A DNA stretch of 64,000 nt from an uncultured Bacteroidales bacterium (lineage in GTDB: Bacteria > Bacteroidota > Bacteroidia > Bacteroidales > Bacteroidaceae), in NCBI GenBank assembly GCA_902768125.1, contig CACXKA010000006.1, positions 234,011 through 298,010 on the forward strand. Reading direction: 5' to 3'. Both the position numbers and the translations under genes were made by a program. Under the pieces are notes generated by a model. That model was given only the letters and a program-made list of their open reading frames with translations, did no database searches and was not told the origin of the DNA. Below are positions 1-64,000 of this stretch, in pieces. Position 1 is the stretch's first letter. Every line of letters starts with the position of its first letter.

Positions 1-87
1 GGCATATGTTTGAAAAAGATTTGGGAAACTGTTAGCGTATCTGTAGGTTAGAGAGAACTATAGGTTAAGCTTGGTTTTTCAAACGCA

Positions 88-142
88 AGGTAACCTTGAG
101 GTAATCTTGAGGTAATCTTGAGGTAACCTTGAGGTAATCTTG
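88..142. repeat. five tandem 11-base repeats
   Basis: Five head-to-tail copies of AGGTAAYCTTG, in which only the Y position varies (C,T,T,C,T). The block lies just beyond the 3' end of the tracrRNA and reads as non-coding. A period of 11 places each copy on nearly the same face of the helix, so a protein-binding array is possible; plain slippage DNA is the simpler view. Confidence 0.9.
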
Positions 143-169
143 AGGCACACAACGAGCTGATCATACATC

Positions 170-196
170 AAAAATGCCCCCGTTAAGGACGAGGGC
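170..196 (-). terminator. intrinsic terminator of the tracrRNA
   Basis: Read on the minus strand, GCCCTCG (196-190) pairs with CGGGGGC (182-176) around a 7-base loop and is followed by ATTTTT. All seven positions pair, one as G-U. It closes the tracrRNA and fits the terminator hairpin known at the 3' end of tracrRNAs. Confidence 0.85.
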
Positions 197-254
197 AAAA
201 CCTGAATGTTTTCACAACGGAATAATCCTTATTGTGATTTGCTTCAAATTAGGA
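170..254 (-). ncRNA. tracrRNA of the type II-C system
   Basis: The minus strand from about 253 to 232 carries an anti-repeat that pairs with the first 23 bases of the CRISPR repeat (minus-strand sense, GTTGTGATTTGC...) with one G-U pair and a single bulged T. After the anti-repeat comes a small nexus-like hairpin (GGA-TTAT-TCC, 228-219) and then a terminator hairpin ending near 170, giving an RNA of about 85 bases. The 5' end is inferred from the promoter at 258-289 and could shift by a few bases. The strand matters: it means crRNAs are read from the minus strand of the array. In type II systems tracrRNA guides RNase III processing and binds Cas9. Confidence 0.88.
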
Positions 255-257
255 TGG

Positions 258-289
258 CAAATTTACTACGTTTTTTGAATTTCTCCAAA
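258..289 (-). promoter_or_regulatory. tracrRNA promoter
   Basis: On the minus strand TTTG (289-286) is followed after exactly 20 bases by TAAATTTG (265-258), matching the Bacteroidetes primary-sigma consensus TTTG/TAnnTTTG. The expected start is a few bases downstream, at the beginning of the anti-repeat. Confidence 0.8.
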
Positions 290-295
290 TTTTTC

Positions 296-326
296 TTGAC
301 AAAATCATTGCTTTTCCGTAATTTTG
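296..326 (+). promoter_or_regulatory. cas operon promoter
   Basis: TTG (296-298), 20 bases, then TAATTTTG (319-326). Transcription should start near 331-335, leaving a leader of about 30 bases before the cas9 ATG at 365. The leader contains CTTCAAATTAG at 338-348, which is identical to the complement of the tracrRNA anti-repeat. This promoter is divergent from the tracrRNA promoter, with the two -33 boxes about 7 bases apart. Confidence 0.75.
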
Positions 327-364
327 GCGTCAAATAACTTCAAATTAGAAAAACCAAAACCGTT

Positions 365-3300
365 ATGAAAAAGATTTTAGGCCTCGATTTAGGAACAACA
401 AGCATTGGTTGGGCTGTAGTGAATGAAGCCACAAACAATGAAGAAAAATCTTCTATTGTCAAGTTGGGCGTTCGTGTGAATCCGCTAACCGTTGATGAAC
501 AGACCAACTTTGAAAAAGGCAGACCCATAACAACCAATGCCGATAGAACTTTGAAACGTAGTATGCGTCGCAATTTACAACGTTATAAACTACGTAGAGA
601 GAACTTGATAAATTGTTTGAAAGAGCATGGTTTTATCAATAACGATTCCATCTTATGCGAGAATGGTAATAGAACCACCTTCGAGACCTATCGTCTTCGT
701 GCTAAAGCAGCAACCGAAAAGATTAGTTTACAAGAACTGGCACGTGTTCTCCTAATGATTAACAAGAAACGTGGTTACAAAAGTAGCAGAAAGGCAAAAT
801 CCACCGATGAAGGCGAACTTGTGGACGGGATGACCGTTGCTAAAACACTCTATGAAGAAAACCTTACTCCAGGACAATACTCGCTCCTGCTTCTTCGTAA
901 CGGAAAGAAATATCTTCCTGATTATTACCAATCGGATCTTCATGCCGAGATGCTAAAAATATGGCACAAGCAACAGACATTTTATCCTGGCATCTTGACA
1001 CCAGATTTCATGAAAGCACTTGAAGGCAAAAGCAAAACGAACACTTCCAAAATATTCTATGCGCGTTTTGGCATTCACACGGCTGACAATAAAAGCAAGG
1101 ACAAGAAACTACAAGCATACGAATGGCGTGTTGATGCCTTAAACCGACAATTAACTATTGAAGAAGTCGCATACGTTATTAGCGACCTAAACGGACTTAT
1201 CAATGGTTCAAGTGGCTATTTAGGAAGAATCAGCGATAGGAGTAAGAATTTGTACTTCAACAAGCAAACCGTCGGGCAGTATCTGATGCAGGAATTAGAT
1301 AAGAATCCTAACTACAGCTTGAAGAACTCTGTCTTTTATCGGCAGGACTATCTTGATGAGTTTGAAGCCATTTGGAACACACAATCCCAATATCACCCAG
1401 AACTCACGCCTGAACTAAAGAAAGAGCTGGGCAACATCATCATTTTCTATCAACGTCCTTTGAAAAGTCAAAAGGGCTTGGTGGCAATATGTGAATTGGA
1501 GAACGAAAAACGGGAAGTAGAAGTGGATGGCGCTAAGAAACAGATTACAATCGGATGCAAAGTCTGTCCAAAGTCCTCACCCCTGTTTCAAGAGTTCCGC
1601 ATGTGGCAACGCTTGAATGATATTGTAATCTATGATTCCAATGCAATGCCCGACCTTTTCGGAAATGGCAGAGCCACAAAACGGCGTTTGACAGAAGAGG
1701 AGATGAACACTCTTGCTTTTGAACTAAGCATTAAAGGTAAAATGACCAAACAGCAAATGTTGAAGTGTCTGTTTGGAAAGACGGCTGGGCTTGACATGAA
1801 CTTCAAGGACATTGACGGCAACGAAACGCAAGCAAAATTATTCGAAGCCTACCTCAAAATTGTAGAAATGTCTGGACATGAAGGATATGACCTTGCCAAG
1901 TTAAATGCTTCTCAAATTTTAGATGTTGTTGAAAAAGTTTTCACAGGATTAGGTTTTAACACAGCACCACTCTATTTCGATGTATCCATTGAAGGGAAAC
2001 AATTCGACAAACAGCCCATGTACCAGCTGTGGCATCTACTCTATTCGTATGAAAGCGATAATTCTAAAACCGGTGATGCCAGCCTTGTGAAGAAAATACG
2101 AGATATCTTCAATTTCGACAACGATGACTATGCCAAAGTCATTGCTGCTGTTTCTTTTAAGCCCGATTATGGAAGTCTCAGCGCAAAGGCTATTCGCAAT
2201 CTTCTCCCAATCATGAAAAAAGGGATTGAATATAGCGAAGCCTGCAAATCAAAATATGGCACCCACTCTAAACGTTCGCTGACAAAAGAAGAACTTGATC
2301 AAAAAGAACTGAAAGGTTATCTGGATTTGTTGCCCAAGAATAGCCTTCGAAACCCAGTTGTTGAGAAGATATTGAATCAGATGATAAACGTGGTGAATGA
2401 AGTAGTCACAACATATGGTCCTATTGATGAAATCCGTATTGAAATGGCTCGTGACTTAAAGCAAAGTGCAAAAAAGCGTGAGGATAAAACAAACGACATC
2501 AATGCGATGAATGCCTATCATGAGCAAATCAAAAAAATTCTCCAAGCCGCTCCTTTCAATATAGAGCATGTAAGTCGTAACGACATTATACGTTACAAAT
2601 TATATGAAGAGCTGAAAGAGAATGGATATAAAACCCTTTATTCCAACAAGTATATTCCCAAAGAAAAGTTATTCAGCCGCGAGATTGACATAGAGCATAT
2701 CATACCACAGGCGCGTTTGTTTGATGATTCTTTCTCAAACAAAACGCTGGAATGGCGTAGCATCAATCAAGAGAAAAGTAATGCCACAGCCTTCGACTAT
2801 GTAAAAGGAAAATATGGAGAAGCTGGGGCGAAGGAATACAAACAACGTGTTGACGAATTACTCAAGCAGAAAGTTATCAGCAAGGCAAAACACGCCTATT
2901 TGCTGATGTCAGTGGAAGGTATTCCAAGCAACATTCTTAATAGAGAACTAAATGACACACAATATATCGCAAGAAAAGCACGCGAAATATTAGAGCAGGT
3001 TGCCAAAGTCGTTGTGCCAACTACTGGCAAAATTACAAAGCGGTTGCGAGAAGACTGGCAGTTAGTGAATGTCATGCAAGAACTAAACTACCCTAAGTAT
3101 CAGCAATTAGGATTGGCTGAAACTTTCGAAAAAGAATGGACAAAGCGTAATGACCACCGACATCATGCAATGGACGCATTGACTATCGCTTTCACGAAAC
3201 TGAGCATTATTCAATATTTAAATAATCTGAACGCACGAAGCGACAAATCAAGTAGCATCTACGGCATTGAACAGAATGAACTGTATCGCGACAAACATGG

Positions 3301-4495
3301 CTCTCTTAGATTTTTACCACCAATCCCATTGGATGAATTCCGAGCAGAAGCCAAACAGCACTTGGAACAGATTCTTGTATCCATCAAATCCAAAACAAAA
3401 GTGGTTACGCGCAACACCAACAAATCAAAATCCAAGAAAGTAGAGAAAGGCTATAACAAACGAGTACAATTGACTCCGCGTGGGCAATTACACAATGAAA
3501 CCATCTATGGCAGCAGCCAACGATATGTGACTAAAGAAGAAAAAGTTGGTTCTTCCTTTGATGTAGCGAAGATTTCCACCGTCGCGAACAAAGCCTATAG
3601 AGAGGCATTACAACGTCGTCTTGATACATATAATGGTGACGTGAAGAAAGCATTTACGGGCAAGAACTCTTTGGAAAAGACACCCATTTGGTTGGACGAT
3701 TTGCACACACGCGCCGTTCCTATTAAGGTAAAGTGTGTAACTATGGAAACCATCTATACCATACGCAAACTAATCTCTAAAGATTTGAGAATCGACAAAG
3801 TGATTGATAAGCATATTCAAGATATCCTCCGTACACGTCTCGAAGAATATGAAGGTGATGCTAATAAAGCGTTCTCTAACTTGGACGAAAATCCCATCTG
3901 GTTGAATGAGGAGAAAGGTATTTGCATTAAGAGTGTTGCCATCAATGCCGGATTGAGTAAACCTGAGGCCATTCACGAGAAGCGAGACCATCGTGGACAA
4001 CTGATATTTAACAAAAAAGGGAACAAACAAGCTGCAGACTTTGTTCAAACAGCCAACAACCATCATGTTGCCATTTTCCGCGATGCAGAAGGGAAACTAC
4101 AAGAGCACATCGTATCATTCTACGAGGCGGCCATGCGCGCCAACCAGGGATTACCCATCATTGACAAAGAATACAACAAGGCGGAAGGGTGGGAATTTCT
4201 TTTTACAATGAAACAGAATGAATACTTTGTATTCCCTGATAAAAACTTCTGTCCTTCAGAATATGACTTGATGAATCCAGAAAATAACGCCATCATTAGC
4301 CCACATTTGTTCCGAGTACAGAAACTCACCACCAAAGATTATTTCTTTAGACACCATCTTGAAACAACAGTTGAAGACAAAAATGAACTCAGAGAAATGA
4401 CATGGAAGCGGATTCGAAACTGTGATGGACTAAAAGGTATTATAAAAGTTAGAGTCAACCACATTGGTCAAATCGTAGCTGTAGGAGAATATTAA
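365..4495 (+). CDS. cas9: Cas9 endonuclease, type II-C
   Basis: RNA-guided DNA endonuclease of 1376 residues, a usual size for the large Bacteroidetes II-C Cas9 proteins. RuvC-I is at the N-terminus (GLDLGTTSIGWA, Asp8). An arginine-rich bridge helix follows at about residues 62-82 (RTLKRSMRRNLQRYKLRREN). RuvC-II has EIRIEMARDL with Glu693, the HNH domain has DIEHIIPQ with His778 followed by the SNKT and NQEKSN asparagines, and RuvC-III has NDHRHHAMDA with Asp937. All nuclease residues appear intact. The C-terminal 400 residues hold the PAM-recognition region, including two related segments near 1073-1124 and 1146-1196. cas1 starts one base after the stop and no csn2 or cas4 follows, which defines subtype II-C. 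Confidence 0.97.
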   Translation: MKKILGLDLGTTSIGWAVVNEATNNEEKSSIVKLGVRVNPLTVDEQTNFEKGRPITTNADRTLKRSMRRNLQRYKLRRENLINCLKEHGFINNDSILCENGNRTTFETYRLRAKAATEKISLQELARVLLMINKKRGYKSSRKAKSTDEGELVDGMTVAKTLYEENLTPGQYSLLLLRNGKKYLPDYYQSDLHAEMLKIWHKQQTFYPGILTPDFMKALEGKSKTNTSKIFYARFGIHTADNKSKDKKLQAYEWRVDALNRQLTIEEVAYVISDLNGLINGSSGYLGRISDRSKNLYFNKQTVGQYLMQELDKNPNYSLKNSVFYRQDYLDEFEAIWNTQSQYHPELTPELKKELGNIIIFYQRPLKSQKGLVAICELENEKREVEVDGAKKQITIGCKVCPKSSPLFQEFRMWQRLNDIVIYDSNAMPDLFGNGRATKRRLTEEEMNTLAFELSIKGKMTKQQMLKCLFGKTAGLDMNFKDIDGNETQAKLFEAYLKIVEMSGHEGYDLAKLNASQILDVVEKVFTGLGFNTAPLYFDVSIEGKQFDKQPMYQLWHLLYSYESDNSKTGDASLVKKIRDIFNFDNDDYAKVIAAVSFKPDYGSLSAKAIRNLLPIMKKGIEYSEACKSKYGTHSKRSLTKEELDQKELKGYLDLLPKNSLRNPVVEKILNQMINVVNEVVTTYGPIDEIRIEMARDLKQSAKKREDKTNDINAMNAYHEQIKKILQAAPFNIEHVSRNDIIRYKLYEELKENGYKTLYSNKYIPKEKLFSREIDIEHIIPQARLFDDSFSNKTLEWRSINQEKSNATAFDYVKGKYGEAGAKEYKQRVDELLKQKVISKAKHAYLLMSVEGIPSNILNRELNDTQYIARKAREILEQVAKVVVPTTGKITKRLREDWQLVNVMQELNYPKYQQLGLAETFEKEWTKRNDHRHHAMDALTIAFTKLSIIQYLNNLNARSDKSSSIYGIEQNELYRDKHGSLRFLPPIPLDEFRAEAKQHLEQILVSIKSKTKVVTRNTNKSKSKKVEKGYNKRVQLTPRGQLHNETIYGSSQRYVTKEEKVGSSFDVAKISTVANKAYREALQRRLDTYNGDVKKAFTGKNSLEKTPIWLDDLHTRAVPIKVKCVTMETIYTIRKLISKDLRIDKVIDKHIQDILRTRLEEYEGDANKAFSNLDENPIWLNEEKGICIKSVAINAGLSKPEAIHEKRDHRGQLIFNKKGNKQAADFVQTANNHHVAIFRDAEGKLQEHIVSFYEAAMRANQGLPIIDKEYNKAEGWEFLFTMKQNEYFVFPDKNFCPSEYDLMNPENNAIISPHLFRVQKLTTKDYFFRHHLETTVEDKNELREMTWKRIRNCDGLKGIIKVRVNHIGQIVAVGEY

Positions 4496-4496
4496 C

Positions 4497-5420
4497 ATGA
4501 TCAAGAAGACCCTCTATTTCGGAAATCCCATCTACCTCAGTCTCCGCAATTCACAGCTGGTACTGAAGACGCCAGATGCGGATAAATTGGAAGAGTCGTT
4601 CAAACGGGAAGCAGAACGGACGATTCCAATTGAGGATATCGGTGTGGTGGTGCTCGACAACAGACGCATCACCATCACAACAGGAGCAATGGAAGCATTA
4701 CTTGACAACAATTGTGCCATCATCACATGTAACAGCACAAATCTGCCGGTGGGGCTGATGCTGCCTCTGAGTGGAAACACCACACAGAGCGAACGTTTCC
4801 GCAACCAGATAGATGCGTCGTTGCCACTTAAGAAACAACTTTGGCAACAAACCGTCCGACAAAAAATCTTGAACCAGGCTACAGTATTGAACAAGAACAC
4901 AGGAGCAATCGTCAAGAATATGCAGGTATGGGCAAACGAGGTGAAAAGTGGCGACCCAGACAACTTCGAAGCCCGTGCTGCCACTTATTATTGGCGCAAC
5001 CTCTTCCCCACGCTGCCTAACTTCGTGCGTGGACGTGAAGGTGAGCCTCCCAACAATCTTCTTAATTATGGTTATGCCATCCTACGGGCTTGTGTGGCTC
5101 GTGGTTTAGTGGGAAGTGGACTCTTGCCAACCTTGGGCATCCATCACCACAATCGCTACAATGCCTATTGTCTGGCTGATGACATCATGGAACCATATCG
5201 TCCTTTTGTAGACGATCTGGTCATCAACATCATGCAACAATATCCCGATTACAGTGAACTGACACTTAGCATCAAGGCAGCCCTACTCACCATTCCTTCA
5301 CTTGACGTGATGCTAGATGGTAAACGCAGCCCGTTAATGATTGCTGTAGGTCAAACGACCGCAAGCCTCGCCAAATGCTTTAACGGCGAGTTGCGGAAAA
5401 TCTCATACCCTGAATTATAA
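4497..5420 (+). CDS. cas1: Cas1 integrase, type II
   Basis: Spacer-integration nuclease of 307 residues that works as a Cas1-Cas2 complex on new protospacers. The N-terminal beta domain begins MIKKTLYFGNPIYLSL. The alpha-helical catalytic part carries the metal-binding residues expected of the family: Glu158 in FEARAATYYW, the histidines of GIHHHN (216-218) and the acidic cluster LADDIMEPY (228-232). It starts one base after the cas9 stop and is followed by cas2 after 9 bases, so the three genes form one transcript. The catalytic assignments rest on family knowledge, not on a structure. Confidence 0.96.
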   Translation: MIKKTLYFGNPIYLSLRNSQLVLKTPDADKLEESFKREAERTIPIEDIGVVVLDNRRITITTGAMEALLDNNCAIITCNSTNLPVGLMLPLSGNTTQSERFRNQIDASLPLKKQLWQQTVRQKILNQATVLNKNTGAIVKNMQVWANEVKSGDPDNFEARAATYYWRNLFPTLPNFVRGREGEPPNNLLNYGYAILRACVARGLVGSGLLPTLGIHHHNRYNAYCLADDIMEPYRPFVDDLVINIMQQYPDYSELTLSIKAALLTIPSLDVMLDGKRSPLMIAVGQTTASLAKCFNGELRKISYPEL

Positions 5421-5429
5421 ATAAAGAAT

Positions 5430-5771
5430 ATGAGTAGTCTGTCACGTCTTACTGAATACCGAGTTATGTGGATTTTAGTATTCTTCGACTTGCCCACTGA
5501 AACCAAGAAGGACAAAAAACGATACACGGATTTTCGCAAGAAACTCCAATGTGACGGATTCACCATGTTCCAGTTCTCCATCTACATTCGGCACTGTGCC
5601 AGCAGCGAGAATGCAGAGGTACATTTAAAAAGAGTTAAATCTTTCCTTCCTGAGTTCGGAAAGGTCGGATTGCTAACTATAACTGACAAACAGTTCGGAA
5701 ATATGCAACTTTTTTATGGACAGAAACCAACCGAACCGAAAGCACCAGGTGTACAGTTAGAATTATTCTAA
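5430..5771 (+). CDS. cas2: Cas2 adaptation protein
   Basis: Small ferredoxin-fold protein of 113 residues that bridges Cas1 dimers during spacer capture. The first strand WILVFFDLPT carries the conserved Asp20, and the C-terminal beta strand ends VQLELF, as in type II Cas2 proteins. It is the last gene of the operon and is followed at once by a strong hairpin terminator, which separates it from the array. Confidence 0.95.
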   Translation: MSSLSRLTEYRVMWILVFFDLPTETKKDKKRYTDFRKKLQCDGFTMFQFSIYIRHCASSENAEVHLKRVKSFLPEFGKVGLLTITDKQFGNMQLFYGQKPTEPKAPGVQLELF

Positions 5772-5777
5772 AAATAG

Positions 5778-5803
5778 AAAAACCAGCCGTCAAGCTGGTT
5801 TTT
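5778..5803. terminator. bidirectional terminator between cas2 and the array
   Basis: AAAAACCAGC (5778-5787) and GCTGGTTTTT (5794-5803) form a perfect 10-base stem with loop CGTCAA. Because it has A on one side and T on the other it can stop transcription from both sides: the cas operon arriving on the plus strand and crRNA precursors arriving on the minus strand. Confidence 0.85.
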
Positions 5804-5880
5804 CCATGCCATATTCCCTTCTTTTTTATTTTCTAATTTCACCTACAACATCTTGTTAATCTGCAATTTACAAAGATTGT
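5804..5880. other. AT-rich spacer at the cas2 end of the array
   Basis: Seventy-seven bases of mostly A and T with no gene. It could be a leader for spacer integration, but crRNA transcription appears to run toward it and not away from it, so the role is open. Confidence 0.35.
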
Positions 5881-8230
5881 GGTGTATATGACTCTGCAAA
5901 GATACTAATTTGAAAGCAAATCACAACCAGAGTGGCTCTCCATCGCATCACGGATGCGGTGTATATGACTCTGCAAAGATACTAATTTGAAAGCAAATCA
6001 CAACGTCAGAGCCATACGGCTCACCAGTTAGTGGGGTGTATATGACTCTGCAAAGATACTAATTTGAAAGCAAATCACAACTCCCAACATTCAGCTGAGC
6101 GTGAAGGACACGGTGTATATGACTCTGCAAAGATACTAATTTGAAAGCAAATCACAACTGACCGAGGTGGATATGGAGCGCACCTATTGGTGTATATGAC
6201 TCTGCAAAGATACTAATTTGAAAGCAAATCACAACTGGTGTCTTGTTGCCCTTGCTGTCGGTCATGGTGTATATGACTCTGCAAAGATACTAATTTGAAA
6301 GCAAATCACAACGGCATAATGCTAATCTTTTAACTGTTAAAGGTGTATATGACTCTGCAAAGATACTAATTTGAAAGCAAATCACAACACGTTTCATTTT
6401 GTTATCTCGATTGTTTATGGTGTATATGACTCTGCAAAGATACTAATTTGAAAGCAAATCACAACAAGACAGTTCTTGACATTCGCTACGAAATTGGTGT
6501 ATATGACTCTGCAAAGATACTAATTTGAAAGCAAATCACAACGGCTGCTTGTGCCACACGCAGCCTTACATCGGTGTATATGACTCTGCAAAGATACTAA
6601 TTTGAAAGCAAATCACAACTTCGTTCAGGACAATCTCTTGTGAGGATACGGTGTATATGACTCTGCAAAGATACTAATTTGAAAGCAAATCACAACTTGC
6701 GGCTAAAACCAAAGCGGAGGCACGGCGGTGTATATGACTCTGCAAAGATACTAATTTGAAAGCAAATCACAACTCTCCTTACACTCCTGTTTGGCAACAG
6801 TCAGGTGTATATGACTCTGCAAAGATACTAATTTGAAAGCAAATCACAACGGTTATTAAATGTCGCTGCTGGATGGTGTTGGTGTATATGACTCTGCAAA
6901 GATACTAATTTGAAAGCAAATCACAACGGAATCCGTTCATCGCCACCAGTTCAAAGGGTGTATATGACTCTGCAAAGATACTAATTTGAAAGCAAATCAC
7001 AACAGGGTAGCCTCTGTTCAGATTAAAACATTCGGTGTATATGACTCTGCAAAGATACTAATTTGAAAGCAAATCACAACCTGCTTGCCATCGCTATGCT
7101 CATTGCGGTGGTGTATATGACTCTGCAAAGATACTAATTTGAAAGCAAATCACAACACCCAGTCCGCAGTCCTCGAAGAGTGCGAAGGTGTATATGACTC
7201 TGCAAAGATACTAATTTGAAAGCAAATCACAACGATGATGCCGATACATTAAACGGACGGTTGGGTGTATATGACTCTGCAAAGATACTAATTTGAAAGC
7301 AAATCACAACAGCAGCCGCCAACAGGTCTTGCGTTTCCTGGTGTATATGACTCTGCAAAGATACTAATTTGAAAGCAAATCACAACGCATCGACGTGGAT
7401 TGTGGCTGCACCAACCGGTGTATATGACTCTGCAAAGATACTAATTTGAAAGCAAATCACAACAAATGTTAAAAAGTACCAAATATTACACTTGGTGTAT
7501 ATGACTCTGCAAAGATACTAATTTGAAAGCAAATCACAACGGCCCGTTCACCGTCCCCTTGTTTTCCATGGGTGTATATGACTCTGCAAAGATACTAATT
7601 TGAAAGCAAATCACAACGCATCGTTTTTGATGAACGAAAGTGATAAGGGTGTATATGACTCTGCAAAGATACTAATTTGAAAGCAAATCACAACGAGATG
7701 CCTCGGCTATACAACCTAAGCTTGGTGTATATGACTCTGCAAAGATACTAATTTGAAAGCAAATCACAACGTTAAGATTAAATCAGCTCCATATTTCACG
7801 GTGTATATGACTCTGCAAAGATACTAATTTGAAAGCAAATCACAACAGAAGCCACCCCACTTGTTGGTCAAGCCGTGGTGTATATGACTCTGCAAAGATA
7901 CTAATTTGAAAGCAAATCACAACTCCGTGCTCGAACACCGTCACCCACCGGTCGGTGTATATGACTCTGCAAAGATACTAATTTGAAAGCAAATCACAAC
8001 ATGTTTGGCATACAACTTATCCACATCATAGGTGTATATGACTCTGCAAAGATACTAATTTGAAAGCAAATCACAACTACGTATGCTACGATGAAGATGC
8101 AACAGGGGGTGTATATGACTCTGCAAAGATACTAATTTGAAAGCAAATCACAACAGTGGCGACTCTGCTAAAATCGGTTCAAGGGTGTATATGACTCTGC
8201 AAAGATACTAATTTGAAAGCAAATCACAAC
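5881..8230 (-). CRISPR. type II-C CRISPR array, 31 repeats and 30 spacers
   Basis: Thirty-one copies of a 47-base repeat (plus strand: begins GGTGTATATGACTCTG, ends GCAAATCACAAC) separated by 30 spacers, 23 of 30 bases and 7 of 29. I see no mismatch in any copy, including both terminal ones. The strand is set to minus because the tracrRNA anti-repeat and an in-repeat promoter both read on that strand; there the repeat begins GTTGTGATTTGC, as in other Bacteroidetes II-C arrays. No spacer matches other sequence in this window by eye. Uniform repeats and a long array suggest recent activity. Confidence 0.98.
8200..8229 (-). promoter_or_regulatory. promoter inside each CRISPR repeat (last copy shown)
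   Basis: On the minus strand each repeat has TTG at repeat positions 2-4, 19 bases, then TATCTTTG at positions 24-31, a full match to the Bacteroidetes TTG/TAnnTTTG promoter. The predicted start is at about repeat position 36, about 11 bases before the next spacer. The same elements occur in all 31 copies. Family knowledge: Neisseria II-C repeats carry such promoters. Confidence 0.6.
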
Positions 8231-8381
8231 ACGGTTCTTTGTGCACTTAATCGTAACGTTGAATTACGCTCGTTATCGCTTGCGCTTTCGTAACAACGTG
8301 GAGAAAGAACGTAGGATGCGCCTCAACAATTAAAATAAAAGTGTTTTTATTTTGTATTGTCTTCAGCTTTCACTACCTTTG
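8231..8381 (+). promoter_or_regulatory. promoter region of the antitoxin-toxin pair
   Basis: TTTG (8351-8354), 19 bases, TACCTTTG (8374-8381) lies 19 bases before the ATG at 8401. Just upstream AAAATAAAA (8332-8340) and TTTTATTTT (8345-8353) form an inverted repeat running into the -33 box. Bases 8234-8261 resemble the promoter at 13115-13146 but have lost its -33 TTTG at the junction with the last CRISPR repeat. Confidence 0.7.
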
Positions 8382-8400
8382 CATTGTAAATCAAGAAATC

Positions 8401-8706
8401 ATGAGCAATACAGATTGTTTAAGCAAGTTTTCCAAAAATCTGTTTTGGGATGTCGATACATCTCAACTACAGATGAATGCTCATGCTGCCTATATCATCC
8501 AAAGAGTGATGGAATATGGACAGATGGATGATTGGCGACTCATTAATCGCTTTTATGGTCTTGACAAGATTGTGAATGTGTGTCAACAATTACGAACGCT
8601 GGATCCCGTTTGTCTCTCTTTTCTTTGCACCATATCACACACTAAACCAGAACAATATCGATGCTATCACTTCAGACAGTCTACCCCAACACCTTGGAAC
8701 TCCTGA
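8401..8706 (+). CDS. DUF6922 antitoxin-like protein
   Basis: Protein of 101 residues that matches the DUF6922 style by recognition: a FWDVDTSQLQ start, a YIIQRVMEYG helix, DDWRLINRFYG, then LRTLDP and a C-terminal RCYHFRQSTPTPW. In Bacteroidetes this family usually sits directly before an AbiEii-type nucleotidyltransferase, where it takes the antitoxin position. The start at 8401 is chosen because the promoter -7 box lies at 8374-8381, inside the longer open frame that begins at 8341. It overlaps the next gene by 46 bases, so the two are translated together. The antitoxin role is inferred from context. Confidence 0.8.
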   Translation: MSNTDCLSKFSKNLFWDVDTSQLQMNAHAAYIIQRVMEYGQMDDWRLINRFYGLDKIVNVCQQLRTLDPVCLSFLCTISHTKPEQYRCYHFRQSTPTPWNS

Positions 8707-9287
8707 AAACCCTCATGCAGTTACCCATATTGAGCGACATGAGATTAGTGGGTGGAACATCACTTGCCTTACAATATGGGCACAGAAGGTCTGTCGATTT
8801 GGATTTCTTCGGAACGACAACCAGTGACGTTGATGAACTGACTGAAACGCTGCGGGAAAACGTTGGGGAATTAACTATGCTTTCAGCATCAAAAACGATA
8901 AGAGTTTATAATATCTCCAATGTCAAAGTTGATATTGTCAACTATATCTACCCTTGGATAGATGAACCCATCAAGGAGAATGGACTCATTCTGGCTTCTC
9001 CAATAGATATTGCAGCCATGAAGGTTAATGCGGTCATCGGTAGGGGTACAAAAAAGGATTTTGTTGACATTTATTACTTGTTGCAGCATTTCTCGTTTGA
9101 CGATCTGATGCATTTTTACTTGAAGAAGTATTCTGACGGCTCTGAGTATAGAGCCTTGTTGAGCATGACCTATTTTGATGACGCTGACCCTCACCCCATG
9201 CCTTATATGTTCGAAGATATTAGTTGGGAAAGAATGAAGGAGTGCATCTGTATGGAAGTGGAAAAATACAATCAGCAACACGGCTAG
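8661..9287 (+). CDS. nucleotidyltransferase, AbiEii/AbiGii toxin family
   Basis: Protein of 208 residues. The nucleotidyltransferase core is visible at residues 28-50: RLVGGTSLALQYGHR then SVDLDFF, giving the GG/GS motif and the DxD metal site. A later segment MKVNAVIGRGTKKDFVDIYY carries the family's conserved lysines and Asp. AbiEii enzymes transfer nucleotides, for example to tRNA, and arrest growth in phage-infected cells as type IV toxin-antitoxin systems. The ATG at 8661 aligns with the usual N-terminus of the family (NTLELLKTLMQLP). Its position directly after a CRISPR array marks this as a defence region. The exact target is not shown by the sequence. Confidence 0.85.
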   Translation: MLSLQTVYPNTLELLKTLMQLPILSDMRLVGGTSLALQYGHRRSVDLDFFGTTTSDVDELTETLRENVGELTMLSASKTIRVYNISNVKVDIVNYIYPWIDEPIKENGLILASPIDIAAMKVNAVIGRGTKKDFVDIYYLLQHFSFDDLMHFYLKKYSDGSEYRALLSMTYFDDADPHPMPYMFEDISWERMKECICMEVEKYNQQHG

Positions 9288-9329
9288 ATACCGAACGGTC
9301 ACCTAAAGTTTTCCCCAAAAGTCTCGATG

Positions 9330-9360
9330 TAATGACACTAACTTGAAAACAAATCATAAC
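9330..9360 (-). repeat. decayed orphan CRISPR repeat
   Basis: On the minus strand the first 31 bases of the array repeat are matched with six substitutions (positions 4, 12, 19, 25, 28, 31). The -7 promoter box TATCTTTG has become TGTCATTA. It lies 1.1 kb from the array, with the antitoxin-toxin pair between them. Confidence 0.75.
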
Positions 9361-9389
9361 GCCACCAATGTCTTTCCATCGGTGGCGTT
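9358..9389 (-). terminator. hairpin downstream of the sensor kinase
   Basis: AACGCCACC (9358-9366) and GGTGGCGTT (9381-9389) form a perfect 9-base stem with a 14-base loop. On the minus strand it is followed by ATGATTTGTTTTC, a weak T-rich tail that belongs to the decayed CRISPR repeat. It is placed to end the kinase transcript. Confidence 0.5.
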
Positions 9390-9423
9390 ATAGATGATTG
9401 TATTTGAGGGGAGGGTCAAAAAG

Positions 9424-11349
9424 TCAATGGTTCAATGGAAGGCTCACGACGAAACGAGTGCCGCTGGTGTATTGGGTGTCGAGCGTGAGGGTGCCGTCCA
9501 TCAGCATGACGACTCGGCGGCAAAGGAACAGACCGAGACCCAACCCTTCTGTGAACATATCGACTTTGGTAAATTTATCAAAGATGAATTCGGCTTTGTC
9601 GGATGGGATGCCAGGTCCTGTGTCTTCAACGGTGAAGTTCACAACATCGTCAGTCGTTTCGATGCGCAGGGTGATGCTGCCTTCGCTGGTGAAGTGGAGG
9701 GCGTTGACGAGCAACTCTGTGAGGACGATGAGCAGATGGTGACGGTTCGTCTGAAGGGTCAGTTCATCATCTACATGGCTGTCGAGGTGCATCTCTACGG
9801 TATGAGGTATCAAACTGCTGGCGGTTTCGACGGCTTCGTGTGCCAACATATTGCAGCCCACCGTTTCGTTGGTGATGATGGTCTGACGGCTCTCGACAAG
9901 CGATGCTGTGAGCAGTTTGTTCACCATATAGTCGAGGGCATTGGTCTGCACATACATGGTCTCTGCCATCTCCTTTTTCTCGTCATCAGACATCGCGTCA
10001 CTTTCGCACAATATCTGCGAGAATCCATGAACGATGTTGAGTGGTGTATGTATCTGATGCGTAATGTCTTGCATGAACTGCGTCTTCTGCTCACTTGCCC
10101 GTCGTGCCAGCAGGGTGGCTTGCTCGAGTTCCTTGGTGCGTTGCTCGGTCTCCAACTTCGTCTTCTCTGCGTCGTTGATGTGCTGACTGATACTCTGTCG
10201 CATCTGGCAGAAACTGTTCTGCAACTGTCCTATCAAGTCGGTGCGCTGGCTGTGTGGCAGAATCTTCTCATAGTCGCCATGACCTATCTGTCTCAGTTCG
10301 GCTGCCAGCAGTCCCAAAGGCTGTGTGAAGTGCTTCACAATGCGGTGGCAACCCATCGCCAGCAGCAACAATCCGATAATGAGCAGAGGCAACAGAATAT
10401 AGTTCAGCCTGTTGTATCCACGCAGCAGTTCGTTGGAGGGGCAGACGAGTGCTATGCTCCACTGGGTGCCTTCGAGCGGTCGGTAGAGCACGATGTGTGA
10501 GGTACCATTTATTTTGACATCCATGTGTCCTGTTCGTCCGTTGGTCATCTCATATCCCAATGCCACAATATCGGTGTGATCTCTGGGGTCCACGCCTGTG
10601 AAGATGGTCTGCTTGAGCAGTTTCGTGGTGTCGGGGTGCACAAAATAGTGTCCGTCGGCACCCAGCAACATAAAGTAGGAGTTTTGGTATGGATGCTCTG
10701 CTGTGATGGTCTCTGTCAGCCTCTTCAGCGACAAGTCAGTGGAGATGACGCCCACGAACTTTCCCTTTCGGTCGTTGAGTGGCATGCAGTAGGATGCTAT
10801 CATCTCTGGGCTTGAGAGCGTTCCTGCATTGTAGTCATCGAAGGGATCCACCCAGCAAGCGGTCTTTTTTTGGCGTGGCGTCTTATACCACACCTTATCA
10901 TAATAGTCGTAATCGGCTTCACGGACGGTGGCCACAGAGTCTTTTCCTGGTTTTGAATTTTCAAGGCGAACGGAATAGGCAGAGAAACCATATTCTTCAT
11001 CAGGGAAGAAATCGGGTTCCATCGTGATGGAGCAGCCGTTTGTGTTGGGATGGTTGGCAACGATTCGGTGGGTGTACTTCAGCAGGGAGTCCTTCTCGTT
11101 GTGAAGGTTGACGAGCCAAATGATGTTGCGCGTGGCAGTTTCCAACTCCACCATATATCCCTTGACACGCAATGCCGTATTGTCGAGGACGTGCGACGCC
11201 TCATCGATGGACTCTTCACGGATGATGTTGCGTGACTGCCAATAGAGGAATCCGAGTGACAGCGAGAATATCAGTAGCACGACAAACAAGATGTCGAGAC
11301 AGAGCCTGGTGGAGAGCGACTGGCGAATATTTTTCCTCATCTCTATCAT
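9424..11349 (-). CDS. dCache-HAMP sensor histidine kinase
   Basis: Membrane sensor kinase of 641 residues. A first membrane helix (about 20-38) leads to a periplasmic dCache-type ligand domain with the WVDPFDDYNAG and PLNDRKGKFVGVIS segments. A second helix follows (about 318-338), then HAMP, a coiled coil, the dimerisation helix with the phospho-acceptor His431 in DITHQIHTPLN, and a HATPase domain with VEDTGPGIP and GLGLGLFL. It begins with an ATGA overlap on the stop of the upstream, related sensor. No response regulator gene is adjacent. The ligand is unknown; dCache domains usually bind small molecules. Confidence 0.88.
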   Translation of the reverse strand: MIEMRKNIRQSLSTRLCLDILFVVLLIFSLSLGFLYWQSRNIIREESIDEASHVLDNTALRVKGYMVELETATRNIIWLVNLHNEKDSLLKYTHRIVANHPNTNGCSITMEPDFFPDEEYGFSAYSVRLENSKPGKDSVATVREADYDYYDKVWYKTPRQKKTACWVDPFDDYNAGTLSSPEMIASYCMPLNDRKGKFVGVISTDLSLKRLTETITAEHPYQNSYFMLLGADGHYFVHPDTTKLLKQTIFTGVDPRDHTDIVALGYEMTNGRTGHMDVKINGTSHIVLYRPLEGTQWSIALVCPSNELLRGYNRLNYILLPLLIIGLLLLAMGCHRIVKHFTQPLGLLAAELRQIGHGDYEKILPHSQRTDLIGQLQNSFCQMRQSISQHINDAEKTKLETEQRTKELEQATLLARRASEQKTQFMQDITHQIHTPLNIVHGFSQILCESDAMSDDEKKEMAETMYVQTNALDYMVNKLLTASLVESRQTIITNETVGCNMLAHEAVETASSLIPHTVEMHLDSHVDDELTLQTNRHHLLIVLTELLVNALHFTSEGSITLRIETTDDVVNFTVEDTGPGIPSDKAEFIFDKFTKVDMFTEGLGLGLFLCRRVVMLMDGTLTLDTQYTSGTRFVVSLPLNH

Positions 11350-12815
11350 AGGCGTCCTCCTCTCTTCTTGTCAGCGATGTCGAGCAGATTGTCCAACAGA
11401 GCCGTGGTTATTTCGGTATGTTCCTGTATCTTGTCAGCCATCTGGCGGAATTCGTCGGCTTTCATGTCGGTTGCACGCTGACGGAAATCGGCGATGGTAT
11501 TGTGGATGACCTTGACGGATTGCTCCATCCGGTCGCTCATGTTCAGAATGACGGCATCTTTCATGCGATCTGCCTCACGCGCCTGCTCATAAGCTATTTC
11601 AAGGTCTTTATTACGCTGGCTGAGCACGTCGGTCAGATGGGTGATATGAGCGATGTGTTGACTGATACTCTGCTGCATCTGGCGGAATGTATTCTGCACG
11701 TAACCCACCTCGTCAGGACGATTACTTTTCTTCACCAATTCATCCATCTGACCCTCGGCCATACGATGAGCTTCATCTACCAACTTCTGCAACGGCTTCA
11801 ACTGGCGATGGGTGATGAAGAAACAGAACAGCGCCAGCAGCAACAGGCCGATGAAACTGATGATGATTGTATAGCGCAAAAGTGAGTTGTAGGAACTGAA
11901 AATGTCACTCTCAGGACATACAATCGCCACGCTCCATCCTGCATTCTCAAAGGGGTGGTAAAAGATGAAGTCCTGCTTGCCGTCCATGTGAATCTCGCTA
12001 TGTCCGATATGGCCAGTCTTCATGGATATGGCTGCCAGATGTCCTTCGTTGGTCGGTTCGTTGAAAGCCTCCGTAAAGAAGGCTTCATGCTCTTCGAGCG
12101 TGCTGTCAGGGTGGATAATCAGGTGTCCGTCAGTACCCATCACTGAGGCATGCGAGTTGGGGAATGGTCGAAGCGAGAGCACCAAGTCGGCAAACCACTT
12201 CATCGAGATGTGTACCGACAAAACGCCCACCAGTTCACCCTCTTTGTTGTGCAGCGGCATACCATAGGACGTGATGATGGAGGTCTCTCCATGTTCAACA
12301 TCGACATAAGGGTCTATCCAGATGGGCTGGCCGTGGTGCAGGGGTATGAAGTACCATTTCTCACGAGTATAGAGTTTCTTTCCACCATTCACCATTACTT
12401 GTATCTGTGTCGAATCAGTAGGGTCGCGGTGGGCATACACCTCGTAATAGATGCCGTATTGCGGATAGACACCTGGTTCGAAAGCGATGGTACAACTCTG
12501 GATGTGAGGGTTCTCTCTCAACAACTGCTGACAAAGACTGTCCATGATTTCAGGCTTGTTCAAACGCTTCTCAATGGTCCAGTGCCAGCTGCGCGTGGCA
12601 GTCTCCACCTCGTTCAGGGTGTTGTCAATGCGCAATTCTGTCGTGCGCAGCGTCTGACGAGCTTTCTCCATGGCCTCCTGATAGATAGAATTACGGGCAT
12701 GGTGGAACATGATGAAGAGGGCAGCGACGAAGAGAATTGACACGAATCCGACCACCCACAGCACAACTTGCGTGGTCAACGAATGACGGGATTGTTTTTC
12801 AGTTACTCTCTTCAT
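11346..12815 (-). CDS. dCache-HAMP sensor without kinase function (pseudokinase-like)
   Basis: Protein of 489 residues, clearly a paralogue of the kinase that follows: the same membrane helix, dCache domain (IWIDPYVDVEHG, PLHNKEGELVGVLS), second helix and HAMP segment (QMQQSISQHI is shared almost word for word). It ends after the dimerisation helices. No ATP-binding domain exists and the phospho-acceptor position reads NMSDRME, with Asp428 where the partner has His431. It therefore cannot autophosphorylate in the normal way. Co-translation with the intact kinase suggests mixed dimers or ligand sensing on its behalf, which is inference. The C-terminus is a clean stop overlapping the next ATG, not a broken frame. 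Confidence 0.85.
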   Translation of the reverse strand: MKRVTEKQSRHSLTTQVVLWVVGFVSILFVAALFIMFHHARNSIYQEAMEKARQTLRTTELRIDNTLNEVETATRSWHWTIEKRLNKPEIMDSLCQQLLRENPHIQSCTIAFEPGVYPQYGIYYEVYAHRDPTDSTQIQVMVNGGKKLYTREKWYFIPLHHGQPIWIDPYVDVEHGETSIITSYGMPLHNKEGELVGVLSVHISMKWFADLVLSLRPFPNSHASVMGTDGHLIIHPDSTLEEHEAFFTEAFNEPTNEGHLAAISMKTGHIGHSEIHMDGKQDFIFYHPFENAGWSVAIVCPESDIFSSYNSLLRYTIIISFIGLLLLALFCFFITHRQLKPLQKLVDEAHRMAEGQMDELVKKSNRPDEVGYVQNTFRQMQQSISQHIAHITHLTDVLSQRNKDLEIAYEQAREADRMKDAVILNMSDRMEQSVKVIHNTIADFRQRATDMKADEFRQMADKIQEHTEITTALLDNLLDIADKKRGGRL

Positions 12816-12843
12816 CAGATATAGATTTGGTCTTCATCGATTG

Positions 12844-12874
12844 CAAATTTAGATAATTATTTATATATCACAAA
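12844..12874 (-). promoter_or_regulatory. promoter of the sensor pair
   Basis: On the minus strand TTTG (12874-12871), 19 bases, TAAATTTG (12851-12844), a near-perfect Bacteroidetes promoter 29 bases before the ATG at 12815. Confidence 0.75.
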
Positions 12875-13021
12875 CAAATCGAGATAAAAATATAAACAAT
12901 TTGCCTCGAAAAAGTGAGAAAGTACAATATCAACACCGCCCTATATGACATCGTTACAAGAATTTGCCCCATTTCTATACTTCCATCATACTACGCCCTT
13001 CTTACGATAGCAGAAAAAATA

Positions 13022-13146
13022 AAAATAAAAGCGATTTTATTTTGTATTGTCTTCAGCTTTCACTAACTTTGACTATGTCGAAATTACTCACGCTCGAAAA
13101 AACTCAAATAAATATTTGGTTCTTTCCTCACTTAATCGTAACTTTG
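13022..13146 (+). promoter_or_regulatory. tandem promoters of the outer-membrane barrel gene
   Basis: Two promoters in series. The first has an inverted repeat AAAATAAAA/TTTTATTTT (13022-13030, 13035-13043) running into TTTG (13041-13044), 19 bases, TAACTTTG (13064-13071). The second has TTTG (13115-13118), 20 bases, TAACTTTG (13139-13146). The gene starts 46 bases later at 13193. Confidence 0.7.
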
Positions 13147-13192
13147 TCCCCGAAAATCTATTTACATTTATTTTATCTAAAACTACAAACGT

Positions 13193-13816
13193 ATGAAAAA
13201 GAACATTTTGAGTCTTGCTGTTCTCGTTGCAGCGCTCTGTTTTGCTCTGCCTTCTCAGGCACAAGTTAAGTTTGGTGTTAAGGCTGGTTTGAATGTTGAC
13301 AACATCAACCTGAAAGATTCTTACGGCACTCTCAAAGCCAAAAACCGCACAGGTTTCTTTGCTGGTGTAACAGCTGACGTAACGATTCCACTCGCAGGTC
13401 TGGGTGCAGACATCGCTGTGCTCTACGATAACAAGGTGGTGGGCATTTCAGACGGAGTCAATGAAGCCAACAAGACATTGCACTACATCGACATGCCTAT
13501 CAACGCAAAATACACCGTTGGTCTCAGCAGCTTGGCAAGCGTGTATGTCGCAACGGGACCTCAGTTCTCTTGGAACATTGGCGACCGTCACTGGACTCCT
13601 CAGTATATCACACAGGATTGGGAGATCAAGAAGTCTGAGTTTTCTTGGAACATCGGTTGTGGTGTGACTGCTCTCAGCCATCTTCGCGTAGGCTACAACT
13701 ACAACATTGCTATCGGCAAGACAGCCGAGTTCGACCTCCTTGCTGTTGGCGTAGCAGGTGCTAAGGGTAAACTGAAGAACAACACGCACCAGATCTCTCT
13801 GACTTATCTCTTCTAA
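13193..13816 (+). CDS. outer-membrane beta-barrel protein
   Basis: Protein of 207 residues with a signal peptide ending near residue 23 (PSQAQ). The mature part alternates short polar and aromatic strands (KFGVKAGLNVDNI, SEFSWNIGCGVT, LRVGYNYNIA) and ends HQISLTYLF, with the terminal Phe typical of outer-membrane barrels. It fits the small PorT-like or porin-family barrels of Bacteroidetes with about eight strands. It is driven by two strong promoters and is followed after three bases by priA. The substrate, if any, is unknown. Confidence 0.8.
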   Translation: MKKNILSLAVLVAALCFALPSQAQVKFGVKAGLNVDNINLKDSYGTLKAKNRTGFFAGVTADVTIPLAGLGADIAVLYDNKVVGISDGVNEANKTLHYIDMPINAKYTVGLSSLASVYVATGPQFSWNIGDRHWTPQYITQDWEIKKSEFSWNIGCGVTALSHLRVGYNYNIAIGKTAEFDLLAVGVAGAKGKLKNNTHQISLTYLF

Positions 13817-13819
13817 TTG

Positions 13820-15841
13820 ATGTTCGCAGACATCATACTTCCTATACCATTCGACAGCTTCACATACCTCGTTCCTCCCTCGATGGAGGCAAGAGTGATG
13901 CGAGGCTGTCGAGTTGTTGTGCCCCTTGGCAAGAACAAAATCTACACAGGCGTGGTGGCTCGCACACACGACAATGCCCCACAGGGCGTGGAGATGAAAT
14001 CGGTGATGGAAGTACTTGATGAACAGCCTGTTGTCAACGAGCAGCAGTTCACTTTCTGGCAATGGATTGCAAACTATTATCTCTGCCCTATCGGCGATGT
14101 GATGAAAGCTGCCCTGCCTGGTGCAATGAAACCAAAGGATGAAGCTGCCCTGAAGGAATCCACTCGCAAACGAAGAGGTTCCAATACCCTCTTTCAAACC
14201 TCAAACCTTCCATCTCAAATCTCAAACCTTTCTCCTGCCCAGCAGAAGGCATACGAGGAGATTGAGCACTCTTTCTTGACGAAAAACGTCACTTTGCTGC
14301 ATGGGGTCACCTCCTCTGGCAAGACCGAACTTTATATCCACCTCATCAGTAAATATCTTGCTGAAGGCAAGCAAGTGCTTTATCTCTTGCCTGAAATTGC
14401 GCTGACCACGCAAATCACAGAAAGGCTTCGTCGTTTCTTTGGGGAAAAGATGGGGGTGTATCACTCCAAATTCACTGATATACAACGTCTGGAGGTGTAC
14501 AAGCGTCAAGCCTCCACAGAACCCTACCAACTCATCTTGGGTGTGCGTTCCAGCATCTTCCTCCCTTTTCAGAATCTTGGTCTTGTCATTGTGGATGAGG
14601 AACATGAGCAGAGCTACAAACAGCAGGAACCTGCCCCACGCTACCACGCAAGGAATGCTGGCATCATGCTGGCAAAGATGTTTGGCGCCAAGACCTTGCT
14701 CGGCACAGCCACTCCCTCCTTCGAAGTATATCATCTGGCACACAAGGGACAATATGGCTATGTGCAGCTCACCCAACGATACCGAGACATGCAACTGCCT
14801 ACCATTGAGGTGGTTGACACCAAGGAAGCCAAGCGCAAGAAATTGATGAAGGGCGTCTTCTCGCCCCGTCTGATCGAGGTGATGCAAGGGGCATTGGAAC
14901 GGAAAGAGCAAATCATCCTGTTCCAGAACCGACGAGGCTTTTCATCCTTCATCGAATGCAAGACCTGCGGTTGGGTGCCCAGTTGTCCGCATTGCGACGT
15001 GACGCTGACGCTCCACAAGAAGACCTCCACCCTCATCTGCCACTATTGCGGCTACACCACCCAGATTCCAGGGAAATGTCCTGCCTGCGAGGAAAGCAAG
15101 TTCACCGACATCGGTACTGGAACGGAAAAGATTGAGGAGCAGATTCAACAGCTGTTTCCTGATGCCACCACCTTGAGGATGGACCTTGACACCGCACAGA
15201 CACGCCTGCAAGCCGAACGCATCATCAGCGACTTCTCTGTCCACAAAGCCGACATCCTCATCGGCACCCAGATGGTAACCAAGGGATTGGATTTCGATCG
15301 AGTGTCGGTGGTGGGTATCCTCGATGCCGACACGATGCTGAACCTGCCCGATTTCCGCAGTCATGAACGCACTTTCCAGACACTCAGTCAAGTGGCTGGA
15401 CGTGCCGGACGCAACCAGACATCGGGATACGTCATCCTCCAAACACGCTCTGCTGACAGCGACATCATCCGTCAAATCACCCAAGGTGACTATTGGCAGA
15501 TGTTCTACACACAAATGCTTGAACGCCAAGCATTTCATTATCCTCCCTTCCAACGCCTCATCTATGTGTATCTGCGCCACAAAGATGACGAACTGTTGGA
15601 GCACCTTGCAGACGATATGGCAGACAAGCTCCGCAAGGTGTTTGGAGAAAGGGTGCTGGGTCCTGACCGCCCTCCTGTGGCACGCATCCACTCCCTCTAC
15701 ATTCGCAAGATCATGCTCAAGATTGAGCCACACACCTCGACCGACAAAGTGCGCCAACATCTCATTGCCATCCAGCAGCAAATGCTCGCGATGCCCATCG
15801 CCAAAAACCTCAACATTTACTACGACGTTGACCCCCTGTAA
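13820..15841 (+). CDS. priA: primosomal helicase PriA, short form
   Basis: Replication-restart helicase of 673 residues that reloads the replisome at stalled forks. The 3'-end-binding domain is at 1-100 (MFADIILPIPFDSFTYLVP). The helicase has Walker A GVTSSGKTE, Walker B VDEEH, and a zinc region with eight cysteines in CKTCGW, CPHCD, CHYCGY and CPACEE. Between the first domain and the helicase only about 30 residues remain (residues 110-140), so the winged-helix domain found in typical PriA seems absent; the linker codes FQTSNLPSQISNLSP from a repetitive TCAAACC-rich stretch. The ATG at 13820 is preferred over the TTG at 13817. Confidence 0.93.
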   Translation: MFADIILPIPFDSFTYLVPPSMEARVMRGCRVVVPLGKNKIYTGVVARTHDNAPQGVEMKSVMEVLDEQPVVNEQQFTFWQWIANYYLCPIGDVMKAALPGAMKPKDEAALKESTRKRRGSNTLFQTSNLPSQISNLSPAQQKAYEEIEHSFLTKNVTLLHGVTSSGKTELYIHLISKYLAEGKQVLYLLPEIALTTQITERLRRFFGEKMGVYHSKFTDIQRLEVYKRQASTEPYQLILGVRSSIFLPFQNLGLVIVDEEHEQSYKQQEPAPRYHARNAGIMLAKMFGAKTLLGTATPSFEVYHLAHKGQYGYVQLTQRYRDMQLPTIEVVDTKEAKRKKLMKGVFSPRLIEVMQGALERKEQIILFQNRRGFSSFIECKTCGWVPSCPHCDVTLTLHKKTSTLICHYCGYTTQIPGKCPACEESKFTDIGTGTEKIEEQIQQLFPDATTLRMDLDTAQTRLQAERIISDFSVHKADILIGTQMVTKGLDFDRVSVVGILDADTMLNLPDFRSHERTFQTLSQVAGRAGRNQTSGYVILQTRSADSDIIRQITQGDYWQMFYTQMLERQAFHYPPFQRLIYVYLRHKDDELLEHLADDMADKLRKVFGERVLGPDRPPVARIHSLYIRKIMLKIEPHTSTDKVRQHLIAIQQQMLAMPIAKNLNIYYDVDPL

Positions 15842-15903
15842 ACAAGCACACCCGCTTTTTGCACTCTTTTCGCGTTTTTGAGCATTAAAATATCTATATT
15901 TTA

Positions 15904-15933
15904 TTGTGGAACGGGAAAAAAGTCGTACCTTTG
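15904..15933 (+). promoter_or_regulatory. etf operon promoter
   Basis: TTG (15904-15906), 19 bases, TACCTTTG (15926-15933), followed by a leader of about 90 bases before etfB at 16027. The rest of the 185-base gap shows no other clear element. Confidence 0.7.
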
Positions 15934-16026
15934 TAACCGTTTCCACAATCGTTGCGATTTTTACCTGATTGCAAAACTGACCAATAACGGAAATACATAT
16001 ATCAAAAACAATCAATATATTAACTT

Positions 16027-16836
16027 ATGAGTTTGAAAATCATTGTACTCGCAAAGCAGGTGCCAGACACACGAAATGTCGGTCCTGATGCGATGACTCC
16101 AGAGGGTACAGTGAACCGTGCAGCTCTGCCTGCTGTGTTCAACCCCGAGGACTTGAACGCCCTTGAACAGGCTCTGCGCCTGAAGGACGCGAATCCTGGT
16201 TCCACCATCACCATGCTCACCATGGGTCTGCCCAAGGCTGCTGAGGTGCTGAAGGAAGGTATTTATCGTGGTGCCGATGAAGGCATCCTCATTTCTGACC
16301 GTCCTCTTGGCGGTGCCGACACCCTTGCCACTTCCTACACCCTGGCTCAGGCTATCAAGAAAGTGGGCGACTACGACATCATCCTTTGCGGTCGCCAGGC
16401 TATCGACGGTGACACCGCTCAGGTAGGTCCACAGGTGGCAGAGAAGTTGGGTCTCACCCAGATCACTTACACAGAGGAAATCATCTCTCTTGACAAGGCT
16501 GCCAAGAAGATTGTGGCAAAGCGCCACATCGACGGCGGTGTTGAGACAGTGGAAGGTCCACTCCCAATCGTTGTGACCGTGAACGGTTCTGCCGCTCCTT
16601 GCCGTGTACGCAACGTGAAGCGCGTGTGGGCAAACAAGAACCGCGAGTTCACCACTTGGGGCGCAGCTGACATCGAGGCTGACCCAGCACAGATTGGTAA
16701 GGCAGGTTCTCCCACTAACGTGAAGGCCGTGAAGAGCATTGTCTTCAAAGCGAAAGAAAACAAGACCCTCACCTCTTCTGACGCAGATGTGGAGAGTCTG
16801 ATTGTTGAACTCATGGAAAGCAACACCATCGGATAA
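16027..16836 (+). CDS. etfB: electron transfer flavoprotein, beta subunit
   Basis: Protein of 269 residues that together with EtfA passes electrons from acyl-CoA dehydrogenases to the membrane or to other acceptors. The N-terminal nucleotide-binding fold is clear (KIIVLAKQVPDT, then FNPEDLNALEQALRL), as is the adenosine-binding segment DGDTAQVGPQVAEKLG. The end ESLIVELMESN is typical. etfA begins two bases after the stop, and the acyl-CoA dehydrogenase follows, so this is a three-gene electron-transfer operon. Confidence 0.95.
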   Translation: MSLKIIVLAKQVPDTRNVGPDAMTPEGTVNRAALPAVFNPEDLNALEQALRLKDANPGSTITMLTMGLPKAAEVLKEGIYRGADEGILISDRPLGGADTLATSYTLAQAIKKVGDYDIILCGRQAIDGDTAQVGPQVAEKLGLTQITYTEEIISLDKAAKKIVAKRHIDGGVETVEGPLPIVVTVNGSAAPCRVRNVKRVWANKNREFTTWGAADIEADPAQIGKAGSPTNVKAVKSIVFKAKENKTLTSSDADVESLIVELMESNTIG

Positions 16837-16838
16837 TC

Positions 16839-17879
16839 ATGAACAACGTTTTTGTATATTGTGAACTTGAAGGCAACAAGGTTGCTGATGTAAGTTTGGA
16901 ACTTTGCACCAAGGGTCGCAAACTCGCCAACCAGCTTGGTGTACAGTTGGAAGCCGTTCTCGTGGGTTACAACCTCGACGGCGTTGAGAAGCAAGTGATT
17001 CCCTATGGTGTTGACAAGGTACACATCTTCGATGCTGAGGGACTCTTCCCTTATACTTCACTTCCCCACACTTCTGCAGTGGTGAACCTCTTCAAGGAGG
17101 AGAAACCTCAGATTTGCCTGTTGGGTGCCACAGTGATTGGCCGTGACCTCGGTCCTCGCGTGTCTTCTGCACTCCACTCTGGTCTGACAGCTGACTGCAC
17201 CCAGTTGGAGATTGGTTCTTTCGACATGAAGGTGAAGGATGCTGAGGGCAACATGGTGGACAAGCACTATGAAGACCAGCTCTATCAGATTCGTCCTGCA
17301 TTCGGTGGTTCCATCATCGCCACCATCGTCAACCCAGAGCATCGCCCACAGATGGCAACCGTTCGTGACGGTGTGATGAAGAAGGAAATCCTCGACGAGA
17401 ACTACAAGGGCGAAGTGGTGAAGCACGACGTAGCCAAGTACATTCCAACCACTGACTATGTGGTGAAGGTGCTCGACCGTCATGTGGAGAAGGCAAAGCA
17501 CAACCTCAAGGGTGCTCCTATCATCGTGGCTGGTGGCTACGGCGTAGGTGGTCCTGAAGGCTTCAACCTCCTCTTCGAATTGGCTAAGGAGTTGCATGCA
17601 GAAGTAGGTGCCAGCCGTGCTGCTGTCGATGCGGGTTGGATTGACCACGATCGTCAGATTGGTCAGACAGGTACGACTGTGCGTCCTAAGGTGTACATCG
17701 CATGCGGTATCTCTGGTGCCATCCAGCACGTGGCTGGTATGAAGGATTCTGGTATCATCATTTCCATCAACAATGACCCACAGGCTCCTATCAACCAGAT
17801 TGCCGACTACATCATCAACGGCACCATCGAAGAAGTTGTTCCAAAACTCATCAAGTACTATAAAAAGAACTCGAAATAA
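16839..17879 (+). CDS. etfA: electron transfer flavoprotein, alpha subunit
   Basis: Protein of 346 residues. The N-terminal domain carries [19 protein letters not shown], and the C-terminal FAD-binding domain has [43 protein letters not shown] and the end [18 protein letters not shown]. These are the signature blocks of EtfA. Its stop codon shares one base with the start of the acyl-CoA dehydrogenase (TAATG), which implies coupled translation. Whether this pair is of the electron-bifurcating kind cannot be told without modelling the second flavin site. Confidence 0.95.
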
Positions 17880-19588
17880 TGGCAAATTCCTATACAGACG
17901 TTCCTGAGATTAAATTCCACATGGAACACCCTTTGATGAAACGCATCGTTGAGTTGAAGGAGAGAAATTACGCTGACCACGGTCAGTATGACTATGCACC
18001 CAAAGACTACGAGGATGCACAGGAGAACTACGACAGCCTGCTCGAAATCACAGGCGACATCAACGCCAACATCATCGGTCCTAACTCTGAGGACGTGGAT
18101 GCTGAGGGTCCTCACTGCGAGAATGGTCGTGTGCGCTATGCTAGCAAGACCTATGAGAACCTCGACGCCACTATCAAGGCTGGTCTCTGCGGTATGACAA
18201 TGCCACGTCGTTACGGCGGTCTCAACCTGCCTAACGTGGTTTACACAGCTGCCAACGAAATCATCGCTGAAGGTGATGCAGGTTTCGAAAATATCTGGTC
18301 ACTCCAGGATTGTATCGAGACACTCTATGAGTTCGGCGACGAGGATCAGCGCAAGCGTTACATTCCACGTGTTTGTGCAGGCGAGACAATGTCAATGGAC
18401 TTGACGGAGCCTGATGCAGGTTCTGACCTCCAGAGCGTGATGCTCAAGGCCACCTTCGACGAGAAGGAGAACTGCTGGCGCCTGAATGGTGTGAAGCGTT
18501 TCATCACCAATGGTGACGCTGACATCCACCTCGTGTTGGCACGTTCAGTGGAAGGCACTCGCGATGGTCGTGGTCTTTCTATGTTCATCTACGACAAGCG
18601 CAACGGTGGTGTGAACGTGCGCCGTATCGAGAACAAGCTCGGTATCCACGGAAGCCCAACTTGCGAGTTGGTTTACAAGAATGCCAAGGCAGAACTTTGT
18701 GGTTCTGAGAAGCTTGGTCTGATCAAGTACGTGATGGGTCTGATGAACGGTGCTCGTCTGGGTATCGCATCTCAGTCAGTAGGTGCAGAACAGGCCGCTT
18801 ACGAAGAGGCTATCAACTACGCTCGCGACCGCAAGCAGTTCGGCAAGGAGATCATCCATTTCCCAGCTGTTTATGATATGATTGCCCGCATCAAGGCAAA
18901 GCTCGATGCTGGTCGTTCACTCCTTTACATGACTGCCCGTTATGTAGATATCTACAAGGCACTTGACGACATCAGCAAGGAGCGCAAGCTCACTCCAGAG
19001 GAGCGTGACGAGTTCAAGAAGTACAGCAAGCTTGCTGACGCCTTCACCCCACTGGCGAAGGGTATGAACTCTGAGTTTGCCAATGAGAGTGCTTACGACT
19101 CTATCCAGGTGCACGGAGGTTCAGGCTTCATGCTCGAGTATAAGTGCCAGCGTGTTTATCGTGATGCTCGCATCATGTCTATCTACGAAGGTACCACCCA
19201 GCTCCAGACAGTTGCTGCTATCCGCTACATCACTTCTGGCTTCTATGCTGGTGTCATCAAGGACTTCGAGGCAGAACCAGTGGCAGCTGAATACGCAGCA
19301 TACGCAGAGCGCATCAAGGCAATGGCTGAGAAGCTCGCTGCTTGCATCGACAAGGCAAAGGAACCTGGCAACCAGGACTTCCTCGACCTCTGCGCTCGCA
19401 AGCTCTACGAGATGACAGCTTACGTCATCATGTGCCACCTGCTCCTCCAGGACACCCAGCGTGCACCAGAACTCTTCGGCAAGTCTCTCGTAGTCTTCAT
19501 GAACTACGCTGAGAGCGAAGTGGCTAAGCACAGCAACTACATCCAGAAGCTGGATGTTGACCAGTTGGCAAGCTACGTGCAGGAATAA
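17879..19588 (+). CDS. acyl-CoA dehydrogenase with C-terminal extension
   Basis: FAD enzyme of 569 residues that oxidises (or, run backwards, reduces) the alpha-beta bond of an acyl-CoA. The middle domain has MSMDLTEPDAGSDLQ and GVKRFITNGD; the C-terminal helical domain has the ARDRKQFG segment, QVHGGSGFMLEY, and IYEGTTQLQ with the likely catalytic Glu. It is longer than the common 380-residue enzymes because of an N-terminal extension of about 60 residues and a C-terminal helical domain after residue 450. Directly after etfBA, it is the probable electron donor or acceptor of that pair. Substrate chain length cannot be read from the sequence. Confidence 0.92.
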   Translation: MANSYTDVPEIKFHMEHPLMKRIVELKERNYADHGQYDYAPKDYEDAQENYDSLLEITGDINANIIGPNSEDVDAEGPHCENGRVRYASKTYENLDATIKAGLCGMTMPRRYGGLNLPNVVYTAANEIIAEGDAGFENIWSLQDCIETLYEFGDEDQRKRYIPRVCAGETMSMDLTEPDAGSDLQSVMLKATFDEKENCWRLNGVKRFITNGDADIHLVLARSVEGTRDGRGLSMFIYDKRNGGVNVRRIENKLGIHGSPTCELVYKNAKAELCGSEKLGLIKYVMGLMNGARLGIASQSVGAEQAAYEEAINYARDRKQFGKEIIHFPAVYDMIARIKAKLDAGRSLLYMTARYVDIYKALDDISKERKLTPEERDEFKKYSKLADAFTPLAKGMNSEFANESAYDSIQVHGGSGFMLEYKCQRVYRDARIMSIYEGTTQLQTVAAIRYITSGFYAGVIKDFEAEPVAAEYAAYAERIKAMAEKLAACIDKAKEPGNQDFLDLCARKLYEMTAYVIMCHLLLQDTQRAPELFGKSLVVFMNYAESEVAKHSNYIQKLDVDQLASYVQE

Positions 19589-19610
19589 TACATCATCTCC
19601 ATAAATGAAA

Positions 19611-19648
19611 GAGGGTCGCCTACGAAATCGTAAGCGACCTTCTTTTTT
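19611..19648 (+). terminator. terminator of the etf operon
   Basis: GGTCGC (19614-19619) pairs with GCGACC (19634-19639), with an inner TACGA/TCGTA stem, followed by TTCTTTTTT. Confidence 0.9.
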
Positions 19649-19678
19649 GTCATCGTGGAGGAATACTCCACTTTTTGA

Positions 19679-22600
19679 TTATTTTACCAGCACTTGCTTG
19701 CCACCGATGAGATAAACGCCCTTGGTGAGTGACTCCATCGTGAAGCCTCCAACGCCAAGCGTGCCAAGATAGCGGCCATCGATGCTATACACCTGGCCAT
19801 CCTGTGGGAGCGATTGCTGGTCAGCAGGAACAACCTCAATACCCGTCATCGTGTTGTCAAAGGAAATAGCCTTAGGAATAACAACCTCGGTATTTCCCAC
19901 CGCATCTGTTGCCAAGACATAGAAGCTATAGCTTGCACCATCTGCTACTTCAGCAGGATAGAGTACACGACGTGGGAATTGTCCCTCGTAGATGTAATCA
20001 CCACCATTCTTCGAAGCAAAGAGCTGATAGCTCTCCACACCTGATGCTGCATCCTTGGACTCACAAGCCACAGCAATACCATTTCGACTGGTATCGTACC
20101 ACACATTAGCCATCGTGGTGACAGGAGCCTTCACGTCAAGCGTGTTGACAAACTCATTGGTTTCAATTGGGAAATTCTTGTCGAAGATGATGGTAGCCTT
20201 GTTCTTTATCTTCGTACCATCAGCAAGTCCAGGCTTCAAGTCAACAGAGAAAGTCACATAACCTTCACCTTCTGGTGCGTTAACGTTTGGTGGCAACTCA
20301 ATACCTTCGATGTCCCAAGAGAGTTTGTTACCCTCACGTTTCATCTTCCAATTGTAACCTACACCATCATGGCTGGTCTCACCAAACTTCACCGTACTTA
20401 CGTCGAACACGTTCTCATCCAGTTCGTCGCTGACTCGCACACGATAAGCAGCATCGCCAGCCTCAGCCTTGTTCTCAAACAGGATTGTATAAGTCACCGT
20501 TTGAGTCTCACCGATGTAGTGCTCATCACCAATACCAGCAGGACCGACCATTTCATTAGGATCCCAAGAACCCACCACATCATTGATGGCACGCTTACCA
20601 TCCTTCACCTCAACTTCATCATCCTTGATATAACCCAAGTCTTTGTAGATCCAGTACCACAGACGGCGACGGAGGTTCGGTACGATATTAGCCATCATAT
20701 CCAACACACCACCCACCTTATTAATGGCAGGACCAATCACAGGAACAGCATTGATGGCCTTCTTGCATGCAGTCTTCACAACCGATTTCGCTGTATAGGC
20801 AGCCACACCTGGTTGTTGTTCATAGAACTGCTCGCGTGTCTGGCCATAGAACTTACGCAATTGCTCTTGTTCACGGTCATTCAGTTTGACAGCCTCACCA
20901 ACGTGCTTCGAATAAATATCATCAATGCCCAATTGATCCTCGGCGATATCAACAGCGCAGGCAACAAGGAAACTGATAACACAAGCCGTGGTGATAGGTT
21001 CAATGCGACGCTGCCTACCCATTTCATCCGTTGTCACGAGTTCGCCATCACGGAATGGAGCATAAGCAATGTCACCCGTACCCTCAGTGATCATTGTGAA
21101 AGTGTAAGTTTGCCAAGGAGCAAGACTTGGAATATCGAACAAGGCGAAGTTTTCACAACCATCACGAGGAATCAGGATGCTGTCGGCAGGAATATAAGTG
21201 GTACCTCTGTCACCTGGCATCTCGAAACCAATAAGGGTGATGTTGTCAGTGTATGTCACAGCAAGGAATGCAGGAACAGTAGGCATGTCACTCATATTCG
21301 AAATGGTGATAGGATTGTAGCAAGGCACACCTTTTCTTACACTATTTCGTCCTCCTACCATCAGACGAAGACCTTCAGTACCAGCAGCCAGCAGAGGACT
21401 CTTGCTTTCTGCTTCCTCTTCAGGTTCACCCAATGTGATAGTGTATCCACCACAGCCGCTGTAACGTGGAACCTTCAAGAAGAAGTGTGTTCCATCCGCA
21501 TTGTTCTGATAAGAGGTGGTGATGCGGCTACGCTCTATACGGTCACCCTTCACCCATGAAAGTTTGGGGCTACCATCATCATTGTAGCTGCTGCCATCCC
21601 ACTTATACCAATCTGCCACACCCAAGATAAGGCTCTTAGTTGTGTCGGGAACAATCGTCACATCAATAACATCCTTATTGAAAGAACCTAAGTCATACCA
21701 ATCTTCTGCATTGGTGGAATTGTGATAATCGAAGCCTAAGGTTGTATAGACAGTCTTGCCATTCTCCAGCATCAACGCCTTAGCAGAAGTTGTATTGTCA
21801 AGCGCTCCACGATAATAAGGATTCTTGTTGAATTGATAGGTCAATTGATAACCGCCATAACCATTATAACGATTCAGCTTCAGATAATAAATACCAGCAG
21901 CAGCGTTAGGAACCGAGAATACAATCGTCGTATCCTTATTATAGCCGTCCATATCCTTCTGAGCGCGCCATACCACATCAGAGCCATCTGCCTTCAGAGG
22001 GTACAGTTCCAATTGGCCCAAACGTAAGGTCACGTCGCTGGTAACACCAAACACCAGTTCACCATCGGCCTCCGTTTCAATCTTAAACCAATCAGCCACA
22101 TTCGTTGAGTTGAGGTAATCATAGCCCAAACGACCTGGTTGATTGGAACCATTAGCCAATTCAACGGCCTTGTCCCATGTGTCGTTATCCAAGGTCTCGT
22201 TACCATGAGGGTTAGGCGTAAACTCATACTTCAGCAGGTAGCCACCATAACCATTATAACGATTCAGTTTCAGGTAATAAGTGCCTGGTGAGGCATTAGG
22301 AACTGTAAACACAATCGTCGTATCCTTATTATAGCCGTCCATATCCTTCTGAGTGCGCCAGGACACATCAGATTCATCTGCCTTCAGAGGGTACAGTTCC
22401 AATTGGCCCAGACGCAAGGTGGTTTCAGATGTGGTGCTGAAAGAGAGAGCGCCTTCATCCTCTATGACAATCTTATACCAATCCACCACATCCGTCGAGT
22501 TGTGATAGTCATAGCCTAAACGTCCTTCTGCAGTTGTGCGGTTTTCTATAAATGTCGCATTTTTCCAATCGTTGTTGGCTGGCTCTGAATCTGCTTTCTT

Positions 22601-23779
22601 ATTGTTTGCATTGAATGTGTATCGTAGTGTATATGTACCATAACCATTATAGCGGTTCAACTTGATATAATATGTACCTGGCGAGGCATTAGGAACTGTA
22701 AACACAACCGTCGTGTCCTTCTCATAGCCGTCCATATCCTTCTGAGTGCGCCAAACCACATCAGAGCCATCAGCCTTCAGAGGGTACAGTTCCAATTGAC
22801 CCAGACGCAAGGTGGTTTCTGTGGATGTGCTGAAAGTGAGAGAACCCTCATCCTCCACCACAATCTTATACCAATCAACCACATCAGTTGAATTGTGGAA
22901 ATCATAACCCAACTGACCCGTGATAGCTGGTCCCGATTTCAAATCAAGAGCTTGAGACCATTCATTATTTGGTTCTGGGTCTGCAGCTTCACTGTGACTG
23001 GTGAAATAATAAGTCAGCAAATAACTTCCATAACCATTATAACGGTTCATTTTCACATAATAAGTACCAGCAGACACATTGGGTACTTCAAACACAACGG
23101 TTGTGTCCTTATTATAACCGTCCATATCTTTCTGGGTGCGCCAATCCACACCAGAACCGTCGGATCTCATTGGGTAGAGTTCCAGAGTCGCCAGACGAAG
23201 TGTTATATCGCTCTTTGTCTGGAACGTCAGCTTTCCATCGGCAGGCACGACAATCTTATACCAATCAACCACATCAGTTGAGTTGTAGTATTCATAGCCC
23301 AGATGACCTGATTGTGCAACTGCATCCTGCAACAATGATCCTTCCGACCATTCATTGTTCGGCTCTGGATCTGTTTTCAAAAGTGGTGCCACGAATGCAT
23401 ATGAGATTTGGAAAGTACCGTTCATCTTGTCTGAACGAGGAGCTCCTGTTACTTTTATTTTATAGACACCTTTGGAGAGGTTGCTACAGGTAAGCGAAGC
23501 AATACCATCATCCTCAACAGCTTGTGTGCGCCATTTATTCTCGCCATTGACCACATAATGAATCTCTACTGTATTGAGATTCATGTTCGAGCCTTCTCGC
23601 ACGACAATCTGCGCTTCACCATCCTCTTCCAGATTAATGGTGTACCAAGCTTCGTGTACTTTACTTGACACCGAACCTGTTTTGGTGGTGCCACTCTCAA
23701 AGAACTGAGCCAACATTCCTAACGGAATCGAAAGCATCAGTAACAATGTCATAACTAGTCTTCTTGTTTTCATAAGCAT
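19679..23779 (-). CDS. giant secreted repeat protein with C-terminal sorting-type tail
   Basis: Protein of 1366 residues with an N-terminal signal peptide ending near 25 (GMLAQ). A lone beta domain (26-130) is followed by four nearly identical units of about 130 residues (from about 159, 289, 419 and 549) and a fifth, divergent one (from about 679). Each has LGYDYHNSTDVVDWYKI, LRLGQLELYPLKADGSDV, RTQKDMDGYNKDTT and LNRYNGYGGY and resembles the pre-peptidase C-terminal (PPC) fold. Later parts include a helical stretch and a DUF11-like segment GSWDPNEMVGP. The tail (VYSIDGRYLG ... GVYLIGGKQVLVK) looks like a T9SS type A sorting domain. No enzyme motif was seen; adhesion or matrix roles are possible. 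Confidence 0.8.
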   Translation of the reverse strand: MLMKTRRLVMTLLLMLSIPLGMLAQFFESGTTKTGSVSSKVHEAWYTINLEEDGEAQIVVREGSNMNLNTVEIHYVVNGENKWRTQAVEDDGIASLTCSNLSKGVYKIKVTGAPRSDKMNGTFQISYAFVAPLLKTDPEPNNEWSEGSLLQDAVAQSGHLGYEYYNSTDVVDWYKIVVPADGKLTFQTKSDITLRLATLELYPMRSDGSGVDWRTQKDMDGYNKDTTVVFEVPNVSAGTYYVKMNRYNGYGSYLLTYYFTSHSEAADPEPNNEWSQALDLKSGPAITGQLGYDFHNSTDVVDWYKIVVEDEGSLTFSTSTETTLRLGQLELYPLKADGSDVVWRTQKDMDGYEKDTTVVFTVPNASPGTYYIKLNRYNGYGTYTLRYTFNANNKKADSEPANNDWKNATFIENRTTAEGRLGYDYHNSTDVVDWYKIVIEDEGALSFSTTSETTLRLGQLELYPLKADESDVSWRTQKDMDGYNKDTTIVFTVPNASPGTYYLKLNRYNGYGGYLLKYEFTPNPHGNETLDNDTWDKAVELANGSNQPGRLGYDYLNSTNVADWFKIETEADGELVFGVTSDVTLRLGQLELYPLKADGSDVVWRAQKDMDGYNKDTTIVFSVPNAAAGIYYLKLNRYNGYGGYQLTYQFNKNPYYRGALDNTTSAKALMLENGKTVYTTLGFDYHNSTNAEDWYDLGSFNKDVIDVTIVPDTTKSLILGVADWYKWDGSSYNDDGSPKLSWVKGDRIERSRITTSYQNNADGTHFFLKVPRYSGCGGYTITLGEPEEEAESKSPLLAAGTEGLRLMVGGRNSVRKGVPCYNPITISNMSDMPTVPAFLAVTYTDNITLIGFEMPGDRGTTYIPADSILIPRDGCENFALFDIPSLAPWQTYTFTMITEGTGDIAYAPFRDGELVTTDEMGRQRRIEPITTACVISFLVACAVDIAEDQLGIDDIYSKHVGEAVKLNDREQEQLRKFYGQTREQFYEQQPGVAAYTAKSVVKTACKKAINAVPVIGPAINKVGGVLDMMANIVPNLRRRLWYWIYKDLGYIKDDEVEVKDGKRAINDVVGSWDPNEMVGPAGIGDEHYIGETQTVTYTILFENKAEAGDAAYRVRVSDELDENVFDVSTVKFGETSHDGVGYNWKMKREGNKLSWDIEGIELPPNVNAPEGEGYVTFSVDLKPGLADGTKIKNKATIIFDKNFPIETNEFVNTLDVKAPVTTMANVWYDTSRNGIAVACESKDAASGVESYQLFASKNGGDYIYEGQFPRRVLYPAEVADGASYSFYVLATDAVGNTEVVIPKAISFDNTMTGIEVVPADQQSLPQDGQVYSIDGRYLGTLGVGGFTMESLTKGVYLIGGKQVLVK

Positions 23780-23995
23780 ACAAAGATTTTAGCATAGGTA
23801 ATAAATGATTATAAAAAAGAGTGTTAAAGATTTTAGTCGCAAATATACTATTTATTCATCTGACTGCAGTGTCAAATTCACAGAATTTTGTACCAAATTC
23901 ACAAAAAGAGCACAATCTACTAAGTTTTCCTCTCTTTTAACCAGTCTTTGTAAAAAAGGCACACTTTCGTGCACCTTATACATATAAGAAAGAGA

Positions 23996-24664
23996 TTATA
24001 TTAATATCCTTCTCAGCTTTTTCTCTTCCACATCAGGTAGAATAGTCTGAAGATGGGCAAGCATCCGTTGGAAGGATTCCTCAGGAGAACGAGAACAACG
24101 GCAAGCGTCTGTTCCGTACAGTTGCTCAGGGGTGGTGAGGAGTGACCAACCCCATCCATAGTTGTGTCCATGTTTATCGACGGGATAAACGAAGTCTTCC
24201 GTCACGATGTGGCACCCCATCTGAAGACGGGTCACGTAGCCATCAAACTTGCTGCGCATCTTAGGACCCGTAAAACCACATAGTGAACGTAACTGACGCG
24301 TAATGAGACTACCATGTTCTTGCAAGGTGGCAAGTATCACATCTTCTATAGTGCCAGCCTCAGGAACTGGGTGCTGACTGCGACGGTAGTTGCAAAGGTC
24401 TGCCCACCATTCACGACTAATAAAACCAGCCTTCTTATTGAAGAATTTGCCATACACACAATTTCCTTCCGTCACGACAGGACCTTTCCACTTCCACAAA
24501 GGCCAATCCCAGCCTCCATCGGGAAAGGTCACATAACGGCAATCTTCTGCCACCATCTCCTCGGCAGAGAAGCCCACGATGCCGCTATCGAGCAATGGGA
24601 GAAACCCGATTTGCTGGATACGCTCAATGAGTTGGGCAGCATTGTAGATTTCGGAGGAGTTCAT
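23996..24664 (-). CDS. AlkZ-related winged-helix family protein
   Basis: Protein of 222 residues when started at the ATG at 24664, four bases after the MBOAT stop; the longer frame to 24781 adds a serine-rich stretch that only mirrors the upstream gene. The features are an N-terminal helix, WDWPLWKWKGPVV, CVYGKFFNKKAGFIS, a helix-turn-helix-like part (LQEHGSLITRQLRSLCGF) and FDGYVTRLQMGCHIVTEDF. This pattern recalls the uncharacterised Bacteroidales proteins annotated as AlkZ-related. A DNA-repair function is not shown here. It ends the minus-strand operon that begins with the HD phosphodiesterase. Confidence 0.6.
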   Translation of the reverse strand: MNSSEIYNAAQLIERIQQIGFLPLLDSGIVGFSAEEMVAEDCRYVTFPDGGWDWPLWKWKGPVVTEGNCVYGKFFNKKAGFISREWWADLCNYRRSQHPVPEAGTIEDVILATLQEHGSLITRQLRSLCGFTGPKMRSKFDGYVTRLQMGCHIVTEDFVYPVDKHGHNYGWGWSLLTTPEQLYGTDACRCSRSPEESFQRMLAHLQTILPDVEEKKLRRILI

Positions 24665-24668
24665 GGGG

Positions 24669-26237
24669 TCAGAACTGGAAGTAGATGAATGGTTGAACGT
24701 CGGAAGACTTGATCTGGATGACGATAAAAGCCACGATGACGATGAGAAGTGCTTTGACGAGAAGAGGGCATCGAGTGACATAGGTCTTCACCTTTTCGGA
24801 GAGGAACTCTGGCATGAAATGCAGCACATAACCCAGCAGCATCAGCAGGGCAACCGCCTTGTAGGAGGTACACCACTGAAGGAAAATCTGCGGTTCAAAC
24901 TTGAAGAAAATTTGATGGAACACCTGTTCGGCAATGCCAAAAGAAGGAGCACGGAAGAGCACCCACAAGGCTGCAACGAGGTGGAAGGTGATGAGACCTC
25001 CCACGAAGACAACGAACCAGTTCTTCGAAGGGTTGGGGTCTTTCTTGCTGGGCAAATACGTGAGCGGACTAAGTACCGCACAGAGGGAGTTCCACATCTT
25101 GTCGAGACAGAGGAGAAGTCCATGAATGCCACCCCAGAGGATGAAGTTGAGGGATGCTCCGTGCCAGAGACCACCCAGCAGCATCGTCATCAGAAGGTTG
25201 AAATATTGGCGCAACTTGCCGTGACGGTTACCACCGAGGGAGATATAGAGATAATCCTTGAGCCATGAGGAGAGACTGATGTGCCAACGACGCCAGAACT
25301 CGGTGATGGAGGCAGACTTGTAAGGACTGTCGAAGTTCTTGGGAAATTGGAATCCGAGCAAGAGAGCTATACCAATCGCCATATCGGAATAGCCCGAGAA
25401 GTCGCAATAGATCTGTAGTGTATAGCCATAGACGGCAAAGAGGTTCTCTATACCGCTGTAAAGGTCGGGCTGGTCAAAGATACGTTCCACGAAGTTGATG
25501 GAGATATAATCGCTGATGATAGCCTTTTTGAAAAGACCTGCTATAATAAGAAAGATACCTGTGCCCAGCATCTGGTCGGACACGAAGAGCGGACGACGTA
25601 TCTGAGGAATGAAGTCGCGAGCACGAACGATAGGTCCTGCCACAAGTTGAGGGAAGAAACTCACATAGAAGGCATAGTCGAGCAGTCGGTCGAGAGGCTT
25701 GATATTACCTCTATACACATCAATAGTATAGCTCAACGACTGGAAGGTGAAGAACGAAATGCCCACAGGCAAGAAAATATCACGATGTTGCCAAGTGACG
25801 CCCAAGAGATAGGAGCCGCTGATGGTTGAAGGCACTTGGATACCACAATCTGACAACAGGGTGCAGATGGTCTCGCCCAGGAAATTGGTGTATTTGAAGA
25901 ACACGAGCAAGCCAAGGTCAAGCACCAAGGAAAGAACTACGAGCGTCTTTGCCATGCCTCCCCTTTCCTTTACGCCTGCAATCGCCTTGGCGATGAAATA
26001 GTCGGAGGTGGTCACCAATGCCAAAAGCCAGAAGAAAAGACCACTGGACTTGTAGTAGAAGTAATAAGAAAAAAGAGTGACGAAGAGGATACGCAGAGTG
26101 TCCGCCTTCCCCAATAGATTATAGATGAGTGTGAACCCCAGAAATAAGAACAGGAAGATGCCTGACGAGAAAATCATCGGAGAGTCGGGCAAATACTGAA
26201 GCTGTTCTAAGAGGCGTGAAAAGTCAATGTCAAACAT
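24669..26237 (-). CDS. MBOAT O-acyltransferase (AlgI-like)
   Basis: Integral membrane acyltransferase of 522 residues with about ten membrane helices. The family core is clear: SFFPQLVAGPIVRARDFIPQ, YGYTLQIYCDFSGYSDMAIG, FWRRWHISLSSWLKDYLYI and GGLWHGASLNF with the catalytic His. MBOAT enzymes of this type pass acetyl groups across the membrane to cell-surface polysaccharide or peptidoglycan. Two SGNH-fold proteins lie directly upstream in the same operon (gap 5 bases), which matches the AlgI/AlgX and PatA/PatB pairing. The acceptor polymer is not known. Confidence 0.92.
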   Translation of the reverse strand: MFDIDFSRLLEQLQYLPDSPMIFSSGIFLFLFLGFTLIYNLLGKADTLRILFVTLFSYYFYYKSSGLFFWLLALVTTSDYFIAKAIAGVKERGGMAKTLVVLSLVLDLGLLVFFKYTNFLGETICTLLSDCGIQVPSTISGSYLLGVTWQHRDIFLPVGISFFTFQSLSYTIDVYRGNIKPLDRLLDYAFYVSFFPQLVAGPIVRARDFIPQIRRPLFVSDQMLGTGIFLIIAGLFKKAIISDYISINFVERIFDQPDLYSGIENLFAVYGYTLQIYCDFSGYSDMAIGIALLLGFQFPKNFDSPYKSASITEFWRRWHISLSSWLKDYLYISLGGNRHGKLRQYFNLLMTMLLGGLWHGASLNFILWGGIHGLLLCLDKMWNSLCAVLSPLTYLPSKKDPNPSKNWFVVFVGGLITFHLVAALWVLFRAPSFGIAEQVFHQIFFKFEPQIFLQWCTSYKAVALLMLLGYVLHFMPEFLSEKVKTYVTRCPLLVKALLIVIVAFIVIQIKSSDVQPFIYFQF

Positions 26238-26242
26238 GTGTC

Positions 26243-27181
26243 CTAAAATCCTTTTACCGTTTTGTAAGGTTTCTGTTCCTTGGGTGTGGAGCCGTGCATC
26301 ATGCGTGTCTGGCTACCCGAGGTGGCTGTGCCTGTATAGGCTTTGTAGATGGCTTCACCCAGCAACTTTCCCTGCAAGGTGTAGCCCGTAGCGAGGTAGT
26401 GGATGCAGTCGGTGTTCATCAGTCCTGCATTTCGCCAGTTGGTGCAGGCAGAAGTGGTGCCACCAGCAATGGTGAAGATATCCCACACTGCCATGCGATG
26501 GCTGCGGCAGAAATTGACGATGCTGCGAGCCACATTGGCAGTATTCTGATTGGGCACCTTAGTGGTAGTGTAATGGGTGCGCTTACGACGTCCCGATCCC
26601 GTGGTGTAACTCCCTGTACGCTGAGAGATGAAACTGCCAGGAGGTGTGGTGAAAAGGAAACACACACCTGGACAACGCTCGCTGATGCGGTCGGTAAGAG
26701 TCTTCATCGTCTCGGCATGTGCCCTTTCATCGATGGTGTTGCCATGTGCCTCATTGGTACCAAAGGAAACGATGACCAAATCAGGACGTTCAGCCACCAC
26801 ACGATTAATCATATCCTGCTCATAGAATCGGCGTGCCCAAGCACCATTCATTCCATAATAGGTGAACTCCATCCTCGGGAAATACCTCTCCAACGTGCTT
26901 CCCAAGGCACGAGGCAAGATGTTACCCTTCACATGCGAGTCGCCTATCTGCATCACCTTGATGGTCTTGTGCTGGTGTATCTTCTTGAACACAGGAGCCA
27001 AGGTCTGCCCATCAATGAGTTCGTTGGTGCGGGTGTTGCGGAAGGTGGAAGGGAACGGCGTGGTCAGTGACTGAGCCATCGCTTCGCCTCCACCAAGTGA
27101 GACGAAGAACAATGCACAGAGCACCGAGAGGATGATATGTCGAACCCTAGCGTACACGATTATCGTAGTTGGTCTTACCAT
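26243..27181 (-). CDS. secreted SGNH/GDSL-fold esterase or acetyltransferase
   Basis: Protein of 312 residues with an N-terminal membrane or signal segment (HIILSVLCALFFVSL). The SGNH blocks are visible: MQIGDSHVKG (block I Ser), GMNGAW (Gly), FGTNEAHG (Asn) and DCIHYLATGY (Asp-x-x-His). It overlaps the end of the upstream SGNH gene by 35 bases; a GTG start 27 bases later is possible. With the following MBOAT gene it probably makes the periplasmic part of an O-acetylation system, as PatB or AlgX do. Confidence 0.85.
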   Translation of the reverse strand: MVRPTTIIVYARVRHIILSVLCALFFVSLGGGEAMAQSLTTPFPSTFRNTRTNELIDGQTLAPVFKKIHQHKTIKVMQIGDSHVKGNILPRALGSTLERYFPRMEFTYYGMNGAWARRFYEQDMINRVVAERPDLVIVSFGTNEAHGNTIDERAHAETMKTLTDRISERCPGVCFLFTTPPGSFISQRTGSYTTGSGRRKRTHYTTTKVPNQNTANVARSIVNFCRSHRMAVWDIFTIAGGTTSACTNWRNAGLMNTDCIHYLATGYTLQGKLLGEAIYKAYTGTATSGSQTRMMHGSTPKEQKPYKTVKGF

Positions 27182-28664
27182 TCATGAGCACATCAAACAG
27201 GAGTTCAGCCAAATGCCTTCCACCTGCAAAGTTGATGTGTGTATAGTCAAGGTTTGCTTGTTTCTTTTCTGTCATCTTGGCGAGGCTGCCATCACCGCCC
27301 ATTGCTTCGTAGAGGTTCCAGAAAGCCACGTGGTGGTCGCTTGCCATCTTACGTTCGTAGGACACCATCTCCTTCACGCCACCCATGGTGTGCATCTGGC
27401 CGTCGGAGCCTCGTTTATCGCGGTCACCCATGCTGACCACAAGAATGCTGGCATGAGGGAACGCTTGTTTCATCAGGTCAATGACCTTGCCCAATTGTCC
27501 TGTGTAGCCACCATAGTCCTTCTGCTTCTCGTTTGCCACATTGAGACCATAATGGATGACGATGAGGTCGTAGGGACGGACAGAGGCAAAGCCACGAAGG
27601 GTTTCCACAGGAATGCCTCCGAGGTGCTGGCCACCACTTCCACGCATACTGAAGTTATCGACTGCAACGCCATTGCGACCATCGAGTGCCACACCATAGA
27701 AGCGGGAACCGTGACCACCAGTGACCGTCATGTTGAAGCGGTTGATGTTACCATTCACACTCTTTGCCACCACATTGCCTGCTCCCTGCTGTGCCGTCTC
27801 AACCGTACGGGTGACGGTCTTGTAGCTGACTGTGGAATCGGAATCCATCACCTCCACCACTTCGTCGTAGGTTTGAGGCGCACTTGCCGCCCCATTGGAG
27901 AAGAGTTCTTGACTCTCTCCACCATTAAGAGAATAATTGATATTGAGACCGCTGCCAGGTGTGAAGAACACAGTGGCTTCATCCACTTCGCCCAAGAGGT
28001 TGCCATACACACTGTTCTGACAACGCAACTCATAGGTGGCTGTGCCAGAAGGAATGAAATAACTGCCAGCCATACTTTGTAGACTTGCTTTGAACCCACG
28101 ACCTCGTTCGTTAGCATGATATCGACTCCAATTGTTGCGACGAGAGGTGACGGAACGACGGAAGTCGGAAGATACACAGGCAATTTCCACAAAACCAACA
28201 CCCTTGCCGCCAAACTTCTGTTGTAGCAGGGCACGCAAGTCCATCGTCAGGATATCACCCTCGATGTAGGAATCCCCGAAATAAGCCACACGAACAGGAC
28301 GGTTATGTGACTGTCCCAGTGCTGCATAGAACTTGTCCATTTCGCGATGCAAGCCATCTGTGGCGAAATCTTCTATTGCCACCATCCCCTTCGGAACGGT
28401 GTCAACATAGGCAAGCTGTTTCACACGGATTGCCGCAGAGTCAACACCTTGCTCTACATAGCCATCTAAAGAATCTGCCACCTTTTCTGCCACAATGTTG
28501 CCGTCCTTATCCCGACGTTGCACATCGCTCAATATATTCACTCGACGCAAATCCTGGTCGAACAGGTGGATACGTGGCAGATAGAACAGACCTATCAACA
28601 CTGCCACCACGAGCAGCACCAGCAGAAAGGTCTGCCAAATCTTATTTTTCTTCTCTGTTTTCAT
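27147..28664 (-). CDS. membrane-anchored SGNH-fold protein
   Basis: Protein of 505 residues with one N-terminal membrane helix (residues 11-28) and a periplasmic body. The SGNH blocks are VAYFGDSYIEGDIL, a central beta-rich insert of about 170 residues, VIHYGLNVAN and DYTHINFAGGRHLAE. The insert between the first and later blocks recalls the carbohydrate-binding inserts of AlgX-like acetyltransferases. It overlaps the upstream HD gene by 23 bases and the next SGNH gene by 35 bases, so all are translated together. Its role is probably in envelope O-acetylation with the MBOAT protein; the division of labour between the two SGNH proteins is unknown. Confidence 0.82.
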   Translation of the reverse strand: MKTEKKNKIWQTFLLVLLVVAVLIGLFYLPRIHLFDQDLRRVNILSDVQRRDKDGNIVAEKVADSLDGYVEQGVDSAAIRVKQLAYVDTVPKGMVAIEDFATDGLHREMDKFYAALGQSHNRPVRVAYFGDSYIEGDILTMDLRALLQQKFGGKGVGFVEIACVSSDFRRSVTSRRNNWSRYHANERGRGFKASLQSMAGSYFIPSGTATYELRCQNSVYGNLLGEVDEATVFFTPGSGLNINYSLNGGESQELFSNGAASAPQTYDEVVEVMDSDSTVSYKTVTRTVETAQQGAGNVVAKSVNGNINRFNMTVTGGHGSRFYGVALDGRNGVAVDNFSMRGSGGQHLGGIPVETLRGFASVRPYDLIVIHYGLNVANEKQKDYGGYTGQLGKVIDLMKQAFPHASILVVSMGDRDKRGSDGQMHTMGGVKEMVSYERKMASDHHVAFWNLYEAMGGDGSLAKMTEKKQANLDYTHINFAGGRHLAELLFDVLMNGKTNYDNRVR

Positions 28665-30720
28665 AATCTTCTCCCATTTCTGGATAAGAAATACGGGTGT
28701 GATATATCGTCTTCAACTTTTCCTTCAACACAGCCTTGGCGATAGCGATATCCTTGAACGTGATGGAACATACGCTGAAGAAGCCCTCTGCCACTTGGCT
28801 GTCAATGATTCTATCCACTAACTGGTTGATGCTCTCTTCCGTATATTCAGGTAAAGAACGGGATGCCGCCTCCACCGCATCACACATCATCAGGATTGCC
28901 TCTTCCTTCGTGCTCGGATTCGGTCCTGGATAGGTGAATGCTGCCTCATCAATCTCTCCATTAGGATTCTCGTTCTTGTAAGTGATATAGAAATATTTCG
29001 CCTTTCCCATACCATGATGGGTGGTGATGAATCTTTTAATAGAATCTGGAATGTGGTTCTTGTCTGCAAGGGCAACGCCATTCTTCACGTGGGCAATGAT
29101 GACCTCGGCACTCTTCAACGGCGTCAGATGTTTGTGAGGTGAGACGCCGTTTTGATTCTCCGTGAAGAACACAGGACGTTCCATCTTGCCAATGTCATGA
29201 TACAAAGCACCCGTACGAACCAATTGAGCCTTGGCACCAATCTTGTTCGCCACCTCTGCACTCAAGTTCGCCACCTGCATGGAGTGTTGGAAAGTGCCAG
29301 GAGCCACTTCCGTCATGCGCTGAAGGAGTGGATTGTGCACATTACTGAGTTCCACGAGTGTCACATCGCTTGTGAAGCCAAACATCTTCTCCAACATCCA
29401 CAAGAGCGGATAGGTGAAGAGCAACAACACACAATTGACGGTGAAACAAATATACATCCAAGTGTCCATCTTGATGTCATTCTCGTGATGGAGAGAATAA
29501 CCTGTATAGAAAATGACATACACCAAGAAAATGATGAATGCCGTTCGGACAATCTGTGAACGCTGGGACAACTCACGCAAAGTCTGTATCGCCACCATAC
29601 CTGCCACCAACTGCAGGATGATAAATTCATAATTGTTGGTCAACATCATGGAGATGATCAGCACCATGCCACAATGGAACATAAATGCCGTTCGAGAATC
29701 CATGAACACACGAATCACAATAGGCACCAGACAGCACGGAAGCATGAACACGTTCAATATCTTATGCGACACCATCAATGAAGCAATCACACAAAAGAAC
29801 ACGGGCAAGACAAAGAGCAGAGTCACATTTCTCGTATTCTCAAAATAATCAACACGGAACAATGACAAATAAGTGATCAGCGTGATAAATATCACCAACA
29901 CAAAGATGGATTGTCCAATCGACCTGTACGGAATCTTCGTGTCAATGGTGTTACGGCGCTCATAATCCCGTTCATAAGAACGCAAAATGTCATACACTTC
30001 ATCCGTCACCGTTTCGCCACGGTCAACAATCTTCTGACCTGCCTGCACAAAACCGTTATAGCTGGAAACACCCTGCAAGTTTTCCTCAAGCTCTGTTTCC
30101 GATTTCATCTGATCATACATCAAATTCTGTTGAATCAGCTCATTGATGTTGTATTGACGTAACACCAATCTGGAATACTTGGTCGTGTCCTCCGTGATGA
30201 TATAATCATAAGCCGAGCGCAAAGAAAACACACGACTCAACGGAACCGACACAGCCTCGTTATTTTTCACGATACGAATATTCTTGTGGTGTTCATTATC
30301 TTTTAATCGAGCATAATTTTCTCCCGACAAGACTCCACGTTGATAGATGGTGTCCAACAATACAGCAATGTGATGCACATACATGGTTGAGTTCTCGCCT
30401 TGCCACTCTTTTGCTGCATAGTTATAGAGACGGTTCATCATCGTGTCTCTCACTGACTTGTCATAAATGTAGTAAGGTTGGAAACTACGCATCATTGTTT
30501 CCTTCTCCTGATGAATCAGAGAATCATTCTTCAAGATAGGGAACTTGGTGTTGGCAATCAACAAACCATAGTTCCAGGGTCTGTTCAACTCATACTTATA
30601 GCCAAATTCATCACCACGCGGCATGAAATAAACAATCAGTGCCGTGGAAAGAGCCACTAACACCACCTTCATCATAAGACGAGTCTGGTCAGTGCGTTTT
30701 AGTTGTTTACCGGATTTCAT
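28642..30720 (-). CDS. 7TM-HD phosphodiesterase, PgpH-like
   Basis: Protein of 692 residues with the PgpH layout: an N-terminal helix, an extracytoplasmic 7TMR-HDED domain (about 45-270), seven membrane helices (about 275-455) and a cytoplasmic HD domain with HSMQVANLSAEVANKIG and GALYHDIGKM. Later residues HHGMGK and EAILMMCDAVEAASR complete the metal-binding HD set. Known members hydrolyse cyclic di-AMP. It heads the operon with the SGNH and MBOAT genes, so a link between c-di-AMP and envelope modification is possible but only suggested by position. Confidence 0.9.
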   Translation of the reverse strand: MKSGKQLKRTDQTRLMMKVVLVALSTALIVYFMPRGDEFGYKYELNRPWNYGLLIANTKFPILKNDSLIHQEKETMMRSFQPYYIYDKSVRDTMMNRLYNYAAKEWQGENSTMYVHHIAVLLDTIYQRGVLSGENYARLKDNEHHKNIRIVKNNEAVSVPLSRVFSLRSAYDYIITEDTTKYSRLVLRQYNINELIQQNLMYDQMKSETELEENLQGVSSYNGFVQAGQKIVDRGETVTDEVYDILRSYERDYERRNTIDTKIPYRSIGQSIFVLVIFITLITYLSLFRVDYFENTRNVTLLFVLPVFFCVIASLMVSHKILNVFMLPCCLVPIVIRVFMDSRTAFMFHCGMVLIISMMLTNNYEFIILQLVAGMVAIQTLRELSQRSQIVRTAFIIFLVYVIFYTGYSLHHENDIKMDTWMYICFTVNCVLLLFTYPLLWMLEKMFGFTSDVTLVELSNVHNPLLQRMTEVAPGTFQHSMQVANLSAEVANKIGAKAQLVRTGALYHDIGKMERPVFFTENQNGVSPHKHLTPLKSAEVIIAHVKNGVALADKNHIPDSIKRFITTHHGMGKAKYFYITYKNENPNGEIDEAAFTYPGPNPSTKEEAILMMCDAVEAASRSLPEYTEESINQLVDRIIDSQVAEGFFSVCSITFKDIAIAKAVLKEKLKTIYHTRISYPEMGEDYENREEK

Positions 30721-30768
30721 TTCTTTGGGGGTTTATGAACGCTATAAATACAAATCTCACAACGGCTT

Positions 30769-32070
30769 TTACTGTGCCATCAGATATTCCTTGAAGCTGG
30801 CAAAATCTTTGCTCATCGGCACACTCTGTTTCGTACCCTTCATGAATGCTTGAAGTTTTGCTGGAATCTCAATGTCGTCACCCAAGATGCGGTCAACGGT
30901 ATCCTTGAATTTGGCAGGATGTGCTGTCTCAAGGAACACACCTGTCTCACCAGTTTTCAGTCCTTCCTTCAAAGCCCGATAGCCACAGGCACCATGTGGA
31001 TCACACACATATCCTGTCTCAGCTTTTACCTCCTTAATGGTCTCGGCAATCTGAGCATCCGTATAAGTTGCACCACTGATGTTGGCACAAATGGCAGCAT
31101 GACTCTTTCCGTACAACTCGTAGACACGAGCAAAGTTGCTTGGGTCACCTACGTCCATTGCATTTGCAATCGTCTGCACAGAAGCTTTGGGTTCATACTT
31201 GCCTGTCTGCAGATACTTGAAGAAGACGTCATTGGCATTGTTGGCAGCAATGAATCGCTTGACAGGCAATCCCATTCTCTTGCCGAAAAGTGCTGAACAG
31301 ATGTTACCAAAATTGCCTGAAGGCACACACACCACGAGTTGGTCTGCCAATCCCTTCTTTTTCATCTGAGCGTATGCATAGAAGTAATAGAATGCCTGTG
31401 GAAGGAAACGTGCCACATTGATGGAGTTGGCAGAAGTCAATTGCATGTGGGCTTTCAAGTCTGCATCGATAAAGGCGTTCTTCACCAATGCCTGGCAATC
31501 GTCAAACACACCATCCACCTCCACAGCAGTGATGTTCTGTCCCAGCGTCGTGAATTGGCATTCCTGAATAGGACTCACCTTTCCCTTGGGATAGAGCACA
31601 TACACATGAATGCCCTCAACACCCAGAAAGCCATTTGCCACAGCACTGCCTGTGTCTCCAGAAGTGGCAACCAACACATTCACCTTCCCTGCCCCCTCTT
31701 TCTTGAGGAAGAATTGTAATAGGCGTGCCATGAAACGAGCGCCAACATCCTTGAATGCCAACGTGGGACCGTGGAAGAGTTCCAGCGAATAAATGTTGTC
31801 CGTCACTTTCACACAAGGACAGTCGAAAGCCAACGTATCATAGACGATGCGTTTCAAGTCCTCGGCGGGCACATCCTCACCAAAGAAAGCATCTGCCACC
31901 GTGTAGGCAATCTCCTGAAAAGAGAGATTCTCTATATTGTCATAAAACTCTTTCGGAAGGTTCTTGATACGCTCGGGCATATACAATCCCTTATCCTCTG
32001 CGAGTCCTTTCACCACCGCCTTTTCCAATGTGGCGATAGGTGCTTGTCCGTTTGTACTGTAAAAATTCAT
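30769..32070 (-). CDS. thrC: threonine synthase
   Basis: PLP enzyme of 433 residues that turns O-phosphohomoserine into threonine, the last step of the pathway. Clear family blocks: MNFYSTNGQAPIATLEKAV, the PLP lysine in FHGPTLAFKDVGARF, VLVATSGDTGSAVANGF, and VCVPSGNFGNICSALFGK. It is the third gene after thrA and the ApgM-type gene, 7 bases after the latter, in a dedicated threonine operon. Confidence 0.97.
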   Translation of the reverse strand: MNFYSTNGQAPIATLEKAVVKGLAEDKGLYMPERIKNLPKEFYDNIENLSFQEIAYTVADAFFGEDVPAEDLKRIVYDTLAFDCPCVKVTDNIYSLELFHGPTLAFKDVGARFMARLLQFFLKKEGAGKVNVLVATSGDTGSAVANGFLGVEGIHVYVLYPKGKVSPIQECQFTTLGQNITAVEVDGVFDDCQALVKNAFIDADLKAHMQLTSANSINVARFLPQAFYYFYAYAQMKKKGLADQLVVCVPSGNFGNICSALFGKRMGLPVKRFIAANNANDVFFKYLQTGKYEPKASVQTIANAMDVGDPSNFARVYELYGKSHAAICANISGATYTDAQIAETIKEVKAETGYVCDPHGACGYRALKEGLKTGETGVFLETAHPAKFKDTVDRILGDDIEIPAKLQAFMKGTKQSVPMSKDFASFKEYLMAQ

Positions 32071-32077
32071 ATATCTT

Positions 32078-33304
32078 TTATATCTTCATAAATTCTCTGA
32101 TAAATCCATCTTTCTCCAACTGTCCGTAGCAGCCCTTCTTGCAAGCCTCCTCATCAAACGTCTCCACGGCATCCGCATCTATACCCGGAGCATAAATGAG
32201 GAAGGGGATGGGTTCGTTCGTATGGGTGCGATGTGCCACAGGTGTTGGATGGTCGGGCAACACGGCGATAGCCACTTGCTGATTCTTCACAGCCTCATAG
32301 ATTGGCTTTACCATACGGCTGTCCAAATACTCTATGGTTTTTAGTTTCAGTTCTAAGTCACCATCATGTCCTGCCTCATCGGAAGCCTCCACATGCACAT
32401 AGACGAAATCATCCGTCTCCAATGCCTTGATGGCAGCCTCAGCCTTTCCCTCATAATTGGTGTCAGCCAATCCAGTAGCTCCCGGCACATCAATCACACG
32501 AAGTCCAGCCAACGTGCCAATGCCACGAATCAAATCTACTGCCGTAATCACCGCACCTCGCTTGATTTGTGGGAAAGTCTTCGTGAGGGGCACCATGTGA
32601 GGACGGTAACCTCCCGCCCAAGGCCAGATGCTATTTGCCTGACGTTCGCCTCGCTTGGCTTTCTCCACATTGTAGGGATGGCGAGCCAGCAATTCCTGCG
32701 AACGGAGAATCAGGTCATTCAGCAGGTCTGCTGTTTCCTGTGCTGTGAGTTCGTTGTCGTTCGGTGCATCCGCTGCTGCTGTGACGAGGAGTGGACGCCA
32801 AGGTTCACCGGGATGGTCGTGGGGAGGTTGGCATACCACATGCTTGTTCCCGCCCTTGATGACGAGCAGATGACGGTACTGCACGCCGCAGTAGAACTTC
32901 ACCCTGTCTGAAGCGAGGTGTTCGTTGAGGTAGTCTATCAGCTTCGCACCATCCTCCGTTTGCAGGTTACCACCATTGTGCGTGACAATGTTTCCATCCT
33001 CCAGCGTGATGATGTTGCAACGAATCGCCATATCGTTTGGAGCCAAGTCCACACCAATGCTGGCAGCCTCCAAAGGACCACGACCTTCATACACTTCGTT
33101 CTGGTCATAGCCGAGAATGCTACTGTTTGCCACCTCACTACCTGGATGGAATCCATCCTGCACTGTCTTCAGCATGCCACAACGACCCTTCTTTGCCAAC
33201 ATATCCATGTAGGGGGTGTTGGCATATTGCAACAATGTTTTATTTCCGAGCGACTCCACAGGCCAGTCAGCCATTCCGTCGCCCAAGATAATGATATGCT
33301 TCAT
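32078..33304 (-). CDS. ApgM-type phosphoglycerate mutase family, probable homoserine kinase substitute
   Basis: Protein of 408 residues in the cofactor-independent phosphoglycerate mutase branch of the alkaline phosphatase superfamily. It shows IIILGDGMADWP (metal Asp), GSEVANSSILGYD (the Ser nucleophile region), PLEAASIGVDL, HVEASDEAGHDGD and VLPDHPTPVAHRTHTNEP. The gene sits one base before the end of thrA and is followed by thrC, exactly where homoserine kinase (thrB) would be expected; no thrB is present. From family knowledge, archaeal-type ApgM proteins in this position have been proposed as alternative homoserine kinases. The mutase activity itself cannot be excluded. Confidence 0.88.
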   Translation of the reverse strand: MKHIIILGDGMADWPVESLGNKTLLQYANTPYMDMLAKKGRCGMLKTVQDGFHPGSEVANSSILGYDQNEVYEGRGPLEAASIGVDLAPNDMAIRCNIITLEDGNIVTHNGGNLQTEDGAKLIDYLNEHLASDRVKFYCGVQYRHLLVIKGGNKHVVCQPPHDHPGEPWRPLLVTAAADAPNDNELTAQETADLLNDLILRSQELLARHPYNVEKAKRGERQANSIWPWAGGYRPHMVPLTKTFPQIKRGAVITAVDLIRGIGTLAGLRVIDVPGATGLADTNYEGKAEAAIKALETDDFVYVHVEASDEAGHDGDLELKLKTIEYLDSRMVKPIYEAVKNQQVAIAVLPDHPTPVAHRTHTNEPIPFLIYAPGIDADAVETFDEEACKKGCYGQLEKDGFIREFMKI

Positions 33305-35791
33305 TTAGATATTTGCAATTGACATAATATCGGCGAATACACCTGCAGCCGTGACTGACGCACCTGCGCCATAACCCTGAATGAGCATGGGGTACTGGTT
33401 GTATCGCTCAGTTGTAATCAATATGATGTTATTTGAACCCTCAAGGTCGTAGAATGGATGACGCTCCCCTACACGCTGCAAGGCAACAGAGCCTTTACCG
33501 TTTTCCAGCTTGGCAACAAAACGCCAATGCTGATGGGATGCCTCCACTTCCTGACGTTCCTTCTCGAACTGAGCGTCAAGCGATGGAAGGTTTTTCCAGA
33601 AGTCTTCCAGAGAACCGTCGAAGAACGACTGAGGGATGAAAAGACGCTTCTCCACATCCTCTTGATTCATCTTGTAGCCAGCTTCACGAGAAAGGATGAC
33701 CAACTTACGAATCACATCCTTACCACTCAGGTCGATGCGTGGGTCAGGTTCTGCATAACCCTCCTCCTTCGCCAGACGAACCGTCTCGCTAAATGGAACC
33801 TCCGCAGAAATCGTGTTGAAGATATAGTTGAGCGTACCTGAAAGCACTGCCTCCAGTTTCAGAATCTTATCACCCGAGTTGATGAGGTCATTAATCGTGT
33901 TGATGATTGGTAGACCTGCACCCACATTCGTCTCGAAGAGATATTTCACACCACGCTTGCGAGCCGTAGCCTTCAATCTTGCATAGTTGTCATAGTCGCT
34001 CGATGCAGCCACCTTGTTAGCAGCCACCACAGAAATGTTGTTGCTCAACAAATCCTCATACAAACCTGCCACATCCGCACTTGCTGTACAATCCACAAAT
34101 ACGCTGTTGAAAATGTTCATGCCTATCACCTCTTCTTTCAGACGAGCCAAGTCACTTGCTTTAGCAGCCTTCAAGCCAGCACGCAGCTTTGCAATCGAGA
34201 ACTTGCCATCTTCTTCCCATTGAGAGAGGTTGATGCCATTCCTATCAAACATCGCATTGTGTCCGCTGGCAATGCCCACCACATTGATTTGCAGGTTGCG
34301 CTCCTTCATCAGTTTCTGACGCTGACCGGCAATCTGCTCCAACAGGCTGCCGCCCACGGTGCCGACACCACACAGAAATACATTCAACACCTGATATTCT
34401 GAAAGGAAGAACGAGTCGTGAATCACGTTCAGCGACTTTCTCAACGACTTTCTCTCCACCACGAACGAGATGTTGGTCTCACTCGCACCCTGCGCACAGG
34501 CAATCACGCTGATACCGTTTCGTCCCAAGGTGCCGAACAGCTTACCAGCAATACCAGGCGTGTGCTTCATGTTCTCACCCACAATGGCAACGGTTGCCAA
34601 ATCACGCTCCAGCTTCATCTTATACATCGCACCCATCTCAATCTCCTTCGCAAACTCCTTGTTCAGCACCTCACAAGCGTGGTCGGCATCATCGTCGGTC
34701 ACACCGATGGATGTACTGTTCTCAGAGGAAGCCTGACTCACCATGAACACACTCACACCATTCTCAGCCAAAGCAGTGAAGATGCGACGGTTCACACCAA
34801 TCACGCCCACCATTGAGAGACCACTCACCGTGATGAGACTCGTGTTGTTGATACTGCTGATACCCTTGATGGCACGACCATTATCCACATCCTCCTCCAG
34901 GTTGGTGATGATAGTGCCCTTGTCCTCTGGACGGAACGTGTTCTTAATCAAGATTGGGATGTTCTTGATACATACTGGATATATCGTGGGTGGATACACC
35001 ACCTTCGCACCAAAGTTACACAGCTCGGTCGCCTCCACATAAGAAAGTTTCTCAATGGGGTATGCCGTGTTGATGACGCGAGGATCTGCCGTCATGAAGC
35101 CCGATACATCCGTCCAAATCTCCAGCACTGTTGCCTCTAACGCTGCTGCCAAGATAGCAGCCGTGTAGTCAGAACCGCCACGACCGAGGTTCGTCACCTC
35201 ACCCGTCACGCTATCCGTTGAAATGAAACCACCAGCCACACACACTTTGTGGCCAGCCTCACCTTTCTTGAAATCCCTGAATACCTCCTGAATGTGCGGG
35301 TTACTCACAGAATTGCTGAACAGATTCCGTCCCTGCTTATGCTTGGTCTTGATAAACTCCAGCGAGTTATACCACTTGGCATCCGCAATCAAGGCAGCCA
35401 CGATGTTGCTGCTGATGCGCTCACCATATGAAACAATCACATTGCTCGTTTTCTCGCTGAGGTCACCAATCAGATAGACACCCTGATAGATGCTCTTCAG
35501 CTGACCCAGCAAGTCGTCCACAGTGTTCAGCAATGCCGCCTTCTTCTCTGTGTTCGTGATGATGGCATCAATCATCTGATGATGACGTTCCACCATTTCC
35601 TCATATGATGTCAGATATGTCGAATCGCCTGTGACAGCCAGTTTGGATGTGTGAATCAACTTGTCAGTGATACCGCCCAGGGCAGACACCACCACGACGA
35701 CAGGCTCTTCCTGTCCCTCCACAATCTTTTTCAAATTGAGAATACTCTCCACGGAACCTACGGATGTTCCGCCAAATTTTAATACTTTCAT
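33305..35791 (-). CDS. thrA: bifunctional aspartokinase/homoserine dehydrogenase
   Basis: Protein of 828 residues that carries out the first and third steps of threonine synthesis. The aspartokinase domain starts MKVLKFGGTSVGS and has VSALGGITDKLI and GRGGSDYTAAILA. Two ACT regulatory domains follow (about 310-450; ISVIACAQGASETNISFVV). The dehydrogenase domain has VFLCGVGTVGGSL, VVAANKVA and AVLSGTLNYIFN. The start at 35791 is used because the promoter -7 box lies at 35816-35823, inside the longer open frame. ACT domains suggest threonine feedback. The stop is one base from the ApgM-type start. Confidence 0.96.
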   Translation of the reverse strand: MKVLKFGGTSVGSVESILNLKKIVEGQEEPVVVVVSALGGITDKLIHTSKLAVTGDSTYLTSYEEMVERHHQMIDAIITNTEKKAALLNTVDDLLGQLKSIYQGVYLIGDLSEKTSNVIVSYGERISSNIVAALIADAKWYNSLEFIKTKHKQGRNLFSNSVSNPHIQEVFRDFKKGEAGHKVCVAGGFISTDSVTGEVTNLGRGGSDYTAAILAAALEATVLEIWTDVSGFMTADPRVINTAYPIEKLSYVEATELCNFGAKVVYPPTIYPVCIKNIPILIKNTFRPEDKGTIITNLEEDVDNGRAIKGISSINNTSLITVSGLSMVGVIGVNRRIFTALAENGVSVFMVSQASSENSTSIGVTDDDADHACEVLNKEFAKEIEMGAMYKMKLERDLATVAIVGENMKHTPGIAGKLFGTLGRNGISVIACAQGASETNISFVVERKSLRKSLNVIHDSFFLSEYQVLNVFLCGVGTVGGSLLEQIAGQRQKLMKERNLQINVVGIASGHNAMFDRNGINLSQWEEDGKFSIAKLRAGLKAAKASDLARLKEEVIGMNIFNSVFVDCTASADVAGLYEDLLSNNISVVAANKVAASSDYDNYARLKATARKRGVKYLFETNVGAGLPIINTINDLINSGDKILKLEAVLSGTLNYIFNTISAEVPFSETVRLAKEEGYAEPDPRIDLSGKDVIRKLVILSREAGYKMNQEDVEKRLFIPQSFFDGSLEDFWKNLPSLDAQFEKERQEVEASHQHWRFVAKLENGKGSVALQRVGERHPFYDLEGSNNIILITTERYNQYPMLIQGYGAGASVTAAGVFADIMSIANI

Positions 35792-35815
35792 ATATTCAGA
35801 ATTCAAAATCGAGGA

Positions 35816-35846
35816 CAAAGGTACGACTTTTTTGTGGGGTAGCAAA
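35816..35846 (-). promoter_or_regulatory. threonine operon promoter
   Basis: On the minus strand TTTG (35846-35843), 19 bases, TACCTTTG (35823-35816). The leader is only about 20 bases, so no attenuation peptide fits. The -33 box lies within the T tract of the preceding terminator. Confidence 0.8.
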
Positions 35847-35883
35847 AGAAAAAGCCCCAAAGTCGTTAGACTTCAAGGCTTTT
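35841..35883 (-). terminator. terminator after pbuX
   Basis: On the minus strand AAAAGCC and AAGTC pair with GACTT and GGCTTTTT around a TAAC loop, then TTTTTCTTTTG. It ends the xpt-pbuX transcript 17 bases after its stop. Confidence 0.85.
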
Positions 35884-35899
35884 CGCTCGTTTTGGGCAA

Positions 35900-37213
35900 T
35901 TATTTGCTTTTTTCCTTGGGTAAAACCAAATTTAGAATCACTGCCAAAAGGAAAACCACTGCCACGCAGTTCTCGGCGAAGACCGTCTTTACGATGTCCG
36001 GGAAGATGCCAAACATTTCCGACGCTTGGGTAAATCCGATACCGACAGACAGAGACAGCGATGCAATCACCATGTTACGCTGTGTGAAGCCACTTCGTGC
36101 CATCATGCCGAATCCAGCAAAAAGGATAGAGCCGAACATCAGGAGCGTACATCCACCTAAAACAGCCTGAGGAATAGTCGTCAGGGCATGGCCAACAGCT
36201 GGGAAGATGCCTCCGAGTATCATGATACATGCACCTATGGCAATAGTGAATCTGTTGATTACGCCCGATATGGCAGCCAGACCGACATTCTGGGAAAAAG
36301 AAGTGATTGGGGTACATCCGAACAAACCTGCAATCGATGAGACAAAACCGTCACATGATATCGATGCGCCCATCTCTACCTTATGCGGATTACGTTTCAA
36401 CGCACCATTACACAAAGCACTGGTGTCACCAATGGTCTCTGTGGCAGAAACGAGATACACACATACAATGGAAAGGATGGCTCCCAGATTGAACTCCAAT
36501 TTGAAAGGCAGAAAAGTGGGCAAAGAAACGAAGCTGACACCCTGTAAACCCGAGAAATCAACCATTCCCATACAAACGGCGAGGATATAGCCGACAATCA
36601 GCCCCACAAGGACTGACAGGGAACGAAGGGAACCCTTTGCAAACACCTGACAGACAAGACAGGAGAGAAGCGTCACAGAGCCTACAATCCAATTGTTCAT
36701 AGAGCCAAAATCTGCGGCTCCCTGACCTCCGGCAAAGCTATTGGCACCAATGGGCAGCAAAGAGAATCCAATAGCGGTCACCACCGTGGCAGCCACACAA
36801 TGAGGAACAACCTTCACCCAATAGGTTGCACAAAGACCCAATAGACCTTCCACCACACCGCCAATAACCACAGCACCCATCAGCACACCCATGCCCTGCG
36901 ATGTCGCTATTCCGATAGAAAGGGAAAGGAAGGTGAAGGATATACCCATCACGATGGGCAGACGAGAGCCAATGCGCCAAATAGGGTAAAGCTGGATGAG
37001 CGTACCTATACCCGCAATCACCATGCAATTCTGAATCAACGTGGCACTGATAGTTGGGTCGATGCCCACCACATTGGCAAGAATGATGATTGGAGTGATG
37101 TTAGACACGAACATGGCAAGCACATGTTGGAGTCCAAACGGAACAGCTTGTGCCAAAGGCACACGACCATCCAACTCATAAAGATTGCGTTTGTCTGCCA
37201 TTCTAATTGTCAT
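35900..37213 (-). CDS. pbuX: xanthine permease, NCS2 family
   Basis: Membrane purine transporter of 437 residues with about 12 helices. NCS2 blocks include VPFGLQHVLAMFVSN, GISFTFLSL, SATETIGDTSALCNG (the conserved acidic TM8 site) and GLFGCTPITSFSQNVGLAAISGV. Because it follows xpt directly (the xpt stop touches the ATG at 37213; an ATG at 37201 is an alternative start), xanthine is the likely substrate, but uracil or uric acid cannot be excluded by eye. Confidence 0.9.
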   Translation of the reverse strand: MTIRMADKRNLYELDGRVPLAQAVPFGLQHVLAMFVSNITPIIILANVVGIDPTISATLIQNCMVIAGIGTLIQLYPIWRIGSRLPIVMGISFTFLSLSIGIATSQGMGVLMGAVVIGGVVEGLLGLCATYWVKVVPHCVAATVVTAIGFSLLPIGANSFAGGQGAADFGSMNNWIVGSVTLLSCLVCQVFAKGSLRSLSVLVGLIVGYILAVCMGMVDFSGLQGVSFVSLPTFLPFKLEFNLGAILSIVCVYLVSATETIGDTSALCNGALKRNPHKVEMGASISCDGFVSSIAGLFGCTPITSFSQNVGLAAISGVINRFTIAIGACIMILGGIFPAVGHALTTIPQAVLGGCTLLMFGSILFAGFGMMARSGFTQRNMVIASLSLSVGIGFTQASEMFGIFPDIVKTVFAENCVAVVFLLAVILNLVLPKEKSK

Positions 37214-37840
37214 TTAATAAAATGGAGTTTTGAGGTTGCAATCACCCAATGCGAAGGCAGGTTGCTCACGGAACCGGATTGTTTGGTTCTCCCAATCCAT
37301 CGACTCCACAATAGCGATAGACTCCAAGTGGTAGCCCTCTTCACGTAGGATTTTTCCACCTTGCTGTTGTCCTTTCTCCACAGCGATGCCAATGCCAGAC
37401 ACCTTGCCACCAGCCTGATGCACCAAGTCAATCAAGGCATGCACCGCCTGACCATCTGCAAGGAAATCGTCCACAATGAGCACCTTGTCTGTGGCATGCA
37501 GGTAAGGACGCGAAACAAAGACATTGTTTTGTTTCTTGTGTGTGAACGAGTAGGCTTTCGACATATATTTGTCATCGGTACTGTTGGCAGTCTCATTCTT
37601 CTTGGCAAACACCACAGGCACATCGTAGAGGTTGCCTAGCATCGTGGCGATAGCAATACCGCTGGCCTCAATCGTCAGCACCTTATTCACCTCCACGCCC
37701 CTGAATCGACGCTTCAATTCGTATGCTATCTGACGAATGATGTCAATGTCAATCTGATGATTGAGAAAACTGTCAATTTTCAAAATGTTGCCAGGCTTGA
37801 TGAAACCGTCTTGCAAGATTTTTTCTTCCAGGAAATTCAT
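37214..37840 (-). CDS. xpt: xanthine phosphoribosyltransferase
   Basis: Purine salvage enzyme of 208 residues that joins xanthine to PRPP to give XMP. It has the long N-terminal hood (EEKILQDGFIKPGNILKIDSF), the loop VLTIEASGIAIATM, the PRPP motif VLIVDDFLADGQA and the end IRFREQPAF. It is in an operon with pbuX, which imports the substrate. No purine riboswitch was found; a lipoprotein gene ends one base before its start. Confidence 0.94.
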   Translation of the reverse strand: MNFLEEKILQDGFIKPGNILKIDSFLNHQIDIDIIRQIAYELKRRFRGVEVNKVLTIEASGIAIATMLGNLYDVPVVFAKKNETANSTDDKYMSKAYSFTHKKQNNVFVSRPYLHATDKVLIVDDFLADGQAVHALIDLVHQAGGKVSGIGIAVEKGQQQGGKILREEGYHLESIAIVESMDWENQTIRFREQPAFALGDCNLKTPFY

Positions 37841-37841
37841 A

Positions 37842-38615
37842 TCAATCCGCCCAATTAAATGTTTGTCCGTTCCACTTCAGCACCCACATTTCCTCGGCGC
37901 TTGCCTCTTCCTCTACGCTCTCGACAGCGACCACCTCAATGTCCTTGTCCTCTTCTGGCAGCGAGACATAATAGCACAGATAGTCGCCCCCCTTCACTCG
38001 CTCCTCAATCATCTTGGTCAACACAGGCTCAGGCTTCATGATGCCCGTCGCAGGGTCAAAGTCGTAGAACACCACCAGACACTGGTCCATATTCACCTGT
38101 TCCCAGCATTCGTCCATGACGGCGGCAAACAACTTGTGCCCGTTCTTGCGGTTCCAGTAGCACGCATAGGTGAAGCGGTTGGTCTCTGTGTACAACATGC
38201 AGCGGATATAGCCATTGCTCGGTTGGTTGTAGATTTGATAGTCAAATTCACCCGTTTTCTGATAGTCCTTTTCCTCCGAATACTCTTCCTTGTCGGCATT
38301 GGGAGAACTCAAGAAATCTCTCATGTCCTTGTTCGTCTCACACTGAGGATACGCCTTGCAGAAAGCCAGCGCCAGCGCCTTGATGCCCACGGCATCCTTC
38401 GCCTCCACTTTCAGGCTTTTTCCGGCCCATTCCTTGCGGATACTTTCGATGCCACGTTTGGGCGCCTCGAACTCCTCATCATCCTGCGCAGCCGTTGCCT
38501 CACTCTTTGCGCTGTCACCCTCGGCAGCCGCATCGTCATTCTTCTGCTGATTGCCACATGCCGTCATCATCAGTCCGGCAGCCATCAGCGCAATTGCCAA
38601 AAAATTTCTTTTCAT
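37842..38615 (-). CDS. lipoprotein of unknown function
   Basis: Protein of 257 residues with a lipoprotein signal peptide: MKRNFLAIALMAAGLMMTAC places the acylated cysteine at residue 20. An acidic, low-complexity stretch (DDAAAEGDSAKSEATAAQDD) follows as a tether, then a globular part with KALALAFCKAYPQCETNKD, YNQPSNGYIRCML and CYWNRKNGHKLFAAVMDEC. No known domain was recognised. It lies upstream of xpt by one base, so it may share that transcript, though a purine link is not evident. Confidence 0.8.
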   Translation of the reverse strand: MKRNFLAIALMAAGLMMTACGNQQKNDDAAAEGDSAKSEATAAQDDEEFEAPKRGIESIRKEWAGKSLKVEAKDAVGIKALALAFCKAYPQCETNKDMRDFLSSPNADKEEYSEEKDYQKTGEFDYQIYNQPSNGYIRCMLYTETNRFTYACYWNRKNGHKLFAAVMDECWEQVNMDQCLVVFYDFDPATGIMKPEPVLTKMIEERVKGGDYLCYYVSLPEEDKDIEVVAVESVEEEASAEEMWVLKWNGQTFNWAD

Positions 38616-38654
38616 ATTCTGGTTTGTTTATTGATTACGTCGCAAGCCTCCAGT

Positions 38655-41000
38655 TTATTTGATTGTTATTTCACCCGTGTTCGGATCTTGATCCTTACCA
38701 TGACCTGAGAAGTAGAGAAAAGAAGAATACAATATTCTACCATCAGCACGAGTCACCTTGACGCGAATCGTGTTTTCTTCTCTGTGGTGCGTCCATGTTT
38801 GTGTACAAGGTCCTGTAATAGGTGCATGATCATAAAGGTCATATTTTTCCAAGTTATTCTTGAACTTATATCGATAGCGGTATGCCTTTTCATCGCCCAC
38901 ACTGTGGGATACAGCAACCTCCTCTGATTTATCAAGTTCAAACGTCACCTTAAGAGGACACGGTTCTTCATCGTGCGTTCCTGTAGTAAGCTGAGGATAA
39001 TGACACAAGACTTTATCATCGCCAGGACCCCAATCATATACATCTTTGGTAACCATATGAACCGTCTTACTATCCTTCTCGTACAATTCGAATTCCACTT
39101 CGTCATCTGGTAGAATTCCAGAAACATATACGTAACCAACGCCATCTGTGGTTTCTTTTTCAAAACCATCTTTACGCCACGACGGGATGAGCGAACGCTT
39201 CACCTCTTTTTTCTTTTCCCAGACGGGCACATCAAGGCTAAAAGCAGAAATCACTGGACATATCGTGTAAGTGCCGTCAAGCAAATCAATCGAGTTTTCT
39301 TGTTCGGCAAAAGTATCAAGGAAACCATACATCTTATCGCCATATCTGCGCTTAATAAGCTTCATCTTACCATCTGCTCCCGGTTTATACAATCCAAGTC
39401 CAACATAGTATGGAACACTGAGACCACGTGGGAATATCTTTGCGCTCATAGAACCCTCTTGCGTATTATCGACAACTTCTTTTGTGATTTGAATATCCTC
39501 GAATTCCGGGAAGAGAAGGAGCTTAAATGTAAAGTAATCTTTACTTCCCTCAAAAAACTTCACCTTTTCATCTGGCTTTCCCTTAAAAGAATAGGTGGCA
39601 TTGGCCTCGAAAGTGGAATTGACAGGAGACAATGCGATTTGAGAGTTCTTGAGTGAGTTATAACCATCACCACTAGCTAGTGCTATCGGGTCAACAACAA
39701 ATGAAGCACTGATTTTTGGACCCACATAGACATCAGCTCCGATAGAGGCGTGCAGCGCTTTCTCTGCCCATCGGTTGGTCTCAAGCTTCATCGGAAAATT
39801 GCTGCCACCTTGTATAGAACCATTGAGCGAGAGCGTCAACTGCCAGTCATTATCTTCATCACCGGGCTTTGTAGGCATATTTATGCAGTTACCCCCAACA
39901 TGGTCTGTTCCAAGATGGAAATTCTGTATGCCGTGGTAGGCAAATTTGGGCGATGCAACATTAAGTGAGAGGTCGCCCGTAGTTTTGATGAAGGCCTGAG
40001 GCGATGGATCCACCTGGAAGATGGGTAGGATGGCGGGGAAATAAACAGGCACACCAGCCAGATGCCAAGTGGTGATCTCGCCAAGATTAGCTTTAGCGGT
40101 GAAGTTCACGCCAACCTCAGCATCTTCTTTCAGTGTCAAACCAATATATGTAACTCGGCTCGAAATGCAGTAAGAAACGTTGGCACGTACTTGCAACGAG
40201 AGGTCGAGGCTCATGCTTACCTCAAAGTCATCGTTACCACGAGCAAAGGGGAAACGTCCACTGAGGTTGACAAGTGTCATATCCGTATTTCCTTCCACTC
40301 GGCGTTGTACGTTATCTGCACCAGCTATACGACGGCGGGCATTCCCACTTTCATCTGTTCCGATTTGCTCCACAGTGATTAACTGCTCAAATATTTCTGA
40401 AAGGTCTGTAATGGGTTCACAAACGATGTCATACCACTTCACATAGTCGTTGGGATATGGAAAATCGTAGGTTGACTTACGCACTTCCACGACTTTACCT
40501 ATGAAAGGACCTTTATCGAAGGCTTGAATGCCATCGCCCTTTTGTCCACTATAACTGACCCAATTATCCCTATATAGGATCTGTCCTACTACAGGCAGCA
40601 TTGACTCCGCATCTGAAGTACACGTAATGGTATAGCCATCATCACTACTGAAAAATTCCCAGTAGATTTGTACGGGACTATCTACGTCATTAATTTTACA
40701 GAGTTTGTCGCTGATAATGATTTCCGGCTGCTGGAAACCGATGGAATCAATAGCAGCAAGTGGGATACGATAAAGAGTGTCTGTGGTTTGTATCTCCTGC
40801 ATCACATATTCTTCGTGCTCTACACCATTGAAATCCACCTTCGACACACCGATGCGCAGAACTTCATCATAGAAGAAGCCATTGAATTCACCATCATTGC
40901 GGTAGATGTAAAAAGCCTCCTGTGCTTGCATCGTCTGGCTGGCTGTCATCACCAACATGAAAGCCAACATATATCGGTAAATAGCATGTATCTGTTTCAT
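38655..41000 (-). CDS. large secreted protein of unknown function
   Basis: Protein of 781 residues with an N-terminal signal region ending near 27 (TMQAQ). The first 90 residues (FYIYRNDGEFNGFFYDE, YVMQEIQTTDTLYRIPLAAIDSIGF) follow a pattern common to many secreted Bacteroidales proteins. The rest is beta-rich with no enzyme motif that I recognise. Its start overlaps the stop of the small gene at 40997-41479 by four bases, so the two are a coupled pair. A surface role is possible. Confidence 0.75.
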   Translation of the reverse strand: MKQIHAIYRYMLAFMLVMTASQTMQAQEAFYIYRNDGEFNGFFYDEVLRIGVSKVDFNGVEHEEYVMQEIQTTDTLYRIPLAAIDSIGFQQPEIIISDKLCKINDVDSPVQIYWEFFSSDDGYTITCTSDAESMLPVVGQILYRDNWVSYSGQKGDGIQAFDKGPFIGKVVEVRKSTYDFPYPNDYVKWYDIVCEPITDLSEIFEQLITVEQIGTDESGNARRRIAGADNVQRRVEGNTDMTLVNLSGRFPFARGNDDFEVSMSLDLSLQVRANVSYCISSRVTYIGLTLKEDAEVGVNFTAKANLGEITTWHLAGVPVYFPAILPIFQVDPSPQAFIKTTGDLSLNVASPKFAYHGIQNFHLGTDHVGGNCINMPTKPGDEDNDWQLTLSLNGSIQGGSNFPMKLETNRWAEKALHASIGADVYVGPKISASFVVDPIALASGDGYNSLKNSQIALSPVNSTFEANATYSFKGKPDEKVKFFEGSKDYFTFKLLLFPEFEDIQITKEVVDNTQEGSMSAKIFPRGLSVPYYVGLGLYKPGADGKMKLIKRRYGDKMYGFLDTFAEQENSIDLLDGTYTICPVISAFSLDVPVWEKKKEVKRSLIPSWRKDGFEKETTDGVGYVYVSGILPDDEVEFELYEKDSKTVHMVTKDVYDWGPGDDKVLCHYPQLTTGTHDEEPCPLKVTFELDKSEEVAVSHSVGDEKAYRYRYKFKNNLEKYDLYDHAPITGPCTQTWTHHREENTIRVKVTRADGRILYSSFLYFSGHGKDQDPNTGEITIK

Positions 41001-41479
41001 CGCTTCAAAAATTTATAGGTGGCATCACCAGTTTTCACAATGTAAATTCCAGCAGGTAAACCCACGAATGAAACGATGGAAGGCTGTCCACCATGGGCTG
41101 TTTGCACTGACAGTTGCTGACCATCAGCAGAATAAACGATTATCTGAGCACCGTCTGCAAGACCATCAAACACCATCATGTCACCATTCTGCTTAAAAGC
41201 GACCTCATTGGGTTGCAACTTGGGTGCACTGATAGCAGTTGCTTTACCTTCATAAGTGTAGCGAAGGACATTCTTCAGCGGATAACTGATGGTGTTCGTT
41301 TGAGTATTGATGACAAGATTGCCACCCGCGAATGTGGTTTCAGGCTGTTCGGCAAGATCGATATAGACCTTCTCGCCAGATTTCTGCCATACCACCAATC
41401 GTTGTACATCTTGTGCCCACATCGTCACATAGGCAGCAAGCATCAAAGCCATTGTGAGTAGTATTTTTCTCATAAGCAT
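40997..41479 (-). CDS. small secreted protein with sorting-type C-terminal tail
   Basis: Protein of 160 residues from the ATG at 41479 (MLMRKILL); the longer frame to 41518 is not used because a -7 box TATCTTTG lies at 41523-41516. After a signal peptide (ending VTMWAQ) come a short beta part (RLVVWQKSGEKVYIDLAEQP, GGNLVINTQTNTISYPLKNV) and a C-terminal T9SS type A-like tail (IVYSADGQQLS ... GIYIVKTGDATYKFLKR). The gene at 60031-60483 has the same plan and also precedes a large secreted protein. Confidence 0.75.
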   Translation of the reverse strand: MLMRKILLTMALMLAAYVTMWAQDVQRLVVWQKSGEKVYIDLAEQPETTFAGGNLVINTQTNTISYPLKNVLRYTYEGKATAISAPKLQPNEVAFKQNGDMMVFDGLADGAQIIVYSADGQQLSVQTAHGGQPSIVSFVGLPAGIYIVKTGDATYKFLKR

Positions 41480-41592
41480 ATAGGGTTTTGATAAATGGAT
41501 AATCCGTTTTCGTGGCAAAGATACGAAATCTTTCCCTTTCTTCCAATTATTTTGAGATTATTTTCTCTTGATACAAAGATACGGCTCTCTGT

Positions 41593-43014
41593 TCAATTTG
41601 CGACTTTTTTTCCTTCCACAATGTTAACACCACGCTGGACGGTGTAGAGACGCTGACCCTGCAGGTTGTAGATGGCGGCGGGCTGCGATGTGGCTTCGGA
41701 ATGGTTGGCAGCCCTGACATCCGTCGGCGCATCCTCAATGGCATCATACTCTGCCATTGCATTGGCCATACGTGTATCAAGGTCGGCGAGACGGTAGAGA
41801 CCATCGCTATTGGCTGTCAACCCAGCTATTGTGACAGGACGCACCATCGGCGGCATGTTGAGTGAAAGCAGTGTGCGCCCCTGCAACTGACCGACAGCCT
41901 GATAGACGAGGTTGATGGCAACAAAATCGTCCGTGCCATTGCTCCATTTCTCGAACACGAGTTTTGAACCAATAGGCGTACGCAGCTCCAAGGCGTTCTC
42001 CGTCTCAGGGAATTGCAGGCCTAGGGCTGCACCGATGCTCGCAAGGTTGGAATCGTGACCACAGAGGAACATGAATTTTCGGTCGCTACGGTTCAGTTCC
42101 TCGCGGATGCGGCTCACCAACGGATAAGCCAAGTTAACGGCGGCACTGTGGGTGGTGAAAAGTAAGCCGTCATAGACCGCCTTGACAGCACAAATGGCAC
42201 GCCATTGCTCCATAGTCAGCTCATGACCAAAGGCTGTCATACTTTCCGACTCATAGCATTGCAGCACCAAAGCGTCAGCAACACTGTTAGCCAGCGTATA
42301 GCCGCCCGTCATCTTCGGCTCACTACCCTTCTCAATCTTAAACTGTGTGTCATGATACCAAAAATGTGTCGTATCTCCCTGTAGTGCAGCGGGTGAGTGT
42401 GCTATGTCAAGCACCTCCTCCATCAAGTTGAGAGTGGCTTTCTGGGCAGCCATCCAAGCCTGAGGTCCACCGTTCATGGCATTGATTTCATCCAACACCT
42501 GCTGACGATATGTGTCGTTCATTTTCGTGAACTGAGGCGTAAAGACGGGATCCATCTTGTCCTCTTCTAACTTATGGGTAATCTCCACATTAGCGAAGGG
42601 AAGGAATCCGGCAGAAAAATACTTGGCTGTGGCAAACGTGCGTTGGCGTGAATTGGAGTAGAACAGCACCTCATCGCCCTCGGGACGATAGTTGTCAGGC
42701 AGCAATCCTTCGCCAACAACCCATTGACGGAAAAACTGACCCATCTCCGTTTCCAGCACACCGCCACGTAAAGACAACTGACTGCTAGGTGACGACCATG
42801 TAAACCAAGTATATGGCGTCACACGCTGGTAGGCAGCACCACCTGACGTCAGCGGCGAACGGATATTATGGCGGCTCATCACCACCACCTCCTTCAGTTC
42901 ATACTTCGCATGGAAATCATCGGAGCGTTTCGTCTGTGCCAGTGCGTTCGCGCCGAAGATTGTTAGGACGGCAGCGAGCATCCATAGTTTCACCTGTTTC
43001 ATTTTTACATTCAT
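41593..43014 (-). CDS. secreted histidine acid phosphatase (phytase/MINPP-like)
   Basis: Protein of 473 residues with a signal peptide ending near 26 (ANALAQ). The phosphohistidine motif reads VVMSRHNIRSP (usual RHGxRxP, here Asn in place of Gly) and the proton-donor motif reads FLCGHDSNLASIGAAL. These define histidine-type acid phosphatases that remove phosphate from inositol phosphates or sugars. The C-terminus (IYNLQGQRLYTV ... GVNIVEGKKVAN) resembles a T9SS sorting tail, so surface release is likely. The start may also be the ATG four codons later. Confidence 0.85.
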   Translation of the reverse strand: MNVKMKQVKLWMLAAVLTIFGANALAQTKRSDDFHAKYELKEVVVMSRHNIRSPLTSGGAAYQRVTPYTWFTWSSPSSQLSLRGGVLETEMGQFFRQWVVGEGLLPDNYRPEGDEVLFYSNSRQRTFATAKYFSAGFLPFANVEITHKLEEDKMDPVFTPQFTKMNDTYRQQVLDEINAMNGGPQAWMAAQKATLNLMEEVLDIAHSPAALQGDTTHFWYHDTQFKIEKGSEPKMTGGYTLANSVADALVLQCYESESMTAFGHELTMEQWRAICAVKAVYDGLLFTTHSAAVNLAYPLVSRIREELNRSDRKFMFLCGHDSNLASIGAALGLQFPETENALELRTPIGSKLVFEKWSNGTDDFVAINLVYQAVGQLQGRTLLSLNMPPMVRPVTIAGLTANSDGLYRLADLDTRMANAMAEYDAIEDAPTDVRAANHSEATSQPAAIYNLQGQRLYTVQRGVNIVEGKKVAN

Positions 43015-43048
43015 GTTACTTCTGCGATGAAGTCACGATTCTTTGAGA

Positions 43049-44341
43049 TTACAATCTCACGCCCACCGATGCATTGATGTACCAGTCGTTCAAGTGACCA
43101 TGCATGGCTTTATGCTTGTAGTTGAAATTGTTGAACTGTCCGTTGGCGTTGATGAAGTAGCGTTTCCAGTTGTAGGTGACAGAAAGACGCGTCGTGAAGT
43201 TCAGGGCAAGGCGGTTGTTGCGCGAGTGCACTCCTTCGCTTTGAATTGTATATTTGTCTGTAAAGTCATAATCGATATTATCAAGATCTACATCCTCTAA
43301 GCCTTCAATTTCACCTGTATCTCTCATCTCTTTCATCGATTCTATGAGCATATACGTTAAAAGATTTTCTTTCGCAATATCCTTGAAATTGCTGGAATAA
43401 TTGTTGATGCGAGTGCGGTTCACCACTGTCAACATCGGCATCGCCATAGCACTGATGAGCCATCCCTTGGCAGGAACGAAGTTGTAGGCATAGCCTGCAC
43501 CCACACCCAGCTGATACTGGCGCAAACGTCCAATTCCATCCATCCAATAGATGAGTTCGGCATTACGTGGATCATTGTATTTGAAATCCGCATAGTAGCC
43601 CATCAATCCAACGATAGGTGATCCTGCCGAACGAGCCTGAATGGTCTTCTGGTTATAGGCAGCAGCATAAGAGAATTTCTTGTGGTTGAAGATGTAGAAA
43701 CCGTCGAAAATCAAGGTCTTGATGGACATGTCAGAAGGTAATTGTTCCTTTTCCGTCTCATCCCATCCGTAGGCTTCTCCCCAATCGGAGAATTGGATGT
43801 CTTCAGTTTCTTCATCATAATCCAACATGTCTCTGCCTTGCACAGCTCCAGAATAGTGTGTTCTCATGGTTTTCGTTTTGAACTTGTGCCAACGAAAGTT
43901 CAAAGCATACCAGCGACCCGTGCTTTTCAACGAAATATTCTGACTCTTGTCTCCACCAATAGGGAAGGAATAGCTGGCACTCAAGCCCTTATAGCCCACT
44001 TTCACACCCAGCGACGTGGACACTTTGGTCATGATGCGAGGATCGGTTGCCATGTCACCCACACCCCTGATAAAGGGCATTGTACCCTCTCCATCTAATA
44101 ATTCACCTCCATCAACAATGGAGTGCATTTGCAAGTCTGTTTGTGACACACGGCTCTTGACACTGATTTGCCAAGGTCGTGAAGGTGTTTTCACATAGTT
44201 CGTGTCCAATCCATGCACCACAGACCTTTCAACAAAAGACTTTGCTTTCGTGATGAGGTTTCCTTTTCCCGATTCTGTTTGCGCCATACTGGAGGATGCC
44301 ACCAATGCCGCAAAGAGACAAATAATGAGTTTCTTGTTCAT
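43049..44341 (-). CDS. DUF4421 family outer-membrane barrel-like protein
   Basis: Protein of 430 residues with a signal peptide (ending SSMAQ). The body alternates strands and turns (LGVKVGYKGLSASYSFPIGG, RWYALNFRWHKFKTKTM, LGVGAGYAYNFVPAKGWLISA) and ends WYINASVGVRL, which fits a beta barrel. I recognise the DUF4421 pattern; the function of the family is unknown. Its 5' region shares a stretch of about 75 bases with that of the lipase-like gene at 47526-49187. Confidence 0.75.
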   Translation of the reverse strand: MNKKLIICLFAALVASSSMAQTESGKGNLITKAKSFVERSVVHGLDTNYVKTPSRPWQISVKSRVSQTDLQMHSIVDGGELLDGEGTMPFIRGVGDMATDPRIMTKVSTSLGVKVGYKGLSASYSFPIGGDKSQNISLKSTGRWYALNFRWHKFKTKTMRTHYSGAVQGRDMLDYDEETEDIQFSDWGEAYGWDETEKEQLPSDMSIKTLIFDGFYIFNHKKFSYAAAYNQKTIQARSAGSPIVGLMGYYADFKYNDPRNAELIYWMDGIGRLRQYQLGVGAGYAYNFVPAKGWLISAMAMPMLTVVNRTRINNYSSNFKDIAKENLLTYMLIESMKEMRDTGEIEGLEDVDLDNIDYDFTDKYTIQSEGVHSRNNRLALNFTTRLSVTYNWKRYFINANGQFNNFNYKHKAMHGHLNDWYINASVGVRL

Positions 44342-44420
44342 ATGATAGAATTAGGTTATAAATTTGTTTTGGGGGCAAATATACGGATTTATTTTTAATC
44401 CAAGCTCAAACAACACACTT
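44342..44420 (-). promoter_or_regulatory. shared leader/promoter, copy 1
   Basis: Contains TATATTTG on the minus strand as a -7 box. The stretch (about 75 bases from the ATG) is nearly identical to 49188-49270. Confidence 0.65.
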
Positions 44421-45129
44421 TTTTCAACAAAATAAAGCAGGACTCATAAAAATCCGCCTCCACACCGATGAATCACGACATGAAAGCGGATAAGTATGAG
44501 GTATCTGTAAACTATAAGGTTACAAATGAGAGAGCTTACCAGAGTTTGATGTTGGAGAGGTCGTTGAGTTCCTCCCCGGTAAGGGTCCCCCCGAAACATC
44601 CAAATTATTTCCCATTTTTTGCACACACGAATTGTTACCTTGAAGAAAATTGCTTTTTTTGTAGTCAAATCATGAAAGGATGGAATGACTCTTTTCCATG
44701 ATTAGCGTTACAGTTGTTACAGTTGTTACAGTTAAAAACTGAACACCCAAAAATGTTAAAAGTAAATTCTATATTATATATTAATATATAATATAGGCAT
44801 ATTTTGGGGGCGTAGGAATACCTTGAAAACAACTGTAACAACTGTAACAACTGTAACGCATGAGGTGCGTGCTTTTTTGCGTGCTTTTTTTGCCTTTTAA
44901 TTTGTTGACCCCTGATAAATGTCGTAACTTTGCATCGTGAAACTAAGGAAAAAATTTGCAGCCCCTAAGGGTAACAAAATTTTCCCTATAGGGGAACAAA
45001 AAATTGGTAAGAAAAAGATCCTCTCCCCGACCCTCCCCATTACGGGGGAGGATAAAGACCATGAGGGCTCCAGTTCGGAGTTTCTACTTGTTTCCTTAGT
45101 GGTGAGTGGATAAAAATTTGAGCGGATAA
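44421..45129. other. gene-poor stretch between DUF4421 and the GGS-repeat gene
   Basis: No convincing gene. The 77-codon frame at 44468-44701 has no domain, promoter or family pattern. The stretch holds a large inverted repeat (44705-44859), a promoter-like TAACTTTG near 44931, an inverted pair around CCCCTAAGGG/CCCTATAGGGG (44962-44994) and a CCCTCCCC/GGGGGAGG hairpin near 45030-45052. Confidence 0.6.
44705..44859. repeat. 29-base inverted repeat with central palindrome
   Basis: The left arm (44705-44733) is GCG then three direct copies of TTACAGTTG-like sequence; the right arm (44831-44859) is its perfect 29-base reverse complement. Between the arms lies a perfect 28-base AT palindrome (44769-44796, CTATATTATATATT and its complement). 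Confidence 0.92.
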
Positions 45130-45250
45130 TTTGGAGATTTCAGTTTTTCGCTTTAACTTTGACTATCGCCGAACTTAGGCTGCATCTCAACAATAAAAAT
45201 GAAAAAAATGTCTTTTCATTTTGTATTGTATTCGATTTGCACTAACTTTG
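45130..45250 (+). promoter_or_regulatory. tandem promoters of the GGS-repeat gene
   Basis: The first has TTTG (45130-45133), 20 bases, TAACTTTG (45154-45161). The second has an inverted repeat AAAATGAAAA/TTTTCATTTT (45196-45205, 45213-45222) running into TTTG (45220-45223), 19 bases, TAACTTTG (45243-45250), 30 bases before the ATG. Confidence 0.7.
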
Positions 45251-45280
45251 CGACATATTACTTCTAATAACTGCATGATT

Positions 45281-46312
45281 ATGAAACAGAAAATCGTTAG
45301 AATCGCCCTGGTTGTGGCTATGATGGCTACATCGGGCATCGGAGCAAACGCTCAGTTGAACGGATTACTCAACGCTGCCAAGAACGCAGCGAAGAAAAAG
45401 GTGACGGAAGTGGTCGAACAGGAAGTGAAAAACCAGTTGGACCCCATGAAGAACCTGCCTAAGGCTGACCCGAAGGCTGGGGATGTGACCCTCTACTACA
45501 CCAGCGGCAACAGGCTGGGCATCTGGCACCCCAAGACACGCACGCTGGATCGGTTCGTGCAGACTCCTGACGAGAAATGGACCACGGAGACGTACATCTT
45601 CAATAGCGACGGAAGCGTGTCCTTCGGCAGCGGAAACCATGCTGGAGAGTTGAAGTCTGACGGCTCAATGAGCAGCACCAAGACAAAGGGCATCAAGTTC
45701 AATCCGAGCAACAACGAGGTGACCCACAACGGTGAATGGGTCGGCAAAGTGGGCGACGACGGCAGTGTGTATATGTTCAACGAGAAGATGATCTATGGCG
45801 ACAAGGCTTTCGACAAGGATGTGGAGTGCTTCGTGCTCTTCAACACGATTGCCAGCGATGACCTGATCAATGAGTACAAGGAGAAGTACAAGAAGATTGT
45901 GCAGCAGAACCAGGAGCAACGTGAGCGTCAGCTGAACGACTTGAAGGCTGCTCAGAAGAATGATGCTGGAGGCAGCAAGCTCTGGAAGGGCGGCAGCGTG
46001 GTCGGTGAACTGCGTGCTAACGGCGAGGTGTGGATTGGCGGCTCTCGTCGAGGTTCATTCGAGAACGGCAGAATCCGCGTGGGAGGCTCATTCGAGGGTG
46101 AACTCCTGTCGGACGGCAACGTGAGGAAGGGCGGCAGCATCGTCGGCAAGATTGACGGCAACGGCAAGGTGTGGCTCGGTGGCTCCATCGTGGGCGAAGT
46201 GCGTTCGAATGGCGACATCGTGAAAGGTGGCTCTGTCATCGGAAAGTCTCAACCTGCAGGCGACCGCCGCAAGATTGCCGTCATCTACTTCTTCGGCTTC
46301 TGGGCACTGTAA
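45281..46312 (+). CDS. secreted protein with GGS-type beta-solenoid repeats
   Basis: Protein of 343 residues from the ATG at 45281 (45275 is an alternative); the longer frame would start before the promoter. A signal peptide ends near 25 (GANAQ). The middle has tryptophan- and glycine-rich strands, and residues about 250-330 hold some ten short repeats of the form (W)xGGSxxGxxxxxGxV, spaced about 8-10 residues. This looks like a beta-solenoid or MORN-like stack. No family is recognised. The end FFGFWAL is strongly hydrophobic. Confidence 0.75.
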   Translation: MKQKIVRIALVVAMMATSGIGANAQLNGLLNAAKNAAKKKVTEVVEQEVKNQLDPMKNLPKADPKAGDVTLYYTSGNRLGIWHPKTRTLDRFVQTPDEKWTTETYIFNSDGSVSFGSGNHAGELKSDGSMSSTKTKGIKFNPSNNEVTHNGEWVGKVGDDGSVYMFNEKMIYGDKAFDKDVECFVLFNTIASDDLINEYKEKYKKIVQQNQEQRERQLNDLKAAQKNDAGGSKLWKGGSVVGELRANGEVWIGGSRRGSFENGRIRVGGSFEGELLSDGNVRKGGSIVGKIDGNGKVWLGGSIVGEVRSNGDIVKGGSVIGKSQPAGDRRKIAVIYFFGFWAL

Positions 46313-46336
46313 GATGTCTGATGTAAGATGAAAGAG

Positions 46337-46372
46337 AAAGGGGAGACATCCAATCGGAGCCTCCCCTTGTTT
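46337..46372. terminator. terminator between convergent genes
   Basis: AAGGGGAG (46338-46345) pairs with CTCCCCTT (46361-46368), with T-rich sequence on the plus side and AGAGAAA on the other. It lies between two converging genes and could serve both. Confidence 0.7.
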
Positions 46373-46384
46373 GTGATTGTTTCA

Positions 46385-47512
46385 CTATTTCTTGAGATAC
46401 TTACCTTGCTTGGTCACTGCAATGCCCTTGTGGTTTGCATCCACAGGACGTCCTGAGAGGTCGTAGGTTTCCGCGTCTGGGTCATCAGTTCCACCAGCGA
46501 GGGTGCTGATGCGGGTGGCATCTTTCGCGTCACGGGAGATGTAGCGGAAGGTGGTGATGAGGGGATAGTGGTCGCTCAGGGGGAGTCCTTCGTAGAGATA
46601 ATGAGTGCGGTCGAGGGTCACATTGACCAGCTCCACACTGTTGCCGTCGGTGGGGTTGATGTAGAGCGCCTTATCGAGGGTTTCGCCCTCCAATGGCTCT
46701 GCACCCAGATCCGGGTAAACGCCCTGATTGTACTTCTCTATCCACGCATCGCTGACGGTGGCACTGCCAGTAGCGGTGATGGCATCGATGAATTCGGTCT
46801 TGACGTCGTCACGATGGTAGAAGCTGTTCATGTCGCCCACGACGATGATTGGACGGTCGTCGAGATGCTTCAGGATGTGGTCGCGCAGTTGTTTCCATTG
46901 GGAGATGCGTGCCTCGCGGTCTTTCCCATCGTTGCCTTTCTGTTCATCACGATCGGAACTGGCATCCATGTGCATGTTGTAAACCACTAACTTATGACCA
47001 TCAGAGAGGGTCAGCTCGTGGCGGCGGAAGCCCTTGGTGATGATGTCGTCGAAGTCGTGGCTAAACTTGCCGAAACTTTTCTGCCACGGCACTCGTTCGT
47101 AGCTGTCGGACTGAATGTCGTTGCGCCACACCATGTTGAGTCCGTCGCACTCGAACTTCAGGTTCTGCAGGTGGGCAAAGTCTATCTTACGGTCTTCATA
47201 GGTGATGCCTCCCGTCCACTCGTCGTGCTGATAGTTGGCAAAGAGGCGTGACCAGATTTCCCAACGGTAGTTGAAATCCTCCTGCAGGCACAGGATGTCG
47301 CAGTTCTGGGAAGCGAGGTATTCGCTGATGCGTTCACTACCTGCCGACATGGGTCCATCAGCATTCACGGGGATGAATGCCAGTTTGCCAGGCAGTCCAT
47401 CGACATTGAGTGTCACAACGCTGAAAGTGGGGTTCGCCTTGGGTTCCTCACCTGCAAAGGCGAAGATGCAGCTCAGCATGAAAGCTGCCAATGTATATCG
47501 TGTCCTTTTCAT
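46385..47512 (-). CDS. secreted endonuclease/exonuclease/phosphatase family protein
   Basis: Protein of 375 residues with a signal peptide (ending IFAFAG). EEP blocks are plain: TLNVDGLPG, CDILCLQED, YNMHMDAS, IIVVGDMNSF and LSDHYPLI, with the metal and catalytic Asn, Glu, Asp and His. Members cleave phosphodiesters in nucleic acids, sphingomyelin or inositol phosphates. A short C-terminal tail (TYDLSGRPVDANHKGIAV ... KYLKK) fits the T9SS sorting style. It lies 14 bases after the lipase-like gene, so the two are probably co-expressed secreted hydrolases. Confidence 0.85.
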   Translation of the reverse strand: MKRTRYTLAAFMLSCIFAFAGEEPKANPTFSVVTLNVDGLPGKLAFIPVNADGPMSAGSERISEYLASQNCDILCLQEDFNYRWEIWSRLFANYQHDEWTGGITYEDRKIDFAHLQNLKFECDGLNMVWRNDIQSDSYERVPWQKSFGKFSHDFDDIITKGFRRHELTLSDGHKLVVYNMHMDASSDRDEQKGNDGKDREARISQWKQLRDHILKHLDDRPIIVVGDMNSFYHRDDVKTEFIDAITATGSATVSDAWIEKYNQGVYPDLGAEPLEGETLDKALYINPTDGNSVELVNVTLDRTHYLYEGLPLSDHYPLITTFRYISRDAKDATRISTLAGGTDDPDAETYDLSGRPVDANHKGIAVTKQGKYLKK

Positions 47513-47525
47513 ACTGTCTCTTGTT

Positions 47526-49187
47526 TTAGTTACCGTTCGTTTCTTGATTCACCCAATTCGTCAGGTATTGCTGGTAGAAGTCAATCAGCATCGTCACAGG
47601 GATGGTCTCTTCTGATTCAGAAGCCACTCGACGTGCCTTAGCCTCATCGGAGTCGGGTTCTGAGGTCAGATATATATAGACTTCCACAATGTCGTCCAGC
47701 CCCACTCCGCTGTCGTCTGCCATCAGCATCACTTCTTCGAGAGTGGTGCCATACTTCTCCAGGGTCTCGTTGAGTGAAGCTATCAGACTGAATATATTAC
47801 CACTATCGCCTTCCGAACCGTCTCCTTCCATGAGTTTCTTCACCGTGCCACGCACGTCGACACCTTTCGACTCCAACAAGTGGATGATGCCCATCAACGT
47901 GGCTGGTTCAACGAGGTCGGCATAGTGGGTGTTGAGTTCACCGTCGTAGTATAGCACAGGGTAGGCTGTCAACGTGGCTGCGAGGTGGAAGTAATAAATG
48001 AGACCTCCCACTACCGCATGGCGTTCCGAAGGAATGAGGAAGTTGGTTTGCAGGCGAGTGCGCTCAGGCACGATGGACTTGGTGAAGCCCTGGCACTGCT
48101 TGCCGTCATAGTCGAACTCGTTCAAGAAAGTCAGAAACGCGCGACCTGCGCTTGGTGGCACCACCATATCACGGGTAAGGTGCTGCACATAGTAACTGGC
48201 TGTGGAGTCAGGCGTCCACCCATTGGTCAGGCTGTGCTCTTGTACGGCAGCAATGACTTTCTTATATTCGGGAGATTTCTTTGACAGGAATTCGGGCTGC
48301 ACCAGTTCGGTCAGCGTCTTACCCCTCAGTATTTTATCCAAATCAAACATGGAATGCTTGCCACTCATGAACCACTCATCGTAATAGGGAGCCAGTTCCT
48401 CTGTGAACATCTGCTCGTTCGTGAATCCGAGGTTGGCATGAAGGTTGTACATACCCAGTACCAACGGCAGACAAGTGGGATCCCATTTAGGATCGTCCTT
48501 CCCTGAGATAAAATCATCACAGGCAGCCTCGATGTCGAAAGGCGCACCGCCCACAATGGTCTTGTCAAAGCGGATGACATCGCTATATTTCATGTCGCGC
48601 ACACGCTGTGTGGCGATAGCATCATAGCCACCTGAAGAGACACCTGCGTTGAAGAGGAACTTCCCCTGACTGATTTCACGTTCATCGAGGAGCTTGCGAG
48701 CTGCCAACAGACAGTCAATGCTGGCTTGTCCATTTACATCGCCAAAACAATACACCTGTGGGCGGTCAGCAGTCAAGCCGAAACCGATGAAATCGCTGCA
48801 CACCACAATGTAATTAGGCTTGAGCGGATTCGCCATCACCAGATCTTCGCCCGTAGCATAGCCTCGCGTGGGGGCTTCGTTGGCATCTGAGTGGGTGAAA
48901 TGGTTGTAGAGCACCATACCATCGCAAGGCATCGCTCCACTATACACCTCGTCTGGAATGCACACATAGCCACTCAGCGTGATAGGATTGCCATCCAAAT
49001 CTGACGAAGGATAAGCAATGTCTATACGATGCATCTTGCGACTGGAAAGAATGACGCCCTTATAACCAAAGTTCCAAATAGTGTCAGTTTCATGAAACAC
49101 CTGATAATCCTTTAGCTCTGCCTGGGCATAAGCCATAGTCGCCAGTCCTACAAGCGCCCATAGCAACAACAACGTCTTTTTCTTCAT
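47526..49187 (-). CDS. secreted alpha/beta hydrolase, lipase-like
   Basis: Protein of 553 residues with a signal peptide ending near 22 (AYAQ). The core has SGYVCIPDE, MVLYNHFTHSDANEAP, YIVVCSDFIGFGLT and the nucleophile elbow FNAGVSSGGYDA (GxSxG). A late MVVPPSAGRAFLTFLNEF segment and a helical C-terminal part (EGDGSEGDSGNIFSLIASLNE) follow. This resembles secretory lipases or acyl esterases, but no subfamily is certain. Its 5' leader is almost the same as that of the DUF4421 gene. Confidence 0.8.
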   Translation of the reverse strand: MKKKTLLLLWALVGLATMAYAQAELKDYQVFHETDTIWNFGYKGVILSSRKMHRIDIAYPSSDLDGNPITLSGYVCIPDEVYSGAMPCDGMVLYNHFTHSDANEAPTRGYATGEDLVMANPLKPNYIVVCSDFIGFGLTADRPQVYCFGDVNGQASIDCLLAARKLLDEREISQGKFLFNAGVSSGGYDAIATQRVRDMKYSDVIRFDKTIVGGAPFDIEAACDDFISGKDDPKWDPTCLPLVLGMYNLHANLGFTNEQMFTEELAPYYDEWFMSGKHSMFDLDKILRGKTLTELVQPEFLSKKSPEYKKVIAAVQEHSLTNGWTPDSTASYYVQHLTRDMVVPPSAGRAFLTFLNEFDYDGKQCQGFTKSIVPERTRLQTNFLIPSERHAVVGGLIYYFHLAATLTAYPVLYYDGELNTHYADLVEPATLMGIIHLLESKGVDVRGTVKKLMEGDGSEGDSGNIFSLIASLNETLEKYGTTLEEVMLMADDSGVGLDDIVEVYIYLTSEPDSDEAKARRVASESEETIPVTMLIDFYQQYLTNWVNQETNGN

Positions 49188-49270
49188 ATGATAGAATTAG
49201 GTTATAAAAAATTGTTTTCGGGGACAAATATACGGAATTGTTTTAAATCCAAGCCCAAACAGCACAATTT
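49188..49270 (-). promoter_or_regulatory. shared leader/promoter, copy 2
   Basis: Carries TATATTTG as a -7 box and matches 44342-44420 over about 75 bases, with a few changes in A/T runs. Confidence 0.65.
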
Positions 49271-49273
49271 TCT

Positions 49274-49308
49274 CAAAAAAAGAGAGGCTCCGAAATTCGG
49301 AAGCCTCT
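49274..49308 (-). terminator. terminator of the T9SS operon
   Basis: On the minus strand GAGGCT, then CCGAA/TTCGG, then AGCCTC fold into a strong hairpin followed by a run of T. Confidence 0.85.
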
Positions 49309-49313
49309 TATTT

Positions 49314-50392
49314 TTAATGTCTTTGCCTTCTGACTGAGACGCGTGGAGCGCCATTACCACCGCCAGATGAACTGCCACCTGACTTCTCCTTGCCTGAAGA
49401 TGCAGAGGAACGACGGGCTGAACGAGAAGCAGAGGAGGATGCCTTGTCTGTGGCAGCCTTGCCTTTCTTGCCTTTGACGGATGCAGCAGCAATGGAATCA
49501 CGACGTGCCAACTCAACGGAGTCAACAGGAGTGCTCCAGATGTGCTCCTCAAAGTCGGAGATTTGCTTCTCGATGCGGTTCTGCTCCTTTTTCAGGAGGG
49601 AATCAGTGGCACAGTACTGCTGCAGGGACTTGTTCTGCATGTTGGTGGTCATGTAGATGTCACCCTTGTAGTGGTTGGTGGAGAAGAAGTCGTCAATGGA
49701 CATCTTGGCAGCGTTGCGTCGTACTTCACCCAGAAGAGAGGGAACTTCTGCACGTTCTGGTTCTGCATATTCTCTTCTTCTCCGTCTTCACTCACGTAAC
49801 TTCTGATAGCAAATTCGTCAGCAGCACGATGCAGCACAGGGCAAAGCGCCACGATGCGGCTATGATAGGTTGCCGTATTCTGGTCGTAGTAGGAACTTTC
49901 CTTCACGTAGTAGCTGAGCACCTCTGCAGAAGGGATATCGGCTTGATTCACCTTGATACTGTTACCATCTACTTCGTAGAAGATACCCTGACGCTCCAAC
50001 ATGTCCTTGAAGTGCATGCGGTTGCTCTGCTCGAAGTTCTCCACACCATCCAACTGATAGTCGTAGGCAGGAATCTTGCCTGTGTTGAGCAACTTGAAGA
50101 GCAGGGTGAAGAGATTCATGCTGTTACCCTGTGGCTCCACGGGATAGTAGAGGGCTGCGTTCTCATCCTTGGTAAGGTCGATGGAACGGTAGATGTCGCG
50201 ACGCCAACTGGGGTCTTCGGGCACATCCACAGCGGTGGGAAACATAAGGCTTGCACGACCTGTTCCTACTGCCCCACTCTTCTGGGCAGTTGTGGTGCGG
50301 TTGTTATTCTGCTGCACACGGCTTCTCTGTGGCTGAGCAACCATCGTGCCCACCATGCAGAGCATTGTCAATATGAATAATACCTTTTTCAT
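49314..50392 (-). pseudogene. gldN: T9SS component GldN/PorN, frameshifted
   Basis: GldN/PorN is an essential periplasmic part of the type IX secretion ring, bound to GldK/PorK. The N-terminal frame (50392 down to about 49709) has a signal peptide, RRDIYRSIDLTKDENAALYYP, NSMNLFTLLFKLLNTGKIPAYDY and FPLFWVKYD, then runs out of frame. The rest is in another frame: NAAKMSIDDFFSTNHYKG, NKSLQQYCATDSLLKKEQ, FEEHIW and a Ser/Arg-rich tail to 49314. At the join the DNA reads GTGAAGTACGAC-GC-AACGCT, so a deletion whose length is not a multiple of three, probably some 20 codons in size, is the simplest explanation. It could be real or an assembly error. Confidence 0.85.
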
Positions 50393-50399
50393 AATCTTT

Positions 50400-51962
50400 T
50401 TAGTTGATGATAACCTCCACTGGAGTTTTCAAAGTTCGTTCGATGCCATCAGGACCGACAACGCGGATTTCACTGATGTTGAAAAGTTTGCCTCTTGTAA
50501 GGGAACGGATGCGGGCAAGCTGGTTGGCGGTGAAGGAAGCAGAGTTGCTGACTTCTGGCACTACGTTACCCATGTTGTCCACGAAGCGTGTCTGGAATCC
50601 AATTACGCGGAAAGAGATGTTGAGCAATCCGTCGTCAATAGCGGCTCCAATGCCTCCTGCCGACACAATGGCTTGCTTGGAAATGCGTCCACCCTTGAAA
50701 CGATTGGTGCTACCCTTGCCATCAGGAACATCGAGATAACCTGTTGGGTCAGGGAGTTTACGCACATTGAAGGTGAACTTACCCATCTCCTGCTGGCGAC
50801 CTTCGTTCTGTGCAGTGACGGTGAAGGTGACAGCATTCTCGCCGATCTGCGAAGGTACAGCCACATAGTTACCACCGTCCTTATGGGTGAGCGTTCCATT
50901 GTTCATGGAGAGGCTAATCTTGTTGTTAGGGATGCCTGGCACACTGACGCTGATGGGGTTCTGATAGCCCGCATAGAGCACGTTCATCATCGTGGCACTC
51001 ACGGTTGCCGATGGTTCCACTACCGTGTAAGGCTGCGAGAACTCTCGACGGATGGTTTCACCATTACCGTTTCTCATCACGAGGTAACCCTTGAGGGTGA
51101 AGTCACCCGTAGAACCACAGATGGTCTCGTAACGTCCATTCTCTGACTTGAGGAGTGTATTACCTACATAAATCTCTGGACGTTGGGTGGTATCGACTGC
51201 TGCCATGATAATCTGAGCAGAGAACTTTCCTCCACGCACCACAGTTTGTGCACTTGGGATGACCAATGCCTGAATCTCATTCACACGCACGTCCTTCACG
51301 TCGATGTTTGCCACCAGCTGGTGGAGCATCTCACCTTCAGCATGACGCACATCGGTCTGGAGTTTTGTGAGCAAAGTGACTGCGGCAGCCACAGGGGTGT
51401 TCTCAAACATGTACTCCTGCCAATTCTTGCCTTGCAACTTGGCTTTCTTGGGCACATCGGTGGAGAGGTTGTTCTTGATGATTTTCTTTTGATCCTCATC
51501 GTTAATCATCTTGGTGATTCCCTCACGATAGGACTCAATCGCCTTCTTCAGCTGACCGCCCTTGCCCACACCTGATGCAAGCATCACATGAGTGGCTGCC
51601 TCCAAGTTGTCACGACCCTTTATATCGTTCAGATCGGCATCGCTACCATCTGCCTCACGCACGATCTCCCACTTCAAATTCTCTGCAAAGGTGTAGAGTG
51701 AGTCGGACATCTTGCGCACTTGCTGTGCCTTCTCGTACCATTGGCGCGTCTTCTCTGGATTCTGCTTCATGGCAGTCTCCAGTTCTTTGTAAATCGCCTC
51801 GTTCTGGGTAGTCGAGTTGGCTTTGGTGCGATTCAGACCTTCATCCACGAGCTTGAAACCTTCGAGCACATCGGATGAGACGTTGAGCGCCAGCATTGCC
51901 ATGAGCACAACGTACATCAGATTGATCATCTTCTGTCGTGGAGTTAATTTCTTACGTATCAT
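50400..51962 (-). CDS. gldM: T9SS motor component GldM/PorM
   Basis: Inner-membrane protein of 520 residues with one N-terminal helix (MINLMYVVLMAMLALNVS) and a long periplasmic arm. With GldL it forms the proton-driven motor of type IX secretion and spans the periplasm to the GldK/GldN ring. Typical blocks are NLMYVVLMAMLALNVSSDVL, the coiled first periplasmic domain, and the terminal beta domains with YAGYQNPISVSVPG and DIDDGLLN-like strands (GAAIDDGLLNISF). The start shares the ATGA overlap with gldL. The gene is intact. Confidence 0.95.
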   Translation of the reverse strand: MIRKKLTPRQKMINLMYVVLMAMLALNVSSDVLEGFKLVDEGLNRTKANSTTQNEAIYKELETAMKQNPEKTRQWYEKAQQVRKMSDSLYTFAENLKWEIVREADGSDADLNDIKGRDNLEAATHVMLASGVGKGGQLKKAIESYREGITKMINDEDQKKIIKNNLSTDVPKKAKLQGKNWQEYMFENTPVAAAVTLLTKLQTDVRHAEGEMLHQLVANIDVKDVRVNEIQALVIPSAQTVVRGGKFSAQIIMAAVDTTQRPEIYVGNTLLKSENGRYETICGSTGDFTLKGYLVMRNGNGETIRREFSQPYTVVEPSATVSATMMNVLYAGYQNPISVSVPGIPNNKISLSMNNGTLTHKDGGNYVAVPSQIGENAVTFTVTAQNEGRQQEMGKFTFNVRKLPDPTGYLDVPDGKGSTNRFKGGRISKQAIVSAGGIGAAIDDGLLNISFRVIGFQTRFVDNMGNVVPEVSNSASFTANQLARIRSLTRGKLFNISEIRVVGPDGIERTLKTPVEVIIN

Positions 51963-52795
51963 GCGATCTTCATTTTCAATGCTTCAACCATCTTGGCATA
52001 TACCTCGTTGAGTTCCTGGAGCTGACCAGCGAGTTTGCGTGTCTGCTCGTTCACCTCGTCGATAGTGGCTGACTGGGTGCCGACGCTCTTCAGCTGCATC
52101 TCGTAGAAACGGTTGATACCCGTGAGCGTGCGGTTCATATTCTCCATTTCCTCGGAATCGCGTGTGAGACGTGCACTCTGCTCTGCCACTTCCTTGAGGG
52201 TATCGGTAAGCTCTGTGAGCTGTTCCACATAAGCCTTGGTTGCTTCCTGCATCTCGGGTGCCATACTCTGGAATTGAGCTGAACGGAATACTGGAGCGGA
52301 AGAAATGTTCTCTGCCAACTGTGCTGCATCGATAGGTTCGCCAGCGGAAGGACTTGCTTCGCCTGCCTGACTTGAACCTCCACCACCATTGATGACGATC
52401 GTGCCACCAGCGGGTACGCCTCCACCACCAACAATCACTGTGCCGCCACCAATGGGGGCGTTAGCCATACCTGTAGCAGCACTTGCCAAAGCAGCTACCG
52501 TCTCTTCGGAGAGAGAAGTGTTGGTCTGTGCCGCGATGGCTGCATTCTCTGCCACCTCTTCTGCCAATTCCTGTGCATCCATACTCTCCTGCGGTTCGAA
52601 ACCTGCCAAGAAGAACACGATGACCTCAGTACCCATTCCCAGCCACAGCATGATATCAGCACCATCGGTGTGGGTGAGCTTGAAGAGGGCACCGGCAATC
52701 ACGACGGATGCACCCCAACTGTATGCATAGTTCAAGAATGTTTGACCGCGTTTCGTGCGGAGCCATTTCTGTATGCCTGTATATTTTGTTGCCAT
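51959..52795 (-). CDS. gldL: T9SS motor component GldL/PorL
   Basis: Protein of 278 residues with two membrane helices near the N-terminus (LNYAYSWGASVVIAGALFKL and MLWLGMGTEVIVFFLAGF). The second holds the conserved Glu (GTEVIVFFLAGFEP) linked to proton flow. A glycine/valine-rich stretch at about 112-150 (GGGTVIVGGGG, GGTIVINGGGG) is followed by a coiled cytoplasmic tail. It lies between gldK and gldM, with a 4-base overlap on gldM. Confidence 0.95.
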   Translation of the reverse strand: MATKYTGIQKWLRTKRGQTFLNYAYSWGASVVIAGALFKLTHTDGADIMLWLGMGTEVIVFFLAGFEPQESMDAQELAEEVAENAAIAAQTNTSLSEETVAALASAATGMANAPIGGGTVIVGGGGVPAGGTIVINGGGGSSQAGEASPSAGEPIDAAQLAENISSAPVFRSAQFQSMAPEMQEATKAYVEQLTELTDTLKEVAEQSARLTRDSEEMENMNRTLTGINRFYEMQLKSVGTQSATIDEVNEQTRKLAGQLQELNEVYAKMVEALKMKIA

Positions 52796-52931
52796 AAAGA
52801 CCCCTCCCCCGCCTCCCCTAAATGGGAGGAGTAGAATGTTTGTGGGGGAGATTCTACTTTTGTTATTCTTGCTATTATTTTATTTTTGGTAACCACCCTC
52901 CCCATTCAGGGGGAGTGAGGAGAGGGTCTTC
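52796..52931. repeat. CCTCCCC/GGGAGG inverted repeats between gldK and gldL
   Basis: Short imperfect hairpins (CTCCCCTAAATGGGAG near 52815-52830 and CCTCCCCATTCAGGGGGAG near 52898-52916) flank an AT-rich centre. A similar hairpin lies near 45030-45052. They may weaken read-through from gldK into gldL; a dispersed-repeat origin is also possible. Confidence 0.5.
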
Positions 52932-54365
52932 TTACTTCTTTGCTTTCGATGCAGTTCCTAACTGCGACCTCACGCAACGGAAACCGACGAAGGAACGTCC
53001 CACGTTTTGATACTCATACGAGCGCCATGCACTCTTGATGAAACTCTCGGGGTCTTTCCACGAACCACCACGCACACTCTTCTTCTTCAAGGCGTAGGGG
53101 TCTTCCTTGGCGGCATTGTAGGTGAGCGTCGGATTCATATCGCTCATGGAGAGTACACCAGCTTCGGTATAGACGGTGCTCGTCCACTCTGCCACATTAC
53201 CTGCCATATCGTATAGACCATTGGAGTTTGCACTATAGATACCCGTCTTCGAAGTGATGAGGTTGCCGTCCTTCGTGTAGTTTCCTCGGTCGGGCTTGAA
53301 GTTGGCGTAATAGCAACCCTTGTCGCTCGACACACCATCCTGCTGCCAAGGCAGTTCGTTGCCATCCTTGCCACGAGCAGCAAACTCCCATTCTGCCTCG
53401 GTAGGCAGACGATAACGCTGCACAAACTTCGCCTGTGGACCCAAACCCTTGAGGAGGAAGTCGGTGCGCCAGTTGCAGAATGCGTTTGCCTGTTCCCAGT
53501 TCACACCCACCACAGGATAGTCGTTATAGTTGGAATGGGTGAAATAGAGACGCATATAGACCTCGTTCTCCGCATTCTGGAAGTCGTTGATCCAACAGGT
53601 AGTGTCAGGATAGACGTTCACGATGTATGTATTCACAAAGTCCCACATGCTGCTGAGCGGACGGGTGATAGTCTCACGATGGATGATACCGTCGTCGTCC
53701 ACGTATGCCGTATCCTTCGAAATCATCACCACCTCATTGGGGTCGGTCTCGAAGTCGGTATTGAGATTGCGCTCCCCTGGATCCAGACGATACTTACGCT
53801 TGGCTGCCATCACGTAGTCGAACACCTCATAGCGGTAGTTCAACTGCTTCACATCCAACATCTTCTCGCCTGTCACAGGGTGGAAAGTATAGACGCTCTC
53901 CATCGCACGCTCCTGGTCTTCATCAGGATTGCGAGGTAATGCCTTGTTCCAGTTCAGATGAGGGGTGACAGGTTCACCATACTTGTCTTCCTCAATTTTG
54001 TAACTCTCGTCACCACCGTAAGCCGGGTCTGCCAGACGTTCGCGAATGATAGAGTCACGCACCCAATAGACAAACTGACGATACATCGAGTTCGTCACTT
54101 CCTTTTCGTCCATCCAGAACGCATCCACGCTGATGTCCCTAGTCGGCACATCCTTGCCCCAAAGGCTATCGGTCTTTTCCGTACCCATTTTAAGGCTTCC
54201 ACGTTTCACCAATACCATGCCATAAGGTGCTGGTTCTGACATCGAAGTACCACCAATACCTGTCACTTCGCCACCAGATGCATTCGAACCTCCCTTGCTC
54301 GAGAAGCAGGAGGCCACGATCAGGGCGAACACCACTGTACCTATAGCAAACAATAATTTTTTCAT
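52932..54365 (-). CDS. gldK: T9SS lipoprotein GldK/PorK
   Basis: Outer-membrane lipoprotein of 477 residues in the formylglycine-generating-enzyme-like fold. The lipobox IVASC places the lipid on Cys20, and the body has MVLVKRGSLKMG, FWMDEKEVTNSMYRQFV, RLPTEAEWEFAARG, YDMAGNVAEWTS and VRGGSWKDPESF. In type IX secretion this protein and GldN form the periplasmic ring. It follows porP after 82 bases. The GTG/ATG choice is clear because the signal peptide starts at the ATG at 54365. Confidence 0.95.
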   Translation of the reverse strand: MKKLLFAIGTVVFALIVASCFSSKGGSNASGGEVTGIGGTSMSEPAPYGMVLVKRGSLKMGTEKTDSLWGKDVPTRDISVDAFWMDEKEVTNSMYRQFVYWVRDSIIRERLADPAYGGDESYKIEEDKYGEPVTPHLNWNKALPRNPDEDQERAMESVYTFHPVTGEKMLDVKQLNYRYEVFDYVMAAKRKYRLDPGERNLNTDFETDPNEVVMISKDTAYVDDDGIIHRETITRPLSSMWDFVNTYIVNVYPDTTCWINDFQNAENEVYMRLYFTHSNYNDYPVVGVNWEQANAFCNWRTDFLLKGLGPQAKFVQRYRLPTEAEWEFAARGKDGNELPWQQDGVSSDKGCYYANFKPDRGNYTKDGNLITSKTGIYSANSNGLYDMAGNVAEWTSTVYTEAGVLSMSDMNPTLTYNAAKEDPYALKKKSVRGGSWKDPESFIKSAWRSYEYQNVGRSFVGFRCVRSQLGTASKAKK

Positions 54366-54447
54366 CGTTATCTATTTTTTGTATAATCTCAATTCTTAAC
54401 TCTAAACTCTCAGCTCTAAACCCTAACCCCTCAACTCTCAACTAAAC

Positions 54448-55392
54448 TCACAGCCATCTCACACTCTGATGCTTGTTCCTCCCCTTCTTGAAGAGGTCGA
54501 GGTCTGTCAGATAACTCAGCACCACCTCGTGGCTTCCGTGAACCAGCCCAATTCCTGATGTGTACATCTGATAGCTGTAGCCGAGATTGACGCCGTGGAA
54601 CATGCCTCCGACCAGGAAGGTCACTGATGTGTTGGGGCTGTAACCCACACCACCATAGAAACGTTTCTCATCTGCCTCGTATGCCACTTTGCACTGCACG
54701 TCCTCTCTCCACCTGTTCATATCTGACTGCACCAAGAAGGACGGTTGCAACGATAATAACGAATTTTTTAACTTTATATTGCATCCACCCATCAAATAAT
54801 ATACTCTGGGCACTTCCACCTCGTATCTTTGCTCCAACAAAAGCGTGGGAGCCAACAGGTGTTGCGTGGAGGCTCCAAACCACATCTTGGGATGGTAATA
54901 GTAAAGACCGACACCCATATCCACTTTTGTACCCTTCACCTCGGAAGAGGGAACGGCAGGGTCGCTGTTGTCTTCCATCTTCATACTTTTCATGCTGACC
55001 TTCTCGCTCATCAAGACACCCTGCACACCCAGTGCCAGCTTTCCCTTCTTGCTCACCTTGATGTTGTAGGCATATTGCAGGGAAATCCTCGTGGTGCTGA
55101 GCGCACCCAGATTGTCATTGAAGAAGCTCAAACCTGCACCATGATGAGGATTCAGGAAATACACAGGCATATCTGCCCCCACATATAAAGTGGAGGGAGC
55201 GTCATCATATCCCATCATCTGCATCGAATAGGTGGCAGCCACATTCAGCTTTCCATCCGTACCCGAAACAGCTGGATTATAAAACGACTTCAGGGATGTG
55301 TAGTCCGAAAACTGCATATCCCACTGCGCTCTCGCTTCCAGCATCACCACCGCTAGGAGAGCCAACATCACGAAAATTCGTCTGTTCATCAC
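54448..55392 (-). CDS. porP: PorP/SprF family outer-membrane protein
   Basis: Protein of 314 residues with a signal peptide (ending LEARAQ). The pattern WDMQFSDYTSLKSFYNPAVSGTDG is the hallmark of PorP/SprF proteins, which anchor T9SS cargo or link to the GldK ring. Beta strands follow up to VVLSYLTDLDLF. It is the first gene of the porP-gldK-gldL-gldM-gldN series, the usual order in Bacteroidetes. Confidence 0.93.
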   Translation of the reverse strand: MMNRRIFVMLALLAVVMLEARAQWDMQFSDYTSLKSFYNPAVSGTDGKLNVAATYSMQMMGYDDAPSTLYVGADMPVYFLNPHHGAGLSFFNDNLGALSTTRISLQYAYNIKVSKKGKLALGVQGVLMSEKVSMKSMKMEDNSDPAVPSSEVKGTKVDMGVGLYYYHPKMWFGASTQHLLAPTLLLEQRYEVEVPRVYYLMGGCNIKLKNSLLSLQPSFLVQSDMNRWREDVQCKVAYEADEKRFYGGVGYSPNTSVTFLVGGMFHGVNLGYSYQMYTSGIGLVHGSHEVVLSYLTDLDLFKKGRNKHQSVRWL

Positions 55393-55910
55393 AAATAAAT
55401 AACTCCATTTCCTCGCGTTTATTGTGCAAGAATGGATTTTTTTTAAAGGTTAGCATAGAGTGGTTAACGTTTAGCATTAAGGTTTTCGTTAAGATGAGAG
55501 TATAAAAAAAGGAAGCCCTGGATTCACATCCCAGACTCCCAACTAAAAAACAGAGTTAGTTAATATATAATAATAGGTACTTATGTAGATTGCAAAGTTA
55601 AAAAATAAGATTCACATATCACTACGTCTCTTGAAGAATTTTCAACTTTTAGGGGCAAAAAGTACTCAAAAACACATCATTTTTTATTTTTTGAGGCTTC
55701 TTTTTGTCTTTTTGGTCGATTTTGTTCTCCTTTTTTTATCTAAGCAGTCAATACCTATCATATATTGACACTCACTGATTTACACTAATCTTTTCCATTA
55801 TGATCCATGTTGTGTTCTTTTCTTAATAGCTATATGACGATTCTTGAGCACGTGAGTCCCGGGCATTTGCCTAAGAACTCACGCACTTAAGAACTAAAAG
55901 CGTTTTTTGT
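55393..55910. other. non-coding gap upstream of porP
   Basis: No gene. A TAACTTTG box on the minus strand near 55594-55601 lacks a clear -33 partner but could start the porP transcript with a long leader. A CGTGAGT/ACTCACG pair near 55851-55884 may end the gene at 55911. The rest is T-rich. Confidence 0.5.
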
Positions 55911-56450
55911 TTAGAAGCCGCCGAAGCCGCCGCCGCCAAAGCCACCGCCGCCGAAGCCGCCGCCGCCAAAGCCGCCGCCGCCCATACGGCCGCCGCCCAT
56001 GCCACGCATCATGTTACCCATGTTTCCACCCATCATGGTGCCCATGCTCAGACGAGTGACGAACACTTGTGCTGCTTCTACTGGGGTGAGAATCTCGAGG
56101 AACTTAGGCAGGAACTCCTTGTCAACTGCCAATTGCTTAGCCTGGCTCTCGAACTGCTCGGCGATGAGCTGGTTAGCCTCTTCGTCTGTCATTTTCTTCA
56201 CATCTGGCAATTCTGCAGTGAAATCACCTGCGGCACCCTGTGCTGCGCGACGTGCATTCTGATAATCTACATAGAGAAGCTTGAAAGTCTCAGCCTTCTC
56301 TTTCTTCAATTTCAACTGCTTTGCGAGATTTTCAGCCATAGTGGTGTACATCTCAGCAGGATTCGAACGCTGACGATTACGATTGTTCTGCGCTGTTGCA
56401 GCTACCGTTACAAGCACTAATGCAAGCGCTGTGATGAGAAACTTTTTCAT
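55911..56450 (-). CDS. small secreted protein with glycine/phenylalanine repeats
   Basis: Protein of 179 residues with a signal peptide ending near 20 (AATAQ). A helical middle (LAKQLKLKKEKAETFKLLYVDY, MTDEEANQLIAEQFESQAKQL) resembles Spy/CpxP-like periplasmic helices or DUF4890-like proteins. The C-terminus is low complexity: MGGNMGNMM, then GGGGF repeated in tandem, ending GGF. In DNA this is a 15-base repeat, which is prone to slippage. Function unknown. Confidence 0.75.
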   Translation of the reverse strand: MKKFLITALALVLVTVAATAQNNRNRQRSNPAEMYTTMAENLAKQLKLKKEKAETFKLLYVDYQNARRAAQGAAGDFTAELPDVKKMTDEEANQLIAEQFESQAKQLAVDKEFLPKFLEILTPVEAAQVFVTRLSMGTMMGGNMGNMMRGMGGGRMGGGGFGGGGFGGGGFGGGGFGGF

Positions 56451-56664
56451 ACGATTATTGTTTTAGGTTTGTTTTTATTGTTATGATTGTTTAGTATTCG
56501 TGTAACCAACTTGTGATTCACGCTTTATATGACTACCCCATAAAATGATAGTTTAATCCTCAAGTGTTAAAAAAGTTAAAACAAATGGCATCGTGACACA
56601 TATATTATAATAATAATGTGTAACCTAATCCGGAATGGCCACAAGATCATGGACATCATCATAA
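56451..56664. other. intergenic gap
   Basis: A gap of about 210 bases upstream of the glycine-repeat gene. It is AT-rich and I see no gene and no strong promoter match. Confidence 0.5.
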
Positions 56665-56694
56665 AAGGGGGCGCACCAATTGGTACGTCCCCTT
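56665..56694 (-). terminator. terminator of the OmpA-family gene
   Basis: AAGGGG (56665-56670) pairs with CCCCTT (56689-56694), with an inner CG pair and an ACCAATTGGT palindrome; on the minus strand it is followed by TTATGATG. Confidence 0.7.
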
Positions 56695-56717
56695 ATTATT
56701 TATATAGATGTATCGGC

Positions 56718-57857
56718 TTATTTGCTCTGCTCGATGAACACAGCCACACGGTTCCAGTCGTTCTCGTCGAAGAGTTCGTCGGTCACACCAAGTCCCTTCC
56801 AAGTGAGACGGCTTGGAGCGATCTTATAAGTGTTGACCAGCATGTCGTAAACAGCCTTGGCACGAGCATCAGAAAGCTTCTGGTTGAGTTCTGCGTTACC
56901 CTCTGGCGAAGCATAACCATTGATGAGCACCTTGCTGGTTGGATGGTTCTGCATATACTTGGCAATCATGGCCACAGATGGCTTCTGGGAAGCATCAATG
57001 ACACTCTTTCCGAGCTGGAAGATCACCACTGGAGCCAACTGAGTTTCCTTCACAATGGTCTTCTCCACAATCTTCTCAACAGGCTTCTCAACAATCTTCT
57101 CAACAGGCACTTCTCTCACGATTTCCGTTGGCTTCTTGGCAAGTTCCGCATTCAGGCGTGAAATTTCTGCCAGCATAGCACCCACGTCATAGGTTTTGAA
57201 GTGATGAGTTCCATTAGAAGTCTTGAAATTGAAAATGTATTTCAAGCTAAGACCCAGCTGTGCACCATCACGATTGAATGCCAGATTGCCGTAGCTGTTG
57301 CCTGGTTTGCTCAGGTTCCACAACACGTAAGGTTCCACACGGATTGTGCTTGCCTTCGTACTGCCCAGATTGAAATCAACAGCGAAACCAGTCTTTGCAC
57401 CTAAGGAATTGGATTGTTTGTCAGATACGTGAGGAGTGAATCCGTGAATCCAGCTTGCACCTGTCACCAATGACAATTCAACGGCACGTGGAGTACCCTT
57501 GTAGCCACCAAAAAGGTTTGACAGGTTTGTCACACCATTCACACCAACAGAGATGGCACGAAAGGCGTTGTAGTGACCATTGGCACTAAGACCCGCACGC
57601 TCACCATTGGCCATGTGAGAGCCAAAGAAAGCAATTCCATCAGCTTCAACGGCAAAGATGGGTGAGAACTTCTTGCCGAGGGTGATGTTACCAGTTCCGT
57701 TCAAAGGGAACATTGGGTCGCAACTCAATGGAGCCGTCACGCCACCACCAAGACCGAAATACCAGTTATCGAAGAACTTGCTTGTCTCGATAGCTGTCTG
57801 AGCCTGTGCTGCAATGCTTGATGCAGCCACTGTGATCACAAAAAGAAACTTCTTCAT
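56718..57857 (-). CDS. OmpA-family outer-membrane protein
   Basis: Protein of 379 residues from the ATG at 57857. After a signal peptide (ending AAQAQ) comes a beta barrel (about 20-215), then a coiled linker with repeats of VEKIVEKPVEKIVEK (about 235-260), then the OmpA C-terminal domain that binds peptidoglycan (QKPSVAMIAKYMQNHP, INGYASPEGNAELNQKLSDARAKAVYDML, NDWNRVAVFI). It links the outer membrane to the cell wall. An ATG two codons earlier (57863) is an alternative start. Confidence 0.93.
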   Translation of the reverse strand: MKKFLFVITVAASSIAAQAQTAIETSKFFDNWYFGLGGGVTAPLSCDPMFPLNGTGNITLGKKFSPIFAVEADGIAFFGSHMANGERAGLSANGHYNAFRAISVGVNGVTNLSNLFGGYKGTPRAVELSLVTGASWIHGFTPHVSDKQSNSLGAKTGFAVDFNLGSTKASTIRVEPYVLWNLSKPGNSYGNLAFNRDGAQLGLSLKYIFNFKTSNGTHHFKTYDVGAMLAEISRLNAELAKKPTEIVREVPVEKIVEKPVEKIVEKTIVKETQLAPVVIFQLGKSVIDASQKPSVAMIAKYMQNHPTSKVLINGYASPEGNAELNQKLSDARAKAVYDMLVNTYKIAPSRLTWKGLGVTDELFDENDWNRVAVFIEQSK

Positions 57858-57917
57858 AATCATAATGTTTTAATTGTTAATAAAAAACTCACTTATCAAT
57901 TAGTAAGAATTGATTCA

Positions 57918-60014
57918 TTATTTCACATTCAAATGCACTTCCATCGTCGCCCGATACTGCTGTCCATCGATGTGGGTGTAGATAATGGCTTGACGAATGA
58001 TATAGGTCTTGCCCTTTGTCAAACGACCAGGATACTGTCCCACCTTGCAGACGTAGTTTTCAGGATACATCTCAGCATAAATGGCAGCAGAGTTGTCGTA
58101 ACCCACCACATTGCCAGCTGTAGAGAACCAATGTCCGTAGCAAGTATTGGAAGACGTGGTCGTCGTTGTGTTGTAGCTCACACCGCCATTTCCGCTGATT
58201 CCAGCAAAAACAACAGAACCATTTGAACCAGACGAGTTACGCTTGATGGCTTTCATCTGTGCCGTACTAATACCCAATGCCTGACTGATAGCATCCATGT
58301 CGTACTGAACGTTGACGCTTGAATAATCATTTGCCGCCGCAAGGTTGGCCTCAATCACCACCGTCGTGTCCGTACGAACATAATCGTCAGGATATTCACC
58401 ATAAGTGCGTGTAGTGCCTGTTGCCGCACAATTCTCGAATGTCACCTGATAGGGCCACTGCTCATCGTTGGAGTCATTATCATCCCAAGGATGATACCAG
58501 TGTTCAGAGGGAGCACCTACTACGACGAACCATACACGCTTCGCGTTGTCTGGCAGCACCATTTCTGCAGTCCCCTCTTTCTCACTATACATATCCCCAT
58601 AAACACGCTCTCCGTCTTCTGTCTGTACCACAAATCCATAACGCCAACCCGCCTTATCCACATTGATGCTACGGTAGCCAGGCACTCCAGCAACACCCTT
58701 GAAGTTCACCTTGACAGTAGAACCTGGCTTAATGCCTTTGAGTGGAATGATATTGAACCCATAGTTTTGAGGACAATTATCAGCAGCGACTGTATACGTA
58801 TTCTCAGTTCCTTCCACATAAATCAGTTTCGTGGAGAAGGAGTTTTGGCTATTCTTTCCTCGGTCACGAATACCATCGATATCCCATGTGATGGCACGAC
58901 AAGCATAATCGAACATCATTTTATTGAAATCATCTTGTGTGGCACTATTCATGCGCTTGTAGGTCTCCACAGGGTCCTCTGGACGCTTGGTCTTTCGCCA
59001 CATTTTCCCAATAAAGTCCTTGCCAAAAAGTTGGCACCAATAGTACTGAATAAAATAGTTGGCATAGCGATAATCCTCGTGGAGAAGGTTCTTAAACGCA
59101 GAAGAAACATATTCACCATAATAGCCGTTGGTGAAAAGGGTTGCTGGGAACACATTAAACGCCTGCCATTGAGCACAACTTTCCCACCATCCATTGCCAC
59201 CATCACCATTATCGCCAAAGCCCCATCGCCAGCCGTAGTTCCATTCAGAATAATTCTTCACAACAGCATAATCTGCACTCACAAGATACTGGAACACGTG
59301 TCCAATCTCGTGTGCTGCCGTATGTCCGCCCTCAGCACCAGCTGCCCAAGGATTACAATGGAACAAACCAACCTTATACGCCTTGCTCTTCTTGGTGCTC
59401 CCTTCATAATACCATACCGTACCGTCCTGTCCTGAACCATCGGCCCGCCAATCTGTCTGATTCACAATGAACATGCAGATTTTGTGGTCGTCGGTCAACG
59501 ATTCACCAGGCTTCAAGAAACCCAGTTCCTCCACGTAGCATTTCCATATCTTCTCGCCATTGTCCAGAAGGGTCTTTACATTGACCGAAGAACCTCCCAA
59601 AGAAATGGTGTTGTTTCTAGAGAGGGTCAATCCCTTTTCCCAAAAACAGATGAAGTGTTCAGATTCCAGTGAACGCTGGAAGCACCATTGCGAGGTCTCC
59701 TTGGTGAAATCGATATTAGAATACCCCGACGGTTTGACCACCGAGCGTTCCACTTCATCAAAACGATAAACAGCGTTTTTACGATAATCTTGAGAAGTGG
59801 TTCTCACCCGATCTCGCGATGCATTGTACGTATAGAGTTTATAACTGGAACGAGAAAAACTAATGGAATCCACATACGTCAAATCAACAATCTCGTTATC
59901 CGTAAAACGATCGTCAAATTGCACCCAAAGCGTGTTTGGATGTTCCTGTGCATGTACCATCAAACAGAAGGCCCATGCGTTTAACACAATCAGAATAAGT
60001 CGTATTGCTTTCAT
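57918..60014 (-). CDS. secreted DUF6055/DUF4859 protein with HExxH zinc-peptidase motif
   Basis: Protein of 698 residues with a signal peptide ending near 22 (MVHAQ). A short N-terminal part (LWVQFDDRFTDNEIVDLTYVD) is followed by a domain with TAAHEIGHVFQYLV and, about 40 residues on, WWESCAQWQAF. HEIGH plus a downstream Glu is the layout of a gluzincin-type metallopeptidase, although DUF6055 has no proven activity known to me. After about residue 555 a DUF4859-like domain (VNVQYDMDAISQALGIS) ends the protein. A small gene with a sorting tail lies 16 bases upstream. Confidence 0.82.
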   Translation of the reverse strand: MKAIRLILIVLNAWAFCLMVHAQEHPNTLWVQFDDRFTDNEIVDLTYVDSISFSRSSYKLYTYNASRDRVRTTSQDYRKNAVYRFDEVERSVVKPSGYSNIDFTKETSQWCFQRSLESEHFICFWEKGLTLSRNNTISLGGSSVNVKTLLDNGEKIWKCYVEELGFLKPGESLTDDHKICMFIVNQTDWRADGSGQDGTVWYYEGSTKKSKAYKVGLFHCNPWAAGAEGGHTAAHEIGHVFQYLVSADYAVVKNYSEWNYGWRWGFGDNGDGGNGWWESCAQWQAFNVFPATLFTNGYYGEYVSSAFKNLLHEDYRYANYFIQYYWCQLFGKDFIGKMWRKTKRPEDPVETYKRMNSATQDDFNKMMFDYACRAITWDIDGIRDRGKNSQNSFSTKLIYVEGTENTYTVAADNCPQNYGFNIIPLKGIKPGSTVKVNFKGVAGVPGYRSINVDKAGWRYGFVVQTEDGERVYGDMYSEKEGTAEMVLPDNAKRVWFVVVGAPSEHWYHPWDDNDSNDEQWPYQVTFENCAATGTTRTYGEYPDDYVRTDTTVVIEANLAAANDYSSVNVQYDMDAISQALGISTAQMKAIKRNSSGSNGSVVFAGISGNGGVSYNTTTTTSSNTCYGHWFSTAGNVVGYDNSAAIYAEMYPENYVCKVGQYPGRLTKGKTYIIRQAIIYTHIDGQQYRATMEVHLNVK

Positions 60015-60030
60015 GATTTCTTCCCATCCT

Positions 60031-60483
60031 TTACTTCTTCAGCACCTTCAGAGAGGAATCACCCGTACTAATCAGGTATGTCCCCCTTTCCAACCCATTC
60101 AAATTAACAGAAATAACGTTCTCTGATTTCTCCACAGGAACTTTCACCTCCACACCATCCAGCGTATAGACCTTCATAATCTTTACGGAATCCGAATTAA
60201 TCACAATCGTATTTGCCTTGAATGTCACGTTGTGCTTCGCTAGTACTTTTTCAATGGCATTGGGGTCATCTTCTTCCGAGATGTAGAAGTTTTTGATGTC
60301 AGTGAACTCATACGTGTCTTCATTCACCACCATCTTACCATCTTTGAAACGTAACATAGGGCTCACCTCTGCTGACAACAGGTAGTAGACTTTCGTACCG
60401 TCATTCAGCGTGAACACGACACTCTTTGCCGATGCTCCTATCGAAGCAATCAGCAACATTGATATTAAGGTGAGTCTTTTCAT
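60031..60483 (-). CDS. small secreted protein with sorting-type C-terminal tail
   Basis: Protein of 150 residues with a signal peptide ending near 19 (GASAK). The short beta part (VVFTLNDGTKVYYLLSAEV, MLRFKDGKMVVNEDTYEF, IKNFYISEED) resembles the N-termini of many secreted Bacteroidales proteins, and the tail (MKVYTLDGVEVKVPV ... GTYLISTGDSSLKVLKK) looks like a T9SS type A sorting domain. It precedes the DUF6055 gene. The pair at 40997/38655 has the same plan. Confidence 0.75.
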   Translation of the reverse strand: MKRLTLISMLLIASIGASAKSVVFTLNDGTKVYYLLSAEVSPMLRFKDGKMVVNEDTYEFTDIKNFYISEEDDPNAIEKVLAKHNVTFKANTIVINSDSVKIMKVYTLDGVEVKVPVEKSENVISVNLNGLERGTYLISTGDSSLKVLKK

Positions 60484-60513
60484 ATTTTCAAGTATGACAG
60501 ATACAACAAGGAA

Positions 60514-60702
60514 TTAATTATCGTTTTTCCCTAAGAGACTCTTCACATTGAACCCATACCACACCATCGCTATGAAGAACACTGCCATCATGATGATGGA
60601 GGTGGTGTCCTTCAATACCGTATAAAGCCAGACGCTGGCAGCAAAGCCCACAATGATGAAGATAAGGGACAATATCATAAAGGTCTTCTTCAGATTCTCC
60701 AT
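60514..60702 (-). CDS. small two-helix membrane protein
   Basis: Protein of 62 residues with two hydrophobic helices (MILSLIFIIVGFAASVWLYTV and IIMMAVFFIAMVWYGF), and a charged end LLGKNDN. It lies between cysS and the small secreted gene, all on the minus strand. No family recognised; the length, clean start and codon use make a real gene likely. Confidence 0.6.
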   Translation of the reverse strand: MENLKKTFMILSLIFIIVGFAASVWLYTVLKDTTSIIMMAVFFIAMVWYGFNVKSLLGKNDN

Positions 60703-60725
60703 TACGTCACTATACTTTTGAATGC

Positions 60726-62228
60726 TTACTTATTTAGTTTCCAAGTGAAGCCGTCTTTAGTGTCCTTCACCTCAAAGCCCAGCGCAGCCAGGTTGTCGCG
60801 AATCATGTCACTGGTGGCCCAATCCTTGTTGGCTTTGGCTTTCGCACGCTGCTCCAGCAACATATCCACCACCTTGCCGAAGGCTTCCTCTCGTGCATCG
60901 TTCGTGCCGCTGGCAGCAGAAGCAGATGTGCTCTGTTTGATGCCCAGCAAGTCGAAGGCAAAGAGTTTGAAGGTGTCTTTGAGTGCTTCCAATGCTTCAG
61001 CCGTGATGGTCTCTTTCTTGTCCACGATGGAGTTGATGGTCTTCGTGGCTTCGAAGAGATGAGAAATCACGATTGGCGTGTTGAAATCATCGTACATGGC
61101 GTCGTAGCAGTTCTGCTTGAGGGTGTTGACAAAGTCGATGCCTACAGAACCCTTTTCCGTTGGCTGGATCGCACCCAGTGCTTTCCAGGCATCGAGCAGA
61201 CGTTCCAGTCCCTTTTCTGCTGCCTGAAGGGCTTCGTTGCTGAAATCGACCGTGGAACGATAGTGTGCTTGCAAGATGAAGAACCTGATGGTCATTGGTG
61301 AGTAGGCACGGTCGAGTTTTGGATGGTCACCACTAAAGAACTGTGGCAGCGTGATGAAGTTGCCGAGCGATTTGCCCATCTTCTGTCCATCAATCGTGAT
61401 CATGTTGTTGTGGAGCCAATAAGTAACCATCTGGTCACCTTGGCTGGCCACCGACTGAGCAATCTCACATTCATGGTGAGGGAAGACAAGATCCATGCCA
61501 CCTCCATGAATGTCGAAATGATTGCCGAGGTATTTCTTACCCATTGCCGTGCATTCGCAGTGCCAACCAGGGAATCCATCGCTCCAAGGTGAAGGCCAGC
61601 GCATGATGTGTTCAGGCTGGGCAGCCTTCCACAGGGCGAAGTCGGCTTGATTCTTCTTCTCGCCCACACCTGCCAGTTCACGGCTGGCATCTTTCACGTT
61701 TTCAAGACTTCTGCCTGAAAGGATGCCATACTTGTGCGCCTTGTTGTATTTTTCCACATCAAAATAGATGGAGCCGTTGCTCTCGTAGGCAAAGCCGTTT
61801 TCGAGAATCTGCTGCACCAGCTGCTGCTGCTCGATGATGTGTCCTGAAGCATGAGGCTCGATGCTGGGGGGCAGACAGTTGAGGGCATCCATTGCCTCGT
61901 GGAAGCGGTTCGTGTAGTACTGTGCCACCTCCATCGGCTCCAACTGCTCCAGACGCGCCTTCTTGGCAATCTTGTCCTCTCCCTCGTCAGCATCATGTTC
62001 CAGATGCCCCACATCGGTGATGTTGCGCACATAGCGCACCTTATAACCAATGTGGTTGAGGAAACGGAAAACAATGTCAAACGTGATAGCTGGACGAGCA
62101 TGTCCAAGATGCGCATCACCATATACTGTAGGTCCACAAACATACATACCCACATGAGGGGCATGAAGTGGACGGAAAACCTCTTTCTTACGGGTCAGGG
62201 TGTTGTAAACGTAAAGTGCCTGTTCCAT
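60726..62228 (-). CDS. cysS: cysteinyl-tRNA synthetase
   Basis: Class I aminoacyl-tRNA synthetase of 500 residues that charges tRNA-Cys. The HIGH-type motif is in [19 protein letters not shown], zinc-binding residues include the Cys in that stretch and WHCECTAMG with [12 protein letters not shown], and the KMSKS-type loop is [16 protein letters not shown]-terminal anticodon-binding helical domain ends GFTWKLNK. Length is normal. Confidence 0.97.
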
Positions 62229-62259
62229 TTTATCTCTTGTTATTTACTGAAAAACAGCA

Positions 62260-62328
62260 CAAAGGTACGAAAAAAATAAAAAAAGACATTGCTTTTCATT
62301 GTTTTTAGAGAAAAACTCACTAATTTTG
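62260..62328. promoter_or_regulatory. divergent promoters of cysS and tatA
   Basis: For tatA (plus): TTG (62299-62301), 19 bases, TAATTTTG (62321-62328). For cysS (minus): TACCTTTG (62267-62260), with only a partial -33 box. tatA starts 22 bases after its -7 box. Confidence 0.7.
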
Positions 62329-62349
62329 TCGCAAAATCTTTCACAAAAT

Positions 62350-62544
62350 ATGATACAGCCCCTATTTCTGGGTCTCGGTACGCCCGAACTCATTGTCATT
62401 CTCATTGTCATTCTTCTTCTCTTCGGAGCCAAGAAAATTCCCGAACTCATGCGAGGTGCCGGCAAAGGTGTGCGCGCTTTTAAGGACGGCATGAAGGAAA
62501 CCACTACGGAGGAATCTTCTGAAGAAGAAAAGAAAGAATCATGA
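62350..62544 (+). CDS. tatA: twin-arginine translocation protein TatA/E
   Basis: Protein of 64 residues from the ATG at 62350; the longer frame starts before the promoter. It has the short N-terminal helix ([18 protein letters not shown]), the hinge, the amphipathic helix ([17 protein letters not shown]) and an acidic tail. It forms the pore of the Tat system. The stop overlaps tatC by 4 bases. There is no separate tatB, as is common outside Proteobacteria. Confidence 0.93.
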
Positions 62545-63275
62545 CTTTCTGGGATCATCTCGAAGAATTGCGTCGGGTACTGCTACGATGCATTGTTGTC
62601 GTGGCAGTATTTGCCGTCCTCGCCTTTTTTTTCAAGGACGAGGTGTTCTTTGTCATCTTTGCTCCCAAAAGCCCTGATTTCCTTCCAGCCATCTTTGGAC
62701 ATTCCCCAGAGATTCAGCTCATCAACACAGAACTGACGCGTCAGTTTGTTGTCCACATGATGACCAGTTTGTATGTGGGTGTCATCGTGACAGCCCCCTA
62801 CATCATCTACGAACTGTATCGTTTCATCTCCCCTGGCTTATACGAAAATGAGCGGCGCTATTCCACGCCGCTCGTCATTACTTCCTATGTGATGTTCATG
62901 CTGGGATTGCTCTTCAGCTACTTCATCCTTTTCCCCATCACCTTCCGATTCCTGGCAGGTTATCAGGTGGACACGCAGGTGGAGAACCTTATCAGCTTGG
63001 AAAGCTACATCGACACGCTCATTTTCCTCTCCCTTGCGATGGGCATCATCTTTGAGATTCCCATCCTCTCCTGGTTGCTCGGACGCTTGGGCATCCTCCA
63101 TCGTGAAGACATGCAGCAATATCGCCGTCATGCCATCGTGGCGATTCTGGTCATCGCCGCCATCATCACCCCCACCTCCGATGTCATCACCCTCTCCATT
63201 GTCAGCCTCCCCATGTACCTGCTCTACGAGGTGAGCATTCTCCTCGTGCCCGCGAACCATCGACTTTCCAATTAG
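62541..63275 (+). CDS. tatC: twin-arginine translocation protein TatC
   Basis: Membrane protein of 244 residues with six helices. It begins [16 protein letters not shown], the TatC signature that binds twin-arginine signals, and has the [12 protein letters not shown] loop (the FxxPxLxxxE motif) and [22 protein letters not shown] near the end. Its ATG overlaps the tatA stop. Together they export folded proteins. Confidence 0.96.
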
Positions 63276-63355
63276 TATCTTAGCAAAGTCATATACACTC
63301 TCGATCACAACATAAACAAACTGCCAACTCTGATAAGAAACGCTGAAGAACGAAC

Positions 63356-63391
63356 AAGGAGAGACCCACACGGAGCCTCCCCTCTCTTTAA
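63356..63391 (+). terminator. probable terminator after tatC
   Basis: AAGGAGAG (63356-63363) pairs with CTCTCTTT (63382-63389) with one G-U pair; the T tail is short. The loop shares GGAGCCTCCCC with the terminator near 46350. Confidence 0.55.
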
Positions 63392-63414
63392 CCATTAACG
63401 TTAACCGCAAACCC

Positions 63415-63846
63415 TTAGCTAAAGGCTAACTCATACCCTTTCCTTATTTCCTCCCTTCTAATCAAGTCAGCACACCCTACCCCATTTTCCACCAACGCCA
63501 TCGCACGGACGAGTTCGCAAGCCCAGTAGGCATCATCGTCTTGGAGGCTGCCAATGTTCAGGATGAAATGTGGTGGCACCTCCATTTCTTGGCACACCCT
63601 GTCGATATACGCCTGCGTGGCGTTTTCGTTAGGTGGTGCCCACCGCTCGATGATGGTGCGGATGGTCGTTCGCTTGTACTTCACTCGGTACGTTCTCAGC
63701 AGTCGGAAGGCAGCCCGATAGCCCCACTCCATTGCCCTGAACTGGAAAAAACTCTTGTCGTTCTGCTCTGGGAGCAGCCCTCGCCACTGATCCTTGCTTC
63801 TGCGGATATTCAACGGATTGCAATTTCTTAAACCTCTTGGAATCAT
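63415..63846 (-). CDS. orphan structural protein P5-like, phage-type
   Basis: Protein of 143 residues matching the Bacteroidales genes annotated as structural protein P5: it starts MIPRGLRNCNPLNIRRS, then FFQFRAMEWGYRAAFRLLRTY, TIRTIIERWAPPNENATQAYIDRV and a helical C-terminus. The name comes from phage capsid proteins, but the RNxNPxNIR start also suggests a lysozyme-like or cell-wall-linked fold. No other phage gene lies nearby, so it is either a remnant or a domesticated gene. It reads against tatC. Confidence 0.75.
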   Translation of the reverse strand: MIPRGLRNCNPLNIRRSKDQWRGLLPEQNDKSFFQFRAMEWGYRAAFRLLRTYRVKYKRTTIRTIIERWAPPNENATQAYIDRVCQEMEVPPHFILNIGSLQDDDAYWACELVRAMALVENGVGCADLIRREEIRKGYELAFS

Positions 63847-64000
63847 AACTCTTGAATTATTTGAACTTTGAACTCTTGAACTTTGAACTTTTGAACTCTA
63901 CAATTGATTTTGACAATAATGACTTTGACAATCATGACATTCTAAGTCTTCAACACTGAACTCTCAATCTTGCGGAACTTTCCAGTTTCCACTTGAATGA
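63847..64000. repeat. low-complexity GAACTTT/CTCAAC-type sequence
   Basis: Contains repeated TTGAACTTTGAACTC units and no gene. A related filler (CTAAACTCTCAGCTC) lies between porP and gldK at 54390-54440, and a similar one appears inside priA. Confidence 0.6.

Follow-up and report, generated by a model that had tools for sequence, protein, structure and literature searches.

The CRISPR array of an uncultured Bacteroidales bacterium (contig CACXKA010000006.1) has its crRNA strand, as judged by sequence, opposite to its cas genes. An earlier note on the window (the whole stretch of 64,000 nucleotides that was analysed) had proposed that every repeat holds a complete promoter of the phylum on the crRNA strand. 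By comparing related arrays, we could consider the position of the -7 box, its conservation, the lack of tracrRNA pairing over most of it and its retention in the oldest repeats, and on these grounds we regard it as highly probable that every repeat carries its own -7-box promoter, which would start RNA about 12 nt before each spacer.

The locus and its repeats

In the window, cas9, cas1 and cas2 stand back to back and are the only cas genes, and a gap of 109 nt separates cas2 from the array (Table 1). With these three genes only, a tracrRNA gene near cas9 and an array read towards the leader, the locus has, by its sequence, the features of a type II-C CRISPR-Cas9 system of the Bacteroidota, probably of the Bacteroidaceae in a wide sense. 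A scan of the window against Rfam gave no matches.

Table 1. Coordinates of the CRISPR-Cas9 locus and of its candidate transcription signals in the window
Feature	Position	Strand	Remarks
tracrRNA anti-repeat	231..255	-	pairs with repeat positions 1-23 (one bulge), and two more pairs past a mismatch
TAAATTTG, candidate -7 box of the tracrRNA gene	258..265	-	precedes the anti-repeat by 2 nt; TTG at 286-288 with a spacing of 20
cas9, 1376 aa	365..4495	+	NCBIfam TIGR01865, 2.3e-158
cas1, type II	4497..5420	+	NCBIfam TIGR03639, 2.1e-93
cas2	5430..5771	+	NCBIfam TIGR01573, 1.2e-18
Leader between cas2 and array	5772..5880	not assigned	from position; putative downstream end of crRNA transcription
Terminator-like hairpin in leader	5777..5804	-	possible stop for crRNA transcripts ahead of antisense reading of cas2; not listed by a ready-made terminator scan
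CRISPR array	5881..8230	-	31 identical 47-nt repeats, 30 spacers of 29-30 nt; opposite strand to the cas genes
Predicted transcription start, first unit	8192..8196	-	at about positions 35-39 of the repeat, with 9-13 nt left to the spacer; offset equal in all repeats; from the box and the tracrRNA distance
Candidate -7 box TATCTTTG, oldest repeat	8200..8207	-	repeat positions 24-31; found in each of the 31 repeats, 5897-5904 being the last copy
TTG, candidate -33 element (weak)	8227..8229	-	repeat positions 2-4; present, not diagnostic

As the earlier note had described, each repeat (31/31, minus strand) reads TTG at positions 2-4, then 19 bases, then TATCTTTG at positions 24-31, which in all 31 copies agrees with TAnnTTTG, the -7 box of sigma-ABfr of the Bacteroidota. 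The pattern TTG-N19-TAnnTTTG has 38 sites in the whole window, 31 in the array and 7 elsewhere (0.84 expected from whole-window shuffles); as the 31 copies are one sequence copied, the array counts as a single observation and the weight of the argument rests on related arrays. The repeat may be read as a composite, in which positions 1-23 would pair with the tracrRNA and positions 24-31 would form the -7 box, followed by positions 32-41 that vary widely among relatives; by eye, its last bases are an imperfect inverted copy of its first bases.

The nearest named relative, an uncultured Prevotellaceae contig (L099), has the same repeat and no spacer in common, and carries a lone perfect copy of the repeat (14582-14628), 1.5 kb past its array. 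Two further repeat-like elements were seen in the window: a lone fragment at 63265-63300 (plus strand, 55 kb from the array) that agrees in 27/30 bases with the 3' part of the repeat and lies right at the end of a frame that we take to be tatC, and a degenerate element without TTTG at 9328-9360 (minus strand, 1.1 kb upstream of the array), which overlaps a 15-nt inverted repeat at 9356-9391.

TAnnTTTG as a signal of the host

Judged by its distribution, TAnnTTTG is a signal of the host in this window: it occurs in sense in 10 of the 21 upstream regions (11 sense and 7 antisense sites, shuffle 2.3), and its density is 2.65/kb in upstream regions versus 0.26/kb in coding DNA. A generic sigma-70 scan, which is unsuited to Bacteroidota promoters, found 4 sites where 8.8 were expected and was set aside.

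Conservation of the -7 box among related repeats

Related arrays were collected from a phylum sample (59 of 395 genomes over the cut-off), 80 named loci and a family sample (129 of 399 genomes), in which 100 of 133 cas1 places were analysed and 80 of these 100 gave arrays; the places left out were 3 own or duplicate ones, some 17 close to a contig end and some 13 of lower rank. Among the 126 distinct repeats of 44-49 nt from all samples, 91 contain TAnnTTTG exactly, 25 with one mismatch and 10 with more, counts that are inflated by the relatedness of the repeats. The conservation scan that the earlier note had called for came out in favour of the -7 box in the Bacteroidales (a set made of the window, the named loci and the family sample, including one MAG titled Eubacteriales), where 87 of 100 distinct repeats have the exact box and 8 have it with one mismatch; the remaining 5 are at least two mismatches away, and two of these belong to arrays as long as 18 and 21 repeats. 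Outside the Bacteroidales the agreement is looser (4/26 exact, 17 with one mismatch), and there the reverse-strand control is weak, as 11 of 28 reverse strands differ from the box by at most one base.

In the first Bacteroidales set, the exact box was found in 48 of 55 distinct repeats (shuffles 0.5; reverse strand 0/55). This set omits arrays with a consensus below 46 nt (L151, L170) and the oddly trimmed L100 and L156, among which, by eye, L151, L100 and L156 have TAnnTTTG and L170 has TAATTTAG, and it includes two further odd arrays (L111, L159) entered by hand. Its fixed box bases stand out from their surroundings, which are less conserved before the box and nearly free after it (0.2-0.8 bits for the nine positions past the box versus 1.1-1.8 for positions 28-31), and the nn positions vary. 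Over all samples, the exact box starts at position 23-27 in 90/91 repeats, and its nn bases are TC (72), CC (13), AC (4), TT (1) and AG (1). A -7 box of the primary sigma of the phylum on the crRNA strand of each repeat is thus well supported by these comparisons as a conserved and apparently selected element.

The tracrRNA gene and its pairing with the repeat

An anti-repeat was identified in 50 of 59 loci, with at least one pick (L099) false by eye; L071 also has an unrelated 33-nt repeat and L086 a further array fragment, both of which the survey left out. An exact TAnnTTTG occurs at the start of the anti-repeat in 40 of the 50 (shuffle 1.7), and 22 of these 40 boxes sit 4-5 nt before it (mode 4 nt), a distance that fits a start about 5 nt past the box and would put the crRNA start near repeat position 36; TTG stands at 19 or 20 nt from the box in 26/40. 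In the same 50/59 loci, the paired fraction is 0.80 at repeat position 24, 0.50 at position 25 and at most 0.30 from position 27. The conservation of the box is not explained by tracrRNA pairing, which declines from position 25. Box variants matched between repeat and tracrRNA gene outside the Bacteroidales looked suggestive by eye in L080, L091 and L165, not in others, and are not claimed.

The oldest repeats

In the proposed direction of transcription, the oldest (leader-distal) repeat would be the first to be read; it would have to start the first crRNA and would not need to pair with the tracrRNA. We considered the oldest repeat of 71 arrays with the exact box, contig-end arrays and duplicates being excluded, and 69 of them keep TAnnTTTG while the tracrRNA-pairing half decays. 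The earlier note had suggested looking for loss of the box in degenerate terminal repeats, and what is found at these decayed ends is its retention. True loss concerns one array (L261); in L110 and L112, unrelated sequence intrudes into the box yet again supplies TA at the right place.

Changes affect 408/1437 sites in the 5' part of the repeat, 26/213 directly ahead of the box (three bases), 3/426 at its six fixed positions, 14/142 at nn and 30/710 in the next ten bases (Fisher 1.2e-5). An earlier region count omitted L090. Without the doubtful array L248, which was omitted from part of these tests, the fixed positions have 1/420 changes versus 13/140 at nn (p 1e-7). The oldest-repeat comparison suffers less from the relatedness of the arrays than the repeat counts do. 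These site-level P values are to be read with the reservation that mismatches in one array are not independent, that L106 is an insertion shifting the tail and that L110 and L112 resemble one event. At array level, one site per array gave a mean P of 0.003-0.005, and a stricter permutation on 14 arrays, without the insertion case and near-duplicates, gave P 0.0005-0.0009. As to other parts of the arrays, 97 mismatches were counted in 1715 interior repeats of the first sample, and 22 in 86 leader-side repeats, 20 of them from one doubtful extension (L145). These data suggest that evolution protects the box while the rest of the repeat decays.

They also bear on the idea that the box is functionless and conserved by common ancestry alone. 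The repeats are indeed related, and 75 of the 91 exact boxes start at position 24; nevertheless the bases past the box have diverged, and in the oldest repeats the fixed positions resist change as their neighbours do not, so that we give ancestry alone very little credence.

The TTG at positions 2-4

The published -33 element of the sigma-ABfr promoter is TTTG (in the parts of PMC7366714 consulted). At this place, 19 bases from the box, a spacing like the 19-20 of 26/40 tracrRNA genes, the repeat reads GTTG, three of its four bases, so that the full primary-sigma consensus claimed for the repeat is overstated in its -33 half, the -7 box being exact. The TTG itself is present at positions 2-4 in 125 of the 126 distinct 44-49-nt repeats; every one of the 16 box-less 36-nt repeats from this family has it as well, as do 16 of the 21 distinct 36-nt repeats in the phylum sample and, at positions 2-4, 3 of 6 arrays of other phyla, which deprives it of the value as promoter evidence that the earlier note had given it. 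In 36 decayed oldest repeats, TTG was found at spacing 17-22 in 8 (shuffles 5.0) and at spacing 19-20 in 6 (shuffles 1.7, p 0.009). Common in box-less repeats and mostly gone from decayed ones, TTG was rejected as the main promoter signal.

Array direction and arrays without the box

Directions were judged from repeat and anti-repeat sequences. Of 151 arrays with 44-49-nt repeats (between-sample duplicates included), 149 lie downstream of cas1 and have their crRNA on the other strand. A promoter in the leader between cas2 and the array, as in type II-A, does seem by sequence to serve the 16 arrays with 36-nt repeats of the same family described below; in the 47-nt class, whose crRNA strand is opposite to cas1 and whose leader lies downstream, it would give antisense RNA, and we consider such a promoter for this array next to impossible.

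These 16 type II arrays have repeats that start with GTTG and none has the exact box (one at one mismatch). All of them (16/16) are downstream of cas1 and read in the cas1 direction, and 15/16 have an exact TAnnTTTG within 200 nt upstream (shuffle 1.4), 12 of these boxes starting 90-94 nt before the first repeat. They appear as a second type II lineage in the family (L257, L267, L272, L274, L278, L280-L290), most with a leader box at about -91. Box-bearing 47-nt arrays, by comparison, have an upstream box within 200 nt in just 12/69 (shuffle 5.4; versus 15/16, Fisher 1e-8). From this contrast between boxes in the repeat and boxes upstream, the box seems to be placed wherever transcription has to begin.

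One could propose a single external promoter upstream of the oldest repeat, the box then being another RNA or DNA signal, for 5' trimming or for Cas1-Cas2 binding. External promoters may exist in this class, as 4 of 8 box-less 47-nt arrays have TAnnTTTG within 200 nt upstream (shuffle 1.0; p 0.053 versus box-bearing arrays) and one of these four, L270, has TTG-N19-TACCTTTG just before the array. Against it stand the low count of upstream boxes in box-bearing arrays just given and the lack of any TAnnTTTG in the 170 nt upstream of the array of the window. Moreover, a Cas1-Cas2 signal would not protect the box of the oldest repeat, since spacers would be inserted at the other end, and those box positions that do change are the ones left free by the sigma consensus, which argues against a signal other than a promoter. 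We hold this explanation to be improbable, and a promoter in each repeat remains our preferred reading.

The 36-nt repeats of the phylum sample are mixed, with 4 of 21 distinct repeats having exact TAnnTTTG (shuffle 0.25) and 6 having one mismatch, and within 200 nt upstream TAnnTTTG was found in 0 of the 21 arrays (shuffle 1.9). L059, L061-L064 and L087 are 36-nt arrays without the box in the repeat. Twelve plasmid loci were examined and 8 had arrays, 6 from other phyla and 2 from Bacteroidota (L187-L190 had none). Of the two Bacteroidota plasmid arrays, L186 has the exact box and L179 has a 36-nt repeat with TACCTTTC; among the six arrays of other phyla the exact box is absent, one coming within one mismatch, and three of the six end in TACAAT or TATAAT. 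A viral scan with Cas1 gave one locus and no arrays. A GTTCTTTGA-like motif, which we take to resemble the rRNA boxA and which possibly serves antitermination of arrays read from outside, was seen upstream of arrays L221 and L263 and, within one mismatch, in 7 of the 21 phylum-sample 36-nt arrays. Noticed by eye in L221 and L263, it is not general among box-less arrays and is not claimed as a common feature of them.

Terminators and read-through

In 58 of 138 leaders a terminator-like hairpin follows closely on the last repeat (shuffle 0.18), versus 1 of 99 regions upstream of arrays, from which we infer that the leader hairpin would prevent transcription from the array promoters from reaching the cas genes in antisense. 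Within the array of the window, 2 terminators were found where 1.9 were expected, which is chance level. Read-through is therefore likely, more than one promoter may serve the newer spacers farther downstream, and the view that each spacer is its own transcription unit is not borne out.

A variant compatible with our preferred reading is that the repeat promoter is real and mostly gives long multi-unit transcripts, crRNA arising chiefly by read-through. The chance level of terminators within the array and the hairpin in the leader speak for it; against it, C. jejuni accumulates processed units that begin at repeat promoters (PMC3656092, in the parts consulted). We consider this variant possible, though rather unlikely.

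Comparison with known systems

The repeat promoter of Neisseria meningitidis has a different box, placed at the end of the repeat. That this II-C system has a promoter in each repeat, as proposed here, is cited in the consulted parts of PMC5006608 and PMC8092290. In C. jejuni II-C, according to excerpts of PMC3656092, the repeat finishes with an extended -10 box, GGTAAAAT, and transcripts begin at position 5 of the spacer. The present locus is like that of C. jejuni in being type II-C, in having a tracrRNA and in carrying a promoter box in every repeat. It differs in that TAnnTTTG ends 16 nt before the end of the 47-nt repeat, so that the start would fall inside the repeat and leave a constant tag. 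The earlier note had spoken of the same design as in known II-C repeat promoters; with the box at 24-31 of 47 here versus the repeat end in Campylobacter, the layout of Neisseria and Campylobacter (-10 box at the repeat 3' end, start in the spacer) is not what we find.

For Flavobacterium, the portions consulted of PMC8092290 (F. columnare) and PMC10309648 (F. psychrophilum) propose a repeat promoter from a TTG 33 or 35 bp before the spacer and report RNA-seq reads within the arrays, eight in F. columnare; they name only TTG in the repeat, and TAnnTTTG for cas9 alone. The F. columnare repeats are 36 nt long, and the sampled 36-nt repeats that we took to be of that kind are four mismatches from the box. 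A survey of type II-C extra repeats (PMC12080349) found that mutations of the oldest repeat fall mostly within its first 15 nt, and its authors suggest that it must stay a promoter; they explain the decay as blocking a useless crRNA, and the parts examined contain no -7 box and no phylum-specific promoter test. These parts treat repeat promoters as general for II-C, and those of PMC3656092 establish them in C. jejuni. In Riemerella, the sections consulted of PMC5006608 report no promoter in 47-nt repeats, the leader having been searched with a predictor for fruit-fly sites, and those of PMC6008519 report that new spacers enter at the cas2-side leader. For B. thetaiotaomicron VPI-5482, PMC7366714 annotates neither a CRISPR array nor a Cas protein. 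In the literature searched, which covered open papers and a minority of preprints, there was no report of TAnnTTTG inside repeats. Novelty seems to lie in the -7 box and its placement within the repeat, in the fact that it is selectively retained, and in how weak the TTG is.

A model for the expression of the array

In the model that we favour, RNA polymerase would bind each repeat through its sigma factor and start about 12 nt before each spacer, and the precursor would consist of a constant 5' tag, the spacer and the next repeat. The tracrRNA, itself presumably transcribed from the same kind of box, would pair with its part of that repeat for 3' processing. As transcription would proceed towards the leader, new spacers, which would be inserted beside cas2, would arrive with their own promoter. 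Because the box is well inside the repeat, all precursors would share the 5' tag of about 12 nt and initiation would be independent of spacer sequence; we know of no type II system with a constant 5' handle. More tentatively, and with rather less than even confidence, the array promoter of the Bacteroidota might be a movable module in the sigma code of the host, located in the repeats of arrays read towards the leader, in the leader of arrays transcribed in the other direction, and outside the array if its repeats have lost the box, with a common crRNA precursor tag of about 12 nt that is maybe bound or trimmed.

If true, this finding would explain the expression of II-C arrays in a large group of bacteria from the gut, rumen and mouth, and the direction of an array and its start site would become readable from sequence. 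It questions the published idea that TTG is the repeat promoter signal of the Bacteroidota. Promoters embedded in repeats would use the sigma code of the phylum itself, and each stored virus memory could be read out separately.
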